Shown here piece after piece: positions 1-64,000 of a DNA stretch of 64,000 nucleotides. A program made the position numbers and the translations under genes. The DNA is from Sinohyriopsis cumingii (taxonomy: Eukaryota; Mollusca; Bivalvia; Unionida; Unionidae), in assembly GCA_028554795.2 (NCBI GenBank), contig CM068828.1:11800314-11864313 (forward strand), in the 5' to 3' direction. The notes under the pieces were generated by a model. That model ran no database searches, was not told where the DNA came from, and worked only from the letters and a program-made list of their open reading frames with translations. Each line of letters starts with the position of its first letter. The first letter of the stretch is position 1.

Positions 1-1820
1 TGACTGGCACGCGATCTAGTTTCATCTGCCACACGTGATTTAACTACATCTACGACACGCACTGCAGCTTGGTTAGCAAAACGGTACTAATTTTGTCAAC
101 ACCGCTGAAGCTCCTCTGAATAATCCTATGATGGCATCACCAAAACCATTTCAGTAATATGTTTCGTATACAGGTCGCCATAAATTAACTACTCTGACGG
201 GTACCATTCGGACGTGTACAATTGTCATTGTATAAAATATTTTTCAAGTTTAATGCTCATCAAACTTGTTCGAAGCACGCTAGCAAGACACATCAAGTGT
301 CCACACGGTAAAGAGTACATAATCCAACAGTAAGTGTCTCTCCACGTTAATGAAGTAAATGCCCGTGGTGGTCTGCAACACCAAAACGCAGTCGTGCTAT
401 TCGTGGATCATTACAAGGCAGATACGTTGGCGACGTGGGTGAGATCGTGATAAGACCTGGATCGTCCTTGGTTCCCGTCAAGTCCGCGGTTGTATTCGCA
501 ATTTCTTTCCTGCGTTTAATAAACGGCGCAAACGTCTCTGTGAAACCTTCGATGAGTTCTTCTCGGCCAGACTGCATTGCATACCTTTGACTAGTTTACG
601 TAACGATGAGTACTCACGTTGGATCTGTTGTTGATCTGAAATTATTTACTACCCTTTTGTTAAATTACCATAACGCACTAAGTGCAGACTCGTGTTTGTT
701 GAGTTTGTCAAGACAATGACATCACTGAATATAAAAATAACAAATATGAGTTCACATTGTGTACTTGGTCTTATATAAACATGAATTAGAGACGGAACAC
801 CAGTTACGCTGACAAATGGACGATTTGTCATCAAAGGAATATGTGTACGATGCTTAATGCTAAAATATTAATTTGTATATAGCATATACGCTGGGAAGAA
901 CTTCCTGGCTTACCTGACGCTAAATATCCAAGAGAAAAACATATTCCTATATATAATTACCGTTGACCTGGAAAACGGTTAGATATAAGTTTAGACAACA
1001 AAGATATACCACGACGCGGAGATGAACCTGTAAACAGAATTTATGCCGCTTGTTATCGACACGATCTTTAAAAAAAAATAAAAATCATCAGATATATGTC
1101 AGCGACAAATTGCTGACGTCAACCTGATACATGATTTAAACGCAATTACTGATCCAGCGTTGCGTGAACGTAGGGCACCTTGTATAGTATAAGGTGGTAT
1201 GTAATGAAAAAAAAATGTACTCGGAGTAGAAAATCCTCTGGGCGTTTCCACACACAAAGGTCCACATTTAGGATATATACTGAGATTATATATACGGATG
1301 GACGCTAAGCTTGCTGAGATTTTTTGCAGTCCACGTGATTATAAAAAAGTTACAAACGCTGCTGAAAAATTAGCACGCGATGAACACTTGAACGTCACGG
1401 ATTTACTCGCTTGGTTTTCTCGACCAGCGCTGTAGCAGTTTTATTTTATGGTACCCAAAATAAAGTAAACGAGGACGTTTTTTGTTTAAAGTTCATCAAG
1501 ATGACATTTTACTTTTGCCACAACATAAATCACGCGAATGAAAGTACACATATGCCAACGTCGCCAGCCGACAAGTTGAACCATTATATAAAAAAATTCA
1601 ACAAATACCGGAGATGCGTTTAAACGAAACTTTGGACAATCATCGAGTGGATTAGGACCGTTAACGTGGCCAAAACATGGCCAAAACATGTACAAGTAGA
1701 TCCCGGTAAAAAAAAAAAAAAATTCACAGCGGCATCAACGTTGATGAAATAACGTATAGTATAGATTCGTCGTGGACATGTTGGAGTTCATCGAGATCAA
1801 ACTATTGTGGACATATTTAA

Positions 1821-1823
<3 letters not shown>

Positions 1824-1865
<42 letters not shown>
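1824..1865. repeat. (CA)n microsatellite
   Basis: About 21 uninterrupted CA dinucleotides inside the CpG-richer left region. Confidence 0.98.
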
Positions 1866-1868
<3 letters not shown>

Positions 1869-4042
1869 CGATTTTATTTTGGACATCAGTATGCCCAACA
1901 AATGTTAATACGGCAGATTTAAATAAAACTGTGGTTGTACGTCCACCGCCTCAGATTAAAAAAATCAACAACTTCAAGTGATGGTACAAGCCCGTGCGAG
2001 TCATCAAAATATGTTTGAACTGTATCACAATTCAACGAATGCAACCCAATAATTTCTAGGTCCTTTTGTTGAATCCAGGTTAACGTTGCCGGTTTCTCAC
2101 ATTCGGGAAATCACGGCTGGTGAGTCTTTGGCTCAAAATCGATTGGCATAAAGATGCCTCAGAAATATTTGACCGACCTTGTCATTGTTGGTAAATCAAA
2201 TCAGTTAATAGACGTGTGAGAAGCTTCGCTTCAATCAACGGTGAAGTCATGGCCAAAGGCCGTTTGATATCGTTCCTAGTTTTCGAAGACCTTTGCCTGC
2301 GCGTTTTCTGCCAGTTGTTCCGGGTTTTCGAAGACCTTTTCCTTGTTTTTATTCCTTTAAGAGACGTTATGCGGCCTCCAATTGCCTTTTTTAAAGCTAT
2401 TCCGAATGCTGTTTCGACTGCTCCTAAAGCATACGCTTTTGCCACCACAAGAGGCACAGCAAGTAACAATGCTGTAATGTCCGTGAGCAATGGAAATATT
2501 CTGCATTTTGTTTTGTTGGTTTGATTTTGTTTGTTTGGTTTTGTTGTTGTTGTTGTTTTTGCATTTGTGCCATCTCTGACTTGGAGAACTTTAATGTCAC
2601 CGAGGTGTTATCCAGTTTGGCGGCATAATGCTTAATAAGTTGTGTTTAGAAAAAGCCTCAGTTTTCTACAACTGGACCAACAGGTGTCATCTGGCCACCT
2701 GCACCCTAGCAAAACAACATCTAACAGGAGAGAATCACAACAATGTATATATGTGAAATGGGCCCATTTACACCAGCATGAAAGCAGACTGTTTGACCAT
2801 GTCCATCTATTCCAACGAAAAGTAATAAGTCGTTTAAACGTACGAAAGTCGTGCTGAGAAATATGTAGACACTTGTTAACGTTTTTAAGACCGCTGCTTC
2901 TGATATGCACGTGCGACATATTATTTATGAAGACAAGCAAAATGTCTTCAGAGGGCTTCAAATGACCGTTTCACCTCAGATACTTCAGGCACTCATAACT
3001 TGTCAAATATCATTTTACTAGTGATCTATCCGCCATTCAAACGAATCATAGACTGAAACGCCACGAAAGTATGTCTTGGTACATTAATACCTCGCTGGGT
3101 AGTTATTTGCCATGAAAACGGTTGAACGTTAGTTTCATGCTATTCTGTGGTAAGTGTTGACTGGTCACCAATTAAATTCTCAGTCGAATTTCATCACTGA
3201 TTGATTGGTATAATATTGTAAAGGCCAGTAGGAAGTTCAACAGTATCCCAGGTTGCGCCATCAAAAGATGAACGTGTTATTGACGGGAAGACTATCAAAC
3301 GATCTCGATCGAATATTAGTAATAAACATACAACGACGCTAGTGCAATTTATAGTATGCGACCTCGAGGTAACGTTCTTTGCAACGTCACGTTACATTGT
3401 AGCACAAATTTCACGTGAAACAGGAAATGCACCAGTATTCATCGTCAGTGTCGTAATAATACGTCATTGATCTATTCAATGAGTTCGTACATCAGCAAGC
3501 AAAAGCTACTAGAATCCACGTAGAGGATGGTGAGCAACCACAGACAAATCGAAACGGCCTCATTGATGGTTTCTGGTGCGTTGTTGCCCTCGCGAACCGA
3601 TCCAACCTATCCACAAATGCATGTACCTGTTGTCGGTCCACAAATACTCAACCAACAATAGGCTAGCGATGCATCTTGCTGATACTCACACCTTGCTTTG
3701 TAAGTATATCTTGTTTATATCTTTCAACATCAGTTATAAATTTATTCAAATCAGGCCTGTAATGTTGTGTCCACCTAGGGAAATTATTTTCTAAAAATTG
3801 TCTTGGCGTTCAAGCGTGACGTCATCGTACAAGACAAGAGTATCCCCCATTTGAATCAAGGTCGCTAATGGTAGGAGCTTCATCGATTGTGGAAAAGAAA
3901 TAAACGGTGTATGATTTAATTCTTGATAACATGTAATAGCAGAGCCGCAATCACTGGTACTTATATTCGTTGTGGATGAAAAAAGTTTACATTCGTTAAA
4001 AAATGTCTCTGGCATAGATGCCGCTGCTGCGTTAACTAAGCT

Positions 4043-5318
4043 GCCTGGTACACCGTAGAGTAAATACCCTGATGAAAAGCAAGTTCCTAGAAACAATTAC
4101 TGTGGGCCTGGTACACCGTGGAGTAAATACCCTGATGAAAAGCACGTTCCTAGAAACAATTAATGTGGGTCTGGTACACCGTGAAGTAAAAACCCTGAGG
4201 AATATCACGTTCCTTGCTGTGGGCCTGGTACACCGTGGAGTAAATGCATTGATAACAAGCACGTTCCTAGAAACAATTAATGTGGGTCTGGTACACCATG
4301 AAGTAAAACCCTGAGGAATATCACGTTCCTTACTGTGGGCCTGGTACACCGTGGAGTAAATACCCTGATGAAAAGCACGTTCCTTACTGTGGGCCTGGTA
4401 CACCGTGGAGTAAATACCCTGATAAAAAGCACGTTCCTAGAAACAATTACTGTGGGCCTGGTACACTGTGGAGTAAATACCCTGATGAAAAGCACGTTCC
4501 TTACCGTGGGCCTGGTACACCGTGGAGTAAATACCCTGATGAAAAGCACGTTCCCTACTGTGGGCCTGGTACACGGTGGAGTAAATACCCTGATAAAAAG
4601 CACGTTCCTAGAAACAATTACTGTGGGCCTGGTACACTGTTGAGTAAATACCCTGATTAAAAGCACGTTCCTTACTGTGGGCCTGGTACACCGTGGAGTA
4701 AATGCCCTGATGAAAAGCACTTTCCTAGAAACAATTACTGTGGACCTGGTACACCGTGGAGTAAATACCCTGATGAAAAGCACTTTCCGTACTGTGGGCC
4801 TGGTGCACCGTAGAGTAAATACCCTGATGAAAAGCACGTTCCTAGAAACAATTACTGTGGGCCTGGTACACAGTGGAGTAAATACACTGATGAAAAGCAC
4901 GTTCCTAGAAACAATTACTGTAGGCCTGGTAAACCCTGGAGTAAATACCCTGATGAAAAGTACATTCCTAGAAACAATCACAGTGGGCGTGGTACACCGT
5001 GGAGTAAATACCCTGATGAAAAGCACGTTCCTAACACAATTAATGTGGGCCTGAAGCTCCTACATCGTAGAGTAAATACACTGATGAAAAGCACGTTCCT
5101 AGAAACAATTAACGTGGGCCTGGTACACCGTGGAGTAAATACCCTAGTGAAAAGCACGTTCCTAGAAACAATTAATGTGGGACTGGTACACCGTGGAGTA
5201 AAATCTTGATGAAAAGCACGTTCCTAGAAACAATTATTGTGGGCCTGGTACACCGTGGAGTAAATACCCTAGTGAAAAGCACGTTCATGGAAACAATTAC
5301 TGTGGGTATGGTATACAG
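4043..5318. repeat. 63/54-bp minisatellite, about 21 units
   Basis: Tandem units start with GCCTGGTACACCGTGGAGTA. Most are 63 bp; several are 54 bp and lack the 9-bp block TAGAAACAA. Both lengths are multiples of three, which keeps long frames open on both strands (for example 4277-5026 minus), so these are not evidence of a protein. The first unit overlaps a small minus-strand reading frame of the surrounding virus-like fossil (3791-4096), suggesting the array was seeded there. Units at the right end (after about 5040) are more diverged. Confidence 0.97.
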
Positions 5319-6620
5319 CTTGATACAGGACTTGATTCTAACAAACAGTCAAAGCCCCGAAAAGAAACAAATGCAGCTGCATCTATGATAGTCGCGCTAT
5401 GTCCCATCACATAGTTCTACATTTTCGTAACTCTGTTAATCCATGTCCACAGACCGCATTGTTGAAATGTTCCAAAACTCGGCTGGTGTCACCATTTGAT
5501 TTTCCATCATGCATAGGAGATAACGTGTCAATGCTTTGTTCGTTTATGATGTAAATTCCATGTACGACTTAGGTGACGGGATATGCATTTTCGTAATAAA
5601 CGGTATCAATTCTAGTTAATGTTCCTGGTGATGTCGAAGTAAACATCACAACAACATTTTGTTTAACTACGAAGTTGCTCGCGTATTGGTAGTAGTGAAG
5701 GAGGTCACTCGCATATGTCTTCTTCTCTTCCTCAAATTTCTTCTGATTTCTGGTCGGTAGATGAGAACTCTCTTTTCCAACAGCCTTGTCTCTCCACATA
5801 AATTCTTCTTTTCCAAACGCTTGTATCTGTGATCCGGATAAATGTCCATGATGATCTGACATACATGGGTAAGTCCGTACGGAACAGCATCGACGATACG
5901 AGAGTAGATGATTCTACGTTTGTCCACATCTTGTGACGAGAACAGGTGAAGGGAATGCAGTGAACTGTGGTTATTTATAGGGGAAGTGCGGATCGAAATG
6001 GATTGAGTGTATTCACCAATCCAAACACGCGTTACAAAATTTAGTCTCAACACGGGGCCATTCTTCCAATCTGATGAGAGTGGACTGTGACGTCACATTC
6101 CCTATATAGATGCGGTAGCGTCTGTGCGCAGTCAATCCATGCGACACAGTTGTTCAAACATGACGGAAACTAAGAAGACAATGAATTGGGGTGCACCGGC
6201 CATGGAGACGGGAAGCATTGGAATATCAGCGACTACCAAAGTCAGCACAGGTCTACTTCCAGAAGAGGTTGATTTTAATTGGGATTTAGTGGATTTTCTT
6301 TCTTCTTCGTAAGAATTTGTTCCCGTACCAGTACATTCACCACCTTCACCACCTTTTCCTTCTTTACCACACGTCGAGGATTTTAAACAGAGACAGAAAG
6401 AAGAGTTGGAGAAATTTTTACAGCAGCAGAAGTAAGCAGACGATGAGAGAACAATCTGACGTCACCGATGGAAAAGTGACCATTCATATGGCATACGTTG
6501 TACCTTAATGGGAAGAAGACGATGACTTCACTTGATCTGCTTACCGATAAGTGTACCTAGCACGATGGACATAACAGCAGATTTACGAATGAAAGGGAGT
6601 ACTTGGAGGGAAACATCTGA

Positions 6621-7104
6621 GCTGGGACACAAGTGGTGGCTGACCAGATTTTAAACAACGTGTGTGACGGATATAGAGAGAAGCATGAACTTTGTCCTAT
6701 TTGATTGGTTGTTATTTTCTTTGTTTTAGCTTTTTCTTATAAATTAACATTTAATATAAATACGTTGTAAATGAATTGCTTTTTAGAAAGGCGTGAACTT
6801 TAATTTTAAAAAGTAGTTTACTAGAACCAATAACTAAATAACTCATAAATAGGTTTGTTTCATGTGCAAATGTTTATGCATTAAGTGGATAGAGCTTAGA
6901 CCAAAGCACAGGCCCACACAGTCCATGTATATATTTGAATAAATGTTTTATACCCATACAACAGACTTTTTCTTTCTCGAGTCTCTATTGTATCTGTGAG
7001 TCTTTCTTTAGAACATTTATGTCCTCTTTTCTGTATGTTTCCATCTTTTTTGTTTGAATGTGTATTTGTTTGTTTCTGTATGTCTGTGTTTATCCCTATC
7101 AACC
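6621..7104. other. AT-rich stretch, no feature seen
   Basis: No gene, SINE or tandem repeat recognised; low-complexity T-rich segments only. Confidence 0.5.
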
Positions 7105-7600
7105 TTTGTTCCTATAAATGCATTTTACCCTATAAATAGTTTTGACCCTATAAACACCATGACGTCACTCATGTTCAATTCCCCAGGTGCCATTTCCATG
7201 TTAAATTCCCATTGTCCTTATACATGCCCAACCATGTTAAATTCCCATAGACTCCATAGTGCCGGGACACCTTTTTCACTGGAACTTCCATCGACCCTGT
7301 ACAACTCCAAGGTTTTTCCCATGTTAAATTTCCCATAGACCCTAAACATCTTCACGACCTTTTGACTGGGACTTCCATAGACCCTAAACAGTCCCAATCC
7401 TTTGTCGCTATGTTAAATTCCCCGTGTCCCTGTACAGTCCAAATACATTGTCGCCATACATTCCCTGTGTTAAATTCCCGTTGATCCTAGAGTATCCCAC
7501 CCACGTTAAACTCCCATAGACCCCAGGGTACAACCTCCCAAATTTAACATAAGTCCCATAGACCCCAGGATATCCCATATACTACTATAGGTATCAGTTT
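7105..7600. repeat. Degenerate repeat built on ATGTTAAATTCCCATAGACC
   Basis: The phrases 'ATGTTAAATTCCC' and 'CCATAGACCCTAAACA' recur about ten times with irregular spacing of roughly 40-70 bp, mutated and mixed. This is an old tandem array that has lost register. No coding potential is seen. Confidence 0.65.
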
Positions 7601-7878
7601 ATCCCGGATATACTGTTATCCAACGTGATAAATTTAACCAGAAAAAATTTCGTTGTTTTGGCACCAATATTGATATAATTTTTTGTGTGCGTGCGTTATC
7701 CATTCATCCATAGTAGATATTATGTCGTTGTATTCTATAATATGGCGTAAAAACCTGATTCTTACGACGTTGTGTGTCTAGTTGTTGAATTGCCATGTTG
7801 TCAAAACACGAACCGCGTTGTCTACAAGAAATTCGCCTCGAACATCTTTAAAACGTTTGTATCATTTTCGCTGTAACC
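7601..7878. other. Unassigned sequence left of a SINE
   Basis: CpG-containing unique-looking sequence with texture like 1-6.6 kb; no feature recognised. The same texture resumes after the SINE, up to about 8580. Confidence 0.3.
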
Positions 7879-8114
7879 ACGACTGGCCGAGTACTCTAAA
7901 GAGCTCGCATTTACAGATCGCTGCCTTCTCACTTCTGTCTGCTTGGGTTCGAGTCTCGGCCTCGGCTATATGTGGGTATGTGAGAAAGCTGACAGCAGCT
8001 TCCCACGGGTCAGTGGTTGTTAATGGGATTTCCCCGTGTTCTTTCTCCACCAGTTATACTTGCCACCATGTATAGCCCATCTTGCGCTGGGAAATGGCGT
8101 TAAACCCAACACAA
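7879..8114 (+). mobile_element. SINE-1 (tRNA-derived SINE), diverged copy
   Basis: tRNA-like head with A box GGCCGAGTACTC and B box GGTTCGAGTC, then the body (GTGGGTATGTGAGAAAGC, CCACCATGTATAGCC) ending GGCGTTAAACCCAAC. Reference features of the family are seen best at 8591-8849. Confidence 0.85.
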
Positions 8115-8590
8115 ACATACATCACGCGAAAGATTTCGCCGAAGAGCTACTCCACGTGTGATTATTCGACTGAGATTAAACACTAATGCGGTTTCCCTCT
8201 TATTATGTCCACGTAGTTCTCTTCTTCGTACAAAATTTGATCAATCTCGGGATGAAGTTAATTTAACATAGCACGCGATTTGTGATAACGTGGGCTTACT
8301 CCGGTAATTAAAAGATATCGCTCGGGTGTAGCCACAGCCTGGTAATTTACTCTCATCAGTAATACAATAGAATATCTGATGAACTTTAAATGAAAAGTGA
8401 TTAATAGGTTAGCATTTTTTTAATTTTTTTTTTATTTTTTATTTTTTGCTAATTAATTCATACTAACGCAGCAGCTTTACTAGTTTCACTCCAGCTCATC
8501 CATCGAACTTCATCAGCGCTACATTTTTTGTTTGTTTTACATAACGCGTAGTTAGCCTTTACACCAATCCCACGTGTTTTACATGTAAGA
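8115..8590. other. Unassigned sequence between two SINEs
   Basis: CpG-containing sequence similar in texture to the left fossil, with a poly-T/AT run at 8415-8450. A short minus-strand reading frame (8580 down to about 8455) has balanced composition but no recognised family. It may be part of the same old element. Confidence 0.25.
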
Positions 8591-8849
8591 GGGGGGCCTC
8601 GAGTGGCCAAGTGGTCTAAAGCGCTCTCTGTTACGGATCACTGCCATCTCACCTCTGTCTGCGTGGGTTCGAGTCATGGATTCGGCCAATGTGGGTATGT
8701 GAGAAAGCTTGCCAGTAGCTTCTCGTGGGTCGGTGGTTCTCTCCAAGGTTTTCCCGGGTTCTTCCTCCACCATTAATACTGGCCGCCATGTATAGCCTAT
8801 CGTGTGCTGAAAAATGGCGTTAAACCCCACAACAACAAAAAGAACAACA
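8591..8849 (+). mobile_element. SINE-1, near full-length, with target-site duplication
   Basis: Best copy of the family. Head: A box TGGCCAAGTGGTCTAA and B box GGTTCGAGTC with a long spacer, like a class II (Leu/Ser) tRNA. Body: GTGGGTATGTGAGAAAGC, CTTCCTCCACCATTAATAC, GGCCGCCATGTATAGCC, then GGCGTTAAACCCCAC and a CAA-rich tail. Flanked by a perfect 10-bp duplication ACATGTAAGA (8581-8590 and 8850-8859), so this was a retrotransposition event. No protein coding; mobilised in trans by a LINE (known of SINEs). Confidence 0.95.
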
Positions 8850-8859
8850 ACATGTAAGA

Positions 8860-9966
8860 CCACCTTCACCTTTAGCAATGAGATGAATGCATCCAACACT
8901 ATTCACTTATACATAGTTGACCACACCAGAATGCTTTCCCAGCAAAAGCCAAATACAATAAATTTTTACTGGTCATTATGTAGCGTCTTTAATATTAATT
9001 GTTTATTTCATATGTTTTGTTATACGAAAAACATTCAATAGGTTAAGGACATATTTCTTTCTTTTGCAGCCGCATCGCGTTTTATACTTGGTCACGATGT
9101 TAGATACAATTTTTCTTTATTGCTTGTTATGCGAGAAATGTATGGAGATCGTCGCCATATTGCTCCCATTTGTTAAGCAATGCCGAGTGGCATGCAGATC
9201 TTAGATACAAAACTATTTTTTTTTTAAAAATGTTTACTCGCTTCACCTGATCAAGTTGAAAAAGAAGAGAATAATGTGAAAAGTAAGTGCTAGTCAAGAA
9301 ATTTACAATGTCGTGTTTATTGCTTTTGAAATTGCCGTCCTCCATATAAACTTAAGAAGCGCACACTTCAAAATCAATTCCCAATTAATTAACATCTCTC
9401 CTAAGTTGCATTAATTATTTAACACGTAGTTCGAAAAGTAAATTAACTTTGGGATTTAAACGACTTAAAATAAAAATTTCATTTGGACCGGTCGGTAAAA
9501 AAGGGCATTAATAAAAGACTCAGTTAATACGTTAAATAGATTTACATCCTCACACTCATCAAATTGTAGTTTGTCCGTATGTCCATATGTAAAAATGTAT
9601 GAATGCCTATAACCAACTTGACTCTAAAATAATCTTGTCATCAGGAAATTTCTGAGAAGGTAAATAATATAATGCTAACAACAAATAAGCTCTCCAAACA
9701 AAGAATTTCTGTAGACATTAGGAGAAGAAAAAAACATCATGGTTACATGTCATGTAAGACCCGACAATTTAATTTTCGGATTGTGTAACTGGGATTTAGT
9801 TTTGAACTAGTTTTGTTTATATCTCCTTTTACCTCAAGATAATCGACTTTCTCAACTAAAATTATAATGAATACAATTAGTTCACCCATCCCCACACCCA
9901 TCAAAAAAATGTTTGTTTCAAGCTACGTGGGTGGTGGATTCTACCCATCCCCATTATATGTTAGGA
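8860..9966. other. AT-rich region, no feature seen
   Basis: A 72-codon minus-strand open stretch at 9127-9345 (MEDGNFKSNKHDIVNFLTS...) is not recognised and may be chance. No repeats beyond homopolymers. Confidence 0.4.
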
Positions 9967-10204
9967 GTTGTTATTATAGTTGTGGGCTTAACGCCATTTT
10001 CCAGCACAAACACGACAATGTACATGGCGGCCAGAGTATCTGGTGAAGGATGAACGAGGGGAAAAACCAATCACGGTAAGACACTGACATGCTTTCTCGC
10101 CTACCCATGTTGGCCGAGTTAGAGACTCGAACCCACACAGAAAGAAGTGAGAAGTCAGTGATCTGTCAAGGCAGCGCCTTAGACCACTCAACCACCCGGG
10201 AACC
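9967..10204 (-). mobile_element. SINE-1, minus-strand copy
   Basis: Reverse complement of the family: tail and GGGCTTAACGCCATTTTCC on the left, tRNA-like head ending AGACCACTCAACCACCCGGG on the right. Diverged and nearly full-length; no clear target-site duplication. Confidence 0.9.
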
Positions 10205-10399
10205 CTTATGATAGGATTGTAGGAATAGTAATGGAGAAAAACGTGGAAACAAGATGAATGGTATGTGAAAAACATCATATAGGCTAAACTGGATGTGACT
10301 CTCTTAAGACAAGGGGAAATATAATGGCAACAAGGTGAATGACATGTGATAAATGTTTATAGTTGAAGCGGGTGAGCTGGCATGGGATCAAAGGAATTG

Positions 10400-10720
10400 G
10401 TAATGTGAAAAACAATGACAAGGACTGACCAACACACCGTCTTACTAACTTGCATTTACTTGTATTGTCAAATACGCCGTCTTACTAACCAGAATCAATA
10501 TCTACTTACCAACATACATTCTTGCCAATCATTCTCTCAACACAGTGACCAAGACACTGACCAAGACACCATCTTACTGACCAGCGCCAACCTCTACTCA
10601 GCATCACCTTCTTATTGAACAAAACATACCAAGTATTATCGTACTGACCATCACCCTTCTCAACTGATCAACATTTTATGTAACTGACCAGCGCCCACAA
10701 CTGCTGACCAACAATCCTCC
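10400..10720. repeat. Degenerate repeat with ACTGACCA/CTTACTGACC motif
   Basis: The words CTGACCAA, CTTACTGACC and CAACATAC recur at irregular 20-60 bp spacing, typical of a decayed simple tandem repeat. Confidence 0.55.
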
Positions 10721-11148
10721 GGGAATTAAACATTAAGAATCACTGTCGCCTTCTATAGACGTTGAACTGGATGAAGACAAGAAGAAAAAAAAACCAAAGC
10801 TAATGACAGGAATTGGTTTACTCTTACATACACTATTTACATCATTCACCCATAGAGTCACATACAATTTTGATTTTCAAGAGTGTTTCAAAATATTCAG
10901 TGTAGATGCTGCATGAATCCAGTTTGGTTCACTTTGTTTAAAATGTATTGTTCTTGTTGTGTTGGTTTTTTTTGTTGTTTTTTTTTTTTTTTTTGTCGTC
11001 CTAGGTTTGATACATTTCAGCGACCTGCTATCTATTGTACTGCAATGTTGGTGAAAATGACAGCAAGACACTGCTACGCTAACAAACCAGAGAAGAATGT
11101 GGCGCAATATTAGGTTTTGGTGTACATGGCGGTTTATATAGGGATATA
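10721..11148. other. No gene seen; homopolymer tract
   Basis: AT-rich, with a T-rich tract at 10967-10995 that creates artificial open frames on both strands. Confidence 0.4.
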
Positions 11149-11290
11149 TGTAGCGCAGTTGGTATAATGTCTGACTCGTAATCCGAGGGACATGGGTTCA
11201 ATAACTGTCCAGGCCAGTCCGTGTCGGCTGCCTTGGTGTATCCTCCAGAAAGGCACTTAGTTCCTTTTCGTCAACGTGACATAGCAAATA
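11149..11290 (+). mobile_element. SINE-3, tRNA-derived (Lys/Thr-like head)
   Basis: Head: GCGCAGTTGGTATAATGTC (A box) ... CATGGGTTCAATAACTGTCC (B box), followed by GTGTATCCTCCAGAAAGGCAC. The post-head motif matches the copy at 19853-20031, so both belong to one family. Diverged from a true tRNA; not a functional tRNA gene. Confidence 0.7.
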
Positions 11291-12691
11291 ATATTTTAAA
11301 ACAATAAAAATGTTACATCATGTATTGTTCTGCTGCTACTTGAACAATTTATCAAGAGAATAAATCATAAATATAGTTGCTTATTTAAAAGCTCAGCCGT
11401 TAGATGCAAGACCACAACAAATAGGCATGAAATTCACTCATAGACATTCTCAACTAATATACTGATGACACGCACCCACTTACCAAGTTTAAACAACATT
11501 CCTAGTGTAAAAATAACTCCATCGCTGATGCGAGATCGTATGTCTCAGTCTTGATCAAAATCAATGAGCATCTTGGCGATATTGGCCTATTTCCATGTCT
11601 GGTGAAACTCGGGTCATACAGTCTCACAAGTATTAAGAATCGTATGCAAGATCACCTCATTAAATATGCGTGGGTGTAACAGCAATGCTCATGATTAAAA
11701 AGACTATGTCTTGATTATCCAAGCCCAAATTAAAAGCAGCTTCTATTGTGAGATTCTCTCACAGCATTGAGTTAAGACATATTTCCAAGTAAAACTATTG
11801 AACTATTCATATAAATTTGTATGTGACACTTTTTTTTTAAATTTTCAGAATAAAAATGTTAAATTTACTCTGCTTTACTGCATTTGTTGGTATGAAGAGT
11901 AAAATGGGCTGATTTTTTTTTTAAACCCACGTATGTCTAGTTAGTTCGCCCAACCTCTACTTTCAATGTAATCTGACTGGTCAGTATATATTTAATGCAA
12001 CAATTATCTCGTAATCTGAAAATAAAATTCAACATAAAAGCGAGCCACTGTGTCGAAGGTTACTACATGTATTAACGAAAATGCTCAACACTTATTTTCC
12101 CACTGGACACTACAATGTAATAAGCAAAGATATATCACAAAACATTTGCATTGTCTAAGCATGGCAAATGAGGAAATCGGACATAAACGCTTTATTATTT
12201 TTCTCTTACTCTCACTTCGAACATACGATGCAGCCTTAGACTGATTTTCCAAATTTCTACACAAAGAAAAAAATACCACCATGGTATACTTAAGAGACAA
12301 TGATGATCGTAATAACATCATTGTCATTTCTATTCGGCTGAGAAATTACGTTGGATGTAGCTGTAGTAATGAACATCAGTTTGATGGGTTTGGTGATTGG
12401 CCTCCAGCGCAATACACCACATATCTAAAGTGTTGTTATTTAATTTATATAGTGTGTCTGACTGAGGGTAGAGTTTTATTTTACCCGACTATAGCCTTGC
12501 TTTTCACCATGGTTATTAAGTGGTAAACAAGATGTTTATTAAAAGTTAAGTTCAAGGTCTGGCCTTGTTTACGAATTAGTGACTTTTCCATTAGAAATTA
12601 TTAGTTTTCCAGAAAATACAATTATTTCATAGGTCAGGTGACATCCTGCAGATAATGGACGTTAGGCAAGCAATTCTTTCTGTTGCTTGAT
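11291..12691. other. No gene supported; traces of satellite A
   Basis: Around 11540-11700 phrases such as TCTTGATCAAAATCAATGAG and ATGCAAGATCACCTCATTAA match the satellite A family at 13.4-14.1 kb. Open stretches at 12050-12244 and 12281-12526 have no recognisable domain. Confidence 0.45.
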
Positions 12692-13000
12692 CGCTCCGGT
12701 GGCCTGGTGGTTATAGCATCCGCCTCAGATGCGGGAGGTCGTGGGTTCGATCCCCGGCCGAGTCATACCAAAGACTTACAAAATTGGTACTAACAGCTGC
12801 CTCGCTTGGCGCTCAGCATTTAGAGGTTAGTGTTAGGACTGGTCGGCCTGGTGTCAGGATAATGTGACTGGCTGGGACATCATGCTACATGTCTGCGACA
12901 TGATGCCCCAGTGCTAGACATCACTATAATCTGCCACACTGCAGACATCGTAGTGATATGACTGAATTTTTATTAAAGCTACGTTAAAAATCCAAATCAC
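12692..13000 (+). mobile_element. SINE-2 (tRNA-derived), full-length, followed by (CA)n
   Basis: Head with A box TGGCCTGGTGGTTATAGCA and B box GGTTCGATCC, then GAGTCATACCAAAGACTTAC. The body carries a conserved hairpin (GGGACATCATGC ... ACATGATGCCCC) and ends ACGTTAAAAATCCAAATCAC followed by (CA)n. Flanks CTTTCTGTT on both sides look like a target-site duplication. Other copies are at 15130, 48528, 52783, 54803 and a tail at 38886. Confidence 0.92.
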
Positions 13001-13439
13001 ACACACACACACACACACTTTCTGTTCCATAGATTAAGAGTCGTAACAAATGACAGAGAAGGCCAATTTCTCAATCCTAACTTTGCTTCCTGCCACTGCC
13101 ATAATGTGCCCTATGATTAGTTCAGAACAGAGTTCTCTGTGGTGGCTACATACATTCATGGTTCATTCTTAATCAGACGCAAAAGGCAGAAGTTGGTCTA
13201 TTGATATAAATAGGCCGCGTGACCAAATCCCTTTACCTGAGCACTTGGACTGGCTATACAAATATGTTTAGGGTCATCACAAAAATTAACTACTGATTTC
13301 ATCAGTTAGAACTCATTTACATATGGTATTTTTGGTAAAGTGGCAACTGAAAATTCCCCGTTTTTACACCGACTTTTGATCAATATTTGCACAATTAAAG
13401 GGCTTTTCCAGGTGGGGAACAAATCCATACTGTTTTCGA
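13001..13439. other. No feature seen
   Basis: Unique-looking AT-rich sequence between SINE-2 and the degenerate satellite; no gene or repeat recognised. Confidence 0.4.
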
Positions 13440-14115
13440 TATTACCCTGAAAATTACCTCATTAAAATGCACGCAGCTCACCCATTATCTTGTCCGTGAG
13501 CTTCATGTTAAACGCATATATTCCAATTTTGATCAAAACCGGATCAGAAATACGACCTTCAGAGAGGTAACAAGTTCAGCCATTCAACTGCAAGATAACC
13601 TCATTAATGTATGGATCTTGCTCCTTCTCAAACCCATCAAAGATCTTAACGATAAAAGCCCCCAGTTAGATAAAAATCCGATAGAAATCTGGTCTTCTGA
13701 GGGTAACAGTTAGTTTCGTGGAGCTTGCTTGTTTGAGTTCTTAATAATATTAGCATACATTTCAAGTTTAATCAAAGTCCGATAAGAAATGGAGCATTCC
13801 GAGTGCTAACAGGCTTAACCTTTTAGGCGCAATACGACTTCCTTAGCAAGCATGTCTCTTGCTGTTTTCGAACTTAGCCGAGTTCTTAATGATACAAATA
13901 TTTATTGCAAGTTTGATTAAAAAAACTGGATAAAACAAATATGGCCTCCAGAGTGGTAACAAGGTTAACCAATCAGAAGCAAAATCACTTTTTTTTATTG
14001 CGGATGAATCTTGCGCATTATTTAACTCAGCTGAGATTTGGATGATATAAACCCATACTCCAAATTTTATTTATACTGGGTCAAAACGTTGACTCTATAG
14101 GGAGGTAACAGTAAA
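13440..14115 (+). repeat. Degenerate satellite family A, about five units
   Basis: Units spaced about 100-150 bp share the phrases TTTGATCAAAATCGGATCAG, 'GGCCTCCAGAGTGGTAACAAG', 'CAACCAATCAGATGCAAGAT' and 'CTCATTAATGTATGGATCTT' in mutated form. It ends near 14200 with TCACTGGGCCTTACGGCTTC / GTGAGCTAATAAAA. Related blocks lie at 11.5-11.7 and 56.9-57.6 kb. Confidence 0.7.
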
Positions 14116-14352
14116 ATGCTGACAGATGGTGTGTGAACACACCTGACTCAGGACCATGTCATAAGCTCACTGGGCCTTACGGCTTCGTGAGCTAATAAAA
14201 TAACTGAACCAAAGCCTTACCAAACTATTGCTGCTGCCGCTGCTGTCATAAATGTGACTGCTGTGTTTCAATTTCAACTAACAAAGCTTGACCAAAGTAT
14301 TTTCATAAAATAACACAAAAAATTGACATATACTAAGAAGTTTTGTTTTAAA

Positions 14353-14575
14353 TGTTGTTGTTGTAGGGTTTAACGCCATTTTTTCAGCACAATAACTGGT
14401 GGAGGAAGAACCCTGGAAAATCCCGGGAAGAACCAACGACCCACGAGAAGCTACTGGCAAGCTTTCTCACGTACCCACGTTAGTCGAGTCTGAGACTCGA
14501 ACCTACGCAGACAGGTGATATGGCAGTGATCCGGAACGGTGAGTGCTTTAGACCACTTGGCCATTCGGGGACCCT
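14353..14575 (-). mobile_element. SINE-1, minus-strand copy
   Basis: Begins TGTTGTTGTTGTAGGGTTTAA and ends AGACCACTTGGCCATTCGGG. Flanks TTTTAAATGTTG and CTTTAAATATTG resemble a slightly mutated target-site duplication. Confidence 0.93.
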
Positions 14576-14640
14576 TTAAATATTGCAAAATTACATGAAG
14601 AATGTCATTAATGCACATCATATGCGGCACTGTATTAGAT

Positions 14641-14792
14641 GGGCGTTATCTTGGCCCTACTAGGACATGGTTGAGTAGAGATAATTGATATAGGCGTTAT
14701 CTTGGCCCTACTAGGACATGGTTGAGTAGAGATAATTGATATAGGCGTTATCTTGGCCCTACTAGGACATGGTTGAGTAGAGATAACTGACA
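14641..14792. repeat. 51-bp tandem repeat, three units
   Basis: Units begin GCGTTATCTTGGCCCTACTA at 14643, 14694 and 14745 and are nearly identical, so the array is young. The third unit breaks off in AGAGATAACTGAC. Confidence 0.98.
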
Positions 14793-14864
14793 AAAGGTCA
14801 AAAGTGAAAAGGACCTTTGGTCAACTTGTACAGTCGTGCAAGTCTTTGTGCATACAGTGCCTTA

Positions 14865-15060
14865 TTACCAAATAGGCAGATTAGCCACCGGCCTATGGGT
14901 CCCACGCCTTTTAGGGGCCCCGCGACAAAATAATAATGATAAAACGTATTTGGAGATCATTTGCGAGGGGGACCCAAAGATTTCGACTGCCCAAGGGCCT
15001 CCAATGGGTTTATTCCGGCACCGTGTGCATAAACCATTATTTTCTTGTTAAACTTACATA
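14865..15060. mobile_element. GC-rich fragment, possible DNA-transposon piece
   Basis: GGGTCCCACGCCTTTTAGGG followed by GCCCCGCGAC, with CCCAAGGGCCTCC downstream, is far more GC-rich than its surroundings and has the look of a hAT-type element fragment. No clean terminal repeats were found. Weak assignment. Confidence 0.25.
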
Positions 15061-15129
15061 ACTGAGACCTCAGACCCGACTGTAAAATAAGAAAAACAAA
15101 AAACAAAACATGATCATTATGAAACTCCT

Positions 15130-15421
15130 GATTTGGATTTTTAACGCAGTTTTAATAATGTTTCAGTCACATCGCTACGATTTCTGGAGTGTGGGCAGTT
15201 TATAGTGATGTCTAGCACTGGGGCATCATGCCGCAGACACGTAGCATAATGTCCCACCCTGCACATTATCCCGACACCAGGCCAACCAGTCCTAGCTGAG
15301 CGCTTAGCAAGACAGCTGTTAGTACCATTTTTATAAGTCTTTGGTAACACTCGGTCGTGGTTAGATACCGCGGCCTCACGCATCCGAGGTGGATGCTCTA
15401 ACCACTTGGTCAACAGAGTAG
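15130..15421 (-). mobile_element. SINE-2, minus-strand copy
   Basis: Reverse complement of SINE-2: TTGGATTTTTAACGCAG on the left, the hairpin GGGGCATCATGCC ... GCATAATGTCCCAC in the middle, and the tRNA head (CTAACCACTTGGTCAAC) on the right. Its head directly abuts the minisatellite at 15428. Confidence 0.93.
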
Positions 15422-15427
15422 TCGATA

Positions 15428-16135
15428 CAGCAACAATAAAGATTAACCTGTTCAACGTGAATTCAGTGTAGTTGCAAGAAATACCAAAGCCCCTTGGTAC
15501 CTTGGTATAGCGTTAATATCGATTTCAACAACCTCTTCAACGTTATAATAATTCAGTGTAGTGATAGGAAATACAAAAGGACCTTGGTACAGCATCAATA
15601 AAGATTTCAACATCATGTTCAATGAGAACTCAGTGTAGTGATAGGAAATACAAAAGGCCCTTGGTACAACATCAATAAAGATTTCAATGAGTACTCAGTT
15701 TAGTGATAGGAAATACAAAAGGCCCTTGGTACAACATCAATAAAAATTTGAAGTAGTGATAGGAAATACAAAAGGCCCTTGGTACAACATCAATAAAGAT
15801 TTGAAGTAGTGATAGGAAATACAAAAGGCCCTTGGTACAACATCAATAAAGATCTGAAGTAGTGATAGGAAATACAAAAGGCCCTTGGTACAACATCAAT
15901 AAAGATTTGAAGTAGTGATAGGAAATACAAAAGGCCCTTGGCACAACATCAATAAAGATTTGAAGTAGTGATAGGAAATACAAAAGGCCCTTGGCACAAC
16001 ATCAATAAAGATTTGAAGTAGTGATAGGAAATACAAAAGGCCCTTGGTACAACATCAATAAAGATTTGAAGTAGTGATAGGAAATACAAAAGGCCCTTGG
16101 CACAACATCAATAAAGATTTGAACATCCTGTTCAA
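15428..16135. repeat. Minisatellite with stepwise shortening unit (90 to 53 bp), about 11 units
   Basis: Units carry GTGATAGGAAATACAAAAGG and CTTGGTACAACATCAATAAA. Unit starts at 15471, 15561, 15639, 15703, 15756 and then every 53 bp to 16074 give intervals of 90, 78, 64 and then seven times 53. The part lost is the spacer AACATCATGTTCAATGAGAA; a remnant (GAACATCCTGTTCAAAAT) reappears after the last unit. Confidence 0.97.
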
Positions 16136-18040
16136 AATTTATTTTCGTCAGTAACTAAAACAAAAATTCAACAAACAAACTTCGAGATATTAGAACTTTT
16201 ATTTTTATGTTTTCTGTAAATAAACATAAACAACAATACTGATAATAGCGTATAACATGTAAAATGTATTATTTTCCTAAATGAACTGTATGCAGGGCTA
16301 TCCTTTTAACTGAAGACCAGGCAATTTCTGACATGTCTAATTATGTGTACTTCATCACTAGATATGTGGTTTTCATGAGGCACAAAACGTTTATAATGCA
16401 TTTTCCATTACATAAAATTTTATCATTGAAACCTTTGACAAAATTATTTGTTTAGAATTAAGGAAAACAGAAAGCAACAATTTTTTAAACAAACAAGTCT
16501 AAGGCAAATTAATACAGATTAGGAAATGGGTAATATATGATCAACTTAAATTGAATTTTACATGTACTTTCATTTTCCATATTGATAACATGCAGTCACA
16601 CATCCACTCTCTTGAATACATTCAACATAATGCAAGGTATCACTGTATTATTAGTATATAATCTCAGAATATTCCATCAAGATTTCATACATAGTTTACA
16701 TAGAATGTGCTTAAATCAACTTGATAGAAATATAAACAACTTTAGGGATTAGCAGAATGACATGCACAATTTTCATATCTAAATAAACATAAAATATAGT
16801 TGTGGTTATTTCAATTATATACACTTTTACATATACAGCTGTGATTATTTCAACTATTTATATATTTACATATATACAAAAGTAAATAAATGGCTAAAAC
16901 AGCTTTCTTCATCCTTTCCAATAAAATGATTCGTACAAGGTTGTTTCTAGTTAAGACTGCATGGGTACGTGAATCTTGTGACACTAAGGTCCTGAAGAAA
17001 TTCATTTCAAATCAATGATCAAAGTACTGAGAATAATGGTGCTTGGCGGTGGGGATAGGTTTGAAGTGAAAATTTACATAAGATCGAATGGTAGATTATA
17101 CAACTGAATGGTAGAATGGTATGCGAAGTCCTCAATATCATTATCTTATCGTACATTTTACTTTATGTTTATCATGCTTGAGAATTTGATCTAAAATTAG
17201 AAAAATTATTTAAAGAATTTCTTTTCAAAAGCATTTTCTACTACTGTTGCAAATAATACCATCAGTGGCAAACAACTACTATAAAGTTGAATGACTTAAC
17301 CAATATAGGAGTTGCCTCCCTGGTCTTTTCAATTTCCCCAATTTGGTATCAAAATGCAATTTGTTGGTATTATTGTTATTTAACTTGGAAAAAGAGAATA
17401 GATACTATACGCTACAGACATGGATCTAAACCAGAAAGAAGGATATTTAATAAATTCACATTGTTACAAGTTCTGTGTCGGAAGTCTTTATTCAGTAGGA
17501 GAGACAATTTGATAACGAATCTACTACACTCACCCAAACAGTGGAATCAGACTGGTATAGACTTTAAAAAAAACAACAAAAAACAAACAAACCTGGATGT
17601 GATAACACTAAAATTATATTAGGAAATTTATTGATATATTAGTAAAAAATATTTAGAAATATTAGATCTTGCACAGAGTGACGAGTCTAAAGGCAAGCAA
17701 TTAGTAATTTTAATAATATATACTTAATGTCTGAATAACTGGCAATGTTTTGACCACCTGGGTATGTACAGTGTTGTTTGAATGCTAAATATCAATCTAA
17801 AATGGCAAATAACAACCACACTGTGACGAAGGAATAAAAAACATCACACATCTTTAGTCTGAAACTTCAAAACTAGATTTTTGGAAGCACATCTTTGTGT
17901 TGCAAGCATCATACTTATAACCTGAAATATCCGACTTCTTTGGTGATTAATTTGCTTAAGACATTTCTTTTTACACCATTACAGTTAGATTTTTATTTAG
18001 ACAAAAAAATTCTTAAGCACATCTTTATACATGTATCTTA

Positions 18041-18175
18041 TTGGGCTTGGCCAAGGTATGCGTGAAAGATGTCAGTAGCTTTCCATGGGTTGATGGTTCT
18101 TATTGGGTTCTTCCTCCAGTTATCCTGGCTGCAATATATAGCCTATCTTGTGCTGAGAAATGGTTTTAACCCCAA
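18041..18175 (+). mobile_element. SINE-1, 5'-truncated and diverged
   Basis: Only the body remains: GTCAGTAGCTTTCCATGGG, TTCTTCCTCCAGTTATCC, TATAGCCTATCTTGTGCTG, ending GTTTTAACCCCAAAG. No tRNA head. Confidence 0.8.
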
Positions 18176-19852
18176 AGTATCAACATGTATATTAAATAGT
18201 TACAAATAAAATGTTTAAATACCAAAGATTTGTTTTGTTGACTGATTTCCATCAACAGCAAACATGTAAGTTGGCCAGTTCCTGATTATATGAACCAAGT
18301 AATATAACACAAAATTTTCCCCAGATGGATGTGCATTTTTCCATGTATCTTGTTTCTACTGAAGTATTTTCTGTAACAAAACACTAACACCAGGGCCTCT
18401 TAATGTGATAAAAAAATATTCAAGACATGCCATTTATTCAAAAACTTGACTAGAATACATATCTAACTTATGGTAAATTTTAATTTTGGTTTTGACCATG
18501 ATAATCAATAATTACAGACTTAATTATGACTTTAACTATTATTGGCCATAAAAATTTACCTTCAATTTTTAGATGTTACAAACATCCATCTAATTTTGAT
18601 TGTAGTTGAAGTTAAAAAAAATGTTACAATTATTATTATCATCATCATTAGGAAATACAAATGATATTTCCTGTTAAAGAGATGATACCCGAACCCAGGC
18701 TCATAACTGACCACTCAGAACAGAGATGATCAGCCCCCTAATCTAACAGAGATGACCAGCCTAGCCTAAATCTTAAATATCATTGTTTTTCCCCTTACAA
18801 ACGTTATGTGGCATAAAGGTCTTTGATGAATGGTGTTAAAATTTTATGAAAACTGGACAAGAGATACTGAAGTTGTAAAGATTTTAAGCTGTATATATGT
18901 TGTGAAGACAACTCAAGTAGGTGACCTATTAGCAGACTGCTTTACCATTCTAATTTGTGGAGTAAACATATTAAGGTGAACATCAAGCACAGCGATAGCA
19001 CTGGTCATTGGAACTACTGATGTACAGTTGTCGACTGACAGTCACTTCCTAGACCACTTGATCAACAGACCATCAGTTATGACCCTGGTTTTCCCCATAC
19101 CAACCAGTGTTGTACTTTTGTATCTCATTTTAAATTTTAAAACATTCATGACACCTCAACATATCCCCACCCCCAACCCGTAAAGCAAAATAGAACCAAT
19201 TTTACATATATTTGTTTAAAATGCATTTCTGCTGGTGAAAATATTCTGGTGCAAAGTTTTATCTTTCAACACATATGTGGCACAATATGTTATCTTCCCA
19301 ACCAAAGAGATTAAATACATAAAAGATCAAACACAACAAATCTGAAACATTTAAAGCACCCTAACAAATACCTGCCCCCCCCCACTTCATCAGATGATGA
19401 TCTGTCACATGAAGCTCCAGATAAAACATTTTAGTAGAATCCAATTATGTTATTATTTTCAATATGCTGATGATTTTGTTATTGAAATACTACTTTAATA
19501 ATACTCATCATAGACCACATTTTAGTAAATAATGTCTTCACATTTTGCCTTGACATTCTACTCCAGGAGTCCTATTCACATTCCATCAGCCAATTCAGTT
19601 TTTGGGATTACTAATGAGCATAACCCATTTCAAACACTATACTGTAGAAATAAAACACATGAAAGTTAATAGCAAACTAAATTCAAAATTTGCTGCATTC
19701 TTTTTGTACTGTTGATATCCCAAAACTGTCAGTAATGACAAAGGAATGGCAAATGACATATTTACAGTCAGAACACTGTAATTCTATTGGGTAATCATTC
19801 GTATCTTGATGCGCAATAGAATAAAACCTTCTGCATTTTCAGTTATGACTTT

Positions 19853-20031
19853 AGCCATGCTAGCTCAGTAGACAGAGCAACAGACTCTTAATCAAAGGGT
19901 TGTGGGTTCAATACCCACCTATACCTGCCTGGATTGTCTGCATTGATGTATCCTTGGGAAAGACACACTCCCATTTTCTATGTATGTATAGCCAATAATG
20001 TGCTAAAAGTGCCATTAAAACCAATCAAGCA
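19853..20031 (+). mobile_element. SINE-3 with tRNA-Lys(CUU)-like head
   Basis: GCTAGCTCAGTAGACAGAGC, then GACTCTTAATC at the anticodon position, then GTTGTGGGTTCAATACCCAC closely follow tRNA-Lys(CUU). The acceptor stem is lost and a body follows (TGATGTATCCTTGGGAAAGA ... GCCATTAAAACCAATCAAGC), so this is a SINE and not a tRNA gene. It is antisense to a possible TSC22 3' UTR. Confidence 0.8.
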
Positions 20032-20846
20032 AGAATCATAAAACTGCTGAATTAAGTCCAGAATCACACTTTGTATATTGCACACTGTACAAATAATGCA
20101 ATATTTGATAAGCCTTCCATAATTTACACAAGTGATTGATGATCACTATTATTTTAGAACATTTTTTTTAAATTATGGAGAGTCTAATGTCCACACCAAG
20201 CATTCAGTTTTCTTTAGTTCATGCCTTCTCTTAGTGACAAAGATATCCCAAACTTCACTGACCTTCTCTTAATGACAAAACTATCAAAGATTTCACTTTT
20301 TTTTTTTTTTTGGATGGATAGGATAAATATTTCCCATCTTACATGTTCTGTCACAAATTTTCATCATCTAGTGATGTTGTACTCTTTTTAAGCCTTCCAA
20401 AACCTATGACTGGCAGTCTGTTGCAGTATCTTGAATATAATACAACTTGCAACCTGCCTAATGCATTGTAATAAAATCACAAACAAAAAAAGAAAAAATC
20501 ATGGTGGCATCTTCAGCCATCAGTCTAAAGGAGTCGTGATTTGGTATATCAATGTGATTTGGGTTCAGAAGTATACAGGATGCTTAGAGTGTTTATATCA
20601 CAACTGTCACACCACTTTCCTGGTCTTCCAATTTCACTCACCATCTTGCCACTAATGGTCATCTGGATTGTACATGAAGTAGCAATAACAGGTCAAGTTG
20701 CTTGCATACCATGCCTTGGAAGTGACTGCTCTCCTTTTAGAGAATTAATTGTCTCTTCATAACAGGATCTACCTAATTTCCCTATAGCAGGGTTTTTCAT
20801 CAGGTATCCCATTAGCTATGATAGTCAATATGATGTGTTGAACCCC

Positions 20847-21041
20847 TCATGACAACGACTGCTGCTGAGCCTGTGTTTTCAATTGTGCTAATTTTGAAAT
20901 AGTCTCCTGTGAGGCAGCAGCCATCAGAATTTGATTTTCAAGTTCTAACTGATTGTTTCTTTCTGTAAGTTCTTTAATTTGCTCTTTTAGAACCTCCACT
21001 TCCTCCCGTACTGCATACATCAGGTGACTCTTCACCAGGTC
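20847..21041 (-). CDS. TSC22-domain protein, terminal coding exon (TSC box and leucine zipper)
   Basis: Last coding exon: acceptor TTTCCAG, then [20 protein letters not shown] (residues 81-100), and stop TGA at 20849-20847. This is the conserved core of the TSC22/GILZ family: the rest of the TSC box followed by a leucine zipper with heptad leucines at 98, 105, 112 and 119. The zipper ends with [11 protein letters not shown], matching the family pattern. The tail (120-144) is Ala/Gln-rich and ends QAQQQSLS. Family members dimerise through the zipper, lack a basic DNA-binding region, and act by binding other transcription and signalling factors in growth, stress and osmotic responses (known of the family; not shown here). 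Which TSC22D paralogue this corresponds to cannot be settled, since invertebrates often have one gene. The zipper reading frame is intact. Confidence 0.95.
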
Positions 21042-24000
21042 CTGGAAAGGAAGCAAGAAAAATCTTTGAAACATGTTTATTTTAAAATAACAACTGCATA
21101 TTACCATTGTTCTTTCACGCTTTTTTAAAAATATCTTTCTTGATGAATGAATGTTGTAATTGTAGGTTATTGTTATGATTCTGTAGTTACAAACTAAGCA
21201 ACAGAAAGGAAAACCAGCAAATTTTGTAAAACTTCATAAATTATTTAATTGTCAAATTTATAAATGAAAATGTGAAAGGAACTTGCAGTTTTGTGAAGTG
21301 AATCCAAAAATAATCCTGGATAAATTTCTATGAAAGTCCAAAAGAATAAAACGTTCTGTATAAATTTCAAAATCAGAAATGTACTGGTCTGCCAAGAATC
21401 CAGATTTTGCCAAAATGGTCACGTCCAGAATTCCTCTGAATAATTCTCTATAGTTCCAGAATATTATAGTCCAAATAATGAGCACTTTATTTCCACTGAA
21501 CAGTCCAAACAAATGTCTTTCCTCTCAAATAATATCTAAGTACAAAATAAAACGTGCAGATGTACAGCAGGAACACAAGAAATAAGAATGACTCCAAAAC
21601 AGGAATGAATATGATTACTCTGTGCTCTCCTTGTATACGTCTCGTACTATGACTGTATTTCACACCATACTCCATGTGACTGATCTCATTACTCCATAAA
21701 TCTTGAAACTGTCTATTCATGCAACCTAGCCCAACCAATGGGAAGTTACTGAATTCTTCAAGAACTGTCCAAACCCCATCAGCCAATGAAAAGAAGGCAT
21801 TAAGCTTTATTAAGATTATTATTAGTAACTGTCAACACATACATAAGCATCTATTTATAGATCCTATGTAATTTTAGGTTCTTAACAGATCCAAGTCATG
21901 TAGGCAAAATCCAACTAAACATAATCTGCACAACTTAATGCCAAGAATTTTTTTTTACAAAAATCTATTAAATACATGTACTAAAAGTACAAAAAATATA
22001 GATATACATAACATTATAATGTTTGTACTCTTGGCTGGTGTTAGCAAGACCAAATTACAATGGAGCAAGTTTTTTAGCCCAATGTACATTGGCCCAGACC
22101 ACAATACTGAACACCACAAACAGTAGAACTTACTTTATTATATAGCACTATTAGCAATATTAAAAACTGTTCTTAAATTGTTGTACCCAATACTAAAATT
22201 AATACAAATATTCCTGAAACAAAATCTTGCTTCAATTATTTTGTATCATTTAAAAGTGCTTAATACATGCTAAGACAATAAGACATCAAAAAATTTTTAA
22301 TGTTCGTTCTGTCAGGCAGGTGTTATTCTTGCTATATTTGTCATTACTATGTGCCCTGCCCTGTTTATATTGTCTATTATTTTTTGTCTGTTTTACATGT
22401 AAACTGTTGAACTGGACATTTTTCTACCCAAAGCTGGCTAGCAGAATAGAATGCCTTTCTTGTCAAAGAGGTGATCAATTTCACTGGTATACAAATGGTT
22501 TTACAGATTCTGATTTACCTGGGCACCATCCAAGAGGGTGTGGTTAATGATCTTAGACACCATCCAAGAGGGTGTGGTTAATGATCTTAGACACCACCCA
22601 AGAAGGTGTGGTTAATGATCTTAGGAACCATCCAAGAGGGTGTGGTTAATGATCTTAGACACCATCCAAGAGGGTGTGGTAAATGATCTTAGACACCATC
22701 CAAGAGGGTGTGGTTAATGATCTTAGAGATGTAAAGAAGACAAGATGAAGTCTTTTCCATTTGTTTCTAGAGGTGAATGGTTACTCAAGCATGAGGAATT
22801 AAATATTGAATGTCCAGGATAGATGGAACCCAAGTTTGCCTAAATCATCCCACTTTTTTGACCTGGTCGGAACCCCATGTTTCCTATTTTTTTTTATTTC
22901 TGGAATATATAGAGCTTACTCTGATTCTACTAAATTATCCACAATTGAGATTCTCAAAAGCAATATACCAGGTTAACACACTTGTACTTCAACAGAAAGG
23001 ACTGGTGACCAATGAATGACTCAAACCTACAATTGTCAAGGAGATCACTAACTTATCTCTTTCCAACAACCTGCCCATGCAGCCATCTATAAACAATGAC
23101 TAATATCAGAATATGTTTTGTATCTATTATACACAAGCCACTTTGTAGACCGGTAATCCTCTCATATCTACAGGGCTTATGACTCGTTACATTTGTACTC
23201 AATAATACTGCAGAACATTATCTTTCCTGGTGTAGATTTCCTCATATGCACGTGGTAACATTTTACAGCATCTCGGTGCAATTGTGACAATGTAGTGTGA
23301 ACTAAAGGGAAAGTTTTTTTTAAAAAATGTAAAAATGAAATGCACAAAAATTCTGGATGATAATCACTTCCAAATAAATGTAAACAGTAAGTACAACAAG
23401 ACAATAGATCAATCATAAAGCTGTTAAAATTCTGTAAATGAATATAATATAAAAGATGACAGTAACCCATACAAAATCTGGTTAACATTTGTTGTATCAA
23501 TGGCATTCCCTTTAACAGTCAATTTATCTTGGGTGATACAAAATTAGATAGCTTCTTCCTTCAGCTCACTGATTATGTGGCTTATTTGCTTGCAAGTACT
23601 CCTGTAAATTTTAACCTTTGGAAAAATGCCCCTGTCGAAAATGACCATTTTTTGAAAGAAAAAATCACTGCCATGGGGAAAAGTTGGATAACTGACAGGG
23701 TTCTCACGAAGATTTCACAAGACTTAATTGAGTCTAAAATGTGGTCCTTCACCATTTTCCTATAAACAATGCTTGTGCACTTCACAACTATTAGTTTCTG
23801 TGCTTGCTACGAATGTTTTTAATTACAACTATAATTGATAATGCTATCTGTAACCATGATAAAGATGGGAAAAAATTAGTCTTCAGTGTGCAAAAAGCAA
23901 CAGAAGAAACTAAATACATGTACTGTCACAAACATTATCAAAAGAAGAGACCAAGAAAGTACAAGAAATGCTGGGACAATGAACACAAATGGCCGATGTA

Positions 24001-24505
24001 CAACCCAGGTGAGGTTGTGATATTGTGCGCTTTCTGTAATGATACTCAGAGAAATACAAAAGTGTGGCGGTACCTCTTTTGTGATATTGTTGGTGAAATA
24101 CAATCAATACTGTTTTGACCTGATTTTAATGAATAATAAATGTTGAATTAGGAAATGAGCTGGTTCCTGTCCGATTTTAGAAAGAGTGATGAAATTCAAG
24201 ATAGTAAAAATAATCCTAATCGTGAACCCTGTTTCAGTACTCCAAGTAGATGCCAAATTTGATTAATCCCACAGAGTTCTATTTTGGTATCTGTACCAAG
24301 CAAAACTTCAAAGCTCTATTTAGCTGCCAAGCTGTATCTTGTAGGTTTGCAATGATCCATATCATTTCTGAATCAAAGCAGGAACAAATTATTGGTGGGA
24401 AGAAAAAAAAAAAAAAAACTAAACAAACTATGAAAGGTTTTTATAGATATTCTTAAGGAGGCAATTTCTTTATACATCTGACAGTAGTAACTACAAACCA
24501 CTTAC
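21042..24505 (-). other. TSC22 intron 2 (3.46 kb)
   Basis: Bounded by the exon 2 donor GTAAGT and the exon 3 acceptor TTTCCAG. It holds the 34-bp array at 22524. An open stretch at 23804-24118 plus, Lys/Cys-rich, is not recognised and runs antisense to the gene, so I do not call it. Confidence 0.85.
22524..22727. repeat. 34-bp minisatellite, six units
   Basis: Unit CACCATCCAAGAGGGTGTGG followed by TTAATGATCTTAGA, starting at 22524 and every 34 bp, with few differences. Each unit can form a short stem (CACC ... GGTG). It lies within TSC22 intron 2. Confidence 0.98.
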
Positions 24506-24551
24506 CATTGCTTGCTCTATTTTGTTGTCAATAGCCACTGTACTTGAGCCA
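24506..24551 (-). CDS. TSC22-domain protein, coding exon 2 (46-nt small exon)
   Basis: Small internal exon bounded by a TTTTCAG acceptor and a GTAAGT donor on the minus strand. One base completes codon 65 (Cys); the rest encodes GSSTVAIDNKIEQAM (66-80) and ends exactly on a codon boundary. The residues VAIDNKIEQAMDLVK across the exon 2-exon 3 joint are the start of the TSC box, almost invariant in TSC22D proteins. A separate small exon carrying this motif is also how vertebrate TSC22 genes are built (known). Flanking introns are 15.7 kb on the exon 1 side and 3.5 kb on the exon 3 side. Both splice sites are canonical and the phase fits both neighbours, so I am confident in the exon even though it is only 46 nt. 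Confidence 0.93.
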
Positions 24552-24631
24552 CTGAAAAGAGAAGGAAATTCACATTAAAAGTGTGCTCAATCGTGTTAGG
24601 ATACTAACTTATAATTTTCATAGACTAACTT

Positions 24632-24814
24632 TCAATACAGTGGAGTGGTGGCTGGTGTAAAGCAGATAGGGCCTTGTGCGTTTGGCACCCCTCCAAGCAT
24701 AATCTTGGCATCCTCACAGCTTTTGGAGTCCCACAGCACCTTCAGCGCTACTGGAGCCCCACTGACCCATTTAGTAACCAATTCATTGTACTTGATGAAT
24801 AGAATATCTATCAC
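24632..24814 (-). other. Short open frame of higher GC, unassigned
   Basis: A 60-codon stretch (APVALKVLWDSKSCEDAKIM is a sample) is less AT-rich than its surroundings and just upstream of TSC22 exon 2 in the intron. It has no splice context I can define and no recognised family. It could be an exon of a rare isoform, a fragment of a mobile element, or chance; the plus strand is also open. Confidence 0.15.
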
Positions 24815-25966
24815 CAGGCGACATCAGAATTTGCATATAGAATTTATTCATGACTACAAAGTTTTCACAGAACATGAACGTCCCACCATAGTACCAGAAA
24901 AGTTGCTTTAATGCAAAACCTGAGGTGTAACAGCAAGATGAATGGACAAAGGAAACATCATGGTGGGATGAAAAAAACAAAACAAATAACTTTAGCTGAG
25001 ATGGCCCACCAAAAATTTCAAGCATTTTATGAAATCAGTAAAATCAGTGGCACTTTCATCAATCAATCAATCTATTAAAGGATTTAAGTCCCCTATGCAA
25101 CTAGTGCTTTTGCGACTGGTCAAGTCTCGAAGGTTGAGATTTTCAATTGATCAGGACTGTAGGACTTCCATGAACATAAAAATGTAGAATTAGTCCAGTT
25201 TCCTCCGACCCTTGCCACCCCATTTTTTGATATTTGGACATATTTGACACTAATCTAGTATAATAATTGCTGCTATGTTCTCCCCTTGATGCCCTCTTAT
25301 TTAAAAAGTGGTTGGGGACACAAACGAAGGAGATGGTGTGAGAATACAGTAATTACTTCTAACAGAAGGAAGAATATGGGAGGGTATGTGGGCCATCACG
25401 CTTTATGCAGAATGAAACAATAACTTCCAAAAATACTAATATGTGTGGATTAGGTTTTTCTCGGTCTCATTTAATCTAAGTGACAAGAGCAAGACTTGAC
25501 ACTGATGCATGTTTAAACATAAATTATAACTTATTGTGCCCTGCCTGAAGCCGTGGAAGCTTTTAATGGTTGCAAGGCTATTTTATAGTTGCAACAGTAT
25601 TCACAATAAGCCAGGTTGACTTTAAACCCTCAATTTCATTTAGTAATATGAGAGAAATATACATTCATTATGTATCAGTGATGGATTGGAAAATTTCACC
25701 CACAGGATCAGAATTCTGCAACAGACATGAAACTCCGACCCTAAGGTGGAATTTTCCTACCCAACATCAACGCATATCCATGTCCAACCTTCTTCAAACA
25801 TGGTATATCAAGCAATAAGTGGTGAGAATCATAGTATTAACAATGGAATATTTTCTATTGTTCTGATTTTGAAGTGCGAATTCTGCACTTGCAATTGTTG
25901 TAATGAAGAAAAAATGTACTTTTTTATACTGAAAATGCGTGGATATGTTTTTCCTGCAGTCTAACC

Positions 25967-26090
25967 TCAGTTTTCATGGTAAATACAGTTACTGCTTTCC
26001 TGTACATAACAACTTCAGTTTTCATGGTAAAGTGATACAGTTACTGCTTTCCTCTACAAAACAACTTCAGTTTTCTTGGTGATGAAAATG
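25967..26090. repeat. Threefold repeat of about 57-60 bp
   Basis: CTTCAGTTTTCATGGTAAA and ACAGTTACTGCTTTCCT recur, with a third partial copy CTTCAGTTTTCTTGG. Followed by a poly-T run at 26111-26130. Confidence 0.8.
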
Positions 26091-26660
26091 TGATTGTGGT
26101 GTTGTTGGTTGTTTTTTTTTTTTTTTTTTTAACGTACTGATTCTGCAATTCAGTAGGGATTCGTAATAACGTTATTGATGAAATTCAGTGTAATTTCTGA
26201 AATAAAAATAAAATCAAAACAAACAACAAACAGAAGCATTGCTACAGTGTATTTACGCTTGATAACCTCGCAGCAGGAAAACAAGCCTGGAGCAGTTTCA
26301 GCCGGTTCTACATGTATGCAGGCATGAACAGGTGGATCACTAATTAATACAAACAGTATGCCCTGGCATAAGGGCAGTCCAGGTTTCACTATTGACCTGA
26401 TTAGGACAAATCTTGCAAATACTAGTTGTCAGTAAAATTCATCAGCATGTAAAAGTGCAACTAGCATCAGTCAGTGACACAGACGGAGATTTTCATAATA
26501 AAGTAATTGGGACCTGATTTCTTATTCTGACTGACTATCCCTGCAAGGAAATGGTCCTAAACCTCCCCGTGTTCTTTTTTTCTTCTTTCTATTTTGGTTT
26601 GTGTGTTTCTATCTTAAATTGGTCTAGTTAGATAACATTTAATTTGCTCAACAATGATTA

Positions 26661-26807
26661 TTATATGCCAGGGATAGCTGGGCAAGGGAAACGAATATTA
26701 TATGCCAGGGCTAGCTGGGCAATGGAAATGGTTATGATATGCCAGGGATACTTGGACAAAGAAATGAATATTATATGCCAGGGATAGCTGGGCAAGGGAA
26801 AATGTCC
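26661..26807. repeat. 37-bp minisatellite, four units
   Basis: Unit TTATATGCCAGGGATAGCTG followed by GGCAAGGGAAACGAATA; starts at 26661, 26698, 26735 and 26771. The third unit is the most diverged. Confidence 0.95.
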
Positions 26808-27289
26808 ATCACCTTCGTTGTGATGTGGTCGGTAGCACATGCAAAGAACAAAATAGTCTAGGAAGCAACTTATCTATTAGCATATCACAAAAGTGTCGAC
26901 TGACTAAACCAGTTAGCCTTCAAAGTAAACGATGTAAATACAGTATATTGGTTTAACGGCATGTCGGCAGAGTACTGGTTATAATGTACTGACTGCATGA
27001 CAAGTTCTTAAAAAAATTAAAAGACAAACAAGAGTTTCTTTAAGGGGCTGACATTCTACTGGGCGAAAAGAATTTCCATGAATTCAAAATAAAACCATTT
27101 CTTCCATTTAATTCTGCAGTGCTGAAACCATTTCTGATATGTTTTCATTGAAAATAAGATTTTCAAATGAGCTGCCATGGTGCACGTACTGGATTTGCTT
27201 AACATAATTTTTATTAGGACAAAGTAAATATCTTCTGGTGAAAAAATCAAACATGTCAATATAACTTTATGTTAAAGCAGAGATGTGAC

Positions 27290-27780
27290 AAGATTTTTTT
27301 AAAAGATGGCTTCCACTGTGGTTATACTGAATGGTCGATTGGCAGTTTTGTTATTTAAGACCATCTAGAGATAAGAAGTCTTTTAGTAAAACCCCATGCT
27401 GATATGACCAGCCATGCAGGAGTGGCAATAACAAAATTTTGGCCACTGTGGTAGTCTTATAGGATATCAGATCAGTATCATTTTTATTTAGTACCAACAA
27501 GACATCACATTAAGTCTTTCAGTGAAAACCCTTCTTGATGTGATCACTCGGTTTGAAGAGCAGTGGTAACAAGATTTTCAATATGGCCATCATGAAGGCC
27601 AAACTGGACTTCAGACTGGCACCACTTTTCTTCAAGCCCAACAAGACACCATATAAAATCTTTCATTGAAAAGCCTGTGTTGTTATGACTGTCCATCCTG
27701 GAGGTGTAACGATAAAATGATTTTCAAGATGGCCCTGTGGTTGACATACATGTTCACGCAGCACCATTTTGTTTTAGGAC
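27290..27780 (+). repeat. Degenerate satellite family B, about three units
   Basis: Recurring phrases: ACCAACAAGACACCATATAA, TTTCATTGAAAAGCCTGTGT, 'TCCTGGAGGTGTAACGATAA', 'GATTTTCAAGATGGCC'. Spacing is roughly 140-180 bp. A related diverged block lies at 42240-42440. Confidence 0.6.
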
Positions 27781-27789
27781 CAACTGGAC

Positions 27790-27899
27790 CAGTGGTACCC
27801 ATCCTCTGGTCATCAGAAAAAAAAATCACATAAACCTGAGTGTCAGGGTCCTGTAGGTGGCTAATTTAGGGTTAGAGTGAAAAAGGTTGGGAACAACTG
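27790..27899. mobile_element. hAT-like MITE, 110 bp
   Basis: Left end CAGTGGTACCCATCC; right end, reverse-complemented, CAGTTGTTCCCAACC. The CAGTGGTTCCCAACC consensus is a common hAT terminal inverted repeat (known). Too short to code for anything; non-autonomous. Confidence 0.6.
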
Positions 27900-28570
27900 A
27901 AAAAAACTATGGAATGAATGTGTGTGCAAGTTTCAAGGTAATCCTCTAAGTACAGTATATTAGGAGTAGCAACAAGAACAAACTTGTACCAACAAATGGA
28001 CAAATGATGGACAACACACCACCCATAAGCTCTAATGGTCATAACCCAGTAGAGGTAATAAAAATATAAAAATAAAAATTTGGTAACTCAGACCCTTCAA
28101 AACAAATGTTAACATGTCCTAAAAGATAGAAGATATAATGTAAAAACATTAAAATTCTGTAAAGCATGACTTATCTGTAATTATTCTATATTTATACTCT
28201 TACTAGTTCCAATATATTCTTTATTATTTTTCAAATGAAACTAATTAATGTATATACACAGTCTACTTAATTTAAAAAACAAACAAACAAAGCCTGGAAG
28301 AAGGACAAAGTAAATTGTATATGCTAACTCCCCAAAGATTTCCTTTATAATTGCTACCTAATTACTGCAGCAAATGTCATATGACATCTGCTCTCTTTTA
28401 TCTGGGTCTTTTATGTGGAGAACAGTGAGAAAGACAGATTTAAGTGTTCAAGTCAAGTAATATGAAAGTTCTGTTGAGATCAGCACTGAACAGTAGTACT
28501 AATATTAGTACCCTTACTCGTACCTCGTGGACAGGGTACTAACATGAGCATATACGTGTTAATGGAGCAA

Positions 28571-28593
28571 GCCGGGTGTGATTCACACCCGGC
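28571..28593. repeat. Perfect 10-bp inverted repeat hairpin
   Basis: GCCGGGTGTG, loop ATT, CACACCCGGC: a GC-rich hairpin in an AT-rich setting, at the left edge of a possible promoter or MITE region. Confidence 0.9.
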
Positions 28594-28699
28594 GCTCTTT
28601 TAGCCTAATAATGACACTTTAAACATATTCCTTGCATATAATCCAATAAATTGAGTAGTCCTCTTATTTAATACTGGAAGTATCGAAAATCATTGTAGA

Positions 28700-29070
28700 A
28701 ATAGTTGTAAAATCTCGTTTACCTTTTTTAGCCGATATTTTCGTTTAGATCGTCCGCCATATTATTTCAAATAATGATTACTTCCGTTCTCAGCCTCGTT
28801 TGTTTGTGTGCCATATAAAGACACTGACGCCTTATTTGGAAATGTAAACAAATCGTAGTAAAAATTTGGCGCCGTTTGGGTCAGAAATTCTGCGCATTAA
28901 AAGTAAATATGGTTTATCGGCAACTTTGAAATTCACCAAGAAGCGATTATTTGCACTTGATTGATAATAATATAGCGTAGAATATCAAAAATATGGTCTG
29001 ACAAGCCTTACGTAGAAAAGGGGTCACGGGGAGAGTCTCGCGTTATCTATCATGGCGGACAGTATAAGGT
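28700..29070. promoter_or_regulatory. Possible bidirectional promoter with YY1/TISU-like ATGGCGGAC sites
   Basis: ATGGCGGAC occurs in opposite outward orientations at 28760-28752 (minus) and 29052-29060 (plus), each followed by a plausible splice donor (AAG/GTAAAC at 28722 and AAG/GTTAGA at 29069). Between them lies TTTGGCGCC, an E2F-like site, near 28866. The minus-strand frame is only 10 codons. This could be an alternative TSC22 promoter paired with an antisense transcript, or an old MITE. Inference only. Confidence 0.25.
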
Positions 29071-29239
29071 TAGAATAACCATGCCAATTTATTTTATCGC
29101 ATAAGGGCTTAATAAATTCAAAATAAGCCAAACTTTTTTCACAAGATGATTATACTTATGTAGTTGATTTCTACACTGTTTGTTTTTCTGACTTTAGTGA
29201 TGATATTTTTTGCTCCATTACATGATATGGGATCAGTTC

Positions 29240-29275
29240 GTAGCCTCAACCACAACAATATCAAGTTGAGGCTAC
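29240..29275. repeat. Perfect 11-bp inverted repeat
   Basis: GTAGCCTCAAC ... GTTGAGGCTAC with a 14-nt loop; another copy of the word GTAGC follows. Function unknown. Confidence 0.85.
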
Positions 29276-30273
29276 AACATCGTAGCTACACTGAACAGAT
29301 ACAACAAGCTACACTTCTTAAGTAATGTATCTTTCATGTCATGTTCCAACACTAATTACATTGAATCAGTGCTACTGTAATGGATCAATTGGACTGATCT
29401 GTCTTTGTCCATGGCAACAAGATTAGATTGACTGAGCTATACATGAACCCAGAGTACACAATAAATTTAAGTATTACAAAACCAACTGCAGATCTTTTGA
29501 TACTTGCTGAAGGTTTAAGGACACGGCCAATAATCATCAAATAAATCTTATGGAACTGAATGGTAAATTACCATGGTGCAAACTAAATGTATTAACTGAT
29601 TAAGAGACTCCTACATAGATTTGAATAAATATTTATGCCTTTAAGTAAAAACTTCTAACCTTTTCTGGTGTCAGAAGTTGGATACATTTTCTGTAGGATC
29701 AATATGTAACGGCTTATATGGGGCTCAATACAAGTGCCAGAACCAATTGCAAAATATCTGTATATCCTAATAAATTTACTCTAGAATTATGTTCCTAAAC
29801 TGCACATTTTTTTCAAAGAACAAAACTTCTAAATTAAGGCACCTTGGATCCATTTTACATTTAAAGTAAAAGCTAATGTTGGCTGCCTAAATAAAATCAG
29901 TTTAATGACAAAGGGGGTCATTAAGAGCACAGTCATATACTTAACATAACTTGAAAGGACTACTGCACTAGGCATGAAATGCAATTATTCTTTGAATTTA
30001 AACATGCAAGCCCCCTTTTTGACCTCGTTTCCTGGATTAAATGGAATCATCAGTGACTATGCTGAATTCCTACTGTGAGATGAGTCAATCTGAAGGATAC
30101 TGAAAGCAAACATACAACTGACCTGAAGGCTGACGAGTATTATCATGACATGGATTGTTTCCACTTAAAATGAAGTCACTGAGCAAGATATTTCAAGTAT
30201 ACATGTGCACAACTTGTCGAAGGGATGTATTTGGGTAGGTTTACCCAACATGAGGAAGCATGGCAAGACCAAG

Positions 30274-30360
30274 TTGTTGTTGTTATGGGGTTTAATGTCA
30301 TTTTTCAGCACAAGATACATGGCAGCCAATGTAAATGGCGAAGGAAGAACCCAGAAAAAG
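30274..30360 (-). mobile_element. SINE-1 fragment (3' part only)
   Basis: GGGGTTTAATGTCATTTTTC through GGCAGCCAATG to GAAGGAAGAACCCAG: the tail half of a SINE-1, 5'-truncated, just upstream of a longer copy. Confidence 0.85.
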
Positions 30361-30457
30361 TTAATGCACGCAAACCTTCTCACCAATTATTATGCAACTT
30401 TATTTACAAAAAAAGGCACATTTCTATTCTGAGAGTGACAAATTATTTTCCTCATTT

Positions 30458-30685
30458 TGTTGTTGTTGTGGGATTTAACGCCATTTTTCAGCACAAGATA
30501 GGCTATATATGGCGGCCAGTATTAACGGTGGAGGAAGAACCCAGGCAAACTCCGGAGAGAACCACCAGAAGCTACTGGCAAGCATTCTCACATACCCATA
30601 TAGGCCGAACCCGAGACTCGAACCCACAAACAAGTGAGATGACAGTGATCCGTAACGGTGAGCGCTTTTGGACCACACAGGGCCC
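30458..30685 (-). mobile_element. SINE-1, minus-strand copy
   Basis: TTGTTGTTGTTGTGGGATTT tail, GGCGGCCAGTATTAACGG, GAGACTCGAACCCACA (B box reversed), and the head degraded at GGACCACACAGGGCCC. Confidence 0.93.
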
Positions 30686-32676
30686 TGATCTCCTTACATA
30701 ACAAATATATTTCTTCTGCGGTATTCAGTGATTACTGTTCCTAAAAGAACAAGCACTCTTTTCTTTCTTTCTTTGTTCTGATCTCAATAATTTATAATAT
30801 CTAGCAATCTCCTTCAATAAATAATTATTATCAGTTCCAATAAAAATGATTATGGATGCCCACCGAAGAGAAAAGGACAATTAAGTAATTATTAGTAAAA
30901 TGGTTATGCTGCAAATTACCCTGCCACTGGCATTATTTGGACAATACTGGACAATCTAGCAATCTGCCAGTTTCCAGCAAATTTAAACTTTTTATTAAAA
31001 TGCCAAAAGATCCTGGCAAATGTCTCTTCATTTCCATAAATAAGTTTTCTGTATAGTGACATTAAACTTTTTTTGTGTGTGGACAAACTCTAAAAGATCG
31101 TTCTGGGCACATACACTTCCAAAACATGCATTAAAGTTGAGTGCGTAGTGTGAGGCATTATTCATTAGATTACTAGAATACTCTATTATTTTAGTTGAAT
31201 GTAATCATGTAGTAGCTCAATTAGTTTCCTTGTGTATTCTTTACACTTCATTGGCCAAACTGTCCTAGTACTGGTCTCTGATACCGATAAAATTTCCAAT
31301 GTACATGTGCACTTTCAAACTGGTCTGTGATGAAAGGGGCATGGGCATTAATGGAAATTTAATTTAAAATTTGACGGTGAAACGGTGAATACATTTCAAC
31401 CAAATACTTCTTGATCATTATTATTGGAAAGGAACATTATTATTTTTTTTTATAAAAAAAGGTAATTACTACTGTACAAAATACAAAAATAGAACGCGCC
31501 CCCCCCCAAAAAAAATAGGATCTGTGGTGGCACAGTGGCTTGCACTGTGTACGGATGTTTTAAGGCCCGATTTTCCCTTTAAGTGGGACTGAAGAAGAAA
31601 AAAAGCAGCGTAATTGTCTGCACTTGACTGATCAAAATCGCAGAATTCAAATACGTACAATTTAACAACATTTAACAAGGTACCACATTATAATGCATGA
31701 TTCAACAAAATCGTTGCATTATATATATCCAATAACCAATCCGGCGATAAACATAGTGGGCCAAGTAACGCCCTTCTTTCACTGCCTTTTTTATTGCGCC
31801 ATGGGCTAATGGCTTGGCTGGGTAAAACTAGATTGATCAGCCTAGCACTGGTACTGTATGACATTACCAATTCAACTAGATTTTACCTCCGTGCATGCAC
31901 ACGTGTGATTTTATGTCTTCCGCCTAAACCTGGTTTTAAATAGCCTCACACACTACTTCACATTTAGGTCAACTTCATTTAGCAATCTTACAGCCTTACA
32001 ACACCGTGTTCTCAATACAAACCCATCGACGTGTTACCCAAGAAAGAATCAATTGCTGCAATTATTGGTTTTTATTCACGTTATACAACATAAATTTGCT
32101 GTTTGAAATTTAAGTGTATTCCATGATTTAAAACCCCCACTTTTACTATCGAATCCATGGGTTCTTTCAACTATTACTTACGAAGCACTAATTTTTGGGG
32201 TCTCATATCAAACATAACGATATGCCTTGGTTAGAAGCTACGAGGAACACACACTAGTATGAAATATAAAAATATTCGGAGCCAACATATTTTATTGTGT
32301 ATTTTTTGTGCAACTCACACACACATACTATATATATATAGTAACACCGAATGTGAAGAGGATATTTTTTATTAACGTCATGCAGCTCTTCATCTCTGTC
32401 CATGATGTCACGTTTGCATTGATTATCAACTGAACCTGCTGCTCATAAACAGAACAATACAAAGTCACATGACACGATCGACTATCTAGAACATTTCAGT
32501 ACATTTACTTGCATTCTGTCTTTTGTGAAATCAGTTAGGGCAATTACTGGAACAAGCAGGCACACATTCTATATATCCTGGAAACCTGTTGTGTACTTCT
32601 CACAGGTAACATAATAGTGTTGTACTAAAATACTCCTTTGTTTGATACCTTTTCCAAACCTGGACTGAATGCAGGT

Positions 32677-32765
32677 GCACACACACACACACACAAACAC
32701 GCACACACCCACATCTATAGTAAGTACAAATTAATAATGTATATAGTAAGTACAAATTAATAATG
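32677..32765. repeat. (CA)n and a twofold 27-bp repeat
   Basis: A CA-rich tract at about 32677-32712, then ATATAGTAAGTACAAATTAA twice in tandem. Confidence 0.9.
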
Positions 32766-33228
32766 TATCAAAGTTAAGAACTAGTGAAAATGTTTTCGTA
32801 TTTAATTCCAAATGCTGCTTTATTCGTTTGTTTTCACCAATAAGAAATGAGTAAACATGCATTTTTTTAAGCTGATGAACTGGTTTCTGGTTTGGTGTTT
32901 TACAACACAGCCAATACCTTTAGATTAATAAATGCAAAGACAAATGGTGTAAAATTGACTTGCTCATGAATACACCATAAAAGCTGACCATATGTGGGGT
33001 GGGAGTGGGGGCTCCAATGATAGGATCGGAACCAGTACTCTCTTGGTCGGAAGTCCAAAACTTAAAACAGTGTGCTGCTGCATGTCCTTTGCAAACCATC
33101 TTATTTTCTTATGTACAGAACTCTTTCTGCAGGACACAATTGTTTTCATGGCATTCTGCAGAGGTTAAAGTCATTAAAAAAAATGAAAACCCCTTTAAAA
33201 TAGACAATGAAATGTTGCATTGCAGTAT

Positions 33229-33252
33229 CAACACACACACACACACACACAC
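33229..33252. repeat. (AC)n microsatellite
   Basis: About 12 AC units; a related GT run lies at 33506-33520. Confidence 0.95.
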
Positions 33253-33731
33253 ATTGGCAAAGCATACAGATCAATTTTTGTGTTAGCAAAGCCAACCAAG
33301 TCTTCTGAATAGTAAACAATATATATGAATCATCCTAAATGAAATTAACATTAAAATGACCACAGTACTCCATCAAATTCTGTGACAGGATCTGATACAT
33401 TATGCTGTGAGACTGAAGGCCTATACCCAGTAACCCTGTAGGCAGAGGTGGGGTTGTCCACAAGCATGGCCTTCTCAAGTGGTCCCAAGATTTCTTGAAA
33501 GATGATTGTGTGTGTGTGTGCATGTGTGAATAGTGTTTTACATGACATCAACACACACAATGTTGTATCATGCTCAGGCAAACAAGTCTTTTCATGAGGC
33601 ACAAACTGGAAGCCAACATGGCCTAATCTGACGTCGGGATTTGAACATGCAGGTAAAGTCACTTAAGTCTCTAGTCCAAGACTAACCAATAAGCCACCAC
33701 AGTTATTCATTGGAGTCTGAATGGCTTAGAG

Positions 33732-33907
33732 CACTGGTTCCTTACCCACAGGTCGTGACCCAAATCAAGGTCGAGAGGACTTTCTGGAAGGTTGCCAGAA
33801 TTTTGTTTTGTGGGTGGCAAAACTTAACAAAATGTGAAATGGAGTCCTGAAACTCGGAAGATTTTTTTTTTTTACAGTGGCGGTCCAAAAAAAGTTGGGA
33901 ACCACTC
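33732..33907. mobile_element. hAT-like MITE, about 175 bp
   Basis: Left end CACTGGTTCCTTACCCACAG; right end GTTGGGAACCACTC, whose reverse complement starts GAGTGGTTCCCAAC. Flanking octamers GCTTAGAG and ATCTAGAG match at six of eight positions, as an aged 8-bp hAT target-site duplication would. Confidence 0.7.
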
Positions 33908-34584
33908 ATCTAGAGCATGGGCCTATCACTGGACAAAGAAGATCTCATTTTTCTTCGGCCATATGGATCCGGTTGTTCTTTTGCAACTCATTGTCACTGG
34001 CGCGACTAACTTTGGGGCAATCATTAAATAATTATGTCACTATTAACACAGCTTTAAGCTGTAACATGGAAAATAATTTATCTGGAATTGCTTTTAAATG
34101 ATTGTACATGCACTAACATATTTTAACACAAATGTTTTGTGTGACGTTTTAGAAAATATGGCATTACGATGCACATTATACATGTACAACATAATTTTCT
34201 TCCAGATTAAGGTCAAGTGTTACAGCTCCTATCATTTTGTCATTCCAGCTGAAATTTATGACTACAGTGCTGTTTCTTCTAGTAGTGACTGCTGTATATG
34301 CTGCTATGAAGGTACGACCCAACTAAATATCCTACATTTAGGCACAGGCTGACTTATTAGGCTGAAGTTATTATAAAATGGAAGGGGTTTCACCCTACCA
34401 CCCACCCCAAAAGAGCTTCCTCTATTAATTGTGGTCTGCCTGGCTAACAGACATTAGAAAAACACAACCAACTGACACAGTGATTGACATATGAAGATTG
34501 AAACCTCCAAGAAGCTACTCTACATAAAGTTACATCTGGACTAAAGACTCCTCATAACTATTAATTTAAAAAATGTGCACCTTA

Positions 34585-34929
34585 CAAAGCAACTCCTCCC
34601 AATGATGTAAAGCAACTCTTCCCAATGACGTAAAGCAACTCCTCTTAATGACATAAAGCACCCCTCCCAATGATGTAAAGGAACCCCTCCCAATGACGTA
34701 AAGCAACTCCTCCCAATGACATAAAGCAACTCCTCCAAATGACGTAAAGCAACCCCTCCCAATGACAAACAGCAACTCCTCTCAATGACGTAAAGCAACT
34801 CCTCCAAATGACATAAAGCAATTCCTCCCAATGACGTAAAGCAACTCCTCCCAATGACATAAAGCAACTCCGACGTAAAGCAACTCCTCCCAACGACATA
34901 AAGCAACTCCTCCCAATGACATAAAGCAA
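34585..34929. repeat. 23-bp minisatellite, about 15 units
   Basis: Unit CAATGACGTAAAGCAACTCC followed by TCC. Because 23 is not a multiple of three, the same 23-residue pattern appears in all three minus-strand frames. Each unit carries TGACGTAA or TGACATAA, the first being CRE-like. Confidence 0.97.
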
Positions 34930-35354
34930 GAGGTGTTAGAAAAGAAAGACATATAAAGTCTGTTAAAGCTGGAGGAAATAGGGTGGACATTTCTGTCGGA
35001 ATATTCTGCTGTCATTGAAAGATCTAGGAACCAGCTAGAGTACATGTGACCATGCAAATATGGCGCAATAAAAATCACAGAAGCATGTATATGTCTTTAA
35101 TTCTAAAATGTACTTAAGCCAGGGATTAGATCTGTGTATTCCCATTTAAAGAGATCCAACCCCTTTGTACCTGCTACCCCTCCCCCAATTGATATGGTGT
35201 GTATGTTTACAAATACATCCTGTCAAATACTGATTTTGGATATATTCTTTAAAGACTGGTTACATGTGATCTCAAAGTTCTTATTAGGAATGATTACATT
35301 ATGTATTTCCACTTTCTTTTTATATGTTAATTTGTTAGTTTGTTGCTAACAATG

Positions 35355-35595
35355 GTGTTGTTACTGTAGGGTTGAACGCCATTTTTTAGCACACAACCGG
35401 CTATACATGGCGGCCAGTATTTATGGTGGAGGAAGAACCTGTGAAAACACTGAAAAGAACCACCGACCCACGAGAAGCTACTAGCAAACTTTCTCACATG
35501 CCCACATTGGCCGAATACGAGACTTAAACCCACGCAGACAGAGGTGAAATGGCAGTGATCCGTAACGGAGAGCACTTTAGACCACTCGGGGCCCC
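35355..35595 (-). mobile_element. SINE-1, near full-length, with target-site duplication
   Basis: Tail and GGTTGAACGCCATTTTTTAG on the left, head CTTTAGACCACTCGGGGCCC on the right. Flanks GCTAACAATG (35345-35354) and GCTAAACAATG (35596-35606) are the duplicated target with one added base. Confidence 0.95.
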
Positions 35596-35670
35596 GCTAA
35601 ACAATGTAAAGCTTAAAATAGCTTTAATTTACAAGGCCAAAGATTAATGCTTAAATAACCATTTAAACAC

Positions 35671-35872
35671 TGTATACACCCACTTACAAGTCAAACTGAA
35701 AAAACAAGGATCATGATCCACTGTAGAATAATGTGCCTGCAGATCAGGGTCTATGTTGTTTGTTCTACTGATTACACATAACTGCACAGACCCAGATCTG
35801 CCTACACATTATGCAATGGCAAATATGGGTATGTGCAGCCTGCAGTTGGACTCGACTTCCAAATAAGTGACT
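35671..35872. mobile_element. Two-hairpin palindromic MITE (family P), copy 1
   Basis: Terminal arms TGTATACACCCACTTACAAG and (reversed) TCACTTATTTGGAAG enclose two hairpins. The second, 35782-35838, pairs CTGCACAGACCCAGATCTGC with GGCAAATATGGGTATGTGCAG. The first carries CTGCAGATCAGGGTC on its right arm. Non-coding; see the family finding. Confidence 0.7.
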
Positions 35873-36864
35873 TCATATGGTACATGACTGATGCTCTGAA
35901 TGGACTATCTGTACAGACAACAAAAAGACAAGAAGGCAATTTCCATCAAATATCTCAATGTCTGGATGACCATGGGAATACCCACAGCTTTGATATGTAT
36001 CAAGAACTTCCACAAATTTCAAAACCATTTCAGGAAAGGAAAAAATTTCACAAATGTTACGAGTACAACTGTGGTCCCAGTTATAAGGGCTGTAGGCACA
36101 CAAGTTTTACCATTGTAAGACATATATAAGACATAACAAAATTTGTATCCTGTATCAAAAGAAAATGTCTGCCTCCCCCATCTTTTTCACTAATCATAAT
36201 TTGTAAGTAATACTCTGACCCTGACCCTATTACCCACCCCACTGCGAACTTGAGCCTCAAAGACTGGATTTCAAAATGTTTTTCTTGCAAATGTCCTGGT
36301 GTGATGCTATAAAAACGATCAGACCATATTTAGCTGCCATAGACAATGAGAAAAATGACTAAGAACCATGAATCATACTTGTACCTTGTATTCAAGTCAC
36401 TGCATGCATAATGAGTCAAGTTTGTAATTTAAATGTCATGAGTGCAAAATTTGGTCAACTCTAATTTTGTCTTTGGAATGACTTGGTAAAGTATTTTAAT
36501 CTGATGAGCCATCTAAAATGATCTTAAATGTTATACAGGTAAACTTTAAATGTACCTAACTGTTTCATCTGTATTGAAAGGTAATTTTTAATTAGGTCAT
36601 TTGTCACCTATTTTAATAAGCTGGAATTAAATTTCCCCCTAAAGGACCATGGTTTTCAGGTGAAAAGTACTAATGCAAAAGGGTCTGGCCAATATACATG
36701 AACACAATGCTCATGTTTTTTCTTCTTCTTCTTCTGCTTTTTGGTATTTTGTAGCACTGCAACACTTTGAAGGTTATATTGCACCAAGATAAGTTGTATG
36801 CCTCACAACAAATCATATGTGCCAATCGTGGCTGACCTAATGGTTGGAATCAAACCTGAAGCCT

Positions 36865-36960
36865 TGGCTAACACCGCAGTGGTTAAACAGTTGCTTTGCA
36901 TCTATGCATTCTGAGGTTCAATCCCATGCTATGGCATTTGCTAAGGTAAAGTAGTTGCTT
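36865..36960 (+). mobile_element. tRNA-like SINE fragment
   Basis: A box-like GCAGTGGTTAAACAG and B box GGTTCAATCC at 36915-36924, about 32 bp apart, as in a tRNA head. The body does not match SINE-1, -2 or -3. Confidence 0.4.
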
Positions 36961-37950
36961 ACTTGTGGTATATGGTTTTGTGTTTTTTTTTTTCTTTCCT
37001 ACACCACAAAAAACAATACAAATCCAAAATGTGTGACCCTGCAAGTGCTCAATGGACTGTATCAGTTATGCAACCCTCTGGTATAGTCACAGTAGAATTT
37101 TAACGAGAAAATTATGAATTTCTTTATGCAATTTATCCAAGTGTATAAAATAACTTACAAAACATTGACATACATGCTTACCAATAACTTATAATGATTT
37201 GTTTACTTAAGTAAGTGATAAAACCTGCAATAATACTTGGTCATCAGTGCAAGAAACATGTACCCAGGAGGCAAACAAAACCACTGATGCATACATCATT
37301 TGAACTTGTACTTTTAAGGTGATTTACCATCTACAGTTTATAGTGAATCAGCCTTTAGGATGAAGTAAATAACATTTTAACAATCTAAATGCCATCCATA
37401 GCCATTAGTTACAAAAAGACATCAATCAAACCTCAATAGAGATGCTGTAAACAAACTAACATCGAAAATTCAATCTCAATTCTTTTTCCACAGGGGTAAA
37501 TATGGCAAAATTACACAATGGCCTGCTTTTCTAAACTTAGCTTGCTTAGATGTATGGTACTGCATGGATTTAAAAAAAAATTTCTCCATCAGAGCTTTAG
37601 ACTTGCATTTGTAATATGACCATAATCAGTAATTATGGACATTTTACATACAGGCAGTGCCCATGGGTGCAACAGACTGGAAAATTTAACAACAAAATAA
37701 TGTAAATTATCTGCAGCTAACAGCCTAACAAGGTAAAGAATTGGTTGATACTGTAAGTTCATCATAATCAATCAACTACTGAGTTTAATTGGCTGGAGAT
37801 ATTTCTGTATTTTTTCAGTATTTTTTCATTGTCAACACAGAAAGTTTGAGACATTCTGAAATGCACAAGTTCTTTGTATCCCAATTCATTCTAATGATAT
37901 ACCAGCATATCTGTAATCTGTCGTGAAGTCAACACGTAGTTGTACTAAAC

Positions 37951-38060
37951 CAGTGGTTCCCAACCTCTTTTGCTGTGACACTAAACTGACCACCAAGAGG
38001 ACCTCAAAACCCTCAGGGTTATGACTGATCCCTTCAGACGACTTTTTACGGTACTACCTT
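37951..38060. mobile_element. hAT-like element, one end only
   Basis: CAGTGGTTCCCAACCTCTTT is a strong hAT-type terminus. No matching right end was found within several hundred bp, so the element is truncated or its partner end has decayed. Confidence 0.45.
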
Positions 38061-38355
38061 GTCACCCCATCCACCCCCACCTTGTTACCCTAATTTGGGA
38101 TCCCCTCTCCTAAACATTGATGTCTATATTACCAGGAAGCTATGCCCTTATTGTACATTTCATAAAGATTTTATTGTGAACAAGTGGAACAGCTAAAAAA
38201 AGAAAGGGGAAAACTTCAATACAAGAATAGAATATGTACTTCTGATAATAATGGACATGAAATATTTCATGAAACAAAAGTTAAAACCGAACGAAACATT
38301 TGTCTCTGCTTTCAGTTGTAATTGGTTGTGAATTTGAAGATATGCGCTATAACTA

Positions 38356-38506
38356 TTGTTGTTGTGTGTTTAATTCCATTTTCAACACATGATAGGTTGC
38401 AAATGGTGGCCAATATAACTGGTGGAGGAAGAACCTGAGAAAACCCCAGTAAGAACCACCAACCCACGGGAAGCTACTGGCAAGTTTTTTTCACATTACA
38501 TTTGGT
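38356..38506 (-). mobile_element. SINE-1, 5'-truncated copy
   Basis: TTGTTGTTGTGTGTTTAATTCC to ACCCACGGGAAGCTACTGGC; the tRNA head is absent. Confidence 0.88.
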
Positions 38507-38885
38507 GCACACATAAAATTGCATGACCAAAACTGTATCCAGAGAACTGAGCTACAAACGTTTGTTAGGCATGCTATGGAAAAGCAATTATGGCTGGTGC
38601 ATACATTCTGTTAAAATATAAGGGAGAGAGAAACGGGCATCTAAATTTGGTCAACCATGACAGAAAATTATGTTAAATGCTTGAAAAGTGTTATCACCAA
38701 ATGCGGCAGTCTCGTTTTCAGACCACCACTATCAGTCTGATACCTGTACCAAGTTCACTTTGGTCAACATGGCTCATTTTTAGAACTCGGGTCACACTGA
38801 TAAAAGTATCAAGGCCATCTTATCAACTGCTAAATGAATAGAATAAATAAGGAATGTTACTATTACCAAGGTACAAGATGCAACC

Positions 38886-38946
38886 TGACATCGTAGCGAT
38901 ATTACTGAAAAACCGTGAAAGCTACGTCAAAAATCCAAATCACACA
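38886..38946 (+). mobile_element. SINE-2 tail fragment
   Basis: ACATCGTAGCGATATTACTG ... GCTACGTCAAAAATCCAAAT CACAC: the last 60 bp of SINE-2. Confidence 0.8.
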
Positions 38947-40299
38947 AACAGACCCTCCACTTGAATTTCCAGTTCAATAACAACCTCGCCTACCCCAGTT
39001 CTTTTTAAATCTCAGTCCGAAAACAGTCAACAATAAATGCATTTTGACTAACAGCTGTTCATAAAGGAAGCCCCCCCCCCAGCATTAAATTGTGCAAGAC
39101 ATTTGAGATGACTTTTTATCGTTAACTAGTCGCTTAGACAAATGAGTAGGTAGAGAGACAGTCACTTTCTTCTGCATTCGTCAAAAAACACACGCCCACA
39201 TATACACTTATCTTTCACCTTCTTGTTTACGTGCTCAAGCGTACATGCACCGCAAACCAAACTTATAAGTGGCTGACGCAATTCGCCAGCAACAATACTA
39301 AGCTTGGATCAATGAATCGGCAGCTCGTCTAATTTCACCAAAAATACACCAATAACTAGAGGATGCAAGTAAGCCATGCAAAACAGAACGTACGTTTGCG
39401 AGTCAAGCAATTGACAATCGAACAGCTTGTATCCATGGTTACGTTTTTACTAGGTCAGCTCTTAACAGCCTTGATCCAGAAATAACTGGAAACGTTATTT
39501 CCTCCCAGTACATTGAAACGGATAGAACTACAGGAGCTAGCAGTGTTGTAGAAAATGAAAACCCATGGAGGGGGCAAATATCTTGAAAAACAAATTACTA
39601 CTGGTCATTCTTCCGTGCTTGAAAAAAAAATGTATAACCTGGCTGGGAAAAAAATGGTCGGTCGCTATTTAATATTTCCATACAAGTAAATAGTGTAAAA
39701 TTATTTTGCCTCTCCTTAAAACCTGTAGTTTTTAGCACTCTCTAAAATAAATAAATAAAAATGAGACTAAAAAATCTTAATTACTCAACAGTACAACTAT
39801 TGTGAGCATCTCTCAACGAAACATTGTTGAAGGCCCTTTGAACGTACGAGAAGCGATGATCTTGCAGTGGTAGACAATCTGATATGCTTGTATCAAAATT
39901 AAACGAAAATTAATTTTACTTTATTCACTTAATTTAGGAAATAATTTATAAATTGCAATTGGTGTGACGTAAATCATTAAAACGAAATTGTATGTGCTTT
40001 CGCAGTTTTTAAAAAATCAAAATAGGGGGATGATTCGTGAACACTTACACTGAAACAAAGAACTCGTGAGATGTAGCCCCAGCAAGCGGGAGGGTTTAGG
40101 TGTACTAATATTAGTATTATCTTGACCCTGTAATAAAACCCATTAGGCCTAGACTTATTAAACATATAACCTGAAATCTGAAAATGTATTATCGCAGTTT
40201 ACACGCAGTAACATGTACATAAAGAAAGGCACACACTACAATCAGGTAAATATACGAACAGAAAATGATGTCATGTATAATAAAAAAAAAGAAGCTTAC

Positions 40300-40493
40300 C
40301 AGAGGGCCTTGACATAAGTTATAGCAGCAAATTGTAAGCTATCCTCCCAATTTTCGCCATTTTTGTTTGGCGAACGGCAGAAACTTCCCCCATTTTTGTT
40401 TGGCGAGCTGCAGAAGCTGTTATCAAAACTGCAGTCAAACGAGTCCATGACCATTGGAACTGCAGAGGCTGGGATAGCCACCAAAGCACTCAT
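40300..40493 (-). CDS. TSC22-domain protein, coding exon 1 (short-isoform N-terminus)
   Basis: First coding exon of the TSC22-family gene whose zipper exon lies at 20847-21041. The ATG is at 40493-40491; in-frame Met14 and Met16 are possible alternatives. The exon gives residues 1-64 plus two bases of codon 65 and ends in CTCTG followed by the donor GTAAGC. Together with exons 2 and 3 the coding length is 194+46+195 = 435 nt, or 144 residues plus stop, close to short isoforms of vertebrate TSC22D1 and GILZ (known family fact). This N-terminus has no domain I recognise, which is expected because short isoforms differ in their first exon. It is rich in Ser, Phe, Asn and Cys and carries an 11-residue tandem duplication: FCSSPNKNGGS at 27-37 followed by FCRSPNKNGEN at 38-48. 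The start is inferred from the splice fit and the upstream TATA box. Longer isoforms using other first exons may exist outside the window. Confidence 0.75.
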
Positions 40494-40750
40494 GAGTTGA
40501 AGTTGGTGACAATCACTGGTGATTTACAACAATCCAATAATAATTACCACCAATATGGCAGTCTTTTCGCATGAAATTTACAGCCTTTAATTTTCAATAT
40601 CTCGTGTGTACTTCCTTAAGTTAGTTCTAAGCTTGCAATTATTCCAATTCCAGTCCGCTATAATTCGTATGGATTTTTGCTTAGCATTTGTTCCGAACAG
40701 CTGTTAGGTACACAACACACCGTGAAGTATTTATGGCAACAGGGCCTTAC

Positions 40751-40757
40751 TTATATA
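40751..40757 (-). promoter_or_regulatory. TATA box, putative promoter of the TSC22 short isoform
   Basis: The minus strand reads TATATAAG here, 258 bp upstream of the exon 1 ATG. Transcription would then start near 40720-40730 and give a 5' UTR of roughly 230 nt. No other good TATA motif is seen between 40494 and 40850. Inferred from position and motif only. Confidence 0.5.
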
Positions 40758-40849
40758 GTCCACGCATGGGGGTAACGCCCTGTATCCTACACACTACACA
40801 ACACAACTTCCGATGATGAATCTACACTTTACACTGGGTTTTGGCTATG

Positions 40850-41790
40850 TAAACAAATATATCTGCAGGAGAAAGGGCGGAGCCGATACACGCTTCATAA
40901 CAGACAACGAATCACTTACGCGCAAGCTATCTTCTGCTCTGAATATTCATATCTGCACCTTTGGTTTTCTGCATGGATAATTAAAATTCCAGAGATCAGG
41001 TGATCAGATTAGGTGGTTGAAAACTTACTGACTAAATATGGAAGAAAAACAATCGTGACAAAACAAGATTTGACAAGTTATCAGTGTAAAATGGCTTGAA
41101 TAAGTACATGAACAGTTTTATTTCAAGTCCATCTTGTATAATTACTGTGTATCACTGGCTATGCAATTAGAACTCTGTAGATGGGGGGGGGGGGGTTCAA
41201 TGTCCTAGGGTGAACTTTCAACCTATTAACCTGGAAATTAAAAACACTCCATAAAAATAAAGGATGTTTTTACTGCTTTCCGAATCATGATTGTACTTTC
41301 GCTTCTCGATCAAGCTAGTCCAGCCTGGGTCTAAATTTATACTAGAATAAAGCGCTCATTAAGTGGGGCGGTGGTGGCTTCCAAACACTTTATTTTCTGG
41401 TAAGAAGGGAGAGGGTTACTTTAAAAAAAAATACAATTGTATATTTTTTTAACGGTAAGGCAACACAAGCATGTAATTTGTGTCCCAAGCAATAGGAGTA
41501 GAGTCTTGTACAAGGACCACCACAATAGCCTACCTAGGGCGATCTAAATGGTTGGTTTCTAACCTGGAATTTCGGTTGCGAGTTCAGCACCAGAGCTGCT
41601 CCTGCCTCTATTTGTGGCAAAGGGCAAGTGTAATACAGGAGCCCGCTGGCACATAGCAGTGCCAAAAGTGTACACCATACGCCATCTTTATATATTCATT
41701 TATCTTTACATTTGTCATTAAGTGAAAATTATTTTTACTTTGATTTCTAGGATATCAAACACCGCACCGAAAGTAAAATAGAGCTCACTG
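40850..41790. other. TSC22 upstream flank, no gene seen
   Basis: Contains a poly-G run at 41183-41195 and a possible tRNA-like B box (GGTTGCGAGTTCAGCAC) near 41572, too weak to call. Regulatory sequence for TSC22 may lie here. Confidence 0.35.
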
Positions 41791-42009
41791 AAATGGTGCA
41801 AGCACTTGTCTTTACAGATCGCCGAGATCTCACCTCTGCGTGGGTTCGAGTCTCGGGCTCGGCTAATGTGGGTATGTGAGAAAGCTTGCCAGTACCTTCC
41901 CGTTGGTTGGTAGTTCTTACTCGGTTTTCCCGGGTTCTTCTTCCACAAGTTATACTGGCCGCCATGTATAGCCGATAGTGTGCTGAAAATGGCGTTACAC
42001 ACAACAACA
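41791..42009 (+). mobile_element. SINE-1, plus-strand copy
   Basis: Degraded head (ACTTGTCTTTACAGATCGCC), B box GGGTTCGAGTCTCGG, body GTGGGTATGTGAGAAAGC, end AATGGCGTTACACACAACAA. Confidence 0.92.
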
Positions 42010-42239
42010 TTTACAATGATGTATCGATTCAGATGTTGGGATAATTTTGATACCGTCTGATTACATGTTTCTGATCTATTTACAAACATAAATTGTTAAA
42101 AAGAAACACACCATGATGTACAAAAGGTCTAAACCTTTTAGTGATGAATATTAAACAAACCGACCGTTACAAATTTCCGTAATAATAACGAGAAGCAAAA
42201 TAATATTAACTCCATAACATCGCCAACTTTTACTGTCCG

Positions 42240-42440
42240 AAACCTGACAATAAAAACACCATGTCAATATAACTATATGTCCAGGAAGAGTAGCAATAGC
42301 AAGATTTAAAACATGGTCGTCATGGTGACCATGCTGAACATCAAAACTGAACGATTATGATTTTGGACCTCGATTCAAGAGGGTAGTATTACGATTTTTA
42401 AGACGACTACCGTGACAGCCATACTGGATGATGATCAGAA
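42240..42440 (+). repeat. Degenerate satellite family B, diverged block
   Basis: AGGAAGAGTAGCAATAGCAAG, ACATGGTCGTCATGGTGACC and similar phrases match the family at 27.3-27.8 kb. Confidence 0.5.
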
Positions 42441-42816
42441 AAGTTTTCGTTAGGATCAACTCCTTGGGATGAAATAAATGTACGCCACACGTTACGATTT
42501 TCCTTCGAGTAGTTAGGAAGAGTAGTAAAAACAATCAACTGATAAAGTATGCAACATGATGGATTCATTAGCATGACACACATATAAGGGACCAACCATT
42601 TGAATTTTAAAACTTTATGTGGGTCTCTTGGGACTTTTTAAAGGAAAAATATTCTGGCCCCGCAATAGCTTCAAAAATGTTCTTGTTCCATCCAACTTGT
42701 AGAGAAAAAGAACTTACTATCTCATTATATTAGCTGACAAAATTAATTATTTTGAGGTAAAAGAAAATTCTGGTTGGAAATAAAGTCCAAGGTCACTTCA
42801 TCCCAAAACATTATTG

Positions 42817-42840
42817 CCCCCCCCCCCCCCCCCCCCCCCC
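42817..42840. repeat. Poly-C tract of about 24
   Basis: An uninterrupted C run, unusual for this AT-rich window; its length is prone to sequencing error. Confidence 0.9.
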
Positions 42841-44152
42841 AGTAAATAGTAACGGAATAGACATTCAGTTGTTTCCTTTGATGATCCTTTATCTACAGAG
42901 GTAAAGCAGCGACTGGGATCCCGATCGGTATAATAACAGGGAGTCGGAGGTAGGTTCAAATAGGGCTTGGCTACTAATCCCATGAATATCTGTGGAGTTC
43001 TAGTCCTACGTACACGTTTGTTTTCACAGTATGTGAAATCAAAACAAAAAAAAATATTTAAAAAAATCTCCCACCCAAAAAACATGTTTAGCTCAATTAA
43101 ATTGGTTAGTAATCTCTGAATGCATAAGTTTAAATTACAATGTGTATGTACTCGGCAACAACAGCTAGTTTGGGAGAAACCATTTCAATGAAAAGGAGGG
43201 CTAGCTTGAAAGTTACTATTCCTCCAATTTGTAGAAAATTAACTAATTCCATTCATTATGTACGTTGAATTTTTTTTTTATTATTTTAAACATGTAAAAG
43301 AAATAAAATCCTGGTTCAGAAAAATCCCTGTCGTCCTTCCCGCCTTACCATAAATGATTTATATGTGTACCACTGTCTCATCTGAGTGTGCATGGTCAGA
43401 CATGGCTGCATTATGTGCATCCATGTTTCCAATACTGTGATTTTACGTGTGTATGACTGGACACAACTGTTCATATCGACTGTATCCATGCAGCTACAAC
43501 CAAATGATTTTGTTACTTTGACCTCAGTCCTTATACTGGTACGACAAAATCAGACCCCCTAATCTTTGTTGATACTAACCATGAGGTCTGATCTGCCGTA
43601 TATCCATGCCACATCTTTAAGACTGGGGTCAATGCCGAGTTGACAATATTTGCTAGAAGTACACTGATAAACAAGTTCAAGGATGGCAGGCACTCTTACG
43701 CCATGAGGTTACAAACACTCCAGGTCAAGCCAATAAAACATGTTTGCCAAATCTAAAGGGCACTGACCAGCAATAGAAAACCATTACGGAGAGGGAGTGA
43801 TTAGCACTAGATGGGTGGAACTTATTTATTTGCAAAAAGAACCAACTTATTAAATAAAAAAGAGCCCTTCATTAATTTAATAATATGCAAAGTCACAATA
43901 ACATCAATAACTGTAACAGATCACTGAATATATCTTCCAGGGTTGATCTCCCAAGACATTAACGCAAGTCATTATTTTTAGCTGCCTTAAGCGGTTTTAA
44001 GATAATAAAAAACAGTGTGTTAAAATCCCATTAGCTTTGCTTGATAAACCAACTAATGCATAGCTTTTGCAAGTTTGTGTTATCACGGCAGAGCTACTGG
44101 CCTGCAGTGATGATGTTCTAGTAATCCATGTTAATAGCACATACAACTATGT
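42841..44152. other. No gene seen
   Basis: AT-rich sequence with no recognised coding region, SINE or tandem array. Confidence 0.4.
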
Positions 44153-44212
44153 ATACACCATGATCTGCCATGGAATAACAGGCATGCAAATCAGGGTCGA
44201 TGTTGTTAGTTT
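44153..44212. mobile_element. Family P MITE fragment
   Basis: TATACACCATGATCTGCCAT ... GCAAATCAGGGTCGATGTTG: one hairpin module and part of an arm, directly left of the LINE remnant. Confidence 0.55.
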
Positions 44213-44214
44213 AA

Positions 44215-45785
44215 AAAGACGGGAACATGACCCCTTGTTTCAATGACCCAATTACAGCTGAAGAAATATTAAAAGTCATTAACAATATAAAAAAATAATT
44301 AAGCGAGTTCAATTGATAACAAACTGATATACAGAAAGCACAATTGCTGCAATGATAAATATGTATGAAAAGCATTTTAAGACAATCCTGAATAATGGCT
44401 ATGTACATGTATCAGGTAGTTGGACTATAGGTCTTATTGTGCCAGTCTATGAAAATGAAGGTGACAAAACCTATATGTCAAACTACTAACCTATTACTTC
44501 AGTTAGCTGCATTGGTAAAGTTTTTAATGCAATACTAAATAAAAGATTGATTAAATTCCTGGATGAAATAAATTATTATCCAAAAGTCATGCTGGATTCA
44601 GGAATGGCTATTCCACAACAGGCAATATTTTTCTTTTGTATACCCTTACTGAATTGACAATGCAAAAAGAAACATTTACTGCACGCTTGTTGATTTTCAT
44701 TGTGCCTTTGATACTGTTTGGTGAGTTGGAATATGACATAAACTGTACCCAGCAGGCATCAGGGGATAAGGTTTTAACGTTATATTAAGTATTTATAATA
44801 TCAAAACATATCTCCATTATTGCTCTCCTTATTCCTATGGCAGAGAAAAAATTTTTTATACTAGTAAATGGATGCACTGTAATCCTCCAAGCATACTGAT
44901 TTTGTAAATATGTTAAATGTTATGTTACTTGTATACATCGATGATACTAAACTTGTTGCAGATAATCCTGCTGACATGCAAAATATTCTTGAAATGTTTT
45001 CGTAGATACTGTGATAACTGGAAACAAAAAAATCAATACAGAGAAAACAAAAATTATCATATTTGGTTAACAAAAATAAAGAGAAAAAACATACTTAGAA
45101 ATAAAAGACAAGTCCTATATTGATGTTGTAGATGAATACGAATACTTAGGTCTTATATTTCAAAAGAAGGGAAAGTTCTCCAATGGCCTGAATAATCTAG
45201 TACCTATTCTGGCTAATAATTTAAGGCATGCATTTACTTAAAAAGCATACACACAATTTGGATTTGACTATTGACTGCAAGCTGTAACTTTTTGATCGAG
45301 CCATTATACCGATTTTAACAAATGCCTCTGAAATTGGGGATGAGATCTGATACAGTCAAAAAAACATGTCTTTCTTTCCTCAGAAAAATACTGATTGTCA
45401 AAAAATGTACCCCTCTATATATTATGCTATACAGCGCCCAACGTTATTTCCTTTTAACTGTAAACATTAAAAGTCACATGATCAACTACTGGGCCAGACT
45501 GGTTAGTGGTTATTTAAAACTATACCTTATCAAATGTATTCTCTCTTGTACACACATTGGTGATCATTCTTATGGCAAAAAATGGTTATTTGATGAAGTT
45601 GGGTTAAACTACATATGGAGAAATCAAAGTTTTGTGCAGCTAACATCAATTGGTCAACTTAAGTAAAGGTTATTTAAAACTATTTTGGATTTAGAAATTA
45701 TGTTTCTCATTACCCCAAAATATATCTATTTAATTAAGTTTAGAACTGCAAGTCATAGGTCTCCCGGCGAAACTTGTACATAGGC
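44215..45785 (+). pseudogene. Dead LINE (non-LTR retrotransposon), reverse transcriptase part of ORF2
   Basis: The remnants run in the right order for a Jockey/CR1-type ORF2: DPITAEEILKVINNI near 44240, GLIVPVYENEGDKTY near 44430 followed by an NYRP-like motif, IGKVFNAILNKRLIKFLDE near 44510, and YIDD (the catalytic FxDD box) at 44934-44945 followed by TKLVADNPADMQNILEMF. Then come NWK and EKTKIIIFG, EYEYLGLIFQKKGKFSNG near 45140 and a C-terminal open piece at 45322-45666. Frames shift several times and stops are frequent (for example TAG after EMFS at about 45003), so it is inactive. The endonuclease half is missing: 5'-truncated. The C-terminal motif FRTASHRSP... NAPYNEKYCTLCQ at about 45738-45832 leads into the minisatellite. 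Subfamily cannot be settled by eye. Confidence 0.88.
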
Positions 45786-46444
45786 TAATGCTCCCTATAA
45801 CGAAAAATACTGTACACTGTGTCAGTCTTGACAAACTTGTAGATAGGCTAATGTTCCCTATAATGAAAGATACTGCACACTGTGCCAGTCTCGAGAAACT
45901 TGTAGATAGGCAAATGTTCCCTATAATGAAAGATACTGCACAGTCTGTCTCGAGAAATGTGTAGATAGGCTAATGTTCCCTATAACGAAAGACATTGCAC
46001 ACTGTCAGTCTCGAGAAACGTGTAGATAGGCAAATGTTCCCTATAATGAAAGACACTGCACACTGTCAGTCTCAAGAAACGTGTAGATAGGCTAATGGTC
46101 CCTATAACGAAAGATGATGCACACTGTGTCAGTCTCGAGAAACGTGTAGATAGGCTAATGGTCCCTATAACGAAAGATACTGCACACTGTGTCAGTCTCG
46201 AGAAACGTGTAGATAGGCTAATGTTCCCTATAACGAAAGATACTGTACATTGTGTCGGTCTCGAGAAACTTGTAGATAGGCTAATGTTTCCTATAACGAA
46301 AGATACTGCACACTGTATCAGTCTCGAGAAACGGGGATGAATATACTGCACACTATCAGTCTCGAAAAACGTGTAGATAGGCTAATGTTCCCTATAATGA
46401 AAGATACTGAAAAACTGTGTCAGTCTTGAGAAACGTGTAGATAG
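45771..46444. repeat. 63/61-bp minisatellite, left segment, about 11 units, derived from LINE ORF2
   Basis: Unit GTAGATAGGCTAATGTTCCC, TATAACGAAAGATACTGCAC, ACTGTGTCAGTCTCGAGAAAC. In the LINE's frame each unit reads NVPYNERYCTLCQSRETCR, the same as the LINE's own C-terminus at the left edge of the array. Some units lack two bases (61 bp). Open frames across it (46095-46340 plus, 45980-46351 minus) follow from the 63-bp period. Confidence 0.95.
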
Positions 46445-47549
46445 CAGGGCTGAGCAAATCCCATAGCCCGACGTCTCGGACTAGTCATTTTTGAAGTCGG
46501 GCAAGTAAAATTTTCCAAGTCACTAGTCCGGGACAAGTGCTTTTTAAAAAAGTTGGGCTAGTCCTTATTTTCGTGCTTTAATCACTATATCTACTTTTAT
46601 CTGGCCAATCATGCCCTCCGGGCGTACTGAATACTTGATTCTACTCCTCTTCATGTATACATTTACATCCTGTTACCGCCTGACTGCATATTGGGCTAAG
46701 CGACCAAATTATCGGCAAATCAAAACACGTCAAACAAAAGAAAGCCAGTATGATCAATTAGCAGTGTTGTAAGTGGTTTTGTTGCAATGAGTTTACTCAA
46801 TCTTGATCATAACCAGCGGCTCACTATGATTTTAATCCAGCGAGTCAGTGTAATTAAATTAATGAAAGGTACTTTACCGACATCAGTGTTGGTTTCCTTT
46901 ATGAACTGATTAATTGACAGTAATGATTCTTTAATTTATAATTGACTATACAGATGATTAACTTCCATGTGCGATATTGTGTTTGAAGCGAAACAATTAC
47001 GCTAATTAATGAGCTGTTTCAGTTCGTATTTAAAAGAGAAAATTGATCTTATGATAGTTACTCTGCGGATAAAATGAGTTTGCTAAATTATTTTCGCAAA
47101 GAAGGTAATAACGGCGATTTGGAGAAGGTAATTTGTTTGAAAATGGAGGGATAAAACGTAAAATGGATACTGAGTGTGCTTGTTATCCCTGTCTTGAATA
47201 TGACTCGGAAGGTGGCAGACATATACATGGACATATTTTCAAATCCATGAGCTAAAACATATACACATGAACCTGAAGAAGCCAAATGTATAACAACCAA
47301 TGTTTTTAAAAATTAAATTCTTTTAAGAAATAATTATGTTGTATATTATTTTGTTTGTTTTCTTCTATGGATTAAGTACATACGTCTCATCAAATCTCGG
47401 CAAGTGATTACCATTTTGGGACCAGTGAAAAGTAAGGTGGGACTAGTGAAGAGTAAGGTGGGACTAGGGAAGAGAAAGGTCGGACTAGTGAATTTTCTGA
47501 AACCACTTGTCCTGGATTAGGGGTTAAAAAAAAAAATTGCTCAGCCCTG
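46445..47549 (+). mobile_element. Non-autonomous DNA transposon, 1105 bp, inserted in the minisatellite
   Basis: Terminal inverted repeat CAGGGCTGAGCAA on the left, TTGCTCAGCCCTG on the right. Flanks AGATAG (46439-46444) and AGACAG (47550-47555) are a 6-bp duplication with one mismatch. Subterminal repeats of GGACTAGT (right) and CTAGTCCG (left) resemble transposase-binding clusters. An ATG at 47074 opens MSLLNYFRKEG and stops after 26 codons (47154), with a possible donor GAAG/GTAATA. This looks like the start of a transposase whose remainder is deleted. CAG-termini recall hAT, but a 6-bp rather than 8-bp duplication leaves the superfamily open. Confidence 0.85.
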
Positions 47550-47931
47550 AGACAGGCTAATGTTCCCTATAACAAAAGATACTGCACACTGTCAGTCTCG
47601 AGAAACATGTAGATAGGCTAATGGTCCCTATAACGAAAGATACTGTACACTGTGTCAGTCTCGAGAAACGTGTTGATAGGCTAATGGTCCCTATAACGAA
47701 AGATACTGCACACTGTGTCAGTCTCAAGAAACGTGTAGATAGGCTAATGGTCCCTATAACGAAAGACACTGCACACAGTATCCAGTCTCAAGAAATGTGT
47801 AGATAGGCTAATGTTCCCTATAACGAAAGATACTGCACACTGTGCCAGTCTAGAGAAACTTGTAGATAGGCAAATGTTTCCTATAACGAAAGATACTGCA
47901 CACTGTATCAGTCTCGAGAAACGGGGATGAA
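47550..47931. repeat. 63/61-bp minisatellite, right segment, about 6 units
   Basis: Continuation of the array interrupted at 46444. It ends CTCGAGAAACGGGGATGAATA at about 47931. The same ending occurs inside the left segment at about 46324-46344, so the terminal unit was duplicated before or after the transposon arrived. Confidence 0.95.
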
Positions 47932-48527
47932 TATCATCTTATTTTCATGATGCAAGACAAAAAATTTTACCTCAGTTTTACACTATCAGGACTAACATTT
48001 ATAAACATAATTATTGAACACAGGTAACGTACAACTCTTAACAAATATTTGCAGGTGTTTAGATTGTTTTAAGAATCTTGTAAACAAAACAACCTGAGTG
48101 TAATTAAGTTTTGTCTTGTCCTGTCATGTCTGTTAGGCCCTGGGTTAAATATGTTCTTTGCTTAGCTGGCCTATTTTCATAGCAAATTATTTAAAAAAAT
48201 CTCTTCATGGTCCAATGTCCCTGCTGTCAACACAACCAGTTCATGAGAGTTACGCAGGTACTAAGTGATAATAGGTCAACTGTCAATAATATTGTAACAC
48301 AAGATGGCATGATCCTACTTTAAGGAACAGTAGGTCATATTATTTTTAAAAAATTGCAAGTCAAGAATTCTTAAAAATATGAATGTAATGTAAGACTCCA
48401 GATGCATCAAAATTCCACAGCAGTGTATAAGTTACCAGTGATCATTAGAAATTCTGTTCATTTATTTACATTCATCATGTTTCCTGTTTAAGGAACTGAA
48501 AACTTTCCTGGCCTAGGAGGGGAAGTG
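47932..48527. other. No feature seen
   Basis: AT-rich unique-looking sequence up to the SINE-2 target site. Confidence 0.4.
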
Positions 48528-48844
48528 ATGTGATGTGATTTGGATTTTTAACGTAGCTTTAACAATTTTTCAGTCATATCGCTACGATGTCTGCAATGTG
48601 GCAGCTTATAGTGATGTCTAGCACCGGGGCATCATGCCGCAGACATGTAGCATGACGTCCCACCCAGTCACATTATCCTGACACCAGGCCAACCAGTCCT
48701 AACACTAACCTCTTAATGCTGAGCGCCAAGCGAGGCAGCTGTTAGTACCAATTTTGTAAGTCTTTGGTATGACTCGGCCGGGAATCGAACCCACAACCTC
48801 CCGCATCCGAGGTGGACGCTCTAACCACTAGACCACCGGAGTGG
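48528..48844 (-). mobile_element. SINE-2, full-length, with 14-bp target-site duplication
   Basis: Perfect duplication TAGGAGGGGAAGTG at 48514-48527 and 48845-48858. On the minus strand it reads from CCACTCCGGTGGTCTAGTGG (A box region) through GGGTTCGATTCCCGG (B box) and the hairpin to ACGTTAAAAATCCAAATCAC. Best-preserved copy and so the youngest of the family here. Confidence 0.97.
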
Positions 48845-49283
48845 TAGGAGGGGAAGTGGAGATATCTGGGATGTTGTTGTTTTTGTTGTTTTTTGTTCTT
48901 GTTTGGTAAGGGTTTTTTTTTTTGGGGGGGGGTAAATTTCTGGCTTCCAAAGAGGTTTAAAAGAAATTTGTCAAACACATCACTACTCCACAGGAGTGAA
49001 TAAAAATCCATTACTTTAAAATAAATCTTCAGAAGAAAAATATCCCCCTGCCCGCAAAAGAAATTAAATGGCTAGTTCCTAAGATGCACTCACACAATTA
49101 TGTTAATTATTGCAGGTTTATCTCACAGGGAGCTAAATATTTAGTGATGCAGTGCATTTAATTTATCATCTGAAATGGCCTGGATATTTGTCTCTTGGAG
49201 AGGTACAGTAAAGCCCTACCTATAAGACCACTAGCATGACTTCAGCACAGTGGTCTTATTAGCAGTGTGGTCCCAATATAAGG

Positions 49284-49983
49284 GTGTAATGATCACAAGT
49301 TATATGGACAAAACATGGTGTAATGATCACAACAGTTATATGGACAAAACATGGTGTAATGACCACAACAGTTATATGGACAAAACATGGTATAATGACT
49401 ACAACAGTTGTATGGACAAAACATGTAATGACCACAACAGTTATATGGACAAAACATAATGTAATAACCACAACAGTTATATGGACAAAACATGGTGTAA
49501 TGATCACAACAGTTATATGGACAAAACATGGTGTAATGACCACAACAGGTATATGGACAAAACATAGTGTAATGACCACAACAGTTATATGGACAAAAAA
49601 CATGGTGTAATGATCACAACAGTTATATGGATAAAAACATGATGTAATGACCACAACAGTTATATGGACAAAACATGGTGTAATGATCACAACAGTTATA
49701 TGGACAAAACATGGTGTAATGACCACAACAGTTGTATGGACAAAACATGATGTAATGACCACAACAGTTATATGGACAAAACATGGTGTAATGATCACAA
49801 CAGTTATATGGATAAAAACATGGTGTAATGACCACAACAGTTATATGGATAAAAACATGGTGTAATGACCACAACAGTTATATGGACAAAACATGGTGTA
49901 ATGATCACAACAGTTATATGGACAAAACATGGTGTAAATGACCACAACAGTTGTATGGACAAAACATGATGTAATGATCACAG
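49284..49983. repeat. 36-bp minisatellite, about 19 units
   Basis: Unit TGTAATGACCACAACAGTTA followed by TATGGACAAAACATGG. The 36-bp period keeps frames open on both strands (49259-49837 minus gives 192 codons of YNCCGHYTMFCP); this is not a protein gene. Confidence 0.97.
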
Positions 49984-50761
49984 CAGGCACATAAGCCATA
50001 ACAATGCTTATGCATTCAAGATTTAGCTTATTCCAGTTATAACTGGGTTGTGACTAAAATGTAGATAAGGGAACAAGTAATAAAATTTCTGTTAATTATT
50101 GTATGCCATGTTTTACATGAAGGGTGACTACTCCACCTTACTGAAAATGACTAATGACATTTCCTACACTGCCCTGTCTTGCTTTCACAAGCTCAAAATA
50201 ACCTAATTTGTTTTATTTTGGGAGCTTTACTATAATATTTACTGTCCTACTGAAAATGTACCTTTATAAATCTTGCCAAATCTTATTAATAACCCCAATA
50301 TGACTAATGTTTTATATTTTATTATTAATTTCATTTTATTAATTCATAAATGATGAATTCCTACATCAGATGTTAACTGATTCACAAATACACTTATATT
50401 CCTGCAAATTTAATTGGTCTCAACATTACTTACATCCGCTAATAGATGCTTTCAATACAGTAATGAGGATTCTACAAGACAAAATATGGCAATAAAACCT
50501 GTTATTTGCCTGCTGATACCTTGCAGAAAGTACTAATAGAACTCCAAAAGTTTATATAATTCACAAAATTCTTTCAAAGGAGACTCCCAAAAGCAGTAAC
50601 AAAAATTAAAATTTGAGTCCTCCTCATCATATCAATAACAGAGTTTTGTATATGCTTCTTTAAGAATGAGTGTAAAATGTACTTGTCAAGTATATATTTG
50701 TTCATGTACAATAATTAATCAGCCTAGTATATTTAGTAAATGAAAGTCAGGTTAATAGTAC

Positions 50762-52034
50762 AGTATTATTTTGTGTTGCCAGAAGAACCCATTGTCAAAC
50801 AGCATGTAAGTATTATTATTTTGTGTTGCCTGAAGAACCCATTGTCAAACAGTGTGTAAATATTATTATTTTGTGTTGCCTGAAGAACCCATTGTCAAAC
50901 GGTGTGTTATTATTATTTTGTGTTGCCAGAAGAACCCATTGTCAAATAGTGTGCAAGTATTATTATTCTGTGTTGCCTGAAGAACCCATTGTCAAATAGT
51001 ATGTAAGTATTATTATTTTGTGTTGCCAGAAGAACTTATTGTCAAACAGCGTGTAAGTATTATTATTTTGTGTTGCCTGAAGAACCCATTGTCAAATAGC
51101 ATGTATTATTTTGTGTTGCCTGAAGAACCCATTGTCAAATAGCATGTAAATATTATTATTTTGTGTTGCCTGAAGAACCCATTGTCAAATAGCGTGCAAG
51201 TATTATTATTTTGTGTTGCCTGAAGAACCCATTGTCAGATAGTATGTAAGTATTATTATTTTGTGTTGCCTGAAGAACCCATTGTCAAATAGCGTGTAAG
51301 TATTATTATTTTGTGTTGCCTGAAGAACCCATTGTCAGATAGTATGTAAATATTATTATTTTGTGTTGCCTGAAGAACCCATTGTCAAATAGCGTGTTAA
51401 GTATTATTCTGTGTTGCCTGAAGAACCCATTGTCAAATAGCATGTAAGTATTATTATTTTGTGTTGCCTGAAGAACCCATTGTCAAACAGTGTGTAAATA
51501 TTATTATTTTGTGTTGCCTGAGAACCCATTGTCAAATGGCGTGTAAGTATTATTATTTTGTGTTGCCAGAAGAACCCATTGTCAAACAGCATGTATTATT
51601 ATTTTGTGTTGCCTGATGAACCCATTGTCAAATAGTGTGTAAGTATTATTATTTTGTGTTGCCTGAAGAACCCATTGTCAAATAGTATGTAAGCATTATT
51701 ATTTTGTGTTGCCAGAAGAACCTATTGTCAGACAGCGTGTAAGTATTATTATTTTGTGTTGCCTGAAGAACCCATTGTCAAATAGCATGTAAGTATTATT
51801 TTGTGTTGCCTGAAGAACCCATTGTCAAATAGTATGTAAATATTATTATTTTGTGTTGCCTGAAGAACCCATTGTCAAATAGCGTGTATTATTATTTTGT
51901 GTTGCCTGAAGAACCCATTGTCAAATAGCATGTAAATATTATTATTTTGTGTTGCCTGAAGAACCCATTGTCGAATAGCGTGTAAGTATTATTATTTTGT
52001 GTTGCCTGAAGAACCCATTCTCAAACAGCATGTA
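50762..52034. repeat. 50-bp minisatellite, about 25 units
   Basis: Unit TTTTGTGTTGCCTGAAGAAC, CCATTGTCAAATAGCGTG, TAAGTATTATTA. Most units hold GTAAGTAT or GTAAATAT. Length differences are mainly in the ATT-rich linker. Confidence 0.98.
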
Positions 52035-52464
52035 AGGATAATTCTTTCTTTCATTTATGATGAAAATTATTGCAAATGAATGAATATTAAATACCCTGTA
52101 TCAAGAACAGTTTGATCAAATTTTCATTATATCCATATTAATCCTAAATAGGTAGAGGTATCCATGGAAATGGACTTCCAATGAACACAAGTAAGCATGT
52201 GTGAAAGACAACACCAAAACTTCAAAAGGGTCACAGGTTTTAGACTAAATTCAGCCAAACTAATCTCTGTTATTGTGCACTGTCAGTGTTCAACAAAGGT
52301 AATTTGTGATTCTGATCATAGTTGTTATCATTTCTGACAGTATCTTTATTATCAAAATAATATTAATGCCTTAATTGGAGGTTTTATTATCAAATATTAT
52401 TTTGAATCATATCTAATGTAATAACTGATTTTATAATGTATAGTGCAAGAAAAATAACATTCCA

Positions 52465-52666
52465 TATATACTCGCTTACTAGTCCAACTGAAAACTGCAC
52501 AGACCCACATCTGCCATCACATAATGTACCATTAGATCTTGGCCTGTGCAGTTATAAGTAATCAGCTGAACAAAAAACATGGACCCTGATCTGCATATGC
52601 ATTATGCTATGGCAGATCAGGATCTCTTTTGTTTGCACTTGGACTTTACTTATAAGTGAGTATATA
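52465..52666. mobile_element. Family P palindromic MITE, copy 2
   Basis: Arms TATATACTCGCTTACTAGTC and ACTTATAAGTGAGTATATAC are inverted copies. Hairpin 1 at 52495-52551 pairs CTGCACAG with CTGTGCAG; hairpin 2 at 52585-52621 pairs CCTGATCTGC with GCAGATCAGG. Clearest copy of the family. Confidence 0.85.
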
Positions 52667-52782
52667 CAGTATGTTTTTATACTGTTTAAGAAAGTATTTT
52701 ATTGCCCTCAAATTATCGCCAATTACTACTCATAATTGTATCCAATATGGCCAAATGTGTGTGAGTGTGTGTGTGTGTGTGT

Positions 52783-52922
52783 GACACCAGCCCTAACACT
52801 CACCTCTTAATGCTGAGCACCAAGTGAGGCAGCTGTTAGTACCATTTTTGTAAGTCTTTGATCGAACCCACGACCTCCCGCATCCAAGGCGGACCCTTTA
52901 ACCACTAGGCCACCGGAGCAGT
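52783..52922 (-). mobile_element. SINE-2, head half only
   Basis: GACACCAGCCCTAACACTC to ACCACTAGGCCACCGGAGC. The body with the hairpin is missing and the broken edge adjoins a (GT)n run at 52757-52782. Confidence 0.9.
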
Positions 52923-52964
52923 TGGCCGAATATACAGGTTCTGCTCTAAAGTTATAAAGTACTG

Positions 52965-53165
52965 TATGTACTCGTGTACATATCAAATCCATCTGCAAAC
53001 ACAGACCCTGATCTGCTGCTGTATAATATACTAGCAGATCCGAGTCTATGTTATTTGCTACTTTGATTACTCCTAAATATATCACAGACCCAGATCTGCC
53101 ATCACATCATGGAACAGCAAATCTGAACCTATGCATGTTGCAGATGGTCCCACATGTACAAAATT
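52965..53165. mobile_element. Family P palindromic MITE, copy 3
   Basis: Contains AGACCCTGATCTGCTGCTG ... AGCAGATCCGAGTCTATG, a linker TTTGATTACTCCTAAAT, then CACAGACCCAGATCTGCC ... GCAAATCTGAACCTATG; arms are more degraded than in copy 2. Confidence 0.75.
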
Positions 53166-53689
53166 ACACAACATACTTATGAAAGGACAGATACAAAGTG
53201 AAGTTGTTTGCACTTTGCGCAAGCACAGTTAGTACTTTCTCTGTTCACTTTGTGTGATTGAAATTTCTATACATGTGCTATTAGGTAAACAACATCATGA
53301 CAGCTGCTTCAAAGCCGAGAAATGAACTGGAACTGTTGTTCATGGTACACTAGTTATGAGAAATAATTTGAGAAAATAACCTGAACACAAACCCTAATCT
53401 AACTGAGCTCAACTAGAGAGTAAACACAAATCAAATAACCATTAAACACAGGTCACAGTAACCTAGTTTCACTTACAGTACTCCTCATAATGCAATCATG
53501 TACAAAGTTGTGTTTGACTCCAGAGACTATAGTGTCAGAGCAATGAGCTTACTGCAAAGAATAACTTGGCAGTGAAATATATAGAAATTTACTGTTCTGC
53601 ACATGACCCATATGCATACCAACTAATATGACTACATGTAATAATGTACAAGAAATGTGAACCCTAACCTACATGATAATAGCAAATGG

Positions 53690-53721
53690 ATGGATGGACA
53701 GACAGACAGACAGACAGACAT
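53690..53721. repeat. (GACA)n with GGAT start
   Basis: GGATGGATGGACAGACAGAC and onward; a short tetranucleotide microsatellite. Confidence 0.95.
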
Positions 53722-54789
53722 CATCAAATTTCCCACAGTGGGAAAGTGCTTTGCAAATCTGGCCCAAAAAATCATACTACACTTGAATACAAAAATTAAT
53801 TACAGAAATAAAGGAAAAATTAAATCTGGGACTTAAAACATCACATCTTCGATGCAATCTATACAAAATCTTTACTTGCTAACACCTTTGAGAAGAATAG
53901 AAAAGGTAAATTAAGACCCAATATATTCATGCATGATTCAATGTCCTAAAAATAAACCTAAATCAATGACCGGATAAATTTGGAACAGAAATATATACTT
54001 AAAAAGTAGTTTTCAAGCTGGACAATATTATATACAAGTATGCCCCTGAGCAAAACACACAATGATAGGCATGTTTAACAGATCCAAATCTGATGTCAGC
54101 AACTTCAAGTTCAGTGTTCTCTTTCAGTTTCAACCTGAAAAGGAGCTCAAAGCTTTGTATGTCAAGCCCTATATCACAATGAGCTGGGTATTAATGGAGC
54201 TTGCAGAGGGGAAAAATACAAACACAAGATTATTTACCATAAATCAATAGTTCTGCTAAATAACTGCCTGACCAGTTTATAGGTTCCATTATTTAGGGTA
54301 ATGTCCTCTATGTTAGCTCTGTGTGTGTTTGTGTTTTTTTCTTTCTTCCCTCAGTGAACCTAACATATCTCAGTAAACACTAAAGTGAGCTAGAAAGTTA
54401 GTTGTTCCACCTTGGATGTTTCTAACTGTGGATTGTTGTATAATAGTTTCCACAGGGCATTCACCAGCCACTTCACCTTTCACGCTAAATATAAACTAAA
54501 CCTCTGGGAAAGAGCCCTAGTTGTGTGTGAACTATTATTTCAATAGGGTTGTTTAGCTCACTATAAACACTGTCCTCTACCCACTAGGCATTGTGCCTTG
54601 GGCCATATTGTTTTTTAGACAATCATGTGATATATTGTTCAGTAAACTTTATTGTTTTTTTCACCTTTATCTAAGTGACAACTTTTGTGTGTTGTCCAAA
54701 GAGGGTCTTTTAAATAATTGTTGTGTAACAATGTTGTTATGGAAATTGGACTGACTGTTCATGCCTCAATGAATTATTTAAATCTGCAA
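53722..54789. other. No gene supported
   Basis: AT-rich. Open stretch 54062-54250 plus is unrecognised. Confidence 0.35.
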
Positions 54790-54802
54790 AGATATAGGAG
54801 GA

Positions 54803-55002
54803 TGTGTTGTGATGTGATTTCAATTTTTAATGTAGCTTTAAAAAAATGTCAGTTATATCGCTATGATGTCTGCAATGTGGCAGCTTATAGTGATGTCTAG
54901 CACTGGGGCATCATGCCGCAGACATGTAGCATGATGTCCCACCCAGTCACATTATCCTGACACCACACCGACCAGTCCTAACACTTAAACCTCTTAATGC
55001 TG
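54803..55002 (-). mobile_element. SINE-2, 5'-truncated, with 13-bp target-site duplication
   Basis: Perfect duplication AGATATAGGAGGA at 54790-54802 and 55003-55015. Only the body and tail were inserted; the tRNA head is absent, which fits incomplete reverse transcription. An (AAT)n run follows. Confidence 0.96.
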
Positions 55003-55686
55003 AGATATAGGAGGAATAATAATAATAATAATAATTTGTTGTTATCATTTGATCTTTGTATGATTAGTTGTAAATCTTCGGAAGAGAATTACAAGAAGAA
55101 AGTACATTTTAATAATAAAAAATGTCCAATTTGAATAGAGTAAAACAAACTAACCCTCTCTTATTCAATCTTAAATGCCCCACACCCCTCAGACAAAATG
55201 GTGATTTCAACTAATAAGTTAGAGCACAAGCAATTTCATTTAATTCCCATTATGTTTCAGAAATTGCAAAAAAATGTAAGGGCCTGGGCTCGTAAAAAGA
55301 CTAAGTTCACGAATCCTTTTTAAACCACTACAAGTTCACATATACTTTTTTACCATGCACTTCTAAAAAAATTTATTAAAGAATAATATGTTGACCTTAA
55401 TTTGGGCGGGGTTGTGGTAGTTGTGTTTTCAGTGGGGGTGTATATTATCTCCAGCATATCTACACATGTCACTGTATTTTCAGTTAACATTAATTGAATT
55501 TAGAAGAAAAGAATTACTAATGTTAATAATTATGTAGGAGTCAAATTTTAAAATCGTTTTAAGAACAATAAAACAATAAAATTAGAAAAATTATAACGAG
55601 TCTAAAATGACTCCTAAAATAATAGTCTGTCTGACACTGCAGCTACACTCTAATTTTAAGTATGAGGTACTCTGGTTTACATTCTT

Positions 55687-55892
55687 ATACACTTGCTTGT
55701 AAGTCGAGGCAAACTGCAAATAACAAAGATCCTGATCTGCCGTAGCATAATGGACCTGAAGATTAGGGTGCATGTTGTGTATTTTACTGAATACTCCTAA
55801 CAAACTGCACAGACTCTGACCTGCCAGCATGTTATCCAATGTCAGATCTGGGTCTGAAGTCTGCAGTTGGTCCCAGCTTATAGGTGCATATG
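55687..55892. mobile_element. Family P palindromic MITE, copy 4
   Basis: GATCCTGATCTGCCGTAGCA ... GAAGATTAGGGTGCATG, linker ACTGAATACTCCTAAC, then CTGCACAGACTCTGACCTGC ... CAGATCTGGGTCTGAAG; ends near CTTATAGGTGCATATGAG. Confidence 0.75.
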
Positions 55893-55911
55893 AGCAGTAA
55901 CTTGATACTTG

Positions 55912-56702
55912 CAGACCTGCCAATTCTGACGAGTCTGTCTCAGTAAGGCAGTTGATTTTTTTTCCGTAAGATTGACAGTTTTCAGTAAGGTGTAAAAAAA
56001 TATCAATAACTGCTATTGTAATGCTGGAAAACATAATTAAAAGTTTGACGCATCGACGATAAACATTATATTCAACTGAAAAGTTTGTAAAGTATGCAGA
56101 GACTTTTTTTTACCCCTAGTACAGTTGCACGAACTCTAGTTCCAAACCCTATGCAGCTCAATGGTTTGTTGCTATCTCTCAACTTGACATAATTCTTGGG
56201 AAATTCTTTTCCATTCACATGACAATGGCAATCATATCTCCCACCATGAGACATACTCTAATTGGCATGTGATGTCCAATAAACGTAATGGTGTCCTTTC
56301 CAGCTTTTACGCACAAGAATCTGAATATTTCTTATTCTTCTGTGTTGATTATTAACACTTTTCTAGAAGCTTATTTTCCCTTTCGTCTTAAACATGCATC
56401 TCTTTCTGGAAGCCATTTAAAAAAATTCTATAATCAACAGTTGGACCATGCAGAAGCTTCACACAAACAAATAGGTTCAGTTTAAAGCATCTGCGGTGCT
56501 GCTGTAAAGTTAGTCTGGTTCCCTGACTAATTTCACTTATTCTACCATGAAGTCTGGATCCAAATAAAACAAGGCTTAACCAATTATCCAGAATTTTTGG
56601 CAATGATAATTTTTTCGCAGTTTCTGCTAGCATGCCGTAAGTCTGTATTTTAAGGTAATTTTCGTAAGACTTACGGCAAAATCATAAGAACTGACAGGTC
56701 TG
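55912..56702. mobile_element. Non-autonomous DNA transposon, 791 bp
   Basis: Left end CAGACCTGCCAATTCTGACG; right end reverse-complemented CAGACCTGTCAGTTCTTATG. GTAAG/CTTAC motifs repeat near both ends. Flanks TACTTG (55906-55911) and TAGTTG (56703-56708) are a 6-bp duplication with one mismatch. No transposase frame is evident. Confidence 0.7.
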
Positions 56703-56929
56703 TAGTTGACCATTTCACTAAGCAGTCTTGTGTACTAGTGTAAGAACACACTGTGTAAATTATCCCCTAAACTTTATATAATTTTAATTTTACCTATTTT
56801 AAAATATCTTGATAAAATGTTACTCTAAATATGAAGGCATAATTAATACGCATTTTTTTCTTCTTATTCATAATCAGTGTCATCCTTTCATAATAAACTC
56901 AACAGATCAATGATGGCTCCAAAGTGGAA

Positions 56930-57620
56930 AGAAGCCCAGTCAATCAGATAGATGCAAGATCAATTCATTAGATCACAATTATGACTTTCAGAGTGGCAAC
57001 AGGTTCAACCAATCAGATGCAAGATAACATTTTTAATATATGTGAATCTCACACATTATCAAATTCATCCAATATCTTGACAATATCAATCTTTCAAGTT
57101 TGATCAAAATAATAATAATAATAATAATGAAGACTTTTTATAGCACCTAATCTTTAGAAGCTCTAAGTGTTTTACAACACTAGACAACACATAAGGACAT
57201 GATTACAATAAACAAACACCATGAAATTAGAAAACAGAATACATGCTGAAAACATTTAAGGTAAGGAAAATGTCACCATAAATATGGCTTCCAAAAAAAA
57301 CTTGTTCATATAATTTCATCTCATCATCAAAACTGTGCTTAATAATATTAGCATATACTGTATTCCAAGTCTGATCAAAGCTGGATCAGAAATATGGCCT
57401 CCAGAATGGTAACAAGATCAGCCAATCAGATGCATGGTCACCTCATTCATATGTATGGATCTCATATGTATGAATCTCATATGTATGGATCTCATATGTA
57501 TGAATCTCATATGTAATACTAAACCCATCTGAGTTCTTTACGATATAAGCAAATGTTCCAAGTCTGATTGATCAAATCAGATAAGAAACCTGGCCTTTCA
57601 AGTGACAATAAGGTGAGCCA
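56930..57620 (+). repeat. Satellite family A block, with an inserted (AAT)n and a 15-bp array
   Basis: GTGGCAACAGGTTCAACCAA, ATCAGAAATATGGCCTCCAG and GATGCATGGTCACCTCATTC belong to family A. Inside it, (AAT)n at 57109-57129 precedes TTTTTATAGCACC ... AAGTGTTTTACAAC, a phrase common at ends of marine-invertebrate retroelements. At about 57448-57515 the 15-bp unit TATGGATCTCATATG is repeated about four times. Confidence 0.65.
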
Positions 57621-58616
57621 AGCACATGCAAGGTTATCTCCATAATACGCATAGATCTCACATTACTGATTCTATGAGTGACAGTGATGGCATAAAAGTC
57701 CTACAATTTGGCATCAACTTTGGCCTATGGCTGCCATATTGAAATCTATTTATCACTGCTCCAGCCATTTCTTTTTTCTTATTTAAATTCATGAAAATTC
57801 TTTTGGACAGTTGAGCGTCAGTCACTTCCAGGGACTCTTGGTTTATTTTTTCCAAAATAATAAACTCAGTGAATGACTGAATGTATTGACTTGGAACAGA
57901 CAACAACAATCAACCAAACAAGGGTTTCAGAATGAAAAAATGAAAAGTATTAATTAAAATAGAAAATATTAGATACCGGTACTTTAGTTGCTACGCTATG
58001 TATTTTATTCCAACAATTAATACTGGAGTACTAGAAGAAAGGTAGTCTGTACCAATTATTAGGAATATTTACACCATCCATTCTGAACTGATGTTGCCAA
58101 AGCAGTCTATATGAACTGCACAACACACGTGTAACAGTGCATAGATGCAATATATGTAATATTTATGGGCAATTAAAGTCTGAAACACTTATTACATCCT
58201 CTTTTCAACAAACACTAGATTCTGACAGTAGACTGTACACACCTCAATCTAGTTTGTCACGCCAACACACTTGGATTGCACTGCATGATACAGACATATA
58301 AAAGATGGATAGGTAAATAAAGAATTATTAACAACAAGCATTCATTTATCATCACTCAACAATCTTGTTTATTTTATTCCTGGGCTCCAACAATGAAATT
58401 TGAGATCTCAATTGAATAAACAATTGTCCATTGTCCCTACAATTTTGGTACAATTTAATGACAAAATGAAAATTATTCTTTCATTTTCATTGTAAGAACT
58501 ATAACAATCTGCTTGTATATTGTAATGAAATGATTAATTCATGAAATTTATAAAAATAATTAAAAAAATACAGGAATAATTGTGCTTCATTAAATCTTTA
58601 GTTAAGATACATATGA

Positions 58617-58618
<2 letters not shown>
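57621..58618. other. No gene seen
   Basis: AT-rich; open stretch 57658-57909 minus is not recognised. Confidence 0.35.

Positions 58619-58619
<1 letters not shown>

Positions 58620-58697
<78 letters not shown>
58620..58697. repeat. Compound (TG)n(TA)n microsatellite
   Basis: About 17 TG units followed by about 20 TA units; creates false open frames on both strands. Confidence 0.98.
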
Positions 58698-58699
<2 letters not shown>

Positions 58700-59320
58700 A
58701 CACCACTATTACTGAAAAAAACTGTGTGTGCATCACTTTTGATGCAGGTGTCCATAACTGTATCATAGTGACACCAGGACACATCTTATGGTTATGCTTT
58801 CATATTTGGAAAGCCCTTCAAATGTCTACTACTTAATCACGTATCATCAGACCTATGTACTGACTGATGTAAGTTTTGTTGATTCAAGTTCACCAAACTG
58901 AGAATTGGAATTTAAAAGTGGAAAACAGATGATTTACATCATTTAAGGCAATGTATCCAAGAATGGGACTTTAAGATTTTAATGTTTGTGACATTTTCAA
59001 TGAACCTTATCCTGCACATAATAGAGTGACCTTCAATGCAGCAACATATTTAGGTTTTGGCCGCCTCTAGGCCCATCTGGAAGTGCTGCCCCCACACGAT
59101 GACAAAGAGGTGAGTGTTGGCAGGAAAACGGTCGAGAATCATAAATCTTATTTTTGACAACTGCTTACAAATGCTGTGTTTGTCATATATTTTATTAATG
59201 TCAGCATTTTTTTAAAAGACAATATCAAAAAAGTGCCAACAGAATTTTACAGCCTATAAATTTTGCTTCCCTAGATCTGGACCTAGTCAGCCTGTGCCAA
59301 AATATGCCACTTATTCAACA

Positions 59321-60672
59321 TACAAGTTGAGCCAAATATGCAGTGTAGTTTTTGATGTGTATGTTGAGCCAAATATGCAGTGTGGTCTTTGATGTGTATC
59401 TTGAGCTGAATATGCAGTGGTCTTAATGTGTATGTTGAGCCAAATATGCAATGTAGTCTTTGATATGCATGTTGAGCCAAATATGCAGTGGTCTTGATTT
59501 GTACGTTGAGCTGAATATGCAGTGTAGTCTTAATGTGTATGTTGAGCCAAATATGCAGTGCAGTCTTTGATGTGCATGTTGAGCCAAATATGCAGTGTAG
59601 TCTTGATTTGTATGTTGAGCCAAATATGCAGCATGGTCTTTGATGTGTATGTTGAGCCAAATATGCAGTTTGGTCTTTTAATGTGTACGTTGAGCCAAAT
59701 ATGCAGCATGATCTTTGATGTGTATGTTGAGCCAAATATGCAGCATGGTCTTTGATGTGTATGTTGAGCCAAATATGCAGCATGGTCTTTGATGTGTATG
59801 TTGAGCCAAATATGCAGCATGGTCTTTTAATGTGTATGTTGAGCCAAATATGCAGTTTGGTCTTTTAATGTGTATGTTGAGCCAAATATGCAGTTTGGTC
59901 TTTTAATGTGTATGTTGAGCCAAATATGCAGTGTGGTCTTTGATGTGTAAGTTGAGCCAAATATGCAGCATGGTCTTTGATGTGTATGTTAAGCCAAATA
60001 TGCAGTTTGGTCTTTTAATGTTTATGTTGAGCCAAATATGCAGTGTGGTCTTTGATGTGTATATTGAGCTGAATATGCAGGGTGGTCTTGGATGTTTATG
60101 TTGAGCCAAATATGCAGTGTAGTTTTCGATGTGTAAGTTGAGCCAAATAGGCAGTGTGGTCTTGATGTGTATGTTGAGCCAAATATGCAGTGTGGTCTTG
60201 GCTTTGTATGTTGAGCCAAACAGACAGTGTGACCCTCAATGACATATGCTGAGCCAAATATGAAGTGTGGTCTTTGATGTGTATGTTGAGCCAAACAAAC
60301 AGCATGACCCTCAATGACACATGTTGAGTCAAATATCTAGTGGTCTCCTGATGTGTATGCTCAGTCAAACAGCGTGACCCTTGATGTGCATGTTCAGACA
60401 AACATACTGTGTCCCTTGACAATATGCATATTCAGCCAAATATACAGTGGAACCCTCAATATGTATATTGAACTGAATATAGTGAAGCTTGACTTGTATG
60501 TTGAGCCAAATATACAGTGTGATCCTTGACAATGTGTATGCTGAGCCAAATAATGAGTGCAACCCTTGACTGCACATGTTGAGTTAAATATTTAATGTGA
60601 CCCATGATGTGTCCCTCAACGTGTATGCGGAACCAAAGATACAGCATGACCCTTGATGTGTATGATGAACCA
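59321..60672. repeat. 37-39-bp minisatellite, about 35 units, decaying to the right
   Basis: Unit GTGTATGTTGAGCCAAATAT, GCAGTGTGGTCTTTGAT. The centre (59640-60060) is uniform; from about 60200 the units become irregular (GACCCTTGAC variants). Open frames such as 59283-59783 minus reflect the repeat. Confidence 0.96.
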
Positions 60673-61747
60673 CACAACCAAAATATACTGTATGCTGGTC
60701 CTCAATAACCACTACCAACAGTGATGCAATCATATGATTTAATGCGCCCAACGATTAGGGTCTTAAGTGCTGTTGGTCTTACAATAGTTATATAAATAAA
60801 TAAACATACTGCAAATATCCTGGAGCTCTTTACTTGGACAATCATGATTCTGGTTATGCTAATTACCTCATGTATCCACATCTCCATGTATGTGTGCTTT
60901 ATTGAACATAACAGTGAAACCTAGTTGGGTTACCATCTCAATATGTATGAAGCCATAAATATATAGCCATAACCATAGATACTTTGCCCATGATGTCAGA
61001 GACTTTTATTACTAGTTCCCTTTAAATCACTGTGAGCCATCTTCTGCGTCATCTTCCTTAGTGAATGTAATGGAACCATTATCTCCAGTAAATCTTGAGT
61101 TATTTCAAGGCCTCCGTGTGTATTGAAGAAAGAAGAAAAAAAGAATAATTTTGTAAATAACCTATATTATTTGCAGATTAAATCATTTATTTATAGTTAT
61201 ATCAGATAATGCTGGCATGCAACAAATTTTGTTCCTTTAAATGACATCAAAGAATCAGGCTGACACAAATGATGGCAAACACACCTTTCATAAAGGAGGT
61301 AAACCTGAATGAAGTGAAATGGGTTTATAAAGAAAAGGATAAAAATGTCATCTCAATTCAAAATTGTATCATGTTTCCCCACAAAAAAATGAGTTTCGTA
61401 AAAGACCATCTTCTTTCGGTCTCTTGGGTCACCTTTGGGGCCAACCATTAATTTCTGAGGGTGGAGTACTTTCAAACAACATTTTTTTTCTTTTGCCCCT
61501 CAAGATATTTAAAACCAATAATAAGGATATAATTTGCTGTTTTTAGGAATTGGTGGAGTTGACAAACTGTGCAAAAATATTTATTTTCTACAACATTTCA
61601 GCTTCCCACCCCTTGCCCACCCCTACATAGTTGGTCATTTTTTCAGGTGAATATGCATCAAATTTTTCCTAATTTTCTCTATACACTACATAAACCATCA
61701 TAAACCTACACAGTCAACTTAACCTACAAGTAGGGTTAAACTGGATT
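60673..61747. other. No gene seen
   Basis: AT-rich; two short overlapping open stretches near 61269-61546 are unrecognised. Confidence 0.35.
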
Positions 61748-62039
61748 AAGCCATGCCTTTCTCCATATGGCTTGTATTGTTGGGTCAGTGACCATTTTCA
61801 AGTAGTAAGCCATGCCTTTCTCCATATGGCTTGTATTGTTGGGTCAGTGACCATTTTCAAGTAGTAAGCCATGCCTTTCTCCATATGGCTTGTATTGTTG
61901 GGTCAGAGACCATTTTCAGGTAGTAAGCCATGCCTTTCTCCATATGGCTTGTACTGTTGGGTCAGAGACCATTTTCAGGTAGTAAGCCATGCCTTTCTCC
62001 ATATGGCTTGTATTGTTGGGTCAGAGACCATTTTCAAGT
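61748..62039. repeat. 59-bp minisatellite, five units
   Basis: Unit AAGCCATGCCTTTCTCCATA, TGGCTTGTATTGTTGGGTCA, GTGACCATTTTCAAGTAGT; starts at 61748 and every 59 bp. The first two units share GTCAGTG, the last three GTCAGAG. Confidence 0.98.
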
Positions 62040-62520
62040 TCTGCCCATTCCCTTTTATGTTAACAAAAGTCATAATGTGGTCCAATATACCAATCACCTG
62101 ACCTTTCATACAAATATGGGGTTCAAGCTGGTCAGTCTGCCACACTGTAACTGACCCACTCTCCAAGAACTATTTATGTCACTACATCAACTGTGCATCA
62201 CAGAATGTTCAAAATTTACTTTTTTCTCCACACACAAAAAACTAGTAACTTGAACAGAGACACTGACATGAAATTTTCGGACAATATTAGTCACTTGTTA
62301 CTAAAGCATGTTACAGCTAAACAGAACATGTTGCTATAGACAGAATTGAGGGAACAACTGAAAGATGGAAGAAACAAGTCTTGCTGGAGTAAAGGACTCG
62401 TGGAAGACATAAAATTATGAAAATAATGATGGATTATGCACATTCATAGTCACACATGAAGGAAAACAGATATGTAGACAGTACTTGGTCTTGACTAAAC
62501 ATTTGTTTTTGATATAATGG

Positions 62521-62870
62521 TTGTTGTTGTTGTGGTAGGGTTTAACGCCATTTTTCAGCACAAGATAGGCTGTACATGGCAGCCAGTACTAATGGTGGGA
62601 TTCGACCAATGTGGGTATGTGAGAAAGCTTGCCAGTAGCTTCTCGTGGGTCGGTGGTTCTTCCCGGGTTCTTCCTCCACCATTAATACTGGCCGCCATAC
62701 ACAGCCTATCGTGTGCTGAAAAATGGCGTTAAACCCCACAACAACAACAACAACTAATGGTGGAGGAAGAGCCTGGGAAACCTCGGAAAGAACCACTGAC
62801 CCACGAGAAGCTGTTGGCAAGCTTTCTCACATACCAACATAGGCCGAACCTGCGACTCGCACCCATGCAG
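62521..62870 (-). mobile_element. SINE-1 (minus), interrupted by a second SINE-1
   Basis: Outer copy in two pieces, 62521-62598 and 62764-62870, flanked by a perfect 12-bp duplication TTGATATAATGG (62509-62520 and 62871-62882). It is 5'-truncated: it stops after the region GACTCGCACCCATGCAG, without the A-box part of the head. Confidence 0.96.
62599..62752 (+). mobile_element. SINE-1 (plus), nested in the outer SINE-1
   Basis: Runs from ATTCGACCAATGTGGGTATG to GGCGTTAAACCCCAC plus (CAA)n, flanked by the duplicated target ACTAATGGTGG (62588-62598 and 62753-62763). Also 5'-truncated. Lies opposite to the host copy, giving a long inverted repeat. Confidence 0.95.
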
Positions 62871-63088
62871 TTGATATAATGGTGTTTTTTAAATACTTGT
62901 GCTGGTGATAATTAAGTTAATTTTAGATGATACATTGGTGGAAGGAAACAATTTATAATAAAACTATAAAGGTACTTGTCAGACAAACCTGAATCATATA
63001 CGTAATGGACAGATGAATGGATGGATGGACACAATTTGTAATGGACAACTCTTTAAATCCCGATTTGACAGCATCCATTTTCTTTTAA

Positions 63089-63760
63089 CACATTAACCCC
63101 TGGAGGTTTTTGTTGTTTTCGCCTGAAATTTGAGTAGGAAACACATTCTGAAAGCTATTTCTGAATACATCCTAATAAATTAACTTCCAGGTGATCTTCC
63201 AATAACATAATGCCTAGTTGTGTTAGAAACATCATTTTTCATTAGCTATTTGGTTCACGCATGAGCAGAAGGGTAAAAGTTGGAGTTCTTTTTTCGTCTT
63301 TTTTGGCTTAACATGTTAACCCCTAGTGACGACTTAACGGGGCAGGAGGTAGTAGCCTACTGCTGAGCTCTGTAGCATCGTGGTCATGCATGATACACTA
63401 AAGTGGGTGGTATTATAGAAAGGTAGACAGATGTAGTTCTACAATGATACCAAATAATCTGGAATATCTAGTTGCACTACAAAATAAAGATAAAAAACCT
63501 CATTTTTTGGACTCGACTTTTTTCTACCGAAAATTTGCCCGTGGTCGGAATCCAATTTTGTGTTCGGACTTTAGAGTGGTCTCAATACAAAAATAATGGC
63601 TCCGTTTAGCAAAAAAAATCCAAACAAACCCCATCTTTTACCCTTCTGCTCATACGAGAGTCAAATAGGTGTTTTTGGATCTGTTCAGAAATAGCTTTCA
63701 AAATGTGTTTCCTACTCAATTTTCAGGCAAAAATGACAAAATCCTCCAGGGGTTAATGTG
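63089..63760. mobile_element. TTAA-flanked inverted-repeat element (piggyBac- or Kolobok-like MITE), 672 bp
   Basis: Both ends read, inward, CACATTAACCCCTGGAGG next to TTAA (63085-63088 and 63761-63764). The terminal repeats continue for about 70 bp (TGAGTAGGAAACACATT, GAAAGCTATTTCTGA), and a further match, GAGCAGAAGGGTAAAAG, lies inside. TTAA targets are used by piggyBac and Kolobok elements (known). No transposase is present. The right flank to 64000 is an inverted copy of 63468-63605 inside the element, so the structure is compound and runs off the window. Confidence 0.7.
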
Positions 63761-64000
63761 TTAATGGACCCATTATTTTCGTATCAAGACCACTCTTTAT
63801 TCCAAATGCCCATCTTATCCTACTTTTTGCAAAGGTTCATCTGTCTGTTTGCAGTTCATACCGGTCTACCTTAGATCTGAGACCAAAAAGTAAAATATCT
63901 GGACGCAAAATCTGATTCCGTCCATGGGTGAATTTTGGATGGAAAAAAATTGGGTCCAAAAAATGAGGTTTTTCCCTCTCTATTTTGTAGTACAACTAGA

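Follow-up and report, generated by a model that had tools for sequence, protein, structure and literature searches.

How a tandem repeat came to lie inside the coding sequence of a retrotransposon is the question raised by this locus, where a 63-bp array detected by TRF starts within the ORF2 reading frame of a LINE. The array may have been made here from the element's own codons, it may be a part that the LINE family carries and spreads, or it may be an unrelated minisatellite that entered the element. A preliminary description of the window (the whole stretch of 64,000 nucleotides of Sinohyriopsis cumingii DNA analysed here) proposed that the LINE's own coding sequence had seeded the array, and left the choice between the first two origins open. 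We consider it very probable that the array is a minisatellite private to this locus, which would have arisen when 63 bp of ORF2, in a LINE copy that was already dead, were duplicated in tandem on the spot.

Results

The 63-bp array is split by a transposon

TRF reports the array in two halves of period 63, a left one at 45769-46333 (score 857) and a right one at 47550-47923 (score 585). Splitting the sequence at a common word and aligning the units gave 16 anchored units and one partial unit: units 1-10 make up the first part of the array (45779..46439, + strand), with the partial unit inside it at 46345-46375, and units 11-16 make up the second part (47551..47927, + strand). The earlier estimate of about 17 repeats of a 21-codon, 63-bp piece agrees with this count when the partial unit is included. 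Ten of the 16 units are 63 bp long (the two units that end in the edge of the array being counted at 63), three are 61 bp, two are 64 bp and one is 59 bp, and the mean pairwise identity among the units is 88%. The earlier statement that length variants mostly have a two-base difference holds for three of the six variants (those of 61 bp) and fails for the other three; the claim that the repeats share the same frame stands for each unit taken singly, whereas along the array the frame is shifted by the 59-, 61- and 64-bp units. A core 20-mer, allowed three mismatches or fewer, matches the window at 16 places, every one of them in the array, whereas 100 shuffles gave 0 matches on average. The 63-bp unit corresponds to 21 codons of the LINE ORF2, and its end lies just past the CxxC half of a Cys-His motif.

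The interval 45738..47931 had been described as the array; the array is real, but half of the interval (46445-47549) is a separate element of 1,105 bp that was overlooked. This element is a non-autonomous TIR transposon (46445..47549) with perfect 13-bp inverted ends (CAGGGCTGAGCAA / TTGCTCAGCCCTG), and the sequence on its two sides shows a target-site duplication, AGATAG on the left (46439..46444) and AGACAG on the right (47550-47555); neither feature is assigned a strand. With the whole interval as the query, the best 40 of 1,476 candidates included at least 19 near-full-length copies of the insert elsewhere in the genome at 90-92% identity, as well as partial copies, and the bounds of 19 copies match 46445 and 47549 at or within 10 bases. 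Target duplications of 5-6 bp are present in six of the seven copies that were cut out (L002-L006 and L008), and L007 is without a clear one. The target-site duplication of hAT elements is 8 bp, and the 5-6-bp duplications in six of seven copies rule out hAT as the identity of the insert. Because the element and its target duplication sit within an array unit, and because the element is found elsewhere without the array, the transposon must have entered a pre-existing array.

The array lies inside ORF2 of a dead LINE

To the left of the array, from 44328 to 45768 on the + strand, lies the left portion of the LINE's dead ORF2 (the reverse transcriptase and the C-terminal region) with many stops and frameshifts, which was recognised from frame readings, a sub-cut-off match to Pfam RVT_1 and DNA matches in relatives. 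The frame upstream of the array reads ...FRTASHRSPGETCT*ANAPYNEKYCTLCQS; downstream, ORF2 resumes with GDEYHLIFMMQDK (GDEYH...) and passes into a frameshifted C-terminal end and the 3' part of the LINE (47923..48134, + strand, from the frames and the flank in relatives). In relatives, the matching right flank comes directly after a single unit, and the matches to the right query end by its base 214. In L017 one unit alone separates the two array-flanking ends, FRTANYRFPVETGR*ANVPYNERYCTLCQSQEIRDEYHY, and L041 has an open frame across the single unit, through CILCQSQEIEDEHHYRLPC, in which the C-terminal Cys-His motif (CxxC...HxxxxC) is read directly. Since only one unit separates these ORF2 ends in relatives, the array is internal to ORF2 and comes between the two halves of the motif, CxxC and H...C. 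The array had been placed at the C-terminal, 3' end of the LINE; the coding sequence that resumes from 47923, together with the right flank after the single unit in relatives, rules out this placement.

CR1/L2/Jockey-like LINEs typically have this Cys-His motif and the words that flank it, and we take the element to be a putative member of this group. Its naming as a LINE, which leans partly on such motifs, is consistent with RVT_1 matches that all fall below the curated cut-off: one in the window on 44922-45001 (E 0.079, in one of five pieces) and three in relatives (L064, E 0.0013; L021, E 0.0034; L066, E 0.058), in three of seven pieces whose choice was guided by RT-like words. The matches in the window and the relatives fall at the start of the domain and in its catalytic part. 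Unrelated families gave E values of 0.025-0.049 in a similar Pfam scan, and only the L064 and L021 matches stand out from these. Further pieces of the window gave no RVT_1 match beyond the single one on 44922-45001, and no reverse transcriptase was found by Pfam in four longer frames of relatives. One search of solved structures returned nothing and another returned one unrelated receptor (E 0.79), and searches of viral contigs and of genome contigs gave no relatives.

Other copies of the family hold the unit once

We compared the window with 64 relatives (72 loci less eight near-duplicates, with the window's own loci left out), which represent the best-scoring candidates (40 of 107 with the array query and 40 of 188 in a further search) rather than all copies. 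Fifty of the 64 have one unit match, six have two or more and eight have none; L077 is tallied among the 50 one-match copies though its sequence shows two 28-bp copies. Both LINE flanks accompany the unit in 45 of these 50 copies, with the left flank absent in three and the right flank in two, which shows that the unit, as proposed, is ORF2 sequence of the LINE itself. Where the spacing of the unit's two edges was measured (46 single-unit relatives), it is 63 in 22 and 62 in nine.

When the best 40 of 107 candidates were scored with the array query, the matches outside the window were 54-119 bases long, save one of 372 bases on C4 (L011), which is the sole other array of ~60-bp units among them. 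The short matches are mostly single units; of the loci cut out, L024 and four copies with 28-bp arrays depart from this. With the L011 array as the query (29 of 29 candidates scored), long matches were found only at the window and L011, and no second 63-bp array was present among the candidates scored in either search, although a copy that scores poorly against the array query might hold one. Because a single unit is present in 50 of the 64 copies and no other 63-bp array occurs among the scored candidates, the family most likely holds the unit once and the 63-bp array most likely arose at this locus, as far as these candidates show. The search of the genome, suggested in the preliminary description as the way to decide, thus gave one unit in most LINE copies and the 63-bp array at this locus alone among the scored candidates. 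Neither of the patterns named there as contrary, an array at many loci without a LINE or a LINE consensus whose C-terminus differs from the unit, was seen. The idea of a mobile, self-propagating minisatellite did not hold for the 63-bp array, which was found at this locus only among the scored candidates.

The array probably grew after the frame had died

A TAG stop stands in place of TGG in all but one of the 16 array units, and the unit without TAG adjoins the TIR insert, where a base of the target duplication differs. Because TAG is present in 15 of 16 units, the simplest reading is that the array would have expanded from a copy already holding the stop, after the death of the frame. The same codon in the 50 single-unit relatives is TGG in 28 and TAG in 11, and since 11 of the 50 also have TAG, the stop may predate this LINE insertion. 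The two-base losses common to units 4, 5 and 11 fit non-coding growth too.

Part of this growth can be followed in the array. The 12 bases of LINE sequence that follow the unit at the right edge of the array (47923-47934) recur unchanged inside it at 46333..46344 (+ strand). The stretch that this inner copy closes, block A (units 4-9 and the edge; 45963..46344, + strand), aligns with block B (47550-47934) at 92.5% identity over 385 columns, with 558 bits versus 486 for the next register. Because the right edge is copied inside the array and the identity between A and B tops that in every other register, about six units and the right edge were duplicated in tandem as one block.

The start of the array is less clearly marked. 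GAAAC occurs at both edges of the founder unit (45769 and 47918), and short-word microhomology is weakly supported as the seed: in the 46 single-unit relatives, the two edges share a mean of 6.3 of 18 bases versus 5.1 in the background, a comparison that favours the relatives because their edges were located by motif, and 39% of background edge pairs reach the relatives' median match while 8% reach their median run. A built-in direct repeat is likewise a weak candidate for the seed, with edge words in relatives scarcely above background. In the order of events that we propose, the LINE would have inserted and then decayed (TAG for TGG, frameshifts), and the 63-bp piece between the GAAAC words, its putative seed, would have been duplicated, presumably by slippage or unequal exchange. 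The array would then have grown, with about six units and 12 bases of the right LINE flank duplicated as one piece, and the TIR transposon finally inserted within one of the units, dividing the array in two. The array is neutral repeat growth, and we propose no function for it.

Sister copies hold arrays of other periods in the same stretch

Several relatives hold arrays in the same ~100-bp stretch of ORF2. L011 has 6.2 copies of 60 bp (96%), L024 has 2.0 copies of 52 bp, L088 has 4.1 copies of 26 bp, and 28-bp arrays are present in L016 (5.1 copies), L065 (7.1), L066 (3.1), L070 (2.0), L086 (3.1), L087 (3.1) and, by eye, L077 (two copies); L079 has 3.1 copies of 74 bp just downstream of the stretch. 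By reading, the junction of the L011 array is at AGATG, versus GAAAC in the window. With the 28-bp query, the best 40 of 115 candidates were scored and three new places were cut out. Nine of the 11 array-bearing relatives were first met through array-holding queries (six through the 63-bp array and three through the 28-bp array; L077 and L079 otherwise), and the frequency of array carriers is therefore unreadable as a rate.

One explanation is that this stretch is unusually prone to duplication, so that the 63-, 60-, 52-, 28- and 26-bp arrays arose separately. Five periods within one stretch argue for it, as do the flanks of L011 and the window, which are no closer than those of average copies (66.3% identity, below the 69.4% median of all pairs). 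In a tree of 52 rows (51 relatives and the window, all with both flanks, and with low branch supports), placing the ten array-bearing copies in a single clade is rejected (p-AU 0.009); left free, the tree requires nine changes to account for these copies. However, the carrier frequency is inflated by the array-holding queries that yielded nine of the 11 relatives, and the edge words are scarcely stronger than background. The density of arrays also speaks against a special propensity: at the 64 loci, 26 arrays in 61.7 kb of LINE span and 58 in 139.5 kb outside give the same density of 0.42 per kb, and arrays take up a smaller part of the bases inside the LINE span than outside (7.0% versus 10.4%), ruling out any enrichment of arrays in the LINE copies over the surrounding sequence. 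Arrays have grown commonly in the sequence examined, with the LINE as just one of many substrates. We give separate birth of all five periods somewhat less than an even chance.

The 28-bp arrays may have a different history. Seven copies hold them in the same stretch with a common junction, and a single clade for the six carriers that could be placed (L070, without a right flank, was left out of the tree) is not rejected (p-AU 0.31), although the free tree needs five changes for these six. Grouping the four carriers on C13 gives a higher likelihood than the free tree. In L065, L066 and L087, the similarity stops ~235-265 bases past the anchor, near the TTGTC-rich 3' end of the element, and the sequences beyond the 3' end of the LINE have no match among these three. 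This fits separate insertions of a lineage that would already have borne the 28-bp repeat; the alternative is repeated origin at the same junction. An array-carrying LINE is thus possible for the sister copies, and the 28-bp array may travel with a LINE sublineage in its seven copies. Tentatively, and with less confidence than in separate birth throughout, we suggest that the Cys-His stretch could be a repeated birthplace of minisatellites (63, 60, 52 and 26 bp) and that one sublineage could have spread the 28-bp array by retrotransposition to several chromosomes, with the number of repeats changing after landing (2 to 7).

If what the 28-bp carriers suggest applied to the window, the LINE family would carry the array as a part of the element, a mobile minisatellite, and the window copy would have inherited its 63-bp array. 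We regard this as very unlikely, because the 28-bp unit differs from the 63-bp unit, the 63-bp array is found at this locus only among the scored candidates, 50 of 64 copies have one unit match, and the array-bearing copies do not form one clade. That an unrelated minisatellite inserted into the LINE or replaced part of it deserves hardly any credence, since the unit belongs to the sequence that the family has at that position, matched once in 50 of 64 copies and with both flanks in 45.

Discussion

In-place duplication of LINE coding sequence, the origin that we favour, has precedents. The preliminary description knew of no described case, yet minisatellites derived from transposable elements are a well-described class (PMC3389668, PMC9659126, PMC6947457), and the window array is a further case of it. 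According to Ahmed and Liang (2012, PMC3389668), 7,276 of 31,472 human minisatellites (23%) are TE-derived, 5,747 of 5,932 clusters of such minisatellites are single-locus, an AluJo-derived array has 17 copies of 52 bp, and known mechanisms account for the start of just 6% of the TE-derived arrays. The window array resembles these, which are mostly single-locus, in that it consists of TE sequence and probably grew in place. It differs from the human set (mainly Alu, ERV and L1) in its source, ORF2 of a putative CR1/L2/Jockey-like LINE, and in the several periods found here in one stretch of one LINE family.

Satellites that contain partial LINE ORF2 sequence, as the window unit does, are named in a review (PMC9659126), chicken HinfI with CR1 and hamster (Phodopus) PROsat with L1; those are satellite DNA families, whereas the window holds one short array in one dead copy. 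The model of Haber and Louis, as told in PMC6947457 and PMC3389668, has minisatellites born between direct repeats of 5-10 bp. The 5-bp GAAAC at both founder edges is like this, while the word match in relatives is not clearly above background. LTR12, an element whose internal repeats move along with it according to PMC3389668, is a possible parallel to the 28-bp array of the sister copies and is unlike the 63-bp array. A text search of a limited library with a 22-base piece of the unit did not find the 63-bp unit in print, and a literature search on LINE and tandem-repeat themes gave no matching paper.

The less ordinary part is the recurrence, with several arrays of differing period in the same ORF2 stretch of sister copies. 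One LINE family here provides dozens of replicate ~100-bp substrates, many of them single-copy and others expanded with differing periods, and the first steps of minisatellite birth (junctions, word lengths, order) are countable within one genome. Taken alone, the window array is nothing unusual for its minisatellite-rich neighbourhood: 12 arrays with a TRF score of at least 200, with the two 63-bp halves tallied apart, cover 6,944 bp, or 10.9%, of the window.

Further arrays and near-identical copies of the LINE family

A second cluster of arrays, which are short, with periods of 22-47, lies close to where ORF2 ends, at one shared place in the LINE family's genomic copies L039, L047, L052, L056, L062, and L078 (~1738-1969 within each of the oriented loci). 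In all of these except L078, the cluster corresponds to ~48067-48085 of the window, and another copy, L022, carries an array of ~90 bp x 6 near it. Single copies hold further arrays, one of 36 bp x 5.8 within the reverse-transcriptase part of L019 (227-435), and one of 28 bp x 11 in L086 (874-1183), which lies immediately downstream of the 28-bp array in the Cys-His stretch of that copy and is unrelated to it.

Three loci, L059, L060, and L061, are near-identical copies of a single LINE-bearing stretch, all on contig C57 at about 0.79, 1.03, and 1.27 Mb, spaced by about 235 kb. This triplet may be a large tandem duplication or an assembly artefact.

Other features of the window

A dispersed repeat at 48529-48841 has further copies at 12694-13005, 15129-15422, 54795-55004, and 52786-52918, with 81-93% identity within the window. 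ARAGORN marked a tRNA-Pro-like end at 48770-48843 (minus strand) and a tRNA-Leu-like end at 12693-12765 (plus strand); the repeat and its copies look like a tRNA-derived SINE family. On the minus strand, an ORF at 20847-21233 ends in a leucine-zipper-like segment, which we take to be similar to a TSC22-type domain, and because of this likeness the ORF suggests an animal gene. Beside the 63-bp array, the window is rich in additional minisatellites, which occupy seven further intervals (4043-5313, 15499-16123, 34586-34929, 49283-49987, 50764-52047, 59326-60306, and 61747-62039).
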